Shown: one piece after another, positions 1 through 48,037 of the stretch
Layout: the number at the start of each line of letters is the position of its first letter
How positions within the stretch are numbered: the first letter of the stretch is position 1
NCBI GenBank assembly: GCA_947624325.1
Contig: CANQJT010000010.1
Coordinates: 1-48,037, forward strand
Direction: 5' to 3'
From: Candidatus Gastranaerophilales bacterium
GTDB taxonomy: Bacteria; Cyanobacteriota; Vampirovibrionia; Gastranaerophilales; Gastranaerophilaceae
Length of the DNA stretch: 48,037 nt
Notes under the pieces: generated by a model
What the model saw: only the letters and a program-made list of their open reading frames with translations
Told to the model about the DNA's origin: nothing
Databases searched by the model: none
Translations under genes and position numbers: made by a program

Positions 1-2754
1 GACGGGTCTTGGAGCCAGTTAGATTTAACAAACTACGGAAATATTTATATTAAAGATGAAATAAAACGTTTAGACGGTGTTGGTGACGTAAACGTATTTG
101 GTGCAGGCGATTATAGTATGAGAATATGGCTTGACCCACAGAAAATGGCTAACTTAAATGTTTCTGTAAGTGAAGTGCAGGCTGCCGTTCAAACTCAAAA
201 CGTTCAGGTTTCGTCAGGTGCTTTAGGTTCACTGCCAAGTAAATCTAACCAGACTTTAAGAATGACTCTTATGACAAAAGGGCGTTTAATAGAACCAGAG
301 GAATTTGAAAATATTATAGTAAGGTCAAATACGGACGGTTCAAGTATCAGAATAAAAGATATAGCAAGGGTTGAACTCGGTGCATACAGCTATGATAAAT
401 TAGGTTTAATCGGAGGAAAGCCCGTTGCCGTTATTCAGGTTGTACCTCTGCCGGGGGCTAATACAATTAATATTGTAAATTTAGTTAATAAAAAGATAGC
501 GGAAATTAATAAAACACTTCCCGAATCACTTGAAATTAAGATGATGCACGATGATTCTAAATTTATTCGTGAATCAATGAAAGAAGTATTATTCACGATT
601 ATTATGACATCGTTAATAGTAATTATGGTAATATTTGTGTTCTTAGGCGACTGGAGAGCAACATTAGTACCTTGTGTAACAATCCCTGTATCATTGATAG
701 GTACATTCGCAGCCTTGCCTGTGTTTGGAATGTCAATAAATCTGTTGACTTTGTTTGCAATGGTTTTGGCGGTTGCGGTAGTAGTCGATGACGCTATTGT
801 TGTTATAGAAAACGTAAAAAGGCACTTGGAAGACGGTAAAACCCCAGTGGAAGCTACGCAGTTGACAATGCAGGAAGTTGGCGGCGCATTGGTTGCAATG
901 GCTATGGTACTTATGGCGGTATTTGTTCCGGTTTCATTTATATCAGGATTGTCGGGATTGATGTACAGACAATTTGCCGTTTGTATTGCGGTTTCTATTG
1001 CACTGTCTGCAATTTGTGCTTTGACTTTGTCACCTGCAATGTGTTCTATAATCTTAAGACCCGAAGACCCGAACAGAAAACCTTCAAATTTCTTTACTGC
1101 TTTTATCAAAAAAGTGTTTACTGCATTTGATGAAAGATTTGATAAAGTTACTCATTGGTATTTGGATATAGTTAAAAAGTTTGTTTATAATAAAAAATTA
1201 ACATTATGCTTGTATGCAGGATTTATTATATTAATGGGTATTTTGTTTAAAATAATCCCTACAGGATTTATTCCTGATGAAGACCAAGCGGTAGTTATGG
1301 CTCAAATAGTTCTGCCTCCGGGGTCTGCGTTAAATAAAACACAAGATGTATTATTAAAATTAACTGAAGAAGTTAAACAAATAGACGGTGTAGTCCCTGA
1401 AAGAATTATTACCTTCGCCGGTATAGGACCTACAAACCAGGCATTTTGTATTGTTCCGTTAAAAGAATGGAATGAAAGAAAAATATATCCTTGGGATTGG
1501 GTAATAAGAAAAATTCAAGGCAAACCCACGGATTTATCTCATAACGGTATATTGAAAGAGTTAAGAGCTCGTGCGGCAAAGATAAATGAAGCATCAATAG
1601 CTGCATTCTCGCCTCCTGCAATATCAGGTATGAGTATGTTAGGCGGTTTTGAGTTCCAAATGCTTTCAAAAGGCGAGCACTCTTTACAGGATATTGAAAG
1701 ATTTGCTAACCAATTAACCGTTGCAGCAAATCAGGATAAAGGTTTAAGCAGTGTTTATACTACTTATCAAGCAAATGTGCCTCAATACAGATTAAATATT
1801 GATTATGAAAAAGTTTTAGCTCAAAATGTTAATATACAAGAGTTGTATTCAACTTTAGCTTCAACTTTAGGTTCGTATTATATAAACGACTTTAATAAAT
1901 TAGGTCGTGTATTTAAGGTGCAGATGCAAGCTGAAGACGAATTCAGAAACAAAGTTACCGATCTTGAAAAAATATATGTAAAAAATATGAACGGACAAAT
2001 GCTGCCATTAATGACGATGATTAATATTGAGCAAACAGTAGGTGCCGCATCTATTACAAGGTTTAACCAGTATAGAAGCGTACAGTTCTCAGGTCAGGGT
2101 TCAGCAGGCAAGAGTTCGGGCGAAGCCATGAAATCCATGGAACAGGTTGCAACAAAGACTCTGCCAAAAGATGTAGGTTATGACTGGTCAGGTACATCAT
2201 TACAGGAAAGAGAATCTTCGGGACAAACAGGTGTAGTTATTGCCTTAGCTCTGACTTTCGTATACTTGTTCTTGGTTGCACTGTATGAAAGCTGGTCAAT
2301 ACCTGTTGCGGTATTGTTAATAGCTCCTGTTGCCGCATTAGGTGCTTTAATATTCCAAATGATGATAGGTCAATCCTTTGACTTATATTCTCAGGTTGGT
2401 ATGATAGCCCTAATCGGTATTGCGGCAAAACAGTCCATATTAATCGTAGAATTCGCAAAAGATTTGCATGAAAATAAAGGGTTAAGTATTGAAGATGCCG
2501 CTATAGAAGCTGCAAGAATAAGGTTTAGAGCTATTATGATGACGGCTTTAGCTTTTGTATTCGGTGTATTACCAATGGTATTCGCAACAGGTGCAGGTGC
2601 TCAAAGCCGTATTTCTGTCGGCTCTACAGTATTCGGCGGTATGACGGCAGCTGCTACGATAGGTACTATTTTAACTCCTGTTTTCTATGTACTTGTTCAA
2701 TCTTTCGTTGAAAATCTTGCAAAAAGAAAGAAAGTAAATACTGAAAATAATTAG
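1..2754 (+). CDS. RND-family (HAE1/AcrB-like) multidrug efflux transporter, 5'-truncated
   Basis: This is the inner-membrane proton/drug antiporter of a tripartite efflux pump. The reading frame is open from base 1, and the first 39 codons (ending at the ATG at 118) match the AcrB porter-domain region before the conserved MRIWLDP, so the true start lies outside the window. About 917 of roughly 1030 residues are present. The TM4 proton-relay aspartates are seen in [15 protein letters not shown] (bases 787-792), and the TM10 relay lysine in [16 protein letters not shown]. Two hydrophobic blocks (about 600-1060 and 2230-2700) are the usual two six-helix halves, missing TM1. A TolC-like gene follows 22 bp downstream. 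By family precedent a membrane-fusion protein gene would lie upstream. The substrate cannot be read from the sequence. Confidence 0.95.
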
Positions 2755-2776
2755 TTTTAAGAGTAGAGTGGAAAAA

Positions 2777-4447
2777 ATGAATAAAAAATTATTATTATTT
2801 ATATTGTTGGTAATGGCAAGTCCTGTTTTTGCGGAGGATGAAAATGCCATAAGGGATGAATTAATTATTCCTCAGATAATAAATGAGCTTCCCTCAAGAA
2901 TGACAACTGCCGAAACTCAGCCTGCCGTTGAGATAAATAAAACAAAAAGTAAAAAGTCCTTAAAAAATATATTTACAAGAAATAAAAAAGCAAAAAATAA
3001 ACCTGCTAAAGAACTAAATGCAGTTGAACCGCAGGTTGAAGAAATTAAAACAATAGAAAAAGTTCAAAAAGAGCAAAAGAAAAAAATAAAACTCGCTAAA
3101 AAACAAAAGAAAGCCGAAAAGAAAAATAAAACAGAACAAAAAGAAATTCCTGCAGTTACGGAAGGAAATTCGCAAACAGTTTTAACGGATACGGCTTATC
3201 AAGGAAGTATTGAAACAAATAAAATAATAGAAGTTAATGATTGCGTTAAAATTGCACTTGAACATCATCCTGCAATAAAGTCAGCAATGAGTAATGCAGA
3301 AATATATAAAAGCAAAATAGCGCAGGCCTGGGCAAATTATTTTCCGACTTTTTCAGCAGGAGTTAGCTATTCAAGAAATGATATGCAGGTATCAAACTTT
3401 GCATTTCCCACTCAGGTTTATGATATGTTCTATACTCCTACTGTATCAGGCAATATGCTGTTATTTGATTTCGGAAAAACAAAGGCTCAAGCGGATTTAG
3501 CAAAAAGGACATATGAATCTGCAAAATATAATCTTGAAACGGCAATAAATACCGTTGTATTTACCGTAAAACAAGCATATTATAATCTTTTATTTGCTCA
3601 ACAGCAGGTAAAAGTTTATGAAGATACCGTAAAGGATTATACACTTCACTTAGAACAGGCAAAAGCATATTATGATATAGGTACAAAAGCCAGAATAGAT
3701 GTATTAACGGCAGAACATAATTTGGGAAGAGCTAAATTAAATCTGCTTCAGGCAAAAAATACATTGAAAATTGCATATGTACAATTAAGCAATGCAATGG
3801 GCATGCCGGATTACACTAATTATGATGTAACAGATAATTTAACAACAAAAGCTTATGACATCAATGCAGATGATGCAGTAAATACTGCATATGATACAAG
3901 CCCCGAGTTATTGGCGGCAAAAAAGAGAGCAGATGCGTCCGAACTTTTGGTTCGGGCATCAAGAAGAGCATTTACCCCTAATTTATCAGGGTTTGCATCT
4001 TATTCAAGAGGCGGAAAAAGAATGGATACCGATTACGGGTATCAAGTTGGTGCGCAGTTAAATTATCAAACCGTAAACTTATTACAGTTGAAAAAACAAG
4101 TTGATGAAGCAAAAGCTACATACAAAAAAGACCTTGCTGATTATGAAAATACTAAACAAACCATATATTTTGAGGTTAAACAGGCATATTTAAATATGAC
4201 CACCGCACAGGAAAGCATATCTGTAGCAAAATTATCCATGGATCAGGCTAAAGAACAGTATGACCAAGCATCGGGCAGATATAAAGTAGGTTTAGGCGAT
4301 GCAATAGAGCTGAAAGATGCGGAAACAACCTACAGAAATTCACAGCTTGATTATTACAATACACTTTTGAATTACCATGTATCTGCTGCAAACCTTGAAA
4401 AGTTAATGGGTGTACCGTTGAATACATCGGATGTGGATTTATTATAA
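2777..4447 (+). CDS. TolC-family outer-membrane efflux protein with lysine-rich N-terminal insert
   Basis: This is the outer-membrane channel of the efflux pump. The ATG at 2777 gives a clean signal peptide ([19 protein letters not shown], then ED), so it is preferred over the in-frame GTG at 2768. About residues 155-556 form the repeated OEP domain: two long alpha-helical halves rich in Q, A, Y and K, with beta-strand segments such as [10 protein letters not shown] and GFASYSRGG. Between the signal peptide and this domain lies an unusual segment of about 130 residues. It is very lysine-rich at about residues 50-125 (for example [20 protein letters not shown]), predicted disordered, and absent from E. 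coli TolC. It is co-transcribed with the RND gene. Its stop overlaps the convergent thrC end by 6 bp. Confidence 0.9.
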
Positions 4448-5509
4448 GTTAATTATATTAAGAATTTCATGTAAATCCGCTTTGGTTCTTTTAACTTGAG
4501 CACCTGCATATTTTATTGCACTATCCGGGTCTTTTAAGCCGTTACCTGTTAAAATACAAACGGATGTCGAATCTTTTTTAATAAGTCCCATTTTGTTAGC
4601 TTTAATTAAGCCTGCAACGGATGCGGCACTCCCGGGTTCGGCTAAAATGCCCTCCGTTGATGCCATAAGTTTATATGCTTCAATAATTTCTTCATCTGTT
4701 ACGCAATCTATTCTGCCATCTGATAAATCTCTTGCTCTTTCAGCTTGTTTCCAGCTTGCAGGATTGCCTATTCTTATAGCAGTTGCAATTGTTTCAGGAT
4801 GCATAATTCTTTCCCCTCTAACTATTGCGGCTGCGCCTTCTGCTTCATAGCCCATCATTTTAGGGAGCTGTGAGCATTTTTGAAGGTTAAAAAATTCTTC
4901 GTAACCTTTAAAATATGCTGTTATATTACCTGCATTACCTACGGGTATAAAATGATAATCAGGAGCATCGCCCAAAGCTTCAATAATTTCAAAAGCACCT
5001 GTTTTTTGTCCTTCAATTCTGTATGGGTTTACGGAGTTTACCAGTGTTATGGGCGAATTTTTGGATATTTCGATAACCATTTCAAGCGCCTCATCAAAAT
5101 TACCTTGAATAGCAATAATTTCAGCACCGTACATCATGGCTTGAGAAAGTTTACCAAGCGCAATATAACCGTCAGGAATTAAAACAAAAACTCTGACACC
5201 TGCTTTTGCCCCGTAAGCTGCAGCCGCTGCACTTGTATTACCTGTAGAAGCACAAATAATGGCTTTTGAGCCATCTTCAACGGCTTTTGTTACAGCCATT
5301 GTCATTCCTCTGTCTTTAAAACTGCCTGTCGGGTTCGCCCCTTCATATTTTAAATAAACATTACCTTTTAAACCTATTTTCTTAGCTAAATTATCGGCTT
5401 TTATTAAAGGAGTATTCCCTTCATTTAATGTAATTACAGGAGTTGAATCCGATACGGGTAAATATTCTCTATATTTATTTATTAATCCCTGATAATGATT
5501 TTTTTCCAT
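4442..5509 (-). CDS. thrC: Threonine synthase
   Basis: This PLP enzyme converts O-phosphohomoserine to threonine, the last step of threonine synthesis. At 355 residues it has the length of the short bacterial/archaeal-type enzyme. The PLP-binding lysine is in [12 protein letters not shown] (K65), and a phosphate-binding loop is seen in PVGNAGN. A strong Shine-Dalgarno AGGAGG sits 6 bp before the ATG and overlaps the stop region of hom, only 9 bp upstream. The two genes therefore form a hom-thrC operon, with translation of thrC probably coupled to hom. The 3' end overlaps the convergent TolC-like gene by 6 bp, so neither gene has room for its own terminator. Confidence 0.95.
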
Positions 5510-5518
5510 AAAAGCCTC

Positions 5519-6790
5519 CTAATTCATTACCCTTAACAGGTTATTTATATTTTTTATACTGTCTGATTTTATCAATTCTTTTAATGCGTTTTGCACATCA
5601 GCTTCTTTACTTGTTTCGGTTAATACAACTATCTCAGCGGTATTATCTTTATTAATTCCTTTTTGCATAATTGTTGAAATATTTATATTATTTTTTCCGC
5701 ATATTGTACCTATAATACCGATAGTTCCGGGGTTATTGCTTGTTGTAATTGAAATATAATAATCATTATAGGTATCGCCTATATCAATTTGTTCTGCTGA
5801 TTCATTGTGAGTACAAATTGACTGCGGAAGCGGAGAATTGGTAATTTCAAGTTCCGATGCCAAGACAAGCAAGTCGCCTGCAACCGAGCTGGATGTTGGT
5901 TCGGCTCCTGCTCCTGCGCCTGTGAAAACCAAGTCGCCTACAGGATAACCCGATAGCATTATAGAATTTGTTGCGTTATCTACCTTAGCCAATAAGTGTT
6001 TTTTTGCAACAAGCATCGGATGAACTCTTACATCAATTTTACCGTCGTTTAATACTCTTCCCATTGCAATAAGTTTTATTCTGTAACCTAATTCTTTTGC
6101 GGATTTGATATCTTGCGAAGTTATCTTTGTTATTCCTTCACGGTAAATTTTATTAATATCAATTCTTTTGTTGAATGAAATTGTGGATAATATTGCTATT
6201 TTATAAGCTGCATCAAAACCTTCCACGTCGCCGGTCGGGTTTGTCTCTGCATAACCAAGTTCTTGAGCTTGTTTAAGTGCTGTTTCATATGACAGTCCCT
6301 GCTCTGCCATTTTAGTTAAAATATAATTTGTTGTCCCGTTTAGTATTGCGGCAATTTTGGTTATTTTATTAGCACTTAAAATAGTTTTTATTGGCATTAT
6401 AATCGGAATACCTCCGGCTACTGCCGCTTCATATAATATTACGGTATTTTTTTCTCTGGCTAAAGAAAAAAGTTCACTGCCGTGTTTTGCTAAAAGTTCT
6501 TTATTCGCTGTTACGATGTGTTTTCCGTTATTTATTGCCGTTTTTAATAAATCAAATATAGGATTTACTCCGCCTGCTACTTCAACAACCACATCAATGT
6601 CAGGATTATTGACAATTTCATAAGGGTTATCGGTTAACAAAGAATTATTAAAATTTTCAATATTTCTTTTTTTATTAATATTTTTGACGGCGATTTTTTT
6701 AATTGTAATTTCTTTAAATGATTTTATTGTTTCAAAAACTCCGCATCCTACTGTTCCAAAACCTATTATTCCTATATTTAATGATTTCAT
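5519..6790 (-). CDS. hom: Homoserine dehydrogenase with ACT domain
   Basis: The enzyme reduces aspartate semialdehyde to homoserine with NAD(P)H, the branch point to threonine and methionine. The N-terminal Rossmann motif is GIIGFGTVGCGVFE (residues 7-20). The central catalytic region has the conserved ILNGTTNYILTKM and GYAETNPTGDVEGFDAAYK. The C-terminal part, about residues 345-423 (YYISITTSNNPGTIGIIG), is an ACT domain, which in this family usually mediates threonine feedback inhibition. At 423 residues it is the standard monofunctional form, not fused to aspartokinase. The start has a GGAG Shine-Dalgarno 6 bp upstream. A good sigma70-type promoter lies at 6808-6836, and thrC follows after 9 bp. 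Confidence 0.95.
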   Translation of the reverse strand: MKSLNIGIIGFGTVGCGVFETIKSFKEITIKKIAVKNINKKRNIENFNNSLLTDNPYEIVNNPDIDVVVEVAGGVNPIFDLLKTAINNGKHIVTANKELLAKHGSELFSLAREKNTVILYEAAVAGGIPIIMPIKTILSANKITKIAAILNGTTNYILTKMAEQGLSYETALKQAQELGYAETNPTGDVEGFDAAYKIAILSTISFNKRIDINKIYREGITKITSQDIKSAKELGYRIKLIAMGRVLNDGKIDVRVHPMLVAKKHLLAKVDNATNSIMLSGYPVGDLVFTGAGAGAEPTSSSVAGDLLVLASELEITNSPLPQSICTHNESAEQIDIGDTYNDYYISITTSNNPGTIGIIGTICGKNNINISTIMQKGINKDNTAEIVVLTETSKEADVQNALKELIKSDSIKNINNLLRVMN

Positions 6791-6807
6791 AATTACTCCG
6801 ATTAAGA

Positions 6808-6836
6808 TTTATAAGATAATTAAACCACAATAACAA
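6808..6836 (-). promoter_or_regulatory. Sigma70-type promoter for hom-thrC
   Basis: On the minus strand, TTGTTA (6831-6836) is followed after exactly 17 bp by TATAAA (6808-6813). Transcription would start near 6801, about 10 bases before the hom ATG, just enough to include its GGAG ribosome site. The position immediately upstream of hom supports the call. No operator or leader peptide is visible in so short a leader. Confidence 0.55.
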
Positions 6837-6875
6837 CTAAAAAAACATAAGGTTAAAAGTATTAAGTAATATTAC

Positions 6876-6909
6876 AAAAAAAGAGGTGATTTTTATCACC
6901 TCTTTTTTA
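6876..6909 (-). terminator. Rho-independent terminator, T-rich on both strands
   Basis: A perfect stem of AAAAAAGAGGTGAT against ATCACCTCTTTTTT (6877-6890 and 6895-6908) closes a four-base TTTT loop. It begins 16 bp beyond the stop of the zinc-ribbon gene, for which it is the terminator. Because both arms carry the A/T tails it could also work in the other direction. It separates the zinc-ribbon gene from the hom-thrC promoter. Confidence 0.85.
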
Positions 6910-6924
6910 AGATTTACTTAAAAT

Positions 6925-7206
6925 TTAATTATTAGCTTCAGCTTCTTTTATTGCTGCATAGCAGTCTTTACAATAAACTTCTTTACCTTCTATCGGTTTA
7001 AAAGGAACTTTTGTCTGGCAACCGCATTTAGAACAAGTAACTTCGTAAAGTTTTTTTCTGTTTTTTTGTCTTCTGTTTTTTCTGCATTCGGGGCAACGTT
7101 TTGGTTTGTTAACAAGACCTCTTTGCGCATAAAATTCTTGTTCCCCGGCAGTAAATACAAATTCACTTCCGCAATCTTCGCAAATGAGCTTTTCGTCTTC
7201 GTACAT
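6925..7206 (-). CDS. Small zinc-ribbon protein with four CxxC pairs
   Basis: A 93-residue protein with four CxxC pairs: C9/C12, C38/C41, C58/C61 and C79/C82. This is enough for two zinc ribbons. The first half (LICEDCGSEFVFTAGEQEFY, then a CPEC pair) matches the widespread 'probable zinc-ribbon' family. The second half (CSKCG ... YCKDCY) matches the CxxC-KCxxC-type ribbon often found beside it. Function is unknown in both families; nucleic-acid binding is only an inference from the basic linker (KNRRQKNRKK). The start at 7206 is chosen because it has a strong AAGGAG eight bases upstream; a longer in-frame start at 7284 has none. The gene is monocistronic, with its own terminator at 6876-6909. 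Confidence 0.85.
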   Translation of the reverse strand: MYEDEKLICEDCGSEFVFTAGEQEFYAQRGLVNKPKRCPECRKNRRQKNRKKLYEVTCSKCGCQTKVPFKPIEGKEVYCKDCYAAIKEAEANN

Positions 7207-7310
7207 TTTGGTTTTCTCCTTAGTTTGGTAATATTTGTAAATAATTGCGATAGGAATAAACGTTTTTTCAGAAAAATTTATCACTAGGTAGTTATCTACA
7301 AAAAATATTG

Positions 7311-7316
7311 TATAAT
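7311..7316 (+). promoter_or_regulatory. Candidate -10 box for the 7571-13309 cluster
   Basis: TATAAT lies at 7311-7316, preceded by TTG, with no good -35 at 17 bp. If used, transcription would start near 7323 and the mRNA would have a leader of about 250 bases. That leader would contain the GTCCGA repeat element and the 7507-7540 dyad. The call rests only on the -10 match in an AT-rich gap. Confidence 0.35.
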
Positions 7317-7349
7317 TTTAGTCAACATTTATCAAGATTAATAAAGAAA

Positions 7350-7465
7350 GTCCGAACAAAATTTTACGATAAGCCACGAAGTGGTGATACAAAGCGAGGC
7401 ATCGCAATGTAGTGAGGATTACAAAGTGAATATCTGAGCAACAGAAGAGTGCGGCACCGGATTAT
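7350..7465 (+). repeat. GTCCGA...CCGGATTA intergenic repeat, copy 1
   Basis: A 116-bp, relatively GC-rich block in a 364-bp divergent gap (7207-7570). Its left end (GTCCGAACAAAATTTTACGA, then TAAG) and right end (GTGCGGCACCGGATTA) recur at 36284-36398, and in a short form at 33343-33392. The middle (7374-7445) is a run of purine-rich units such as CGAAGTGG, AAGCGAGG and TAGTGAGG that is not conserved in the other copies. It could be a mobile repeat or a structured RNA in a leader. No coding potential is seen. Confidence 0.6.
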
Positions 7466-7506
7466 ATGAAAATGTAAAATTATGTAAATTTTTTATAAAA
7501 TTGTTC

Positions 7507-7540
7507 AAACATGTAGCAATAATATTATTTTAGCATGTTT
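7507..7540 (+). promoter_or_regulatory. Dyad-symmetric site upstream of the membrane-protein cluster
   Basis: AAACATG (7507-7513) is mirrored by CATGTTT (7534-7540), and the centre is a perfect 12-bp palindrome AATAATATTATT (7518-7529). It lies 30 bp before the ATG at 7571 and has no T-run, so an operator or an RNA hairpin is more likely than a terminator. No regulator is identified. Confidence 0.35.
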
Positions 7541-7570
7541 ATAACAGCAGGCATATGTATGTGAGGCAAA

Positions 7571-8650
7571 ATGGTCTATAAGGTAGGAGTACAACAAAAT
7601 AGTCAGTTTTCAAATACTGTTTCCTTCGCCAGAAAAAAGGATAAGGAAGGTAAACAGCCTGAAGTATATATAAATGATGCATATTTAATGGTTAAAGAAA
7701 GAGAAGAACATCCACTGTTACTCAATGCAAAAATTCAGGCTACAAGATTAAAAGATGCAGTAACAACTTATCCTAAAAAAGGTTTAAAAGGCAGTAAAAA
7801 TGCGAATTTCTATGAGTTTTTAACAATGGGTACCGTCCCGTATTTAATCGGAAGCGGAATGTTAATGGCTGTGTTTAATTTTGCTTCAAAATATTTTAAT
7901 ACGGAAGCTTGTACAAAATCATTAAAACTCGGTCAAAAAATGGCAATTGGCGTAGTGTTCTACGGTGTTGCCAAGACATTATCCAAAAAATTAATAGAAC
8001 TTCCGGTTAAATGGAAACATGGGATAGATGTAAATCTTCCTTATAAAAAGGAAATAAAAGAAATCCCGGAAGAAGATAATAAAAATAAATTAGTAAAATA
8101 TGAATATCATAAAGCATATGAAAGTGTTGATTTCCCTCGTTGGGATTTACTTTATGATAATAGTAATTTTGGTGAAGAAAGAAATGCATATTATGACAAA
8201 ATAGCCGAAAAAATGCATCTTAAGACCGGCGATTTAACATCTTCGGATCAAAAAGTTAAACCTAAAATAAAAGAAAAATTAATTCAGACTAAATTATTCT
8301 CAACAATTGTATCATATTTATGGGCTGCAACAGGCGTGGGTATTGCAATGCAAGAACCTTTTGAACATATATCATTTGTTCCTCGCAAGTTAAAATTAGA
8401 ATACGGAATTAAAAATCCGTTACAATTTGTTAAGTTATTTGCAGAAAGATTTAAGGAAAGTTGTAAGTCATTTATCAATAATAACAATAAAAGCTGTGCT
8501 TTGGCAGGAAGAATTTTATTGGGAACTGCAATTGGTGTTACTTTATTAGGCAATTTTAAAACACTTTTTGACTTTAATAAAGATAGGGGCTCAAAAAATC
8601 AGGCTGCAATATCATTAATTGATAAAAGTAAAGAAAAGGTAGTATGCTAG
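7571..8650 (+). CDS. Multi-pass membrane protein of unknown function, short paralogue
   Basis: I do not recognise a named family. The 359-residue protein has a disordered N-terminus with NTVSFARKK (residues 15-23), two hydrophobic segments (about 84-105 and 119-137), a conserved-looking PVKWKHGIDV (145-154), a charged region, a third hydrophobic segment (about 241-260) and a fourth near the end (about 310-330). The next gene repeats this layout, with PIKARTGVDV in the same place, so the two are paralogues. It has no signal peptide. The start is supported by GAGG five bases upstream. It is the first gene of a tight cluster with the paralogue, a GH13 enzyme and a small membrane protein. A role in a membrane complex that serves the enzyme is inference only. 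Confidence 0.8.
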   Translation: MVYKVGVQQNSQFSNTVSFARKKDKEGKQPEVYINDAYLMVKEREEHPLLLNAKIQATRLKDAVTTYPKKGLKGSKNANFYEFLTMGTVPYLIGSGMLMAVFNFASKYFNTEACTKSLKLGQKMAIGVVFYGVAKTLSKKLIELPVKWKHGIDVNLPYKKEIKEIPEEDNKNKLVKYEYHKAYESVDFPRWDLLYDNSNFGEERNAYYDKIAEKMHLKTGDLTSSDQKVKPKIKEKLIQTKLFSTIVSYLWAATGVGIAMQEPFEHISFVPRKLKLEYGIKNPLQFVKLFAERFKESCKSFINNNNKSCALAGRILLGTAIGVTLLGNFKTLFDFNKDRGSKNQAAISLIDKSKEKVVC

Positions 8651-8651
8651 T

Positions 8652-11276
8652 ATGGCAAATTTAATAGATGCATATCGTTCACATCAAAATGTAAATAATC
8701 CGTCACCGGTTTATAAACATGCCTATACAGTTAATACCCAAGGAAAGGTTAAGCCTTTGGAAGATAAAGGCAGATTACTTCCTTCAAGAATTTTTGGTTC
8801 TCCCGTAGAATATGTTAAAGATTTGAAAAAAGATATAGTTAATATAGGTCGTGCCGCAAACGGAAAAGCTAATGACCATGAACTCGGAAGAATAAATGAT
8901 GTTGCAATGAAACTCGGTTCACTTGCACTTGCAACATATTTATTTATAAAAAATCCTCTTAAATTAAGTAAAACAATGGAATTTGTAGGTTTCGGAACAT
9001 TCTTCGGAGCAATGGCATTATGGCCTAAACTTGCTATTCAGGCTCCTATTAAGGCAAGAACAGGTGTTGATGTTCATCAAAAATATATTGATTCTCAAGA
9101 CCGTAAGAAAATGTTGTTCCAAGACCCTCAATATGATTTAACTGATTTATATTCAAGAGAAGATTTAGACAAAATGGGTAAAAAACTCAAAGTAGCTAAA
9201 AATCTTCCGGATCGTGACAGATTTATAAAACAAAGAGCAAAGAAAACAGCTGTTCAAGCTAATACTTTGTGGATGCTGACAGCAGGATTTGCAAGTCCGG
9301 TTATGAGTGCATTGGCTTGTAATGCTCTTGAAACACCGATTGATGAAGCATTTGAAAGATCTGCACTTAAGAAAACAGAACAGGCTCTTAAATCAGGTAA
9401 AGTATCAGGATTTATAAAGAATTTGAGTTCTTCAAATACCGATGTTTTACAAAAATTCCTTGAACAAAATGCAGGTAAAGAAGTAACGGAAGAAATGATT
9501 GACAAAATTGTTTATGAATTACTTCCTGATGTTAATTCTGCCGATTTGACAATGTCAATTAAAAAATCAATCCAAGATTTAGTCAGAAGGTCAAATAATA
9601 ATTCATCTGCAATGAGTTTTGAATTTGTATCAAATGCATTAAAGGATATTCTTCCCGAAAACTTTATGGCTTCATTACAATTAAAAGAAAAAGAAGCGCT
9701 TAATGATGCAATAACTAAAGGTTCTGTTTCGGATATAGCAAATATAATAGGTAACCTCCTTGAAAAATCGGGACAATTACCGGTAAGACAAAAAGCTAAA
9801 AAACTTCAGCAGATAACAGGAAAATTAGCATCGGAAACTCAGGCTGCTTCTCCAGTAACTTTGGATAAAATTTCAAGTCAAATAACTAAATTGGGTGATT
9901 CATTAAAAGAATTTGTTTCGGGTAGAAAATTAGTTGACGACTTTATTAACGCAAGAGTAGGCGATAAATCCGGAACATATATAGCAAATCATTGGAACAG
10001 AGTTTGCAAAAAACTATTTAAGAAATTAAAATTCAGCCAAAAAGATTTATTAGAACTGCAAAAAGGCAATATGGACATTTTTATTGAAAAACTTACTGCT
10101 CTTTCAAAAGCAGAAGGTAAAGATGGTGTAGAGTCTTTATTAAATGAACTGTTGACCTTAATGAATGACTACGAAGAAAAAGCAGGAAATAAATTAGTTG
10201 AGGGTGTAGAAAATAATTTCAGAAGAATTTGTGAGAATACAGCCGCAAGTTTAAGTGAGGGTAATTATAAATCTTTATCCGACAAAATATTCAAAAAATA
10301 CACTGAAGCAAGTATTGAAGAAGTTGCATCGAATGTTGAAGAAATCTGCACAAAAATCGGTATGCATAAAGATGAAATAGATGCATTATCAAAGTCATTT
10401 AAAAGTAAATTGAAGGCTGAAGATATAAAAGGTGCAATAGAACTTCTTAAAAACAATTCCACTTTAATGGATGAAAAATTTAAAGACCAAATTGATTACA
10501 ATAAAATTCAAGAATTATACAATAAATTAATGGCTGTTAAAAGAGATACTGTTGAAAACACCGTAAATCAAATGGCTGCAGAAAGAGCATTAGGTGCTAA
10601 GTCTTCATTATACAGATTAATTCAATCAATAGATATATTAAATCCAAATAATAAATCTTTACTGGAAGACAGAATAAAAACATCATATAAAAAGATAAAA
10701 AATACTGATGCTGATGATAAAGTTGTAGCAAGCTTATATGAAACAATTAAAAAAGTTCTTTTAGAAGCAACACCAACTGACTATGTTGAAAAATTCATGA
10801 CCTCTAAAATAAATATGGATGCGGACGAATATCGTATTATATCCGATGTTTTATTTGATAAAGCTGATGATGTAATTCTCTTAACCAAACCCAGCGGTGG
10901 AAAAGAAGCACTTAAAAGCTTTAATGCATATATAAAAGATTTCAGATTAAAAGTTTGGAACTGGGTAAATGACATGACTCCCGATTTAAAAGATAGGGTA
11001 TCAAAAGAATTAACTAAAGATATGAAAGATGTTGCAACTAAAGATGTACCAAAAACATATGGTGCAAATGCTGTTGAAAGAAGTAATTTTATCGGTAAAT
11101 CGGTAAAAGATTACATGCAGGAAAGTGCATCAAAAATTTATAATTCAAAAAAATGGCTTAAAATATTCGGTACTTCGATGGCAGTACTTGTCGGAGTAAC
11201 ACTTGTAGCAGGTCTCTTCTTCGGAAGAAAAAGTAAGATAGAAAAAGAATTGGAAGAAAACAAACAAAATGGCTAA
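8652..11276 (+). CDS. Membrane protein of unknown function, long paralogue with ~600-residue helical insert
   Basis: The 874-residue protein has the same scaffold as the preceding gene product: two hydrophobic segments (about 85-100 and 108-126), PIKARTGVDV (132-141), a third segment (about 203-223) and a last one at the C-terminus (about 838-858, GTSMAVLVGVTLVAGLFFG), followed by a charged tail. Between segments three and four lies a region of about 600 residues rich in K, E, L, N and S and predicted mostly helical. This region is absent from the short paralogue. The N-terminus carries SRIFGSP (45-51). The ATG is one base after the upstream stop. The downstream gene overlaps its end by 8 bp, so the three are translated together. 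No enzymatic motif was seen; a structural or scaffold role would be a guess. Confidence 0.8.
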   Translation: MANLIDAYRSHQNVNNPSPVYKHAYTVNTQGKVKPLEDKGRLLPSRIFGSPVEYVKDLKKDIVNIGRAANGKANDHELGRINDVAMKLGSLALATYLFIKNPLKLSKTMEFVGFGTFFGAMALWPKLAIQAPIKARTGVDVHQKYIDSQDRKKMLFQDPQYDLTDLYSREDLDKMGKKLKVAKNLPDRDRFIKQRAKKTAVQANTLWMLTAGFASPVMSALACNALETPIDEAFERSALKKTEQALKSGKVSGFIKNLSSSNTDVLQKFLEQNAGKEVTEEMIDKIVYELLPDVNSADLTMSIKKSIQDLVRRSNNNSSAMSFEFVSNALKDILPENFMASLQLKEKEALNDAITKGSVSDIANIIGNLLEKSGQLPVRQKAKKLQQITGKLASETQAASPVTLDKISSQITKLGDSLKEFVSGRKLVDDFINARVGDKSGTYIANHWNRVCKKLFKKLKFSQKDLLELQKGNMDIFIEKLTALSKAEGKDGVESLLNELLTLMNDYEEKAGNKLVEGVENNFRRICENTAASLSEGNYKSLSDKIFKKYTEASIEEVASNVEEICTKIGMHKDEIDALSKSFKSKLKAEDIKGAIELLKNNSTLMDEKFKDQIDYNKIQELYNKLMAVKRDTVENTVNQMAAERALGAKSSLYRLIQSIDILNPNNKSLLEDRIKTSYKKIKNTDADDKVVASLYETIKKVLLEATPTDYVEKFMTSKINMDADEYRIISDVLFDKADDVILLTKPSGGKEALKSFNAYIKDFRLKVWNWVNDMTPDLKDRVSKELTKDMKDVATKDVPKTYGANAVERSNFIGKSVKDYMQESASKIYNSKKWLKIFGTSMAVLVGVTLVAGLFFGRKSKIEKELEENKQNG

Positions 11277-13008
11277 CTATTTAGATTTATATTTGAATAA
11301 AGTTTCACAGCCTCTGCCCTATCAGGCACAGCAGGTAAATTGTGTTGCTTCTGCCGTTAATGTTGCAAGAGAAACAGAACCGAAAGGAACAAATGTTCTT
11401 GAAAAATTCCTTCAAAGCCAAGGAATCAATGCTGCTGCAGGAATTAATCAAATAAACAGTCAGAATGTACAAACCTATAAAAATAATTTAAGAACAAAAT
11501 TTAAAAATAATGATGCCGTAATTATGGGTATAATAATGAGAAGTTTTGGTGCTCAGGATAAAACAGGCAACCAGCTTTTAAGAGCAGGTGATATAAGAGG
11601 CAACTTTAATAATGCCGTAGCAAGATTGGATGAATTGAAAAATTTAGGTATTAATACATTACATGTACTTCCCGTAAATCCTCCTGGTAAAATAAATGCA
11701 ATGGGAACTGCAGGTTCTGTTTATGCTCCAAGAGACTTTTTACAAATTGACCCTGCTTTGGATGATAAAAGTGACCCGAGAACAGTAAAAGAAGAATTTA
11801 AAAATTTCATAAATGAATGTCATAAAAGAGGTATTAGTGTAATGCTTGATTTACCAAGCTGTGCTTCATATGATTTATTTAAGGCAAGACCTGAATTAAT
11901 GGCATTTGAAAAAGACGGAACACCTAAAACTCCCGGCGGATGGGCTGATATCAGAATGTTTAATCCTTGGAAGGATGAAACAAAAAGAGAATTAAATCAT
12001 GATTTATTTAAAATGCATAAAGATTTTGTTGATATGTGCATTGAATTAGGTGTAGACGGAATTAGAAGCGATGTTGCAAGAACTAAACCCACGGAATTCT
12101 GGGATAACTTAATTTCATATTCAAGAAGTATAGACCCTGAATTTGCTTGGCTTGCAGAAAGTTATACTTATGAAGATGCTTCACCTCAATTAAACATGGA
12201 TTATGACAGACCTGAAGACTCGCTAAGAGCAGGATTTGACAGCTATTACGGTCAGTACCATATATTCAATGAATGGACCAGTGCTCAGCAATTGTATGAT
12301 TATGTAATCGAAAACTTAGATATGTCACAAAATTTAAATGCCGGAAAATCTTTAATCGGTTCATTCGGTACTCATGATGATGTTTCAATAATGAATCATG
12401 GCGGTGTAACATATACTAACCTTGTTTCAGGACTTCAAGCCACATTACCGATGTTAAATCCTTATTACTTTGACGGATATCAAACAGGTGATGATTATTT
12501 ATATGACTTTGCAAATCAAGTAGATAACGAAACAGATACAGATTCAAATATTTGTAAAGTTCACAAAGGCAAGCCCGATATATTTAATTTCTCAAGACCT
12601 TTAATAGGTAAACATCCCGAATGCGGTGATTTCATGAAAAATACTTTGGACGTCAGAAATAATCCAAAATACCATGAAATATTGACAAAAGGTTCTTTCA
12701 TTCCTTTAACCGTTGATAAAAACGGTAATGATCAAATTATTGCATTCGCAAGACATTTAAAAGGTAAAACTTTATTGGTTGTAGCTAACAGAGATGTTAA
12801 CGTAAGACAATCAGGCATTATTAATATCCCCGGTTTGAGCGGCAATCAAAAATTACATAATTTATTTAAAACCTATGGTGATAAGAGTGAATTCCAAGTT
12901 TCTGACGGTCAAATAACTACAGATTTAGGCCCGGGCAGAATTCATTTATTTGAAATAGATACACCTAAAATTGAACAATCAGGTTTAAAAGTAGCTAAAC
13001 AAAAATAA
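11269..13008 (+). CDS. GH13 (alpha-amylase superfamily) enzyme, GlgE-like
   Basis: A 579-residue glycoside hydrolase or transglycosylase with a (beta/alpha)8 barrel. Region II is GVDGIRSDVARTKPTEFWD (nucleophile D268, with R266), region III is AWLAESYT (acid/base E297), and region IV is FGTHDD (D370). Region I reads MLDLPSCASYD (D194) and lacks the usual N-H pair. That pattern, the TKP after the nucleophile, and the 'PELMAFEKDGTPK' stretch resemble GlgE, the maltosyltransferase using maltose-1-phosphate, but the GlgE N-terminal domains are missing. A C-terminal beta domain (about 470-570) is present. There is no signal peptide, so it should be cytoplasmic. It overlaps the preceding membrane-protein gene by 8 bp. 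The alternative is an unusual intracellular amylase or maltodextrin enzyme. Confidence 0.85.
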   Translation: MANYLDLYLNKVSQPLPYQAQQVNCVASAVNVARETEPKGTNVLEKFLQSQGINAAAGINQINSQNVQTYKNNLRTKFKNNDAVIMGIIMRSFGAQDKTGNQLLRAGDIRGNFNNAVARLDELKNLGINTLHVLPVNPPGKINAMGTAGSVYAPRDFLQIDPALDDKSDPRTVKEEFKNFINECHKRGISVMLDLPSCASYDLFKARPELMAFEKDGTPKTPGGWADIRMFNPWKDETKRELNHDLFKMHKDFVDMCIELGVDGIRSDVARTKPTEFWDNLISYSRSIDPEFAWLAESYTYEDASPQLNMDYDRPEDSLRAGFDSYYGQYHIFNEWTSAQQLYDYVIENLDMSQNLNAGKSLIGSFGTHDDVSIMNHGGVTYTNLVSGLQATLPMLNPYYFDGYQTGDDYLYDFANQVDNETDTDSNICKVHKGKPDIFNFSRPLIGKHPECGDFMKNTLDVRNNPKYHEILTKGSFIPLTVDKNGNDQIIAFARHLKGKTLLVVANRDVNVRQSGIINIPGLSGNQKLHNLFKTYGDKSEFQVSDGQITTDLGPGRIHLFEIDTPKIEQSGLKVAKQK

Positions 13009-13018
13009 CGGGTGTATT

Positions 13019-13309
13019 ATGCAAGTCGGCAATTTTAATACCAATTTTTATAATATTCCTTTTGGTTCTAATATTCTTGAACAAAAAAAGTATACCGTTT
13101 CAAATAAAACTAATAATGATGAACTCATTAAAAAAACTAAAAAAACTATATGGGAATGTGTTTTTGTTGCGTTAAACATTTCAATTATTTATTTTGCAAT
13201 GAAAAGAGCAACTAAATATAAGAAAATTGAAATGTTTAATTTAAGGCAGATAAGAAAAGCAAAATTACCTGTTCCTTCAAAAGATTTCAGTTTAAAACCG
13301 TTTATATAA
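13019..13309 (+). CDS. Small single-TM protein with N-terminal FG motif
   Basis: A 96-residue protein of no recognised family. It has an N/F-rich start containing FYNIPFGSN (residues 10-18), one hydrophobic helix (about 43-60, ECVFVALNISIIYFAM) and a basic tail. It begins 10 bp after the GH13 stop with GGGTG near the start, so it is probably the last gene of the 7571-13309 cluster. Its last 8 bp overlap the convergent deoC end. The FG motif resembles those in other unrelated proteins in this window. Confidence 0.65.
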   Translation: MQVGNFNTNFYNIPFGSNILEQKKYTVSNKTNNDELIKKTKKTIWECVFVALNISIIYFAMKRATKYKKIEMFNLRQIRKAKLPVPSKDFSLKPFI

Positions 13310-13964
13310 AATTAGCTTTTTCAATAAGTTTTACACCGGAGCTTGTTCCTAATCTTGAAGCACCTGCTTTTATAAGTTCTACTGCCTGCTCATAGGTTTT
13401 TATTCCGCCGGATGCTTTTATTTTAACATCAGAATCTTTTAAGATTTCGTACATAAGTTTTATATCTTCAACTTTAGCACCGACTCCGTTTTTAACGAAA
13501 CCTGTTGAGGTTTTTGCGAAATTAGCACCTGATAATTTAATTATTTTACAAGCTTTTTCTATTTCGTCTTTTGTAAGCAAATCAGTTTCTATAATTACTT
13601 TTAAAGGAGTATTTCCGCAAGCTTGTTTTACGGTTTGAATATCTTTTAAAGTATAACCGAAATCTTTATCTTTTATTGATTGGACTGAAATAACCATATC
13701 AATTTCATCAGCACCAAGTTCTATTGCCTTTTGTGCTTCAAAAGCTTTAACTTCACTCAGGCATGCTCCTAAGGGAAACCCAACAACGGTTACTATTTTA
13801 ATTCCGCTGTTTTCCAGATATTCTTTCGCTGCTTCAACATTGGAACTGTTTACACAGACTCCTAAAAAATGGTATTTTTTAGCTTCATCAAACAGTTTTA
13901 TTAATTCTTCTTTTGTTGCATCTTGTTTTAGCAGAGTATGTTCTATATATTGCGTTAAATCCAT
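13302..13964 (-). CDS. deoC: Deoxyribose-phosphate aldolase
   Basis: It cleaves 2-deoxyribose-5-phosphate to glyceraldehyde-3-phosphate and acetaldehyde in deoxynucleoside catabolism. At 220 residues it has the usual length of the short bacterial enzyme. The Schiff-base lysine is in ANFAKTSTGF (K151). The second catalytic lysine is in VKIKASGGIKT (K183), and the aspartate is in GADEIDMVIS (D89). It is the last gene of the pilT-recO-deoC run, starting two bases after the recO stop. The neighbourhood gives no nucleoside operon, so it appears to be carried in a housekeeping cluster. Confidence 0.95.
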   Translation of the reverse strand: MDLTQYIEHTLLKQDATKEELIKLFDEAKKYHFLGVCVNSSNVEAAKEYLENSGIKIVTVVGFPLGACLSEVKAFEAQKAIELGADEIDMVISVQSIKDKDFGYTLKDIQTVKQACGNTPLKVIIETDLLTKDEIEKACKIIKLSGANFAKTSTGFVKNGVGAKVEDIKLMYEILKDSDVKIKASGGIKTYEQAVELIKAGASRLGTSSGVKLIEKANFI

Positions 13965-13966
13965 AA

Positions 13967-14734
13967 TTACCTTATACTTTCAAGCATTTGTATTGTCTTA
14001 AACTTTTTTGGCGAATAGTACTGAATATAATCTTTTAAAAGATTAATACATATATTGCAGATTTTATCCGTCACCAGTTCTTCATATTTTGTATGATAAG
14101 TAAAATCTTCTTTTAATAATGTATTTAAAAATTCTTTTATTTTGTACGGAATTTTTATTTTTTTAACTATTTTTTCAGCGCAATTTTTACAAAAAATTCC
14201 GCCTTGTTCAACAGAAAAATAAATTTCTTCATTTTCATTTAAATTGCAATTACATTTAACACATTCGTTAAGTTCCAGAGAATAGCCCGTTATATCCATA
14301 ATTTTAAGCTGGAATTTTAATACGGAAAGCATTATCTGAGTTTTTGATTCAGATAAAGAAATTTGTTCTAAAAATGTATAAAATAAATTGTAAATTTCTT
14401 CGCTGTTAGGATCATTTTCTATTCCGAAATTAGCGACAATTTCAGCACAATACATTGAATAGAATAATTTATTCATATCATTTCTTAAGTTAAAGAAAGT
14501 GTTTAAAGCTTCTGCTTGGCAAATGGTATCAAGGTTTCTGCCTTTATTAAGCATTAATTTATTTGCAACAAGCATATCCATTCTTCCGCCGAGTTTACTT
14601 GTTGTTTTTTTTATTCCTTTTGCAATGCCTCTGATAAGCCCTTTATCTTTGGAATACATAACAATAATTTTATCGGCTTCACTAATATTATAGGATTTTA
14701 AATTAATAACATCTGTTACAAATTGTTCTTTCAT
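13967..14734 (-). CDS. recO: DNA repair protein RecO
   Basis: RecO works with RecF and RecR to load RecA on SSB-coated single-stranded DNA and anneals complementary strands. The N-terminal OB fold is seen in the first 80 residues (KSYNISEADKIIVMYSKDKG, then GIAKGIKK). A helical domain follows, containing a zinc-binding set (CVKCNC ... FCKNC). The start at 14734 (MKEQFVTD) is chosen over an in-frame ATG at 14770 because it lies one base past the pilT stop, has a GGA eight bases upstream, and removes an odd extension that overlaps pilT. The length is then 255 residues, typical for the family. Confidence 0.9.
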   Translation of the reverse strand: MKEQFVTDVINLKSYNISEADKIIVMYSKDKGLIRGIAKGIKKTTSKLGGRMDMLVANKLMLNKGRNLDTICQAEALNTFFNLRNDMNKLFYSMYCAEIVANFGIENDPNSEEIYNLFYTFLEQISLSESKTQIMLSVLKFQLKIMDITGYSLELNECVKCNCNLNENEEIYFSVEQGGIFCKNCAEKIVKKIKIPYKIKEFLNTLLKEDFTYHTKYEELVTDKICNICINLLKDYIQYYSPKKFKTIQMLESIR

Positions 14735-14735
14735 A

Positions 14736-15830
14736 TTAATATTCCATTTGTCCGCTTCCTGTATATACACCTCTCATAAGATGTAAAAGTTCATTCGGAT
14801 TATCTGAATTATCGAGGGCAACTTCTTTTGAAATTATTCCGTTTTTATAGAAATTATATAAAGACATGTTAAAGGTAATCATTTCATTATAAGAACCGTT
14901 TTGAACAAGTTTATATATTTCTTCAAGTTTGTCTTTAACTATGAAATCTTTAATTGTCGGAGTTGAAATTAATAATTCAACAGCTGGGATTCTTCCTTTT
15001 CCTTCAGCTTTAGGCAAAAGTTTTTGTGAAACGGAGCCTCTGAATACTTCAGCGAATTGGTTTCTTACTGCTTCTCTTTCGGATGGAGGGAAGAAACTTA
15101 ATATACGGTTTATAGTTTGAATAGCATTATATGTATGCAGTGTTGCGAAAACCAAATGTCCTGTTTCTGCTGCGTGCAGGGCGCTTTGAACGGTTTCCAT
15201 ATCTCTTATTTCACCTATTAATATAACATCAGGGTCTTGTCTTAGAGCAAATTTAAGTCCATCCAGATAGCTTAAAGTATCAACACCTATTTGTCTTTGT
15301 GTAAATATTGATTTTTTACTTTTATAAACATATTCAATCGGGTCTTCAATTGTTACTATGTGCTTTTTTTGAGTTTGATTTATGTCTTCCAGAATAGAAG
15401 CAATTGTAGTAGATTTTCCTGAACCTGCTACTCCTGTTATAATTACAATTCCGTTATCAAATTTAGATAATTTTACTATACTCGGAGGCAAATTAAGTTC
15501 TTCCGTAGTCGGTATATCGTATGATACAAGTCTTACAGTCATAGCATGGTAACCGAAAGACATTGCAAGGTTTACTCTGAAACGAGAAACTCCTTCAATT
15601 TCATACGGGAAATCGCTGTCAAACGAGTTAAATATTTTATCACGCATAGATAAAGGAGCCATATGATCTATTGCTTTAATCATGTCATCTTCCGTAACGG
15701 GAGGTAATTTTGTTTTCATAATTTTCCCGTCAATACGAAAAGAGGGGACTTCTCCTACAATATAATGCAGGTCTGATGCATTAATTTCGGCTGCTTTTTT
15801 AAGCAGTGAATCTATTGAATATTCTTCCAT
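14736..15830 (-). CDS. pilT: Type IV pilus retraction ATPase PilT
   Basis: This hexameric motor depolymerises type IV pili (twitching, DNA uptake). At 364 residues it shows the full PilT motif set: Walker A GVAGSGKSTT (K139), Asp box TIEDPIEYVY, Walker B DPDVILIGEIRDMET and His box ATLHTYNA. A C-terminal helical part contains FRGSVSQKLLP. A GGAG ribosome site lies about eight bases before the ATG. It leads a minus-strand operon with recO and deoC and is divergent from smc. The intact motifs contrast with the degenerate PilB-like protein at 42775-44163. A pilin-like gene lies at 33910. Confidence 0.95.
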   Translation of the reverse strand: MEEYSIDSLLKKAAEINASDLHYIVGEVPSFRIDGKIMKTKLPPVTEDDMIKAIDHMAPLSMRDKIFNSFDSDFPYEIEGVSRFRVNLAMSFGYHAMTVRLVSYDIPTTEELNLPPSIVKLSKFDNGIVIITGVAGSGKSTTIASILEDINQTQKKHIVTIEDPIEYVYKSKKSIFTQRQIGVDTLSYLDGLKFALRQDPDVILIGEIRDMETVQSALHAAETGHLVFATLHTYNAIQTINRILSFFPPSEREAVRNQFAEVFRGSVSQKLLPKAEGKGRIPAVELLISTPTIKDFIVKDKLEEIYKLVQNGSYNEMITFNMSLYNFYKNGIISKEVALDNSDNPNELLHLMRGVYTGSGQMEY

Positions 15831-15909
15831 TAATCTGCTCCATATTTTTCAATAACAGTATAACCCTTTTTTTATTTATTAGAAATAAATTTACAATTAT
15901 GTAAAGTTT

Positions 15910-15938
15910 TTGACTAGTAAGTTTATTTGTTGTGTAAT
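15910..15938 (+). promoter_or_regulatory. Sigma70-type promoter for smc-scpA-scpB
   Basis: TTGACT (15910-15915) is followed after exactly 17 bp by TGTAAT (15933-15938), placing the transcription start near 15945. A perfect 12-bp palindrome ATGTCTAGACAT (15944-15955) sits right on that start and is a candidate operator. The smc ATG follows at 15973; no strong Shine-Dalgarno is seen. Confidence 0.65.
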
Positions 15939-15972
15939 ATTATATGTCTAGACATGGGTATCATCAAATATA

Positions 15973-18900
15973 ATGTACATTAAAGAACTTGAAGTCGACA
16001 ATTTTAAATCATTTGCTAATGATATGACTATACCGTTCTTAAAAGGATTTACTACTATAGCAGGTCCTAACGGATCGGGTAAAAGTAATATTATTGATTC
16101 CATATTGTTTGCATTGGGTTTTGCGAGTGCAAGAAATCTTCGTATGGAGCAGGTTTCAGAATTTATTTCAACTCATACCAAAAAAAATGAAGCTTTTGTA
16201 AAAGTTGTTTTTGCTCCTGAAAATAATGAAGAAGAGCAAATTTCCGTTGCAAGAAGATTAAGAAAATCCACACAAGGTTATACAAGTACTTATTATTTGA
16301 ATGATAAAACAGCAACTTTAACAGAAATCCATACTAAGCTTGAAAAATACCGTGTAACACCGAATAGTTATAACGTTATGATGCAAAATGATGTTATGAG
16401 TATTACAAATTGTTCTCCGAAAGACAGAAGGGGAATAATTGATGAAATAGCAGGTGTTGCTGATTTTAACAGAAGGATAGAAAAAGCGCAGGAAGAGCTG
16501 TTAACCGTTGAAAAAAGAGTGGATGATGCTAATTTAATTCTAAGCCAGATTGATGAAACTATTGAAAGACTTGCATCAGAAAAGGAAACTGCTCTTAAAT
16601 ATCAAAAACTTAAAACGGAAAAAATTCAGCTTGAAAGCCAAATTACAACGGTTAAATATTTTGATATCAAAAGAAATCTTGAAATTGCCCACCAAAATAT
16701 TTTAGATGCCAATAAAAAGAAAAAAGAGGAAGAAGAAAACCTTAAGAAATTAGAAAATTCTCTTTCGGATATTAAAAAAAGATATGGTGAAATATCCGAG
16801 CTTGTTAAAAATAACGGGGAAGCAGAGCAAATCGAGACAAAAAAACAGCTTGAGGAATTAAAAGGGCAGATTTCCCGTAAGGAAATGGCAATAAATTCCG
16901 TTGAAAAAACGGTTCATGATAATTTAAAAACAATAGAAAATGCTAAAAACGGGATTGAAAACAATAAATTAAAAATTGAAGAAATTAATCTAAAAATAGA
17001 AAATAAAAAAACTGAAATAACTTCTATTGAAGAAAATATTAAAATTCAAGAAAAAGAACTTCAAAGAATTCTTCAAGAAGTTTCGGGATTAAGCGAAAAT
17101 GCCGATAAACAGATTGAGCAGAGAAATAATCTTAAAAAAGAACTTGAAAAATTAAAAGAAGAAGAGTGGAATATAAGAAATGAGAGCCTGCCGTTAGAAA
17201 CAGAACTTGCTTCTTATAAAAAAGATATTGAAAATGCTAAAAAGTCATTGGCGGAACTTACATCTTTTAAAGCGAATTATAAAGATAATAAAGATAAATT
17301 ATCGCTTCAGGTGGAAGAGCTTACAAAAGAGCTGGAGTCGTGCAAAATAGCCCAAGAAAATATTGTTTATAATTTGGATAAAAATAAAAATGAATTATCT
17401 GATATGATGCATGATGTTCAAATGGCTCAAAGAAAATTAATAACTCTTGAGGCACAAAAGTCAGCAAATGAAGATGTGACATTAGGCAGAGCTACAGATA
17501 CCATTTTAAAAGCTAAAATCAGGGGAGTTCATGCACCGTTGCTGCAGTTAGGAACTGCTGATAAAGAATATTCAACTGCTTTAGAAGTTGCTATGGGCAG
17601 CAGAATGAAAAATATTATTGTTGATGACGAAGAAGTTGCAAGGCATTGTATTGAATTTTTAAAATCTGCAAGAGCAGGCAGTGCTACATTTCTTCCTTTA
17701 AACAGAATGAAAAAATCACCTAACAGTTTAAAAATGCCTAAAGAAAAAGGTGTTATAGATTATGCAATTAATCTTGTTGATTTTGATGATAAATATTTAG
17801 ATGCATTTTATTATGCACTCGGGGAAACTCTTATTGTTGAAGATTATGACAGTGCTAAAAGATTAATCGGTAAATACCGTTTAGTTACATTGGATGGCAG
17901 TTTATTTGAAAAATCAGGTGCTATAACAGGCGGTGACAGACAATCTTCAGGATTAAGATTTGCTCAAAATCAGGATGAAGAACTTGATAAATACAGAGAA
18001 AGATTTGCTCAGCTTCAAAAACAATATTCCGCACTTCAAAAATCAAGAGAAGATTTAGAGTCGCAAAGAGAAAAAATAAGATTGAATTATTCTAACACAA
18101 TGACCGCTTTAAACAGTGCAAAAATTGAGTTAAATAATTTAAACAATAACTCTCAAAATAATGAAAAGAAAATTGAAGAATATAATAAAACAATAAAAGA
18201 TAACGAACCAAAAGTCCAAAATATTGAAAAGAAACTTGAAAAATATGAAGAAAAACTTATTTCTTTAAATGATAAAATGGCAGTTCTTCAAGATAAAATT
18301 TCTGAAATTGAAAGCAAAATGTCAGAGGGTGAACTTAAAAAGTTAAAGGAAATGACTTCTGCCATTGAAAATCAAATTAAGGAAAATCAAAATAAAATAT
18401 TAAGATGCAATAATGAAATCAATGACTATAAAAGGGATATTGATTTTAATCAGGTATTTATCGGAACAAAGGAAGAACAAATACAAAAACTTTTAAAAGA
18501 TAATGAGACAGCTCAGCAGGATAAAGAAAAATTTGCGCTTGAAATAAAAGAAATTGAAGTAAAAGCAGATGAACTGGAAGAAAAAATAAAATCATTAGGT
18601 GAAAAGCTTGTTGAACTTCAAAAACAAAGAGATTTAATTCAGGAGGAAATGTTATCTTGCGAAACGCAAAAGAATAAGATTAATAACGAAATTGAAAAAT
18701 TATCGGAACAGGTTGAATCTTTTAAAGCAAGAAGGCAGGATTTAGAGCCTCAGCTTGAAGAAATAAGAAATGAACTAAAAGAAAATGAAATTGATATAAA
18801 CGGTTTAACTCCTACCGAAATATCAACGGAAGAAATAACAGGTAAAATTCAACGGCTGCAAAAAAGGATGGAAGAAATGGAGCCTGTTAATATGCTTGCA

Positions 18901-19470
18901 ATACAGGCATATGATGAAGTAAAAGCAAAACAAGACGAGAAGAAAGAGCAAATAGCAACACTTACAAATGAACGTAAAGAAATCTTGGCAAAAATGACCG
19001 GCTATGAGCAAGTTAAAAAAGAAACATTTTTAAAGACATTTAATAACATAAATGAGAATTTTAAAGATATATTTGCGAAATTATCCGAAGGTGAAGGATC
19101 TTTAGTTTTAGAAAATCCCGATAATCCTTTTGAAGGAGGTTTAACTATTGAAGCCCAGCATAGGGATAAAAAACGGCAAAAACTCGGAGCTATGTCAGGC
19201 GGTGAAAAATCGCTTACTGCACTTGCTTTGGTTTTTGCAATACAGAAATACATGCCTGCCCCGTTTTATGCCCTTGATGAAGTTGATGCAAGCCTTGATG
19301 AGATTAACGTTGGAAGAGTTGCGGATATGATACAGGAACAGTCAAAAAATACGCAATTTATAGTAGTTAGTCACAAGAAATCTATGGTAAAATCAGCTAA
19401 TAGGACAATTGGTGTGACACAAAAAGAACATGGAAAAACTCATGTTACAGGGGTAAAATTTAGGGACTAG
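15973..19470 (+). CDS. smc: Chromosome partition ATPase SMC
   Basis: SMC dimers with ScpA and ScpB form the bacterial condensin that extrudes and organises chromosomal DNA. At 1165 residues it is full length. Walker A is GPNGSGKSNI (residues 31-40). Long coiled coils flank a hinge at about 510-650 (IRGVHAPLLQLG ... ALEVAMGSRMKNIIVDD). The C-terminal head has the signature LGAMSGGEKSLTALAL and the Walker B YALDEVDASLDE. The ATG gives the standard start MYIKELEVDNFKSF. scpA begins four bases after the stop and scpB follows, so all three condensin subunits are in one operon. Confidence 0.97.
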   Translation: MYIKELEVDNFKSFANDMTIPFLKGFTTIAGPNGSGKSNIIDSILFALGFASARNLRMEQVSEFISTHTKKNEAFVKVVFAPENNEEEQISVARRLRKSTQGYTSTYYLNDKTATLTEIHTKLEKYRVTPNSYNVMMQNDVMSITNCSPKDRRGIIDEIAGVADFNRRIEKAQEELLTVEKRVDDANLILSQIDETIERLASEKETALKYQKLKTEKIQLESQITTVKYFDIKRNLEIAHQNILDANKKKKEEEENLKKLENSLSDIKKRYGEISELVKNNGEAEQIETKKQLEELKGQISRKEMAINSVEKTVHDNLKTIENAKNGIENNKLKIEEINLKIENKKTEITSIEENIKIQEKELQRILQEVSGLSENADKQIEQRNNLKKELEKLKEEEWNIRNESLPLETELASYKKDIENAKKSLAELTSFKANYKDNKDKLSLQVEELTKELESCKIAQENIVYNLDKNKNELSDMMHDVQMAQRKLITLEAQKSANEDVTLGRATDTILKAKIRGVHAPLLQLGTADKEYSTALEVAMGSRMKNIIVDDEEVARHCIEFLKSARAGSATFLPLNRMKKSPNSLKMPKEKGVIDYAINLVDFDDKYLDAFYYALGETLIVEDYDSAKRLIGKYRLVTLDGSLFEKSGAITGGDRQSSGLRFAQNQDEELDKYRERFAQLQKQYSALQKSREDLESQREKIRLNYSNTMTALNSAKIELNNLNNNSQNNEKKIEEYNKTIKDNEPKVQNIEKKLEKYEEKLISLNDKMAVLQDKISEIESKMSEGELKKLKEMTSAIENQIKENQNKILRCNNEINDYKRDIDFNQVFIGTKEEQIQKLLKDNETAQQDKEKFALEIKEIEVKADELEEKIKSLGEKLVELQKQRDLIQEEMLSCETQKNKINNEIEKLSEQVESFKARRQDLEPQLEEIRNELKENEIDINGLTPTEISTEEITGKIQRLQKRMEEMEPVNMLAIQAYDEVKAKQDEKKEQIATLTNERKEILAKMTGYEQVKKETFLKTFNNINENFKDIFAKLSEGEGSLVLENPDNPFEGGLTIEAQHRDKKRQKLGAMSGGEKSLTALALVFAIQKYMPAPFYALDEVDASLDEINVGRVADMIQEQSKNTQFIVVSHKKSMVKSANRTIGVTQKEHGKTHVTGVKFRD

Positions 19471-19474
19471 TTAA

Positions 19475-20311
19475 ATGTTAAATCCGAAAAGTACAGACAA
19501 TTTTTACATAGAAAATTCAGAATTTACAGTAGATTCTATAATAGATACACCGACAGAAGAACATGACGGAATAGAAATACTTGTTCAAATGGCAAAGCAA
19601 GGTAAAATTGATCCTTGGAATATTGATATAGCTGATATAGCAGATAAATATATGATTCATCTTGCCGAAAGCAAATTAAATAATTTACGAAACAGTTCAA
19701 GGGCATTATTTTTCCTGGCGGTTTTATTAAAATTGAAATCCAATGTACTTGTAGGATTAGACCCTATGGAATTTGAGGTACATCAAGAAACTTTTGATGA
19801 TTTTAATGATGATTTTCTGCCGGAAGAAGATATGTATTATCAGAATTATCCCGATAATGTTATTCCCATTGAAGATATTATTCAAAGAAGAACAAGTGTA
19901 AAACTTAACAGGAACAGAATAGTTACTTTAAAAGATTTAATAAGACAACTTGAATTTTATGAAGAACTGGATAAAAAGCAGGCTGTAAAAAATTCACTTG
20001 AACGGGCAAAAAGAAGAGTTCACAGTTATAAAAATATGTCAGCTGATGATGTTATTAATCTTGCACAAGAAGAATATATTGAAAGCGGAGTAAAAATACT
20101 TCATGAAAATCTTATAAAAATTTTTGAAAAGGAAGAAAAAGTGGAACTCAATACTTTAACTTTGTTGGGTTTAGATAAAGTCACCGCTTATATCTCACTT
20201 TTATTTCTAACGGAAGAAAGTGATTTTGAATTGGAACAAGAGAAATTTTATTCTGATTTATATGTAAAAAAGAAGTCACCTGTACAAGAAAATGAAGAAA
20301 TGACGGCATAG
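19475..20311 (+). CDS. scpA: Segregation and condensation protein ScpA (kleisin)
   Basis: ScpA is the kleisin that bridges the two SMC heads. At 278 residues it shows the conserved N-terminal EILVQMAKQGKIDPWNIDIA (residues 29-48) and the FFLAVLLKLKSNVLVG stretch. The middle is acidic, and a C-terminal winged-helix region (about 200-260) ends in VTAYISLLFLTEESDFELEQ. It starts four bases after smc and is followed by scpB after 9 bp. In many bacteria scpA-scpB are adjacent and smc is elsewhere, so the contiguous order here is notable. Confidence 0.93.
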   Translation: MLNPKSTDNFYIENSEFTVDSIIDTPTEEHDGIEILVQMAKQGKIDPWNIDIADIADKYMIHLAESKLNNLRNSSRALFFLAVLLKLKSNVLVGLDPMEFEVHQETFDDFNDDFLPEEDMYYQNYPDNVIPIEDIIQRRTSVKLNRNRIVTLKDLIRQLEFYEELDKKQAVKNSLERAKRRVHSYKNMSADDVINLAQEEYIESGVKILHENLIKIFEKEEKVELNTLTLLGLDKVTAYISLLFLTEESDFELEQEKFYSDLYVKKKSPVQENEEMTA

Positions 20312-20320
20312 TGGGGTTTT

Positions 20321-20836
20321 ATGGATTTAAAATCAAGAATTGAAGCTGTTTTATTTGTAACAGGAAAGGCGGTAAGCCTAAAAGAAATTTCCGAAATATT
20401 ACAAACTGATGAAGCAGAAGTTGAAGATGCTATGCTGTCATTAATTATGGATTATTCTTCCCGTGAAGGTGCTCTTGAAATAGATGATGAAAACGGATAT
20501 ATTATACAAGTAAAAAGTGAATATATGGATATAGTAGAAAAACTTTGTCCTGTGGATATATCAAATGCCGTTTTAAAAACTCTTACGGTTATAGCTTTAA
20601 AAGAGCCGATAAGACAATCTTTTCTGAAAGATTTAAGAGGTTCAAGCGCATATGAGCATGTTCAGGAACTTATTGATAAAGGACTTATAAGCAGAAAAAA
20701 AGATAAGAACGGTCGTTCATATAACTTAAAAACTACGCCAAAATTTGCAGAATATTTTAAAATAAAAGGTAATGCTGATATTTTATCAAAACTTGAAACA
20801 GAAAAATTATCCGAGGTATTAGAACTTAATAAATAA
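20321..20836 (+). CDS. scpB: Segregation and condensation protein ScpB
   Basis: ScpB dimers of tandem winged helices bind the ScpA kleisin and tune SMC ATPase activity. The 171-residue protein has the typical start KSRIEAVLFVTGKAVSLKEI, the segment LKTLTVIALKEPIRQS (the family's 'ALATLAVIAYKQPI' region), and ELIDKGLISRKKDKNGR in the second winged helix. The first A/S-rich 'RG' motif survives as DLRGSSA. It follows scpA directly and precedes a metalloprotease gene by 11 bp. Confidence 0.93.
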   Translation: MDLKSRIEAVLFVTGKAVSLKEISEILQTDEAEVEDAMLSLIMDYSSREGALEIDDENGYIIQVKSEYMDIVEKLCPVDISNAVLKTLTVIALKEPIRQSFLKDLRGSSAYEHVQELIDKGLISRKKDKNGRSYNLKTTPKFAEYFKIKGNADILSKLETEKLSEVLELNK

Positions 20837-20847
20837 AAGGAGAATAT

Positions 20848-22425
20848 ATGGAAGAACAAGAATTTAATGAAAAATATGAAGAACGGAAATATAGTGAAAA
20901 CCGTTTAAATCACAATGACAAAAATAAAAAAAATATAACTTTAACGGTAGTTATATTTATTGTTCTTTTACTGATTATTTTAGGGTTTAAATTTTATTTA
21001 ACAAGATTTATGCCTGAATATATGTTAAATCAGGGTAAAAAATATTTAGAAGCAGGTGAATATGATAAAGCATTAAAAATGTTTCAATCTGCAGAAAACG
21101 GTATGCCGTTAAGTGAAGAACCTGTTTATTACAGAGCAATAACTTTATCAAAAATGCCTCCTACATTTGAAACCCAAAAGGCATTGTATGAAATTGCACA
21201 ATTAGATGACTGTGATAAAGCAAGCGACTATGCAGATCAAACCTTAATGAACTTAAGAAAGGATTTTGACAGGCAAATAGGCCCAAATTATGCTGATAAT
21301 GTTTTATATGAAGATAAACTTGTAAGATGGAATAATTCAAATCCGATTACTTTTTCAATATCAAGTAATTTTAAGGTGCCTGATTCATATTATGAGGATG
21401 TAAGGAATGCATTCAGAAGCTGGCAAAGTGCAACAAACGGCACTATAGTATTTAAAGAAATTACTAATTCTTCCGCATCTCAAATAGCTGTTACTTTTAC
21501 AGATAATATAACGGTAGATAATAATTATGATCCAAACAGGTTTGGTCTTGTTGTGCCTAATATAAAAGATGCTACTTTATTAAAAATGAATATTAGTTTA
21601 AGAGGAACAAATAACAACGGACAAGCTTTAACGGATAATCAGGTAACTGAACTTGCTCAGCATGAAATCGGACATGCTTTAGGTTTATGGGGTCATAGTG
21701 CTTATGATGATGATGTAATGTCATATAACGGTGATTATGTTTATGATGATAATAATGTTAAAAATATCTCACACAGAGATTTAAATACATTGCTTCTGGT
21801 TTATAACATGATTCCAGATGTTATTGATAAACCTTTAACTAGCGATCAAATGAAAAATATGTATTATCATTATATTTTAACTACATATCCCGGTGAAAAT
21901 TTTGAAGCTGAAATTCAAAGAATAATGTCCTTATTAAACAAAGATAGAAGTAATATTGTAACTTGGGTAGATTTAGCTATAAATTATGCTTATAAGAAAC
22001 AATATGCCCGTTCCAATTATATTTTAAATAAAGTACTTCCTTTGACATATTCGGATTTAGCAAATGAGCAGGTTGTTTTATATAATCTTGCAGCAAATTA
22101 TTATTACTTGCGTGATTATAATACTTCGAAAAAATATCTGCAATTTGCAATAAATATAAAAGATGATTTAGATACACAAATACTTGAAGCATTTCTTGAC
22201 TATAGACTTGGCAATATAGATATTGCAAAAGAAAAATTAATACATTTAAACAAAGTATATCCTGATAATATTGAAATTGCTCTTAAATTAGCTGAAATTT
22301 ATTATAAAAGCCAGGATAAAGAAAATGAAAAAGTTATAATTGAAAAGCTGATTAAAAATAATCCCAGAGCCATAAACGACAGAAGAGTCAGAAAATATCG
22401 TGATGGGGGGGGGGAAAAAAAATAA
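20848..22425 (+). CDS. Membrane-anchored matrixin-like (metzincin) metalloprotease with TPR repeats
   Basis: The 525-residue protein has a charged cytoplasmic N-terminus, one TM helix (about 30-50, TLTVVIFIVLLLIILGF), a TPR unit (about 55-110), then a metzincin domain. It carries the full zinc signature HEIGHALGLWGH (H272, E273, H276, H282) and a Met-turn DDDVMSY, as in M10-type peptidases. The C-terminal 180 residues are further TPR-like repeats (for example YARSNYILNKVLPLTYSDLA). The active site should face the periplasm. A strong AAAGGAG precedes the ATG. It shares the smc-scpAB transcript, but no functional link is evident. The 3' end has ten G then eight A (22405-22422) just before the stop, so the last residues depend on a slippery tract. 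Confidence 0.85.
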   Translation: MEEQEFNEKYEERKYSENRLNHNDKNKKNITLTVVIFIVLLLIILGFKFYLTRFMPEYMLNQGKKYLEAGEYDKALKMFQSAENGMPLSEEPVYYRAITLSKMPPTFETQKALYEIAQLDDCDKASDYADQTLMNLRKDFDRQIGPNYADNVLYEDKLVRWNNSNPITFSISSNFKVPDSYYEDVRNAFRSWQSATNGTIVFKEITNSSASQIAVTFTDNITVDNNYDPNRFGLVVPNIKDATLLKMNISLRGTNNNGQALTDNQVTELAQHEIGHALGLWGHSAYDDDVMSYNGDYVYDDNNVKNISHRDLNTLLLVYNMIPDVIDKPLTSDQMKNMYYHYILTTYPGENFEAEIQRIMSLLNKDRSNIVTWVDLAINYAYKKQYARSNYILNKVLPLTYSDLANEQVVLYNLAANYYYLRDYNTSKKYLQFAINIKDDLDTQILEAFLDYRLGNIDIAKEKLIHLNKVYPDNIEIALKLAEIYYKSQDKENEKVIIEKLIKNNPRAINDRRVRKYRDGGGEKK

Positions 22426-22429
22426 ATAA

Positions 22430-23737
22430 TTAATAAATAGCAATTAAATCATATTGTTTAGCTCCCGTTATTTTAGCGGTGATTATATCACCCGGAATAA
22501 CGGGAGTTTTTGTATTAATATAAACAAGACCGTCTACTTCCGGGGCATCTTTATATGAACGGGCTATAATAGTATTATTTTCTTCATTTACGGTTTCTGC
22601 TATACATTCAATTTTTTTCCCGATTAATTTTTTGTTTAATGATTTTGAAATTTCCTGTTGAAGTTTCATTAAAGTATTTTTTCTTTGTTTTTTAATTTTT
22701 GCGGAAATTTGAGGTTTTAGAGAGTATGCTTTTGTATTTTTTTCACGGGAAAATTCAAAAACTCCGAGTCTGTCTATTTTCATTTCCTTTATAAAATTAT
22801 AAAGTTCATTAAAATCTTGTTCGGTTTCATTGGGATAGCCTGTAATAAATGTTGTTCTTATTGCACAATTCGGAATTAATTTTCTGATTTTTTTTATCAG
22901 TTTTTTATAGTCCATAATGGGTCTGTTCATAAGTTTGAGCATATTTTTGCTTACATGTTGAAGCGGAACATCAATATATTTAACAACTTTATCCAGTTTA
23001 TTAATTGTCATTAAAAGTTCATCCGTAAGTAAAGACGGATATGTATACATAATCCTAATCCAGGATAGTTCTTCAATTTTGTTTAATTCCGTTAAAAGCT
23101 CTGCTAAATATGGCTTTCCGTATATATCTTTGCCGTAGCTTGTAGTATCTTGTGCAATTAAGACGATTTCCGATGTTCCTTTTTCGGCAAGTTCTTTAGC
23201 TTCTTTAACAATATTTTCTATTTTTCTTGATTTATAAGGACCTCTTAATTGCGGAATAATGCAATAACCGCAGTTAAAGTCGCATCCGTCGGCTATTTTT
23301 ATATAAGAGCTTGCTCCCATTGTAATTTGCTGCCGTTCAACATTTTCAGGGTAGATATATTCGGGATTATCATTTACTTCATATTTAACTTTATTATCTT
23401 TTGTAATTTTTTTAATGACATCAACAATTTTATCAATATCCGAAGTACCTAAGAATGCTGATGCTTCAGGTATTAATTCTTGAAGTTCTTTTTTATGTTT
23501 TTGAGGCAGACAACCTGTTATAACAATTTTTTTCCCTGCTTTTATCATGTCAAATATTGATGCAACGGATTCTTTTTCGGCATCATTAATGAATGAGCAG
23601 GTGTTAATTATTACAATATCGGCTTTAGTTTCATCAAGTGTTATTTTATAGCCTGCTTGAGCGAGTTTCCCCAGCATTAACTCGGAATCTATAAGATTTT
23701 TAGCACATCCGTGGTTTATTAAAGCGATTGTTTTCAT
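22430..23737 (-). CDS. rimO: Ribosomal protein S12 methylthiotransferase RimO
   Basis: This radical-SAM enzyme methylthiolates the conserved aspartate of ribosomal protein S12. The start MKTIALINHGCAKNLIDSE carries the RimO-type GCAKN motif, whereas MiaB has GCQMN. The radical-SAM cluster cysteines are in DGCDFNCGYCIIP. The other three [4Fe-4S] cysteines are C14, C47 (NTCSF) and C75 (TGCLPQ), and a TRAM domain forms the last 65 residues. At 435 residues it is typical. AAAGGATG precedes the ATG. It lies 17 bp downstream of mutS, and its stop is four bases from the convergent protease gene. Confidence 0.95.
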   Translation of the reverse strand: MKTIALINHGCAKNLIDSELMLGKLAQAGYKITLDETKADIVIINTCSFINDAEKESVASIFDMIKAGKKIVITGCLPQKHKKELQELIPEASAFLGTSDIDKIVDVIKKITKDNKVKYEVNDNPEYIYPENVERQQITMGASSYIKIADGCDFNCGYCIIPQLRGPYKSRKIENIVKEAKELAEKGTSEIVLIAQDTTSYGKDIYGKPYLAELLTELNKIEELSWIRIMYTYPSLLTDELLMTINKLDKVVKYIDVPLQHVSKNMLKLMNRPIMDYKKLIKKIRKLIPNCAIRTTFITGYPNETEQDFNELYNFIKEMKIDRLGVFEFSREKNTKAYSLKPQISAKIKKQRKNTLMKLQQEISKSLNKKLIGKKIECIAETVNEENNTIIARSYKDAPEVDGLVYINTKTPVIPGDIITAKITGAKQYDLIAIY

Positions 23738-23754
23738 TTATCATCCTTTTTTGA

Positions 23755-26328
23755 CTAGTCAAAAGACAAAGTTAATTGAGGTACATCGGGAGTGTTTTGT
23801 TTTGATTTTTTTGTTGACAAGTCTTTAGAATAGTCTTTTTGCATTCTGTTCATAAGAGATTGTGCTTTGGAAATAACACTATCAGGCAGTCCTGCCATTT
23901 TTGCGACTTGAATTCCGTAGCTTTTGCTTGCGCTTCCCGGTATAACTTTTCTTAAAAATCTTATTTCGCCGTCTTCTTCAGAAATTGTAATTCTGTAATT
24001 TTTAATCTGCTCAATAGATTTAGGCATAACGTTTAATTCATGATAATGTGTTGCAAAGATAGTTCTTGCTTTAATTTTAGTGGCAATATATTCCGCAACT
24101 GACCAAGCAATGGCGACTCCGTCGTATGTAGAAGTTCCTCTTCCTATTTCATCAAGAAGAATAAGACTTTTTTCAGTTGCGCTGTTAAGTATATAAGCAG
24201 TTTCGCTCATCTCTACCATAAATGTTGATTGTCCGAGTGATAAATCATCAACGGCGCCTACTCTTGTAAAGATTTTATCGACAATCCCGATTTTTGCATA
24301 AGAAGCCGGGACGAAAGAACCTATTTGAGCCAAAAGAACAATAAGCGCATTTTGGCGCATATATGTGGATTTTCCTGCCATGTTAGGGCCTGTAAGTATC
24401 ATAAATTGCGTATCTTCAAAATTATGAATATCGGCAATAAGTCTTAAATCATTGGGTACATATTGCCCCATAGGTAAAATCTTTTCTACAACAGGATGTC
24501 TGCCGTCTTTAATATATAATTCTTCAGTATTTGTAATTTCAGGCTTTGTATAATCCGATTCTATTGCATTAACGGCAAACGACATTAATACATCAAATCT
24601 TGCAAGAAAGTGCGCCGCTGATTTTATATCATCTGTGTATGTTTTGGAATACTCTACTAAATCATTATAAATTTTTTGTTCAAGCTCTAAAGATTTAAAC
24701 TGAGCCGAAAATACATCATCTTCATGTTTTTTAAGTTCTTCCGTTGTAAATCTTTCAACATTGGTAAGGGTTTGTTTTCTTACATAATTTATGGGCACCT
24801 GTTGAAGATTGGATTTTGTAACTTCAATAAAGAAGCCGAAATTACGGTTATAATTAACTCTGAGATTTTTAATTCCGGTTAATTCTTTTTGTTTTTCTTC
24901 AAAATCTTTAAGCCAATTTTCTCCGCCGGTAATAAGGTCTCTGTAGTAATCAAGCTCTGCATTGACATCATCTTTAATGATACCGCCGTCTTTAATGTTA
25001 ACCGGAGGATCTTCTTGAATTGTACGGCTTATAACTGACGCAAATTCAACGAGTTCATCAACTGCCGATGAAAACTCATTAAGGTAAGTGCTTTTGAAAT
25101 TATCGGAAATTGCTTTAAAATTGGGAAAAATTGACAAAGTATCTTTAAGCGCCAGAAAGTCTCTCGGATTAATTGTAGAGTTGCTTAATTTTATCGCCAA
25201 TCTTTCAATATCCGTCATTTTTTCAAGCAGATTAGAAAGAGTTATTCTTGCCTGCGGATTATTTATCAGTTCTTCTACGGCATTTTGTCTGAGGGTAATT
25301 TCTTCAATATTTTTAACGGGCTGAGTTATCCATGATTTTAATAATCTTGAACCCATTGATGTTTTTACTTTATCTATTGCCCAAAGAAGGCTTCCAAATT
25401 TAGTTTTGTCTCTTGATGTTTCGGTTAATTCAAGGTTTTTTCTGGTTGAAGCATCTATGGAAACAAATTCCGATATAGAATATGATGTAATTACATCAAA
25501 CTTAGGGAAAACTCCCTTTTGAGTTTCGGAAATATAGTCAATAATAGCACCTGCGGCTCTAAAGGCAAGTTTATTTTCGCTGTAGCCGAAGGAGTCTAAT
25601 GATATTACATTAAATACTTTTTTTAAATTTTCAGCAGCTCGTTGTTCGTTAAAAGAAGTGCATGACATTTTAGTACATGGGTACAGAGAGGTAATTTCAT
25701 CGGGCAGGTCTATTTTTTCATCAGGAACTATTTGGAACGGAGTTATTTTTTGTTTTTTAATCGGTGTTAAAATTTCCGCAGGCTTAATTCTGGCAAGTTC
25801 TGATAAAATATCATTAAGTGAACCTTTAGTAACTTTAAACTCACCTGTAGAAATATCCGTATAAGCCAGTCCGAAAAGATTATTTTCTTCTATAACTGAT
25901 GCCAGATAATTATTCCCCGTAGGTTCAAGCAGATTAATTTCCGTTATAGTGCCTGCCGTAATTGTTTTAACAATATCTCGTTTAACAAGTCCTTTAACCT
26001 CTTTAGGATTTTCAAGCTGTTCGCAGACAGCGACTTTAAAGTTTTTTCCCAAAAGCTTAGGGATATAAGTGTTTAAAGACTTAACGGGAATACCTGCCAT
26101 CGGGACTTTGCCCAGGTCACCGCCTTCTTTATGTGTTAAAGTTAATCCGAGTTCTTTTTGGAACAAAATTGCATCTTCAAAGAACCCCTCATAAAAGTCG
26201 CCCATTCTGTATAGAAGAACTACACCCTGATATTTTTTCTTAATATCAAGGAACTGCTTAAACATAGGTGTAGCAAGTTCATAATCAACATCCAAACTGT
26301 TTGTATTCTTGATTTCTTCATTTATCAT
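23755..26328 (-). CDS. mutS: DNA mismatch repair protein MutS
   Basis: MutS recognises mismatches and small loops. The mismatch-binding motif is seen early (VVLLYRMGDFYEGFFEDA, the F-x-E region being DFYEGF). The ABC-ATPase domain has Walker A GPNMAGKSTYMRQ, Walker B SLILLDEIGRGTSTYDG and the GIQVAKMAGLP segment. The start at 26328 (MINEEIKN) gives 857 residues. An in-frame ATG at 26367 would give 870 but leaves only 30 bp to the divergent gene and has no ribosome site, so it is less likely; neither start has a strong Shine-Dalgarno. No mutL is visible. A 16-bp palindrome spans the stop codon (23749-23764), and rimO follows. Confidence 0.95.
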   Translation of the reverse strand: MINEEIKNTNSLDVDYELATPMFKQFLDIKKKYQGVVLLYRMGDFYEGFFEDAILFQKELGLTLTHKEGGDLGKVPMAGIPVKSLNTYIPKLLGKNFKVAVCEQLENPKEVKGLVKRDIVKTITAGTITEINLLEPTGNNYLASVIEENNLFGLAYTDISTGEFKVTKGSLNDILSELARIKPAEILTPIKKQKITPFQIVPDEKIDLPDEITSLYPCTKMSCTSFNEQRAAENLKKVFNVISLDSFGYSENKLAFRAAGAIIDYISETQKGVFPKFDVITSYSISEFVSIDASTRKNLELTETSRDKTKFGSLLWAIDKVKTSMGSRLLKSWITQPVKNIEEITLRQNAVEELINNPQARITLSNLLEKMTDIERLAIKLSNSTINPRDFLALKDTLSIFPNFKAISDNFKSTYLNEFSSAVDELVEFASVISRTIQEDPPVNIKDGGIIKDDVNAELDYYRDLITGGENWLKDFEEKQKELTGIKNLRVNYNRNFGFFIEVTKSNLQQVPINYVRKQTLTNVERFTTEELKKHEDDVFSAQFKSLELEQKIYNDLVEYSKTYTDDIKSAAHFLARFDVLMSFAVNAIESDYTKPEITNTEELYIKDGRHPVVEKILPMGQYVPNDLRLIADIHNFEDTQFMILTGPNMAGKSTYMRQNALIVLLAQIGSFVPASYAKIGIVDKIFTRVGAVDDLSLGQSTFMVEMSETAYILNSATEKSLILLDEIGRGTSTYDGVAIAWSVAEYIATKIKARTIFATHYHELNVMPKSIEQIKNYRITISEEDGEIRFLRKVIPGSASKSYGIQVAKMAGLPDSVISKAQSLMNRMQKDYSKDLSTKKSKQNTPDVPQLTLSFD

Positions 26329-26397
26329 AGCTATACTTAATGTATTACAAATTTTAGTTATTTTCAAATAAATTAAGAGATATATAAAGGAGTTGTA

Positions 26398-27003
26398 ATG
26401 AAAGGCTGTTTAGGTTTAATAATAAAGACAATTATAGCGGTTCTGGTATTTTTCGGGCTTCTGCATTTAGGGGTAATTGATTTTATAAAAGATAAAATTA
26501 ACGAATCTAAATCGCCGTCTCAAGAGCAAATGCTTGAAAAAACAAAAGATATTATTGATTTATCAAATATTGATGATGAATATTCAATTGATAAAAACTT
26601 AAAGTTTCTTAAAAACAGAATGATTATAGCGGATCATAACGCATCAGGGCAAAAGATGATTATGATAGAACCTGCTAACGAAAATATACTTACAAAAGCT
26701 GATATAAGAAGTGATAATCTTCAGTCAAAGATAGAAAATGCGGTAAATAAGTATAAATATAAACCGATTAAGTTTGAAAAAATAGAAGTTTCGAAAAAAG
26801 GCAGCATGCCCGGTGTTAACCAAGAAATTCCGTATGCAAAAATAACTGCGGAAATAGCAAATCTTCCGATAAAGGATATGGAAGGTATTGTAGGAGTTGC
26901 GGAACTTAAAAACGGCAAAAATCTAATAATAATTTCAATAAATGAAAAAGGTAAATATTCCCAGATTATTGCAAATTCATTTTACGGTCAGGTAAAACAA
27001 TAA
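26398..27003 (+). CDS. Membrane-anchored protein of unknown function
   Basis: The 201-residue protein is not recognised. It has one N-terminal hydrophobic helix (about residues 3-28, LGLIIKTIIAVLVFFGLLHL) and then a soluble domain of about 170 residues with alternating strands and helices, probably periplasmic. AAAGGAG lies upstream with good spacing. Its stop TAA shares one base with the ATG of ribD (TAATG), so the two are translationally coupled. Nothing in the protein suggests a part in riboflavin synthesis. Confidence 0.75.
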   Translation: MKGCLGLIIKTIIAVLVFFGLLHLGVIDFIKDKINESKSPSQEQMLEKTKDIIDLSNIDDEYSIDKNLKFLKNRMIIADHNASGQKMIMIEPANENILTKADIRSDNLQSKIENAVNKYKYKPIKFEKIEVSKKGSMPGVNQEIPYAKITAEIANLPIKDMEGIVGVAELKNGKNLIIISINEKGKYSQIIANSFYGQVKQ

Positions 27004-28106
27004 TGCAAAAAGAATATAACAAATTAATGAAAAGGTGTATTAACCTTGCCAAGAAGGGATATGGCATGGTATCACCCAATCCGTTAGTCGGGGCTGTTAT
27101 ATTTGATGATGATTTCAGAATAATTTCAGAAGGATACCATGAAAAGTACGGGCAGAATCATGCCGAACGCAATGCGATATTAAGCGCAAAAGAAGATTTA
27201 AAAGGAAAATCAATAATAGTAAATCTTGAACCGTGCTCACACTACGGGAAAACTCCGCCCTGTGCCGATTTGATTATAGAAAAAGGAATTAAACGGGTAA
27301 TTTCGGGCATGGTTGATCCTAATCCCATTGTAGCAGGCAGGGGGCTGAAAAAACTGAAAGATGCAGGAATTGATGTTATTGAAGGTGTTCTTGAAAAAGA
27401 ATGCAGAGAGTTAAATAAAATTTTTATAAAAAACCAAACTGAGAAACTTCCTTATATAACAATTAAAACAGCTGTTACAATGGATGGGAAAATAGCTTCG
27501 GGGACTTACCAATCAAAATGGATAACGGATGAAGTTTCAAGAAAAGAAGTTCATAAATTAAGAAATATTTATGACGGAATACTAACAGGCAGTTCAACGA
27601 TTATAAAAGATAATCCGATGCTTACATGCCGTATAAAAAACGGAAGAAATCCGATTAGAATTATTGCAGATACAAATTTATCCTGTCCGTTAACTTCAAA
27701 TGTGTTTAATGATGACGGTACAAAGGTCATCATATTAGCCGGTGAAAAAGTTTCGGCGAAAAAAATCAAAGAATTTCCTTCCGATATACAGATAATAAAA
27801 TGCCCGTTGAAAGATGATAAAATTGATATAAAATCAGCAATAGATATTTTATATGAAACAGGGGTAAAAAGCATACTTGTTGAAGCAGGTGCTAAAATTA
27901 ACAAATCAATAATAGAAACCAACTTGGCTGATGAATTAATTGAATTTATTGCGCCAAAGATACTTGGTGATAAAACGGGGGTAAATTTTGTTGAAGGTTT
28001 TCAAAGAAACGAGATATCAAAATGTAACAATTTAAAAATTCTATCGACGAAATTACTTAAAAACGATATAATGATTATCAGCAGATTTAAGAAGGGGTGC
28101 AGATGA
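27003..28106 (+). CDS. ribD: Bifunctional riboflavin biosynthesis protein RibD
   Basis: RibD deaminates and then reduces the pyrimidine intermediate in steps two and three of riboflavin synthesis. The N-terminal cytidine-deaminase-like domain has the zinc motifs HAERNAI (H and E) and EPCSHYGKTPPC. The C-terminal reductase domain starts near residue 147 (ITIKTAVTMDGKIA) and includes DGILTGSSTIIKDNP and LVEAGAKIN. At 367 residues it is full length. No ribB/A, ribE or ribH and no FMN riboswitch are nearby, so the pathway is dispersed. Its stop overlaps the next gene as ATGA. Confidence 0.95.
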   Translation: MQKEYNKLMKRCINLAKKGYGMVSPNPLVGAVIFDDDFRIISEGYHEKYGQNHAERNAILSAKEDLKGKSIIVNLEPCSHYGKTPPCADLIIEKGIKRVISGMVDPNPIVAGRGLKKLKDAGIDVIEGVLEKECRELNKIFIKNQTEKLPYITIKTAVTMDGKIASGTYQSKWITDEVSRKEVHKLRNIYDGILTGSSTIIKDNPMLTCRIKNGRNPIRIIADTNLSCPLTSNVFNDDGTKVIILAGEKVSAKKIKEFPSDIQIIKCPLKDDKIDIKSAIDILYETGVKSILVEAGAKINKSIIETNLADELIEFIAPKILGDKTGVNFVEGFQRNEISKCNNLKILSTKLLKNDIMIISRFKKGCR

Positions 28107-28519
28107 TTACAAAAGTATCTTTCGGTGAAGCGGTTAATAACGGTAAAAAGCAATTTAATACTGCATTTGGTAACTGCCAAAAAGAATATAGCAATGCACC
28201 GCTTGTTTATTATAAAAATTTTAAAGGTGATATTTCTGATTCTGATAATATTAATCTAAATGTTAACAGTAATGAACAAACACCTAAAATAAAACAATTT
28301 GGTGCTTCTTTTGTAAGCAATGTTGCGGATAGAGCACCTGCATTACTTATATTAACGGGCGGATTTACCGCATTTGATAATCTGATTAGAAAAGTTCCCG
28401 TAAAACATGCTTTAAAAAATAATTTAAAATGGGTATTTGCACCTGTTCTGCTTATCACCTCATTTGTATCTGCAATAATAGAAAATAAACAAATAAATAA
28501 AGGTAGTAATAAAAAATAA
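28103..28519 (+). CDS. Small protein with VSFG N-terminal motif and one or two TM segments
   Basis: The 138-residue protein belongs to no recognised family. It starts MITKVSFGEAVNNGKKQFN, with a second FG at NTAFGN and a third phenylalanine motif at QFGASF. Hydrophobic stretches lie at about 75-95 (APALLILTGGFTAF) and 113-130 (WVFAPVLLITSFVSAII). The ATG at 28103 overlaps the ribD stop (ATGA) and has GAAGGGG five bases upstream; an in-frame GTG at 28097 is less likely. The combination of an FG motif near the start, an N/K-rich linker and membrane segments resembles the proteins at 7571 and 13019. Confidence 0.7.
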   Translation: MITKVSFGEAVNNGKKQFNTAFGNCQKEYSNAPLVYYKNFKGDISDSDNINLNVNSNEQTPKIKQFGASFVSNVADRAPALLILTGGFTAFDNLIRKVPVKHALKNNLKWVFAPVLLITSFVSAIIENKQINKGSNKK

Positions 28520-28523
28520 TTTT

Positions 28524-28534
28524 TATAATATAAT
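28524..28534 (+). promoter_or_regulatory. Overlapping -10 boxes close to a start codon
   Basis: Two overlapping TATAAT boxes (28524-28529 and 28529-28534) end 11 and 6 bases before the ATG at 28541. Transcription from the second would begin at about the A of the ATG, giving a leaderless mRNA. No Shine-Dalgarno precedes this start, which fits. No convincing -35 is seen. Confidence 0.4.
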
Positions 28535-28540
28535 ATTAGT

Positions 28541-30136
28541 ATGACGAATGAATTAGCTGAAAAAGTATATAATTTGCAAAAAAATGTGCTGGAACTGCAC
28601 AATCTTTTTGATTTAAATATGGCTGCAAATCAGTCAAGGACTATTGAGGAGTTATTATCTAAAGTTTCGTTTTTAGTAAAATCATCATTATCATTAAAAA
28701 ATGTAAGATTTCTTATTAATAACGGGGGAACTTTTCAAACTAAAAATATAAGCAGTGAAAGCGATTTAGAGTTCGAATTTAATGCAGATAATGCACCTTT
28801 TTTACAAACCATTACAGATAAGCTTATAAAAGTTGTAAATAATGACGGAAGTTATATATATAAAGCTTTTTGGCATACGTATAAATTAAGCGAACTGGAA
28901 ACAGAGTATATAAAAGTTTTTTATAATGAAGGCAGAGCTTATTGCCTTTGTTCTTTAAGTAAAAAAGATAACGGTGAAAGTTTAAATGATGATGATTTTA
29001 AATATCTTGATCAGGTATTCAGCTGTATTGACCCGATTTTACTTAAATTTATCAGAGATAAAGAACAGGAAGGCAAGATACAGGAATTAAATAAAACAAT
29101 ACATAACCTGTCAATACTTTATAATATTTCACAGGCAGTTAACTTTATTGACGATTTAAAGCGATTAATAAGTATCATTTTGGATAAAGCAATAGAAACC
29201 GTAAATGCCGAAAAAGGTTCTTTGATGCTTTATGATGCATCAGATAATACATTACAGGTAAAGGTTGTATTTGGGTTAAAAGATAAAAAGCATGAAGATG
29301 ATATAAACAACGGGATTGTTGAATGTACTAAATTAAAACCGGATAGTGGGATTGCCGGTAAAGTATTTACGGAAAAGAAATCAATTATAACCAATTTAGG
29401 GGGAAATGATCCCAGATTTAACCAACTATCCGCAGACAGTAATGTATCATCATTAATATGCGTTCCTTTAATTGCAAAAGGGGAATGTATCGGTATTATT
29501 AATATTACCAATAAAAAGAACGGTAAATTATTTAATAAAAAAGATTTAGAGTTTGTTGAAGCATTGGCAAATCAGGCTGCTATTGCTGTTGATAATGCTC
29601 AGTTATATGAACTTGCTACAAAAGACGGCTTAACAAAATTATATATCCACAGACATTTCTATTTCTTATTGGAATCGGAAATTAAAAGAGTTCAAAGATA
29701 TCACCATGTATTATCATTAATAATGATGGATATTGATAACTTTAAGAATGTAAATGATACGTACGGTCACTTGGTTGGTGATATGGTATTAAAAGAAATT
29801 GCAGCGACAATTCAAAAAACAATAAGGCACGTTGATATTCCTGCAAGATACGGCGGTGAAGAATTTACAATTATTCTTCCCGAAACCGCAGCTTTAAATG
29901 CGGTAACAATAGCTGAACGTTTAAGACAAAGAATAAGCGAAATTGCTGTTAAAGTTGATGATGAGACAATAATAAGACCCACCGTAAGTATGGGTATAGC
30001 TGAATTTCCTAATGCTGCTGATAATATCAAAGATTTAATTGATTGGGCTGATAAAGCTTTGTATGTTTCAAAAGAAAACGGTAAAAATTGTATACATTTA
30101 TATTTTGATGAAAAATTTTCAAGATATAATCCTTAA
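28541..30136 (+). CDS. GAF-domain diguanylate cyclase
   Basis: This enzyme makes cyclic di-GMP from two GTP. The 531-residue protein has an N-terminal helical and possibly GAF-like region (1-180), a GAF domain (about 195-350, ETVNAEKGSLMLYD ... ICVPLIAKGECIGIINITNK) and a GGDEF domain (about 360-525). The active site is RYGGEEF (GGEEF at 438-442), so it should be active. The inhibitory I-site RHVD lies five residues before it, so product feedback is likely. There is no TM segment, so it is cytosolic. What the GAF domain senses is not evident. It has no Shine-Dalgarno; a -10 box sits just before the ATG. Confidence 0.9.
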   Translation: MTNELAEKVYNLQKNVLELHNLFDLNMAANQSRTIEELLSKVSFLVKSSLSLKNVRFLINNGGTFQTKNISSESDLEFEFNADNAPFLQTITDKLIKVVNNDGSYIYKAFWHTYKLSELETEYIKVFYNEGRAYCLCSLSKKDNGESLNDDDFKYLDQVFSCIDPILLKFIRDKEQEGKIQELNKTIHNLSILYNISQAVNFIDDLKRLISIILDKAIETVNAEKGSLMLYDASDNTLQVKVVFGLKDKKHEDDINNGIVECTKLKPDSGIAGKVFTEKKSIITNLGGNDPRFNQLSADSNVSSLICVPLIAKGECIGIINITNKKNGKLFNKKDLEFVEALANQAAIAVDNAQLYELATKDGLTKLYIHRHFYFLLESEIKRVQRYHHVLSLIMMDIDNFKNVNDTYGHLVGDMVLKEIAATIQKTIRHVDIPARYGGEEFTIILPETAALNAVTIAERLRQRISEIAVKVDDETIIRPTVSMGIAEFPNAADNIKDLIDWADKALYVSKENGKNCIHLYFDEKFSRYNP

Positions 30137-30238
30137 AAATTTGTAAAAAGTTAGAAACAATTCAGGCATGTAAATAATCGAAAATTCATGCTTGCAATAT
30201 AATGAAATTATAGTAACTATAACAAAAGGCGGAAAAAG

Positions 30239-30721
30239 TTGAAAACAGCTATATATCCGGGAAGTTTTGATCCTGTTACCAAAGGGCATTTAGATGTCCT
30301 TAAAAGGGCTGCTGATATATTTGAGAAGGTTATAGTTGTTGTTTCCGTTAATATGAATAAGAAAAGTTTTATCCCTGTGGAAGACAGAATTCAATTAATA
30401 AAAGAGTCATGCCGGAATATAGCTAATGTTGAGGTAGAAAGTTTTGACGGTTTGACTATAGAGTATGCCAAGAAAAAGCATGCAAATGTAATAATAAGAG
30501 GGCTCAGGGCTGTATCCGATTTTGAATATGAAATGCAGTTATCTCAAGCGAACAGTGCATTATGCAGTGATATACACACTGTGTTTTTGATAACAAAACC
30601 GAAATACAATTTTATTTCATCGGGAACAGTTAAGGAAATAGCATTAATGAACGGTGATATTTCAAAATTTGTGCCGGAGCCGGTAAAAAATTATTTAGAA
30701 GAAAAATATATGAAAGGTTAA
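30239..30721 (+). CDS. coaD: Phosphopantetheine adenylyltransferase
   Basis: CoaD transfers AMP from ATP to 4'-phosphopantetheine, the penultimate step of coenzyme A synthesis. The 160-residue protein has the nucleotidyltransferase signature YPGSFDPVTKGHLDVL (T/xGH), RGLRAVSDFEYEMQ, and ISSGTVKEIA in place of the more usual ISSTxVRE. The start is TTG at 30239: no ATG is available upstream, the translation MKTAIYPGSFDP matches the family from residue one, and AAAGGCGG lies just upstream. A TATAAT at 30198-30203 is a candidate -10. It heads a run with the coiled-coil protein (4-bp gap) and dnaB. Confidence 0.95.
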   Translation: MKTAIYPGSFDPVTKGHLDVLKRAADIFEKVIVVVSVNMNKKSFIPVEDRIQLIKESCRNIANVEVESFDGLTIEYAKKKHANVIIRGLRAVSDFEYEMQLSQANSALCSDIHTVFLITKPKYNFISSGTVKEIALMNGDISKFVPEPVKNYLEEKYMKG

Positions 30722-30725
30722 AGTC

Positions 30726-31301
30726 ATGACAGAGTTAAGAGTTAGTCATTTAATAGACGAAGCGGATGAAATGCTTGATAACAAATTTCACGTAGGAAGC
30801 TATTGTTTATTTATGAATACTGATGATATTCAGGATATATTAAGCAAAATAAGAGCAATATTACCTGAAGAAATTAAGACTGCCGAAATGATATTAAAAA
30901 GACGGGATGACATTTATATGGAAGCTCAAAGCAAGGCAGACAGAATAATCAGTGAAGCACAAAACACTGCGGCAAATATTTTAAGCCAATCGGAATTAAT
31001 AAGAGCCGTAAGAGAGAAAGCGGCTAAAATACAAGAGCAAGTTAAAGAAAGCTGTGACGAAATGAAAAATAAAGCTATAGAAGAAGCTGATTCCGTACGC
31101 AGAGCCGCATATCAAGATGCAATGCAGACAAGAGAAGGTGCTCAAACATATGCCGAAAAAGTCCTTGAAAATTTAGAACGGGATATTGATGAAGTACACA
31201 GAATTGTTAAAAACGGTCAAGACTATATTGCTCAACAAAAAGCAAAAGAAAGAAATTCCGTAAATACAAAATACGAGAATGAAAAAGTAATTGCTCAATA
31301 A
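30726..31301 (+). CDS. Coiled-coil protein of unknown function (subunit-B/E or DivIVA-like)
   Basis: The 191-residue protein has a short N-terminal domain (1-55, ELRVSHLIDEADEMLDNKF) and a long amphipathic helix rich in A, E, K and Q (about 60-180, for example RRAAYQDAMQTREGAQTYAE). It resembles the stalk helices of ATP-synthase subunits or DivIVA-type proteins, but no diagnostic motif is seen. No signal peptide or TM segment is present. It starts four bases after coaD and precedes dnaB by 26 bp, an order suggesting a conserved housekeeping cluster. Function is not known. Confidence 0.75.
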   Translation: MTELRVSHLIDEADEMLDNKFHVGSYCLFMNTDDIQDILSKIRAILPEEIKTAEMILKRRDDIYMEAQSKADRIISEAQNTAANILSQSELIRAVREKAAKIQEQVKESCDEMKNKAIEEADSVRRAAYQDAMQTREGAQTYAEKVLENLERDIDEVHRIVKNGQDYIAQQKAKERNSVNTKYENEKVIAQ

Positions 31302-31327
31302 TTAAAAAAAGGAACGGTTAATATTTA

Positions 31328-32698
31328 ATGGCAGGGAAACTTGTACAAAAAAAAGAAGAGGGGATGCTTAAACTTCTGCCTCAAAGTATTGAAGCGGAGG
31401 AAGCTGTTCTTGGTGCTGTGTTGGTAAATCCGGCTTCAATCGGGAAAATAATAGATTATATAAAGCCCGAAAGTTTTTATAAGCCGGCACATAAAGTTAT
31501 ATTTGAGGCGGTATCCGAGTTGTTTACAAAAGGTGAACCGGTTGATATTGTTACTGTTTCAGAATTTTTACGTAATGAAGATAAACTTGAAAAAGCAGGC
31601 GGAAGGTCTTATATAAATGACCTTGCTTTAAATGTTGTAACTACCGCTAATATTGAGTATTATGCGAAAATAATTCAAGAAAAAGAAATAAAGCGCTCTT
31701 TAATAAATGCAGGCTCTGAGATTGTTTCCATGTCTTATGAGAATGAGGAAACGGATATTGTTCTTGATAATGCACAAAAGTTAATTTTTGATATTGCAGC
31801 TCAAAAAGATACAAGTGATTTAGTTCCTATTCAAAAGCTTGTGGCATCAAGCTATGAAATGATAGAGCAAAGATATAACAATAAAGATGATTTAGTCGGA
31901 GTAACAACAGGTTTTTACGAATTAAACGATATAACTTCAGGGTTTCAAAAAGCGGATTTAATAATTCTTGCGGCGCGTCCATCTATGGGGAAGACCGCAT
32001 TAGCGTTGAATTTGGCGCAAAATGTTGCATTAAAAGGGAAAAAAGCTGTTGCCATATTTTCATTAGAAATGCCAAAACAGCAGTTAGTAAAACGTATGTT
32101 GTGTTCTGAAGCCGAGGTTGATACAACAAGGGTAACGGCAGGCAATTTGCAAAGTAAAGATTGGGATAAACTTGTTGATGCGATGACAAGGTTAGCAGAT
32201 ACAAAGATATATATAGATGACGCATCAGGTGTAACGGTTACTGATATAAAAGCAAAGTGCCGAAGATTAATGATGGAAGAAAAAGACTTAGGGCTTGTTG
32301 TAATCGATTATTTGCAGTTAATGGAAGGCGGAGGAAATCCTAATGACAGAAACCAGCAAATTTCACAGATTTCAAGAGGTTTAAAGGGATTAGCCAGAGA
32401 ACTGGATGTTCCTGTCATAGCGCTTTCTCAGTTATCAAGAGGTGTTGAGCAGAGAAACGATAAACGGCCGATGTTATCTGATTTAAGAGATTCAGGTGCT
32501 ATAGAGCAGGATGCTGACATTGTAATGTTTATATACAGAGATGAATATTACAATAAGGATAATGTGGAAAATAAAGGCAAGGCGGAAATAATAATAGCAA
32601 AGCACAGAAACGGGCCTACAGGGTCTTTTGAGTTGTTATTCCAGAAAGATATAACCAAATTTAAGAATAAAACCAGACCGGCTGCCGAGTTGTATTAA
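31328..32698 (+). CDS. dnaB: Replicative DNA helicase DnaB
   Basis: The hexameric helicase of the replication fork. The 456-residue protein has the N-terminal domain (about 15-115, LPQSIEAEEAVLGAVLVNP) and the RecA-like C-terminal domain with Walker A AARPSMGKTALALN and the LVVIDYLQLM Walker B. The DnaB-specific FSLEMPKQQLVKRM and LSQLSRGVEQRNDKRPMLSD are also present. No intein interrupts the motifs. The nearest Shine-Dalgarno-like AAGGA is about 14 bases from the ATG, longer than usual. Downstream is a convergent gap filled with repeat elements. Confidence 0.96.
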   Translation: MAGKLVQKKEEGMLKLLPQSIEAEEAVLGAVLVNPASIGKIIDYIKPESFYKPAHKVIFEAVSELFTKGEPVDIVTVSEFLRNEDKLEKAGGRSYINDLALNVVTTANIEYYAKIIQEKEIKRSLINAGSEIVSMSYENEETDIVLDNAQKLIFDIAAQKDTSDLVPIQKLVASSYEMIEQRYNNKDDLVGVTTGFYELNDITSGFQKADLIILAARPSMGKTALALNLAQNVALKGKKAVAIFSLEMPKQQLVKRMLCSEAEVDTTRVTAGNLQSKDWDKLVDAMTRLADTKIYIDDASGVTVTDIKAKCRRLMMEEKDLGLVVIDYLQLMEGGGNPNDRNQQISQISRGLKGLARELDVPVIALSQLSRGVEQRNDKRPMLSDLRDSGAIEQDADIVMFIYRDEYYNKDNVENKGKAEIIIAKHRNGPTGSFELLFQKDITKFKNKTRPAAELY

Positions 32699-32719
32699 TT
32701 TTTTTATTTAAATATCTGA

Positions 32720-32869
32720 TACGAAAAAAAATAAAATTTGAGGGTATATATTCTGTTTTGTCTTATTGCTTAACGACGCAGGAGCAAGGCGGAGTTCTCT
32801 TTACGGAGCCTCGGGCGGAGTTTAGCAATACAAAAACAAATATCCGACCGAAAATTTTATTTTTTCGTA
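32720..32869 (+). repeat. Element A copy 1: 150-bp palindromic-ended intergenic repeat
   Basis: About 95% identical by eye to 38571-38720 and in the same orientation. It begins TACGAAAAAAAATAAAATTT and ends AAAATTTTATTTTTTCGTA. The ends are inverted repeats, flanked by TA on both sides as in MITEs of IS630/mariner-like elements. Inside are a second inverted pair (TTTTGTCTTATTGCT against AGCAATACAAAAACA) and two GGCGGAGTT units. It has no ORF worth naming. It lies between the convergent ends of dnaB and the 33076 gene; together with element B it fills the 32699-33075 gap. Confidence 0.8.
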
Positions 32870-32879
32870 TTAATTCTTT

Positions 32880-33044
32880 CAGAAAAATAAAGTTGAAGTT
32901 CATTGCGCAGTATAGTTTAATATCTTAGCGAAAAGACGTCAAAGCGAGGACTGTTTGAGCTGCACAAAGTGCAGCGAGTTCCGCAGCTCGTTTGAGCTTA
33001 GATATTATCTATACGGAGCATTAGAACGAAACTTTATTTTTCTG
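32880..33044 (+). repeat. Element B copy 1: inverted-repeat element next to element A
   Basis: The element is bounded by CAGAAAAATAAAGTT (32880-32894) and AACTTTATTTTTCTG (33030-33044). The interior folds again: AATATCTTAGC (32920 region) against a GAGCTTAGATATT near 32995, with a GC-rich centre of GAGCTGC/GCAGCTC. Its right end is repeated, inverted, at 38277-38395. A 10-bp spacer separates it from element A. No coding content is seen. Confidence 0.65.
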
Positions 33045-33075
33045 AAAAACTAACTAAATTAAGAGAAATATGAAA

Positions 33076-33309
33076 TTAAGCCTCAATAAAAAGTCTTCTG
33101 CCTACAATATTGGGTTTGCCGTTATAATATCCTGCAAAATATCCTCCTTTTACGGGTTTATTTACTGCATAATTTTTCCTTATAGTATTACTCGGCTGTA
33201 AGAACGGGTTTTCAAAAGGATTATAATTATTAACTTCTACAGAAGCGGTTTTTGTTGAAACAGGTGCATATAACACTTGTGATACCATACTTTTTAATTG
33301 TTCTATCAT
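33076..33309 (-). CDS. Small conserved-looking hypothetical protein
   Basis: The 77-residue protein has no recognised domain. It has an N-terminal amphipathic helix (IEQLKSMVSQVLYAP), an N/P-rich middle (NNYNPFENPFLQPSN) and a C-terminal block GYYNGKPNIVGRRLFIEA that looks like a conserved motif. No signal peptide or TM segment is seen. AAAAGGGA lies five bases before the ATG. Amino-acid composition and codon use fit the neighbourhood, and it is the only long ORF on either strand of this stretch, so it is probably real. It stands alone between element B and a GTCCGA repeat. Confidence 0.55.
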   Translation of the reverse strand: MIEQLKSMVSQVLYAPVSTKTASVEVNNYNPFENPFLQPSNTIRKNYAVNKPVKGGYFAGYYNGKPNIVGRRLFIEA

Positions 33310-33342
33310 ATTAATCCCTTTTTTACTTACACAATATTTTTT

Positions 33343-33392
33343 GTCCGAGTAACTTTCACGATTTGCCGGAGGTAGAGTGCGACATCAAATTA
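33343..33392 (+). repeat. GTCCGA repeat, short form (copy 2)
   Basis: GTCCGAGTAACTTTCACGAT at the left and GTAGAGTGCGACATCAAATT at the right match the ends of the copies at 7350 and 36284, but only about 10 bp separate them instead of about 75. It lies 34 bp upstream of the 33309 minus-strand start. It looks like an internal deletion derivative or a minimal unit. Confidence 0.5.
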
Positions 33393-33833
33393 ATTTATAA
33401 TGAAAATAAATCCTATGTCATTAATTATATATTTAATTGTAAAAATTTTTAAACATTTAATAAAAAATCCTGCATTTGTATGAATAGTTTTTAATTAACA
33501 CGGGCATTAAAGAAATATATTCAAAAGAAGTATTAATGTAAAATTCAAAGTATATATTAAGCGGACATATAAATAAAATCTTATTTTTGCCCTGTCTGAT
33601 TTGTTCGAGGGATATAGTAATTAAAAAAGTTTTATTATTTGAATGCGATTATACCCAGAATAAATTTGCATTTGTATTGCTTTTGAAAATTTAATATAAA
33701 TAAAAATAGAAAAAAATATATAAAATCTTATACTATAAATGGTGTATTTTTTTAAATAATAAAAAATACTAAAAAGTGTTGTATGGCTAAATTAGACTAT
33801 ACGGCACCATTTCAATCAACATTTTGTAATCTA

Positions 33834-33862
33834 TTGACGAGATGTTAAAAAAAGTATACAAT
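33834..33862 (+). promoter_or_regulatory. Sigma70-type promoter for the pilin-like gene
   Basis: TTGACG (33834-33839), exactly 17 bp, then TACAAT (33857-33862). The predicted start is near 33869, giving a leader of about 40 bases with AAAGGT nine bases before the ATG at 33910. It is one of the best promoter matches in the window and fits a strongly expressed surface protein. Confidence 0.7.
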
Positions 33863-33909
33863 TTACGGGTATAGGATTAGTTTAAAATCAAATGAAAGGT
33901 AAAAAGAAT

Positions 33910-34536
33910 ATGAAAAAACAAGGTTTCACCCTTGCCGAAGTCTTAATTACTTTGGTAATTATTGGTGTAATTGCGGCTATGGCTATTCCAACCGTAATGA
34001 ACAACACAAATGCTCAAGAATACAAAACAGCTTTCAAAAAAGCTATTGAAACAATGAATTCAGGGCTTCAAATGGAATATGCAACAGAAGGTTTAACGGC
34101 TCAGGATTTTACTGGACCTGAACAATTAGTAACTATGTTCAAAAGAAGATTAAATGTAATGGATCAACAAAATATTGCTTGGCCGAAGCCTGATTCAAAA
34201 ACAGGAAAAACTGGTACCGACTGTTCTGGTACAATATTTTCTACACAAGACGGTATGATTTTCTGCGTTGTAAGTTTTGAAGGTTTAAGCGCTGAAGGTA
34301 ATGATGGTACTAAGTGTGATTCATATAACGAACATCCTTGCGGTACTGCTCCAAACTTATATATTGATGTTAACGGTGCAAAAGGTCCAAACATAATGAC
34401 AACACAATCTTCAAGACCACGTGACCAATATCAGGCAACAATTTATGCACAAAAAGTTGTTCCTTATGGTGATGCAGCTCAAGAAGTTATGTATGATAAA
34501 CCTGAACAATCAACAGCTTCTTCTACTGGTAAATAG
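33910..34536 (+). CDS. Type IV pilin-like (pseudopilin) protein
   Basis: The 208-residue protein begins with a class III-type prepilin leader: MKKQG then FTLAEVLITLVIIGVIAAMA. Cleavage is expected between G and F, and the glutamate at mature position 5 is present. The hydrophobic helix leads into KTAFKKAIETMN, and the C-terminal globular domain has four cysteines (TDCSG, FCVV, KCDSYNEHPCG) that could form two disulfides. The start at 33910 is preferred to ATG 33892 because AAAGGT stands nine bases before it. It has its own promoter and terminator, so it is monocistronic. It would be handled by the type IV pilus or secretion machinery (PilT at 14736). Pilus subunit versus minor pseudopilin cannot be decided. 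Confidence 0.9.
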   Translation: MKKQGFTLAEVLITLVIIGVIAAMAIPTVMNNTNAQEYKTAFKKAIETMNSGLQMEYATEGLTAQDFTGPEQLVTMFKRRLNVMDQQNIAWPKPDSKTGKTGTDCSGTIFSTQDGMIFCVVSFEGLSAEGNDGTKCDSYNEHPCGTAPNLYIDVNGAKGPNIMTTQSSRPRDQYQATIYAQKVVPYGDAAQEVMYDKPEQSTASSTGK

Positions 34537-34559
34537 TAGTAACTTAAAAATTATTGATG

Positions 34560-34590
34560 AAAACGGATGTAAATCTTACATCCGTTTTTT
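34560..34590 (+). terminator. Rho-independent terminator of the pilin-like gene
   Basis: ACGGATGTAA (34563-34572) pairs with TTACATCCGT (34576-34585), with A's before and a run of T's to 34591. It starts about 25 bp after the stop. It is followed immediately by the nested inverted repeats. Confidence 0.9.
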
Positions 34591-34592
34591 TG

Positions 34593-34734
34593 CGAAATTT
34601 CGCTCTCTTGAAATTTCTTTCCGCTCGGGTTTGTCGCTCGTTTGACTTCGTCTTGCTCTCGCTTCACCCTCACTTTCCGGACTTGCGTCCGTCCGAAATT
34701 TCAAGAGAGCGAAATTTCGGACGGACGCAAGTCC
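34593..34734. repeat. Nested, mutually exclusive perfect inverted repeats
   Basis: Two perfect 24-bp stems share sequence. The first is 34593-34616 with 34695-34718 (GAAATTTCGCTCTCTTGAAA... and its complement). The second is 34679-34702 with 34711-34734 (GGACTTGCGTCCGTCCGAAA... and its complement), closing an 8-base loop AAGAGAGC. The 34695-34718 segment overlaps both arms of the second stem, so only one can form at a time. The block lies between the convergent pilin and gatB genes and is much more GC-rich than its surroundings. Confidence 0.85.
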
Positions 34735-34751
34735 TTTAAACTATATTCAAA

Positions 34752-36206
34752 TTATTTATCTAAACTTTCTTTTAATAACTTATTAAGTAATTGCGGATTA
34801 GCTCTGCCTTGAGTTTCTTTCATAACCTGACCTACAAAGAATCCGAATAATTTATCTTTACCGCCTCTATACAATTCAACCTGTGAAGGATTATTTGCAA
34901 TAACTTTATTAATAATATCTTTTAAAGCTCCTTCATCTGATATAACACCCAAACCTTGTTTTTCAACAAGTTCTTTTGCGCTTCCGCCATCTTTTAACAA
35001 TGTTACAACAAGTTGTTTACCTATATTATTTGATATTTCGCCTGAGGTTACAAGATTAATTAATTCCGTAAATGATTCCTGAGTTAATTTTGTTTGTTCA
35101 AGCAGTAATTTTTCTTCTTTCAAGTATGCAGCTATTTCTTTCATGAGGAAATTATTGGCAATTTTAGCATCAGCTCCCAAATTAACCGCTTTATCATAAA
35201 AGAGTGCAATATCTTGCTGTTCAACTAAAACATTTGCATCATAAGGAGTAAGCCCGTATGATACATATCTTTGTCTTCTTTTATTAGGAAGTTCAGGCAT
35301 TTTAGATGCTATTTCATTAACCCACTCACGAGATATTTGAAGCGGCATTAAATCGGGTTCGGGGAAGTATCTGTAATCGTGGGCATCTTCTTTTCCTCTC
35401 ATAGATTTTGTTACACCCTGATTATCGTCCCATAATCTTGTTTCCTGAACAACTTCTCCGCCTGATTCAACTATATCAATTTGTCTGTCTATTTCGTATT
35501 CAATAGCTCTTTGGAGTGCTCTGAAGCTGTTAACATTTTTTATTTCAGCCCTTGTACCAAACTCTTTTTGTCCTATAGGTCTTACGGAAATATTTGCGTC
35601 GCATCTCATAGAGCCTTCCTCTAAGTTTCCGTCGCAAACTCCTATATATCTTAATGTGGTTCTAAGTTCTTCCATATATGCTCTTGCTTCATCAGATGAG
35701 CGCATATCAGGTTCCGATACTATCTCTAATAGCGGTGTACCTGCCCTGTTTAAATCTACAAGAGAATAGCTTGAACCTGCTATACCTGTTGAACCCATAT
35801 GAACCAGCTTTCCTGCATCTTCTTCCAAATGAGCCCTTGTTATTCCTATTCTTTTCCCTTCAATATCTATATGTCCGTTTACGCAAATCGGCTGGTCGTA
35901 TTGTGATATTTGATATCCTTTAGGAAGGTCGGGATAAAAATATTGTTTTCTGTCAAATTTACAATACTCGGGAATTGTGCAGTTTAGTGCAAGTCCTGTT
36001 AATATCCCCATGTTTACTACTTCTTTATTTAAAACGGGTAAAACTCCCGGCATGCCGAGTGTAATCGGACTTATATGTGTATTTTGCTCGCTCCCGAATT
36101 CGGTGGAATCCGGTGCAAAAATTTTGGATTTTGTCTTTAACTGTGCATGAACTTCAAGTCCTATTACAACTTCGTATTTTTTCCTTAATTCTTCCATTGT
36201 TGTCAT
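34752..36206 (-). CDS. gatB: Asp-tRNA(Asn)/Glu-tRNA(Gln) amidotransferase subunit B
   Basis: GatB is the kinase/transfer subunit of GatCAB, which converts Glu-tRNA(Gln) and Asp-tRNA(Asn) to the amidated forms. The 484-residue protein shows the family start VVIGLEVHAQLKTKSKIF, the signature YFYPDLPKGYQISQYDQPIC, DLNRAGTPLLEIVSEPD and CDANISVRP. A C-terminal YqeY-like helical tail ends in GRANPQLLNKLLKE. A GAGG about ten bases upstream supports the first ATG at 36206. gatA and gatC are not nearby. It is monocistronic here and convergent with the pilin-like gene. Confidence 0.96.
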   Translation of the reverse strand: MTTMEELRKKYEVVIGLEVHAQLKTKSKIFAPDSTEFGSEQNTHISPITLGMPGVLPVLNKEVVNMGILTGLALNCTIPEYCKFDRKQYFYPDLPKGYQISQYDQPICVNGHIDIEGKRIGITRAHLEEDAGKLVHMGSTGIAGSSYSLVDLNRAGTPLLEIVSEPDMRSSDEARAYMEELRTTLRYIGVCDGNLEEGSMRCDANISVRPIGQKEFGTRAEIKNVNSFRALQRAIEYEIDRQIDIVESGGEVVQETRLWDDNQGVTKSMRGKEDAHDYRYFPEPDLMPLQISREWVNEIASKMPELPNKRRQRYVSYGLTPYDANVLVEQQDIALFYDKAVNLGADAKIANNFLMKEIAAYLKEEKLLLEQTKLTQESFTELINLVTSGEISNNIGKQLVVTLLKDGGSAKELVEKQGLGVISDEGALKDIINKVIANNPSQVELYRGGKDKLFGFFVGQVMKETQGRANPQLLNKLLKESLDK

Positions 36207-36283
36207 TTATTATAAACCTCTGCTTTTTATCCCATTTGCTGACAAAATCATATCATAAACAAAATTTTAAATTTGTTTTTTTT

Positions 36284-36398
36284 GTCCGAGAAAATTTCGC
36301 GATAAGGAACATGAGCGAAATTTTGGAGTGGCATTTATAAAAGGTGAGCAACTTTACGGTTGCGATGAGCAAGCGGAAGGTTGCGACACTGGATTAAA
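36284..36398 (+). repeat. GTCCGA...CTGGATTA intergenic repeat, copy 3
   Basis: Left end GTCCGAGAAAATTTCGCGAT, then AAGG; right end GGTTGCGACACTGGATTAAA. These match copy 1 at 7350-7465 in both sequence and overall length (115 against 116 bp), while the interior differs. It lies in the divergent gap between gatB (78 bp before its start on the minus strand) and the exported-protein gene. Confidence 0.6.
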
Positions 36399-36463
36399 TA
36401 ATTTTCCATAATGCTTTTAAAAATAAATTATTTTAAAATTTTGATATACAAAATATCATGTAG

Positions 36464-36469
36464 TAAAAT
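36464..36469 (+). promoter_or_regulatory. -10-like box close to the exported-protein start
   Basis: TAAAAT ends nine bases before ATG 36479 (and three before ATG 36473). Transcription would start at about 36476, leaving almost no leader, and no Shine-Dalgarno is seen. This favours ATG 36479. Confidence 0.3.
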
Positions 36470-36478
36470 ATTATGGAT

Positions 36479-37618
36479 ATGAAAAAGAAATTATTAATAT
36501 TTATTATATTAACGGGTTTATGTTTATCAAATACTTCAATGCTTGCATTAGCAGATACACCGTATCAGGGGCATATTGAAGAAACTGACGTGCGCAATAA
36601 AGGTGAAAAAGATAAAATGTTCACCAATGAAGTTAAAACTCTTGATGAAGTTAAAACGGTTGAATTAACTGTATCGCAAGTATTAGCAGGAACAACATCG
36701 GTTGAAGGTGATGAATTTTTTGCTGAAGTCTCGCAAGATGTATTGGCAGGTTCAGGAGTGCTTTTGCCAAGAGGAACTATTGCTCACGGTACAATTAAAA
36801 ATATTGTTGACCCGAAACGCATGGGCCGTGACGGTTATATAGAACTCGGGTTTGATTATTTAATCACTCCTGACGGCAGAGAAATCCCCATAGAAGGCGG
36901 AATGACCTCTAAACTTCATCCTGCTCATTCTGCCGTAAATGCAGTAGGTAAAAATCTTGCTAATACCGCTATAGGCGGAATGTATGGTGCAATGGCAGCT
37001 ATTGAACTTGTCGGATTGGAAGGTGCTATTGTCAGCCAGGGTTACACTCTTGCAGGCGGAGCTGCCCTTGGCGGCGTTATTGCTCTCGGGATGAGTTTGT
37101 TCAGAAAAGGTCAAGATGTTCTTATCTCACCCGGTGACGAGATTAAAGTTAAAATTAAAAGCACTGAAGCAATCCCCGTTATGACCTTTGATGCCGTTAA
37201 ACAGGAAGAAATTAAGTACGATGGGCTTGATGTTAATATTACTGATATGTACCTTGAAAAAGATCCGTTTGGTAATCTTAATACTATCTCACTTGATTTA
37301 ATAATAAAAAATAATTCCAAAACTGATTTTTCAACTTTTGATATCGCAATGGTGAACGATTTGCATAATACCTATAATCCTTCTATATTTACGGATTACC
37401 GAAATTCACTTGCGATGAAAACAATAAAAAGAGGTGAAAGTGTTTCAGGGGTGCTGTCTTTCTCGGTTGATGACCCCAAAAGAGAACATTGGCTTGTTTT
37501 TTACGATAAAAGAAACCATAAGCCGCTCGCAAAAATTTCTATTGATAATGCTAAAAAGGACTTAAACATTACTAAGCTTGAAAAAAATAAGAAAAAAATA
37601 AAAAGAAACAGATTTTAA
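36479..37618 (+). CDS. Exported protein of unknown function
   Basis: A 379-residue protein with a signal peptide (MKKKLLIFIILTGLCL ... MLALA, then DTPYQG). It contains a beta-rich domain (about 55-150; VLAGSGVLLPRGTIAHGTI), a glycine-rich hydrophobic stretch (about 155-205) and the segment LFRKGQDVLISPGDEIKVKI. This order, a Gly-rich hydrophobic region followed by 'RGxDVxLxPGxEI', is seen in secreted or envelope proteins of uncertain role, some distantly like VirB10/TrbI. The C-terminal domain (about 240-345) looks like an immunoglobulin-type beta fold. The TAATG overlap with the Crp/Fnr gene shows co-translation. The start at 36479 is preferred to 36473. Confidence 0.75.
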   Translation: MKKKLLIFIILTGLCLSNTSMLALADTPYQGHIEETDVRNKGEKDKMFTNEVKTLDEVKTVELTVSQVLAGTTSVEGDEFFAEVSQDVLAGSGVLLPRGTIAHGTIKNIVDPKRMGRDGYIELGFDYLITPDGREIPIEGGMTSKLHPAHSAVNAVGKNLANTAIGGMYGAMAAIELVGLEGAIVSQGYTLAGGAALGGVIALGMSLFRKGQDVLISPGDEIKVKIKSTEAIPVMTFDAVKQEEIKYDGLDVNITDMYLEKDPFGNLNTISLDLIIKNNSKTDFSTFDIAMVNDLHNTYNPSIFTDYRNSLAMKTIKRGESVSGVLSFSVDDPKREHWLVFYDKRNHKPLAKISIDNAKKDLNITKLEKNKKKIKRNRF

Positions 37619-38256
37619 TGCTTAAAATAGATTTATTTGAAAAAATTGATAATAATGCAGTTATGCAATTACTACAATGCATAGGGATTAAAACCAAAGT
37701 ATATAAGAAAAACACTTATATATTAAAGTCCGGCAGTAAAATAGATTTTTTAATGATAATTTTAGACGGCTCTGCAGTTGTTTCAAAAACAAATTTTAAA
37801 AATAAATCCGTTATTATTGAAAAATTAAAAATAAATGATATTTTTGGACATAACATTGTGTGTTTAGGGCAAAATAAATGTCCTGTTGATATTTATACCG
37901 AAAATGGCTGCGAGGTGCTTTTTCTGCCTTTTGAAAAGGTTGTTGCTCCCTGTGCTAAAATTTGCCCGTATCACCTTCAGCTTATAAAAAATGTTATGAA
38001 AATGATATCGGGCAGAAACTCAATTTTAAATGATAAAATAGATATAATAGGGCAGAAAACCATAAGGGATAAGATATTAGCACTTTTACAATCTTATAAA
38101 ACCGATGAAGGAGTCTTTTCTATCCCGTATTCAAGGGAAGAAATGGCAAAATTTCTTTGTACAGACAGGAGCGCATTATCAAGAGAACTTTCTAAAATGC
38201 GTGATGAAGGGATTTTAAGATACTCCAAAAATTATTTTGAACTTCTGAAAAATTAA
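37618..38256 (+). CDS. Crp/Fnr-family transcription regulator
   Basis: The 212-residue protein has an N-terminal cyclic-nucleotide-binding-like beta barrel (about 20-110, YILKSGSKIDFLMIILDGSA), a dimerisation helix (about 120-145) and a C-terminal winged helix (about 150-210, YSREEMAKFLCTDRSALSRE). The HTH signature is clear. Residues for cAMP phosphate binding (the R-S/T pair) are not evident, and it lacks an Fnr N-terminal cysteine cluster. Five cysteines are clustered at about 75-122. The effector is therefore unknown. It is coupled to the exported-protein gene by a one-base overlap, suggesting that they act together. Confidence 0.88.
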   Translation: MLKIDLFEKIDNNAVMQLLQCIGIKTKVYKKNTYILKSGSKIDFLMIILDGSAVVSKTNFKNKSVIIEKLKINDIFGHNIVCLGQNKCPVDIYTENGCEVLFLPFEKVVAPCAKICPYHLQLIKNVMKMISGRNSILNDKIDIIGQKTIRDKILALLQSYKTDEGVFSIPYSREEMAKFLCTDRSALSRELSKMRDEGILRYSKNYFELLKN

Positions 38257-38276
38257 GAAAATTTTTTATTTCTTTT

Positions 38277-38560
38277 CAGAAAAATAAAGTTTCGTTCTAA
38301 TGCTTCGTTAGTTTTTTGTTTTAATATATCAGCGGAAATTAATAAATTTGTAATCTGATGCTCCATATAGATAACTTCTAAGCTCAGCCTATGCCCCGTA
38401 ACTCGGGCTTTGCTTTAAGTTCAACGGTGGTTTGCTTTGTATCGGGCTTTGCCCTCAAACAGACGGGGCAATGCTGTCGCTTCGCCAAGAAGTTGTACTA
38501 TATTCCGCAAGGCTTACAAATTTACTAATTTCCGCAGTATAAAAAGTAAATATTTTTCTG
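38277..38560 (-). repeat. Element B copy 2, inverted and enlarged
   Basis: Bounded by CAGAAAAATAAAG (from 38277) and TATTTTTCTG (38551-38560). The first 30 bases, and then GCTCCATATAGATAACTTCT near 38361, are the reverse complement of the right end of element B copy 1, with about 65 bp inserted between. Another inner inverted pair is AGCGGAAATTAATAAATTTG (about 38330) against CAAATTTACTAATTTCCGC (about 38517). It fills most of the 38257-38761 gap after the Crp/Fnr gene. Confidence 0.6.
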
Positions 38561-38570
38561 AAAGAATTAA

Positions 38571-38720
38571 TACGAAAAAAATAAAATTTGAGGGCATATA
38601 TTCTGTTTTGTCTTATTGCTTAACGACGCAGCTGCAAGGCGGAGTTCTCTTTACGGAGCCTCGGGCGGAGTTTAGCAATACAAAAACAAATATCCGGCCT
38701 CAAATTTTATTTTTTTCGTA
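38571..38720 (+). repeat. Element A copy 2
   Basis: A 150-bp copy of the element at 32720-32869. Here the terminal inverted repeats are perfect over about 23 bp (TACGAAAAAAATAAAATTTG with AGG; CCTC with AAATTTTATTTTTTTCGTA), which suggests that this copy is the less decayed one. It is separated from element B by AAAGAATTAA, the reverse complement of the A-B spacer at copy 1. Just outside its right end CGTAATTAACATTA occurs twice (38717-38730, 38733-38746). It is convergent between crp and obgE. Confidence 0.8.
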
Positions 38721-38761
38721 ATTAACATTATCCGTAATTAACATTAAAATTTAAAATATCA

Positions 38762-40027
38762 CTAGAACAAATAATCAAATTCAAGATGTCCGATTTTGAC
38801 AACATCGCCCTCTTGAACACCTGCTTCCTTTAAAGCTTCAAATACTCCCATTGATTTTAAAATATTCTGAAATCTGTATAACTGCTCGGTGTTTCTTCCG
38901 TCAGTTACATTCGCCAGCCTGAATATTTTTCCGCCTTCTACAACAAATGTGTGTTTGTCAACTTTATATACACTGTAAGAACTATCATCATTATCTGTTG
39001 CCCCGTCATCTTCTTCAACATCAACCTGAATAACGGGTTTTGGAATTTCATCAACTTTCTGCCCAACAAAATACATAAATTCTTTTAAATTTTCTCTTGT
39101 TGCCGCAGAAATTAAAAATACATCCTCCTGAATCTGCTTAAATTCTTTAAGATATTTATTTTTTGTTTCTTCATCAACAGAATCAATTTTGTTTAATGCT
39201 ATAACCTGATAGACTTTCGCCAGCTGTTCAGAGTGCTTCTTTAATTCTTCATTTATCAATTTATAGTTTTGAAGCGGATTTTCTTGTGTGATATCAACAA
39301 GATGTATTAAAAATCTGCATCTTTCAACATGCCTTAAAAACTCATGACCTAAGCCTATGCCTTCTGATGCCCCTTCTATTAACCCCGGGATATCCGCAAT
39401 AACAAACCCGTCGCCCGTATCTTTCTTTACTACTCCTAAATGCGGAACAACTGTTGTAAAAGGATAATCTGCTATTTTAGGTTTGGCTGAGCTTACTGCA
39501 CTTATTAAAGTTGATTTCCCTGCATTTGGCATGCCAAGTAGTCCTACATCCGCAATTAATTTAAGTTCAAGCTCCAAAGTTCTTTCAATTCCGCTTTCCC
39601 CCGGTTCACAGTATTGCGGTGCTCTTTTTTGAGCGGTCGCAAAACAAGAATTCCCTCTTCCGCCTCTTCCGCCTTTGGCAGCAAGAACCACTTGCCCTGC
39701 CGTATTTAAATCAGCAATAATTTTCCCCGTTTCAACATCTTTTACCACCGTTCCCACGGGAACATTTATAAATAAGTCTTTTCCGCATTTCCCATGCTGG
39801 GTTTTTATATAACCGTTTTCTCCGTTTTCGGCTTTAAATACGGATTGAAACTGGAAATCCATTAACGTAGACATATCTTCCGTTGCACATAGATAAACGT
39901 CTCCGCCTTTTCCTCCGTTACCGCCTGCAGGCCCGCCTTTATCGACGTATTTTTCCCTGCGCCACGCAACTATTCCGTTTCCGCCTTTTCCCGATAATAT
40001 TTTGATTTTGGTTTTATCTATAAACAT
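38762..40027 (-). CDS. obgE: Ribosome-associated GTPase ObgE/CgtA
   Basis: An essential GTPase in 50S maturation and stress signalling. The 421-residue protein has the glycine-rich Obg fold (1-158, IKILSGKGGNGIVAWRREKY, GGRGGRGNSCF), the G domain with G1 GMPNAGKSTL, G3 DIPGLIEGASEG and G4 NKID, and a C-terminal OCT domain (about 345-421). An acidic linker (VEEDDGATDNDD) lies between the last two. GAGG precedes the ATG, and a TATAAT on the minus strand lies 16 bases further up. It is monocistronic here. Confidence 0.96.
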   Translation of the reverse strand: MFIDKTKIKILSGKGGNGIVAWRREKYVDKGGPAGGNGGKGGDVYLCATEDMSTLMDFQFQSVFKAENGENGYIKTQHGKCGKDLFINVPVGTVVKDVETGKIIADLNTAGQVVLAAKGGRGGRGNSCFATAQKRAPQYCEPGESGIERTLELELKLIADVGLLGMPNAGKSTLISAVSSAKPKIADYPFTTVVPHLGVVKKDTGDGFVIADIPGLIEGASEGIGLGHEFLRHVERCRFLIHLVDITQENPLQNYKLINEELKKHSEQLAKVYQVIALNKIDSVDEETKNKYLKEFKQIQEDVFLISAATRENLKEFMYFVGQKVDEIPKPVIQVDVEEDDGATDNDDSSYSVYKVDKHTFVVEGGKIFRLANVTDGRNTEQLYRFQNILKSMGVFEALKEAGVQEGDVVKIGHLEFDYLF

Positions 40028-40043
40028 ACTTGCCTCGGATAAA

Positions 40044-40049
40044 ATTATA
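40044..40049 (-). promoter_or_regulatory. -10 box for obgE
   Basis: TATAAT on the minus strand, 16 bases before the ATG at 40027, preceded by TATTG. Transcription would start near 40037, leaving a leader of about ten bases that just includes the GAGG ribosome site. No clear -35 is seen. Confidence 0.4.
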
Positions 40050-40332
40050 CAATAAAAAAGGAACTTTTTAGGGTTCCTCTGAAATCTTTTTCAATTTCCT
40101 CGTGTGTTAGTAAAGGTAGTAAGTAAGGTAAGTATGAATATTAAATATTGGTTTTTCTTTTTAGGCTCTCTTAATATCTTGTGTTTATCATCTACATATA
40201 TATAAAGTATATATCTTTTCAATAATTGCCTTTTTTTATTCCCGTTTTTTTAAAAAAATTAAAAAACCATATCTGCAAAGGGTTTTAAGGGTTTACAATT
40301 CTTAATATTAGAAACTCATTTTTTTATTCTGT

Positions 40333-40338
40333 TAAAAT
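40333..40338 (+). promoter_or_regulatory. -10 box placed for a leaderless start of the kinase gene
   Basis: TAAAAT ends six bases before ATG 40345, and no Shine-Dalgarno lies between. The same six-base spacing is found before the diguanylate cyclase gene at 28541. A transcript would begin at or next to the A of the ATG. Confidence 0.4.
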
Positions 40339-40344
40339 GTTGGT

Positions 40345-42429
40345 ATGAATAATATTGTATTAATATCCGATAACAATAATACTCTTAATGAAATTGGCAG
40401 TATATTAAATAATAATATCTATGAAATTATTAATATTTCATCTGAAGACGATGCCTTAAAATCTGTGCATGACGGAATAGCAAGTATCTATATCTTTGAT
40501 TTAAACTCCGAAAATATAGATATAATCCCTTTGTTGAGAACTTTAAAACTTACAATGCAGACAAAAGATATGCGCTCAATAGTTATTCTTCGTGAAAATG
40601 AAACGGATTTTTCGGCGCTTAAGTATGCTAATTCCTATGTTCAAAGACCTTTGAATGAAGAATTATTTAAAGCCACAGTTAATTCAAATATGCAGTTGTG
40701 CGAAACCTTTAGAGTCCTTTCAAAAAATAACAACGACTTAGCTAAAAGCTTATATCAGCTTAATGTTTTATACAATACCAGTACCCAGCTTGCAGGCTCA
40801 TTGGATAAAACAAAATTAATAGAGATTATGTCCGACGGTTTGGATAAAAGCCTTTCACTTTCTCTTTGCTATGCTTTAATTTTAACTGATGTAAATGATA
40901 TTAAATTAATTATAAAATCAGTACTTCCGATATCCCAAAGGCTTGAAAATGCAATAAAATTAAGGGCTTTACTTAATTATAAAAATCTTTTTTCAATAAA
41001 TCCTTCCATAGATGATATAAAAATTATCAAAGAGGTTAAAGACCAGTACGGGGAGTACGATTTAAACATATTCGGGTTCGATAATCTTTTTGCCCCCATT
41101 AATATTAAAAACAAATTTTACGGAATAATAGAAGTTTTTAGAGAAACCGATTTTGCACAGGAAGATACAAAATGCTTTACTACTCTTGTTAAGCAGGTAT
41201 CATTACCGCTTGAAAGTGCTATTCTTTATGAAGAAATAAAAGATACTAATATAAAACTTGAAAAACTTGAAAGATTAAAATCAGAGTTTATATCTATTGT
41301 GTCTCACGAGTTAAGGACACCCTTAACCTCGATAAACAGTGCACTTGAAATTATCTTAAAAGGCAGTGCCGGCGATATTAATGAAACAATGGAAAAATTC
41401 TTAAATCTTGCCAAAAGAAACGTGGAAAGACTTTCTGCTATTATATATGACTTACTTGATTTATCCAAGATTGAAGCAGGTAAAATGGAATTCAGGTTTG
41501 AAAAAACAAATATTAATCTGCCTGTAGAACTTGTTAAAAATACACTTGAAAGCTTGGCAAAAGAGCAAAATATAACAATAAAAATGAATTTGGCGCAGGA
41601 CCTTGACCTTGTTTATATAGATACTCAAAGAATGGAGCAGGTTTTGACTAATCTTGTTTCTAATGCAATTAAATTTACAAGGGAAAACGGAACTATAGAA
41701 ATTACAAGCTCCAGAATAAAATCAAGCGAGATAAAAAATAATCCGTTTTTTGAATCTCTGCCCGACCACCTGAGCGAGGAATATATCAAAATTGCGGTAA
41801 AAGACAACGGCATAGGCATTGCACCCGAAAATTGGAGTAAAGTTTTTGAACAGTTTAAGCAGATAGAAAACTCTCTTAGCCGTAAAGTCGGCGGTTCGGG
41901 GCTAGGGCTTCCAATTGCAAAAAGGCTTATGGATGCACATAAAGGATTTATCTGGCTTGAAAGCGAACTGAATAAAGGCTCTACATTCTATCTTGCAATC
42001 CCTGTTATGAATGAAAAAGAAATTTTTATTCATTCGCTTGAACAAGATATTCAAAAAGCAAAACAAGAACACATGAATATTTCATTAATAGCCCTTTGCG
42101 AGATTAAACATGATGAAAAATCTTTAATTAATGATGTTCTTAATGAAAATATAATCAGAAAAACTGCACAATTTAAAGAACTTACGACTTATAAAGCGGA
42201 TAGAAAATACTATTATTCGTATGCAGTTGATATAGATTCTTTTGTTTATGACTTTGAAGTAAGAAAATTGGATACTTTTATCAAAACTTTAAATAAAGAA
42301 AATGAAGGTTATGATATAATGTATTCATCGGCACTGTATCCGCAAGACGGAAATAATTTAAAAAGTATAATTGATAAACTTAATCAATTTACTAAAGGGG
42401 ATGAAGATGAAGAAGATATTAATCGTTGA
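40345..42429 (+). CDS. Hybrid-type histidine kinase: degenerate receiver, GAF, HisKA, HATPase, GGDEF-like tail
   Basis: A 694-residue soluble sensor kinase without TM segments. Residues 1-120 look like a receiver domain (D52 in IYIFDLNS, but QRP where the conserved lysine should be), so phosphorylation there is doubtful. A GAF-like domain covers about 140-295. The HisKA H-box is SHELRTPLTS (H321), and the ATPase has NLVSNAIKF, DNGIGIAPENW and GGSGLGLPIAKRL, all intact. The tail (about 560-690) resembles a decayed GGDEF domain in its end motif (SSALYPQDGNNLKSIIDKL) but has no GGDEF signature. The response-regulator gene overlaps its end by 23 bp, so the pair is coupled. Confidence 0.85.
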   Translation: MNNIVLISDNNNTLNEIGSILNNNIYEIINISSEDDALKSVHDGIASIYIFDLNSENIDIIPLLRTLKLTMQTKDMRSIVILRENETDFSALKYANSYVQRPLNEELFKATVNSNMQLCETFRVLSKNNNDLAKSLYQLNVLYNTSTQLAGSLDKTKLIEIMSDGLDKSLSLSLCYALILTDVNDIKLIIKSVLPISQRLENAIKLRALLNYKNLFSINPSIDDIKIIKEVKDQYGEYDLNIFGFDNLFAPINIKNKFYGIIEVFRETDFAQEDTKCFTTLVKQVSLPLESAILYEEIKDTNIKLEKLERLKSEFISIVSHELRTPLTSINSALEIILKGSAGDINETMEKFLNLAKRNVERLSAIIYDLLDLSKIEAGKMEFRFEKTNINLPVELVKNTLESLAKEQNITIKMNLAQDLDLVYIDTQRMEQVLTNLVSNAIKFTRENGTIEITSSRIKSSEIKNNPFFESLPDHLSEEYIKIAVKDNGIGIAPENWSKVFEQFKQIENSLSRKVGGSGLGLPIAKRLMDAHKGFIWLESELNKGSTFYLAIPVMNEKEIFIHSLEQDIQKAKQEHMNISLIALCEIKHDEKSLINDVLNENIIRKTAQFKELTTYKADRKYYYSYAVDIDSFVYDFEVRKLDTFIKTLNKENEGYDIMYSSALYPQDGNNLKSIIDKLNQFTKGDEDEEDINR

Positions 42430-42769
42430 TGATGAGCCTGATATAATTGAAATTCTTCAATTTGTGCTTGAGGCGCAGGGATATGAATGTATAACCGCCA
42501 CTGACGGCGAAGAAGGTTTAAATCTTGCAAGAGAGGCAAACCCCGATTTGATTATATTAGATGTTATGATGCCGAAAATAAACGGGTTTAAGATAAGCAG
42601 ACTGTTAAAATATGACAATAAATATAAAGATATCCCGATATTAATGATAACTGCAAGGTCGCAGGAAGAAGATAAACAAATAGGCGAAGAAACAGGCGCT
42701 GATGAATATATTACCAAACCTTTCAACGTTGATTTTGTTGTTGAAAAAGTGAAAAGTTATTTAGGGTAA
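42407..42769 (+). CDS. Single-domain response regulator
   Basis: The 120-residue receiver has no output domain (CheY/PilG type). It shows DD at 8-9 (ILIVDDEPD), the phosphoacceptor D52 (IILDVMMPK), the switch threonine in MITA and the lysine in YITKPF, so it is fully functional by motif. The ATG at 42407 is chosen because AAAGGGG lies six bases upstream; further in-frame ATGs at 42401 and 42371 are inside the kinase gene and less likely. It is the natural partner of the kinase. With no DNA-binding domain its output is presumably protein-protein, perhaps to the next gene product, which starts five bases on. Confidence 0.93.
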   Translation: MKKILIVDDEPDIIEILQFVLEAQGYECITATDGEEGLNLAREANPDLIILDVMMPKINGFKISRLLKYDNKYKDIPILMITARSQEEDKQIGEETGADEYITKPFNVDFVVEKVKSYLG

Positions 42770-42774
42770 TCTTA

Positions 42775-44163
42775 ATGGAACTCGTAACAAATAAAACTCT
42801 TGAAAAATTAAAGTATGATTTGGTTCGTGACGGCTATATAAGTTATGATGATATTGAAAAAGCCGAAGAACTTGCTTCTTCTCAAAATGTTAATATCGGT
42901 CAAATACTTATAAAATCAGGCTTGATAACGGAAGAAAAACTTTTAAAATTCTTAGAAAGCAAACTGCATATCCCTTATGTTGATTTAAAAGATTATACAT
43001 TAGATACAAAATGCCTGTCATATATAAGCTTTAATGATGCCAGAAAGTATAAAATTATTCCCCTTTTTAAAATAGAAAATGTTTTAACTGTTGCAATGGC
43101 TGATCCTTTAGATTTATTTGCCATTGATAAAATAGTAGAACAAACGGGATGTGATATAGAACCTGTTGTATCTGCTGAAAGTCTTGTTTTGAAAAAGATT
43201 GAAGAATATTATGAAAGCGGAAGCTCTGTCGGGCAAATTAAAATAGAAGATAATGAAACCAAATTCGATTGGCAGGAAGAACTCCATAACGATGTGCTTT
43301 CCGATGAACACATACAAATTTTAATTCGTTCAATATTAAAACAGGCAATTTTAAATAATGTTCATGAAATGTTTTTTGAACATGTTCCGAGCGGATTAAA
43401 TGTTAATTTCAGAAAAGATGCTCAAATTATAAACACAGGGCAGATTCCATCCGTTCTGGTGGTACCGTTTATATCAAAATTAAAAACACTTTCCGCATTG
43501 GATGCAAATATTTGTGAACTTCCCCAGCTTGGTAAACTTATTTTTAAAGTAGATGATATTGTTTTAACAGCAAGTATTTCTGCATTTCCGACAATTAACG
43601 GCGAGAGAATTTCACTTAAAATATACAAACCGCCTAAAAAATTAAATGAATTAAATCTGTCTGATTCTCAAATAAACTCAATAAAAAATGAGCTGAAAAC
43701 TCCCGGCATTATTCTTGTGTGCGGTTCTTCTTTGTCGGGAAAAACTCATATAATTTATTCAATTCTTTCGGAAATATCAAACGGTTCTAAAAATATCATG
43801 ACCATTGAAGCAATATCAAAATACAACCTTGAAGGTGTTAATCAGTGTGAATTGAATGAAAATATAGGATTTAATATAGATAAAGCCATGCGTTTTATTG
43901 AATTTCAATCACCCGATATAATTTATTTTGAAAACATTACAAGCAAAGAAGGACTTGATTATTTCAGTTCTCTTGTGTTCAAAAATAAAATATTAATAAC
44001 TGAATTTCTTGCAGACAATATGGCAGATTTAATAAAGAAGCTCTCTTATATAGGTTTTGAAATGTTTAAACCGCTGATATCGTGTATTGTTTTTGTCCAT
44101 AATCCCCAAAATATTGAAGTGTTCGATAAATCAGATCTTAAACGGTTTACGGGTATAACATAG
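42775..44163 (+). CDS. Degenerate PilB/GspE-like protein with MshEN-type N-terminus
   Basis: The 462-residue protein has the layout of a type IV pilus or type II secretion extension ATPase. Residues 1-145 are a MshEN/T2SSE_N domain with two motif-like units (LVRDGYISYDDIEKAEELAS and IGQILIKSGLITEEKLLKFL), and an ATPase-like domain follows. Walker A survives (CGSSLSGKTH), but the usual GEIRD becomes IYFENITSKE, the His box becomes ITEFLADN, the Arg-finger LRQ is gone, and the zinc-binding cysteines are missing. It is therefore probably not an active motor. Some MshEN domains bind c-di-GMP, but the RLG arginine is absent here. It is in an operon with a kinase and a CheY-like protein. A regulatory role in piliation is inference. 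Confidence 0.8.
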   Translation: MELVTNKTLEKLKYDLVRDGYISYDDIEKAEELASSQNVNIGQILIKSGLITEEKLLKFLESKLHIPYVDLKDYTLDTKCLSYISFNDARKYKIIPLFKIENVLTVAMADPLDLFAIDKIVEQTGCDIEPVVSAESLVLKKIEEYYESGSSVGQIKIEDNETKFDWQEELHNDVLSDEHIQILIRSILKQAILNNVHEMFFEHVPSGLNVNFRKDAQIINTGQIPSVLVVPFISKLKTLSALDANICELPQLGKLIFKVDDIVLTASISAFPTINGERISLKIYKPPKKLNELNLSDSQINSIKNELKTPGIILVCGSSLSGKTHIIYSILSEISNGSKNIMTIEAISKYNLEGVNQCELNENIGFNIDKAMRFIEFQSPDIIYFENITSKEGLDYFSSLVFKNKILITEFLADNMADLIKKLSYIGFEMFKPLISCIVFVHNPQNIEVFDKSDLKRFTGIT

Positions 44164-44252
44164 TATGTAACATTTTATTAACAATGAGCAGGGCATGAGA
44201 AAAAAAAATATTTTCAGGTTTTACTCCAATGTGAAGTTTTGAAGGAGAGACC

Positions 44253-47200
44253 ATGAAAATAACACCGATATTCCCTTCTAAATCGGTACAAAATAAGGGT
44301 ATTAACAGTAATTTTATAAAAGCATGCAAAAATGAAATAAATATAACAAATCCGAATAAAATGTTTCAGGTATATTTTGGCAAAGACCTTGTAAATAAAT
44401 CCAAACCTGATTTTCAAAGTACGGTAGATAAGAATTATTATCATTTAAAAAAAGGTTTTTATCCTGATGAATTTCAAATAAATGCAGGCAAAAGAATATA
44501 CGAAGGGAAAGATGTTCTTGCTGAAGCCCCGACAGGGATAGGGAAAACGGCACTGGCATATTATGCTGCATCAAAAAATATGGATGAGGGAAAGAAAACC
44601 TTTTATACAACTCCTTTAAAAGCTTTGAGTAACCAAAAATTAAAAGAATTCAGAGAAATTTTCGGAGAAGAAAATGTCGGAATTCTTACGGGTGACAGAA
44701 GGGAAAACCCTGATGCTCCGATTATTGTCATGACAACTGAGGTATATCGTAATATAGCGATGTCCGATAATTTTAAGCATGATAATCCGATAATGAAAGA
44801 CCTTGGAACGGTAGTATTAGATGAATTTCACTATTTGGGTGATGAATCAAGAGGCCCTGTTTGGGAAGAATCCGTTATGTTTACCCCAAAAGATACTCAA
44901 ATTCTTGCATTAAGTGCTACTATCGGCAATGCTCCCAAACTTGAAGAATGGATTTCTAATATCAGAGGAAATAATGCAAGCTTAGTATCCGTAGCACCTA
45001 AGGATAGACCTGTTCCTTTAGAATTTAATACTTTAGAAACGGAATCATATAAAAAATCAGGTAAAAAATCTTATAAATATATGGGAATGAATGAAGCTGA
45101 AGAAATGAAAGAAATACTTTCGGCAAAGTCCTCATCTCACTCAACCCCAAGATATAAAGATTATCTTATGGCATTAGCTAAACTTAAGCAGAATGACCAA
45201 TTGCCTGCAATATTCTTTGTATTCAGTAAAAATAATTCAAGAGGAATTCTTGATTTCTTCGGTAAAGAAGGCTCTGATTTAAATACAAAGGATGAAAAAG
45301 ACGAAATTAAGAAAATTTTAAATGAATATAAATCAAAATATTACCTAGGTAAAGATTTCAACGAAGAGGCACTCTTAAAAGGTTATGCAATACATAATGC
45401 AGGTATAATGCCAAGACAAAAAGAACTTATAGAAGAACTTTTCCAAAAGAAACTTGTAAAAGTAGTAATATCAACAGAAACACTTTCAGCAGGGATTAAC
45501 ATGCCGGCCAGAACTGTCGTAATATCAAGTCCTTATAAACCTGCCGAAATTTCTTCAGAAAGAAGGCAAAGTAATATTGCGGATAATTATACTGAAATTA
45601 ATGACGATGAAGATAATGATGAAAATGATATAATAACAGGCGGTTCAAAAATTATAAGCAGACCTTTAACGGCAAATGAATTCATTCAAATGTCAGGCCG
45701 TGCAGGCAGAAGAGGTATTGATAAAACAGGTTATGTATATACAATGCCAGTTGACTACGAAACAGATAAACTGTTTACATATTTAAAATCTCAACCTTCA
45801 AACTCCATAACAAGTAAATATGACCCGACATATTCATTTTTGTGTGAATATTATTCTAATTTAAGTGATAAAAAACATCTGGATGAAATATTTAAAAAAT
45901 CTCTGTTTATGCAGGAAGATCAAAAAACTGATTTGTTTTATCCCAGATTAACAGATGGCGCAGAAGATATATATCTTGATACGGGTTTCTTAAAATATGA
46001 TAAAAACGGCAAAGTAATACCGACGGATAAAACTAAACTTTTATATATATCAAGTTTCGCAGATGCTCTCTCAAATGTATTATCAGAATATAAATACCTT
46101 GAAAGTACGGAAGATTTCGGATATAAAGCAACAGTAAAAGGAAAAATGGCTGCAAAAGTTGCAGGATATGACCCTATTCCTTTGGTTGAAGTATTGTCTA
46201 ATCCCCAATCATTTAAAAACATAACCCCTGAAGCATTAGTAATGCTCGCAGGAACAATCGCAGTTCAAGACAACGATAAATACAGTGTATTTAAAGTCGA
46301 CGATGATAAATTAAGCGAGGACTCCGTTAAATATGCAGAAGAGTTGAGAGATGAAATTTCACTGGAGCTTAAAAGAAAACTTTCAGTGATGTTGAAAGAT
46401 TTAGGCAAAACCTTTGATGATTTTGACTCTTTCTCCGATATGCTTAAATATGCTAAAAATCTTGAAACTACAGATAAAAATTTAAGTGAATTAAAGTCAC
46501 AAGTTGATGAAATTGAAGAAATACGGGCAAAATTATATAAAATAGATTCAAATACAAAATACACACTGACGCAACTTTATTCTGCATTTGAGGCAGGAGA
46601 GATAATTCCTTCAAAAGCTCTAAACTATTGGAAATCGGAAATTCAAAATTATAAAAATAAAAATATGATATTCAGCTTTGATGATTACCTTGTTAAATTA
46701 AAAAGAAATCTGGACAGAATAGATTTAACATCAAAAGCAAAAAAAGCACAGGCAAGAAATAAAAAAGAAGCAGAAGAAATAAAAAATGAAATTAAAACAG
46801 TAAAATTAATGAAATATGTTGAAGAACATCTGGATAGTGCAATTAATTCAAATAAAGACTTTAAAAGAGCAAACTCAATGGCAAATGTTAAAGCCGATCA
46901 TCAGGAGGTAATGAGTTTATATACCGCAAACAGCTTAAAGGATAAATTAATATCAACAATAAAAGCATTAATTGAAATTGAAGAAAATCCTGATGGCGAT
47001 ATATCCATAGATGATAATGCAAAAAATAATATCGGCAATATATTCAGATATATGTTTTTAATGTCGAAAATGCTGTATTCGGAAGAATCAATATGCGGAA
47101 TACAAGGCGAGCTTCCGATGTATAGTGAAAATGCCGGTAAATTGCTCTATACATGGGCATCATTAAATAAATTAAATCCTGACAGCCGTTTGAATTGGGA

Positions 47201-47534
47201 TAAAGTATTAAAATGCTCAAAGAAAATGGAAACTGATATGGAAGAGGAATATGAGGCGCAAAGCCCTAAAGATGATATATCAATAGGTGTATTAGTCGCA
47301 TCATCAGACGGAAATATACCTAAGAAAAAGAAAAAAGGCACTCAAGGTTTATATGATGAGGGAACAATATTCAGAATGGTAATGCAGACCGGAGATTTGC
47401 TCTCCCAAATGTCTGATATTGCGAAAATCGGATATGAGAATGCAGTAAGTCTTGCAGAACAGAACAATTATAAAGATTTAATAGCTAAAATCAAGACTGC
47501 AAAAGAGTTAATAATAAAAGACCCTCTTATATAA
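44253..47534 (+). CDS. Ski2-like DExH-box RNA helicase
   Basis: The 1093-residue protein has an N-terminal extension with QVYFGKDL (about 45-52), Walker A EAPTGIGKTALAYYAA, motif II DEFHYLGDESRGPVWEES, motif III LALSATIGN and motif VI QMSGRAGRRGIDKTGYVY. The DExHY...RGxVWEE and SGRAGRRG strings mark the Ski2/Mtr4/HelY group rather than RecQ or UvrA-type enzymes. A long helical C-terminal half follows. Such helicases act on RNA in degradation or rRNA processing; the cellular role in this lineage is unknown. GAAGGAG precedes the ATG. An 89-bp gap separates it from the PilB-like gene, and it is followed by the ribosomal operon promoter. Confidence 0.92.
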   Translation: MKITPIFPSKSVQNKGINSNFIKACKNEINITNPNKMFQVYFGKDLVNKSKPDFQSTVDKNYYHLKKGFYPDEFQINAGKRIYEGKDVLAEAPTGIGKTALAYYAASKNMDEGKKTFYTTPLKALSNQKLKEFREIFGEENVGILTGDRRENPDAPIIVMTTEVYRNIAMSDNFKHDNPIMKDLGTVVLDEFHYLGDESRGPVWEESVMFTPKDTQILALSATIGNAPKLEEWISNIRGNNASLVSVAPKDRPVPLEFNTLETESYKKSGKKSYKYMGMNEAEEMKEILSAKSSSHSTPRYKDYLMALAKLKQNDQLPAIFFVFSKNNSRGILDFFGKEGSDLNTKDEKDEIKKILNEYKSKYYLGKDFNEEALLKGYAIHNAGIMPRQKELIEELFQKKLVKVVISTETLSAGINMPARTVVISSPYKPAEISSERRQSNIADNYTEINDDEDNDENDIITGGSKIISRPLTANEFIQMSGRAGRRGIDKTGYVYTMPVDYETDKLFTYLKSQPSNSITSKYDPTYSFLCEYYSNLSDKKHLDEIFKKSLFMQEDQKTDLFYPRLTDGAEDIYLDTGFLKYDKNGKVIPTDKTKLLYISSFADALSNVLSEYKYLESTEDFGYKATVKGKMAAKVAGYDPIPLVEVLSNPQSFKNITPEALVMLAGTIAVQDNDKYSVFKVDDDKLSEDSVKYAEELRDEISLELKRKLSVMLKDLGKTFDDFDSFSDMLKYAKNLETTDKNLSELKSQVDEIEEIRAKLYKIDSNTKYTLTQLYSAFEAGEIIPSKALNYWKSEIQNYKNKNMIFSFDDYLVKLKRNLDRIDLTSKAKKAQARNKKEAEEIKNEIKTVKLMKYVEEHLDSAINSNKDFKRANSMANVKADHQEVMSLYTANSLKDKLISTIKALIEIEENPDGDISIDDNAKNNIGNIFRYMFLMSKMLYSEESICGIQGELPMYSENAGKLLYTWASLNKLNPDSRLNWDKVLKCSKKMETDMEEEYEAQSPKDDISIGVLVASSDGNIPKKKKKGTQGLYDEGTIFRMVMQTGDLLSQMSDIAKIGYENAVSLAEQNNYKDLIAKIKTAKELIIKDPLI

Positions 47535-47771
47535 AGCGGTTGAAATATGTTTGGAAGTTGTCAAGAAATTTACATAAAAATAAAGAAATATTAAGAAAAA
47601 AATAAAAAATAAAAAAATACTAGTTGACGACAAAACATGTTTAATATAAATTTATTATGCTGAGATAGGCATTTATAATTTGCAAGAAGCATGAATCAAG
47701 AGAAGAATGGTTTACAAGCGAATATATAAAAGACTGTTGAAGCGAAAGCCATAAGACAAAAGGAAGTGGAA
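47535..47771. other. Intergenic region and leader of the S10 operon
   Basis: It contains long A/T runs to 47620, the promoter at 47624-47650, and then a leader of about 115 bases that is purine-rich and more mixed in composition. Within the leader, ATG 47691 opens a 12-codon frame (MNQEKNGLQANI, stop 47727-47729) with only a weak AAGAAG before it. No terminator for the helicase gene is seen. Confidence 0.4.
47624..47650 (+). promoter_or_regulatory. Candidate promoter for rpsJ
   Basis: TTGACG (47624-47629) with TATAAA 15 bp later (47645-47650), or TAAATT at 17 bp. Start near 47657. The perfect first five bases of the -35 and the position before a ribosomal-protein gene support it; the -10 choice is uncertain. 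Confidence 0.5.
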
Positions 47772-48037
47772 ATGAACGAAAGCAAGCAACAAAGGATTAG
47801 AGTTTGTTTGAAAGCTTATGATCATAAACTAATCGACTTATCTGCAAGCAAGATTGTAGAAGTTGTAAAGAGAACAGATGCAAGAGTAGCAGGACCTGTT
47901 CCTCTTCCGACTAAGAGAAGATTATATTGTGTACTCCGCTCACCTCACGTTGATAAAAAGTCAAGAGAACACTTTGAGATGAGAATACACAAAAGAATCA
48001 TAGATATTTATGATCCGACGGCACAAACAACAGAAGA
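47772..48037 (+). CDS. rpsJ: 30S ribosomal protein S10, 3'-truncated by the window edge
   Basis: S10 is part of the 30S head and the NusB-S10 antitermination complex. The 88 complete codons read [58 protein letters not shown] and [20 protein letters not shown], then IYDPTAQTT. This matches S10 throughout and lacks only about 15 C-terminal residues. AAAGGAAG lies about six bases before the ATG. The long leader and the promoter suggest that it is the first gene of the S10-spc ribosomal operon, which would continue beyond the window. Confidence 0.96.

Follow-up and report, generated by a model that had tools for sequence, protein, structure and literature searches.

Background

The PilB/GspE extension ATPases are PilT-like members of the ASCE superfamily. 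Gastranaerophilaceae, the bacteria studied here, are non-photosynthetic relatives of Cyanobacteria. Some PilB proteins have been connected to signalling. An ATPase-deficient PilB of Myxococcus xanthus supports exopolysaccharide production without pili (PMC5544727), and a 2024 review (PMC11656802) names M. xanthus as the only species with reports of direct PilB signalling beyond pilus assembly. In Synechocystis, the regulator PixG interacts with PilB1 (PMC12288463). These studies are precedents for each half of the system proposed below, namely PilB signalling without hydrolysis (PMC5544727, PMC11656802) and regulators acting on PilB (PMC12288463).

We analysed a Gastranaerophilaceae locus that encodes a 462-aa PilB-like protein, here called pseudo-PilB, next to a kinase and a regulator. 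Pseudo-PilB shares with PilB/GspE proteins the predicted N1D-N2D-ATPase order and fold, as well as Walker A. However, it lacks the catalytic Glu, the Asp-box Glu, the His box, one Arg finger, the zinc Cys residues and the C-terminal tail; it is also encoded outside a pilus locus and falls below the family cut-offs. The closest parallel in M. xanthus (PMC5544727) is that a PilB deficient in ATPase activity is able to signal in the absence of pili, but there one active PilB performs both jobs, whereas here a separate, apparently dead paralogue has its own two-component system. With the PixG/PATAN regulators that act on Synechocystis PilB1 (PMC12288463), the locus would share a phosphorylated regulator acting via a PilB protein. 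In that system the target is an active motor and the output is phototaxis, whereas the regulator of this locus consists of a receiver alone and its pseudo-ATPase partner persists even without pili. The MshEN receptors of cyclic di-GMP, including the regulator Bd2402 (PMC5013675), resemble pseudo-PilB in their N-terminal fold and in linking MshEN to two-component regulators. In pseudo-PilB, by contrast, key contact residues for c-di-GMP are replaced, and the MshEN-like domain sits on a PilB backbone and not within the response regulator. The combination of a dead PilB paralogue with a dedicated two-component system was not found in the open-licence literature that we searched.

A kinase, a regulator and pseudo-PilB in one operon

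The window, i.e., the whole stretch of DNA analysed (48,037 nucleotides, contig C10), comes from a 1.98-Mb genome that is 98.9% complete and whose nearest named relatives are Candidatus Gastranaerophilales. The operon runs from the histidine kinase through the CheY-like regulator to pseudo-PilB (Table 1). The best start of the regulator is the ATG at 42407, with a GGGG Shine-Dalgarno sequence six bases upstream; an alternative ATG lies at 42401. With the start at 42407, the kinase and regulator genes overlap by 23 bp. The ATG of pseudo-PilB (42775) comes five bases after the end of the regulator (42769), and an AGGG sits within the last regulator codons. The coordinates, overlap and spacing in a preliminary description of the three genes were all right on re-reading. 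Promoter and terminator scans gave results near the shuffled expectation and play no part in the interpretation.

Table 1 Features of the operon and the PilT-family gene in the window
Feature	Position	Strand	Evidence or remark
Sensor histidine kinase, 694 aa	40345..42429	+	Pfam HisKA + HATPase_c
CheY-like single-domain response regulator, 120 aa	42407..42769	+	Pfam Response_reg 1e-29
Pseudo-PilB, 462 aa	42775..44163	+	Pfam T2SSE 104 bits, MshEN 68 bits
Walker A codons G317-T324	43723..43746	+	GSSLSGKT, kept
Asp-box region E345-K349	43807..43821	+	E345 kept; Glu (E357) replaced by K349
E386-N387	43930..43935	+	Walker-B Gly replaced by Glu; catalytic Glu replaced by Asn
His-box region K405-L412	43987..44010	+	H413 replaced by K405, H420 by L412
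PilT/PilU-family retraction ATPase	14736..15830	-	TIGR01420 408 bits, over cut-off; DPIE, GEIRD, TLHT intact

The kinase contains HisKA (residues 312-379, with H321) and HATPase_c (426-554) domains according to Pfam, and its H, N and G boxes do not vary among 36 orthologues. Its N-terminus (residues ~1-110; window 40345-40680) is degenerate and receiver-like, with a Response_reg score of 18 bits that is below the cut-off. In the structural model (mean pLDDT 80.5), the middle of the kinase appears helical or GAF-like, and helices and strands alternate at 557-679. In its predicted order of helices and strands, the C-terminus (residues ~557-680; window 42013-42387) resembles a GGDEF domain without the GGDEF signature, a weak assignment: Pfam matches GGDEF there in one orthologue only, at 14.1 bits, below the cut-off. 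The regulator is a bare receiver that carries the residues needed for phosphorylation and is linked by gene position to pseudo-PilB. Its D8, D9, T82 and K104 are invariant in 116 orthologues, and the phospho-acceptor Asp is found in the sequence LDVMMPK. Judged by their residues, the kinase and the regulator look competent.

Fold and catalytic residues of pseudo-PilB

Pseudo-PilB comprises an N1D/MshEN-like domain (residues 6-146), an N2D (~176-290) and a core ATPase (~300-446), and has neither a zinc subdomain nor a C-terminal tail. It is similar in sequence to Geobacter PilB (E 1e-57), and scores far under the PilB and GspE equivalog cut-offs. In its AlphaFold model (pLDDT 83.8), residues 175-460 match PilB structures 5zfr/5tsh (Z 23.1) and residues 7-146 match the N-domain of MshE 5htl (Z 19.1, rmsd 2.0). 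The predicted fold is thus PilB-like, with N1D, N2D and ATPase core.

Functional residues established for PilB (PMC5424180) are the catalytic E395, Arg fingers R271 and R286, the Mg-coordinating Asp-box E357, and His-box H413 and H420. We mapped these residues via a profile alignment, and counted them in 117 orthologues from the host family and 20 from other families. Walker A is intact in the window protein, as the preliminary description had noted, and its Lys is present in 117/117 host-family and 16/20 other-family orthologues (133/137 overall). The exceptions are locus L149 and family f6 (L160, L162, L163), which have lost Walker A and still carry K349, E386 and an NKTxxKLKxDLVR N-terminus. 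Compared with the f6 orthologues, the N-terminal domain is 54% identical and the ATPase domain 23%; conservation in pseudo-PilB is highest in the N-terminal domain.

A comparison of the changed residues among orthologues had been proposed previously. Two changes are universal: the Asp-box Glu is replaced by Lys (K349), and the Walker-B Gly by Glu (E386), in 137 of 137 orthologues from seven families of the order. Because K349 and E386 are in every one of these proteins, the motif changes, as read from the alignment, are not chance. The Asp-box change is a further alteration beyond those in the preliminary description, which had reported Walker B as lost. The catalytic Glu is indeed gone, but the site reads FEN, with the new invariant E386 one residue earlier. 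To judge from these residues, the region has been rewired and not just lost.

The catalytic E395 corresponds to N387 in the window protein. Among the 137 orthologues, this position is Gly in 109 and Glu in 14, with the Gly found in 109/117 host-family proteins and Glu in 13/20 from other families. Since so many of the latter retain Glu, the catalytic Glu was probably lost later than the other residues. Orthologues that retain the catalytic motifs, which had been named as evidence against a pseudo-motor, were not found, although the 13 do have Glu at the catalytic position. In these 13 proteins, the Asp box, His box, one Arg finger and zinc Cys are still changed.

Both Arg fingers had also been described as lost. 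This is correct for R271, which became S267 (Ser in 115/117 host-family orthologues), but R286 underwent a conservative swap to K282 (Lys in 116/117). The reported loss of the His box holds, with both His residues replaced, as does that of the tetra-Cys zinc motif: neither the window protein nor any of the 117 host-family orthologues has a CxxC. Six other-family orthologues have a CxxC at 124-269, ahead of the zinc position. The PilT of Table 1 had served as a comparator with the full set of motifs. Its ATPase motifs are intact, but it is the wrong comparator for the zinc Cys, because PilT proteins lack them. The right comparator is the genome's own PilB (720 aa), encoded on another contig (L112:7738-9900) between secretin and PilC genes, which has DPIE, GEIRD, STLHT and two CxxC. 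Taken together, the replaced residues suggest that pseudo-PilB has lost ATPase activity.

Occurrence and linkage to the regulator

High-scoring matches to pseudo-PilB occur in nearly all host-family genomes and in six other sampled families of the order, and nearly all of them are free of stop codons. In samples of genomes from the class and phylum, we found no high-scoring match outside the order; the best scores there reach ~110 bits, about what true PilB proteins score. One host-family genome (G029 of family f1, genus g30; 99% complete) has PilB and lacks pseudo-PilB, whereas both are present in its congener G063.

In each of the 108 host-family loci for which upstream sequence exists, the gene immediately before pseudo-PilB on the same strand is that of the regulator, at a median gap of 5 nt. 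For the other families, a receiver-sized ORF lies upstream in 13 of 20 loci, and an adjacent regulator is absent in 7, one of which is at a contig end. The changes fixed in orthologues and the regulator linked in 108/108 host-family loci therefore support the idea of a pseudo-motor that is conserved and associated with a two-component system.

Pseudo-PilB in genera without pilus genes

A search with true PilB yielded no PilB or PilT match in the genera g35 and g41 (8 + 8 genomes), but pseudo-PilB is retained in 8/8 and 7/8 of them, respectively (15/16). T2SSF/PilC is absent in eight g35/g41 genomes tested and was found in 5/6 comparison genomes; secretin is likewise absent in eight tested and was found in 6/6. 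No other T2SSE ATPase exceeded the cut-off in nine g35/g41 genomes tested. PilM_2 (PF11104) had no match in 14 genomes, piliated ones included, and so is uninformative on a PilM partner. The genomes are mostly metagenome-assembled drafts, so assembly gaps might in principle account for an absent pilus locus, but the absence recurs in 16 genomes with completeness up to 99%. Pseudo-PilB thus does not consistently co-occur with the type IV pilus genes (PilB, PilC, secretin). In our tree, g35 and g41 are sister genera, so the pilus loss is probably a single event.

The g35/g41 operon is intact in the loci read, apart from G034, in which the kinase is on the opposite strand, beyond pseudo-PilB. The dN/dS of pseudo-PilB is 0.034 and 0.024 in the two genera versus 0.028-0.039 elsewhere (overall 0.02-0.05), figures that are rough, as dS is saturated in many pairs. 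In the members measured, pseudo-PilB is under strong purifying selection, as strong as elsewhere (dN/dS ~0.03).

These genera bear on the function that the preliminary description had put forward, i.e., that pseudo-PilB competes with the true pilus ATPase or regulates it. Pseudo-PilB, switched by the regulator, might dock on PilC or the stator, or join PilB hexamers, and thereby lower or redirect pilus assembly. Its predicted fold is the same as that of PilB, including the N1D, through which PilB contacts partners (PMC11656802). Moreover, most genomes with pseudo-PilB have a second, PilB-like match, and cyanobacterial regulators interact with PilB1 (PMC12288463). However, if a protein stays intact after the pilus machine has been lost, controlling that machine cannot be its sole purpose, and pilus control as the general function is not supported, given the 15 genomes that keep pseudo-PilB with no PilB/PilT match, whose tested members also lack PilC and secretin. 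The strong selection in measured members of these genera, and the observation that pseudo-PilB is never beside pilus genes in the loci examined, also argue against it. We consider pilus control rather unlikely, although a pilus role is possible in the piliated majority, this genome included.

Proposed role in signalling

We see roughly even chances for what we take to be the most likely role, in which pseudo-PilB, as a lineage-specific PilB paralogue with a dead catalytic site, is the effector dedicated to the neighbouring kinase-regulator pair and relays to a non-pilus target. An effector of a two-component system is the simplest account, because the regulator is the constant partner. The kinase would phosphorylate the CheY-like regulator, which would then bind pseudo-PilB; the likeliest contact site is the N-terminal domain, which is highly conserved. 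Binding would alter the conformation or assembly of pseudo-PilB and have it relay the signal to a different cellular target outside the pilus. Nucleotide at the intact Walker A may tune the protein in most species; going by the motif, nucleotide binding is dispensable, since one family (f6) lost Walker A. Adjacency of the regulator and pseudo-PilB genes is an association, as distinct from contact or direction; it suggests that the two proteins touch, with signalling presumably running from regulator to pseudo-PilB. Where pili exist, pseudo-PilB would presumably act independently of them as well.

Given that some members of this order of gut bacteria keep the dead motor after losing pili, it has probably taken on a separate function as a component of signalling. 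We would put slightly less than even confidence in a broader history, in which the gene of a pilus motor ATPase underwent duplication ahead of the order's radiation, and the copy was catalytically disabled and adopted as the dedicated output of a two-component system, its fold becoming a pilus-independent, phospho-controlled signalling hub. In M. xanthus, a single protein fills both the motor and the signalling role, and these are difficult to disentangle. In the present case, evolution seems to have split them: the dead paralogue has a kinase and a regulator of its own, and there are natural lineages without detected pilus genes. This would offer a clean system for asking what the PilB fold can signal. 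It would also add a two-component output of an unusual kind, one that neither binds DNA nor acts as an enzyme.

Other possible functions

Another candidate function is that of a nucleotide sensor or slow ATPase, in which E386 replaces the Walker-B acid, the Asp-box Glu is now K349, and ATP-Mg is still bound and read out. The common Walker A Lys, the paired swaps in all orthologues (E357 to K349 and Gly to E386) and the Glu at the catalytic position in other families speak for such a function. However, K349 and E386 are equally invariant in proteins without Walker A, a pattern more in keeping with a structural salt bridge than with a metal site, and pseudo-PilB has lost the His box and one Arg finger. 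We regard this function as improbable.

Alternatively, the MshEN-like N-terminus could bind a dinucleotide, such that pseudo-PilB links c-di-GMP to the two-component pathway. The structure matched by the N-domain (Z 19.1) is that of MshE with bound c-di-GMP, a diguanylate cyclase is encoded in the window (28541-30136), and imperfect motifs can still bind (PMC5013675). But R9, G11, L29, Q32, R38 and Q61 correspond to K11, K13, E31, A34, N40 and K63, respectively, with K11, K13 and N40 invariant in 109 host-family orthologues, and the NCBIfam motif model scores 32.1 against a cut-off of 38. The two RLGxx..LxxxLxxQ motifs (PMC5013675) are largely missing, as both Arg and both Gln are replaced and the first Gly is Lys. 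We therefore set this function aside as very improbable. That pseudo-PilB is a functionless, decaying relic of a PilB duplication, which its lost catalytic residues and C-terminal parts might suggest, is contradicted by the dN/dS values, the nearly universal lack of stop codons and the residues invariant across the order, and is next to inconceivable.

Neighbouring genes

The operon is flanked by housekeeping-looking genes, with an Obg-type GTPase (named from its sequence) upstream on the opposite strand and a DEAD/DSHCT helicase (Pfam) downstream. We dropped downstream neighbours as a clue to function, since they vary between families: the gene 3′ of pseudo-PilB encodes a phosphoribosyltransferase in f7, a V/A-type ATPase subunit in several f3 loci and the helicase in the window's relatives. 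The f3 loci are L150, L152, L153, L159 and L161, in which the V/A-type ATP synthase subunit-like gene (~476 aa) is directly 3′; Pfam was run on L150, L153 and L159 only for this assignment. The helicase of the window (44253-47534; 1093 aa) has a DEAD match and a partial DSHCT match. Its identity is 92% in the closest relative and only ~40% in many others, in which the kinase, regulator and pseudo-PilB are 70-90% identical.

Just 3′ of the true pilBC genes (L112:11958-17999, contig C11 of G000) are a DUF262/GmrSD-like gene and a Mu-type transposase with its ATPase, names that come from reading the sequences and not from a family search. Elsewhere in the window (7571-11276), two long neighbouring ORFs of 359 and 874 aa, without Pfam match over the cut-off, are followed by a divergent alpha-amylase-like gene.
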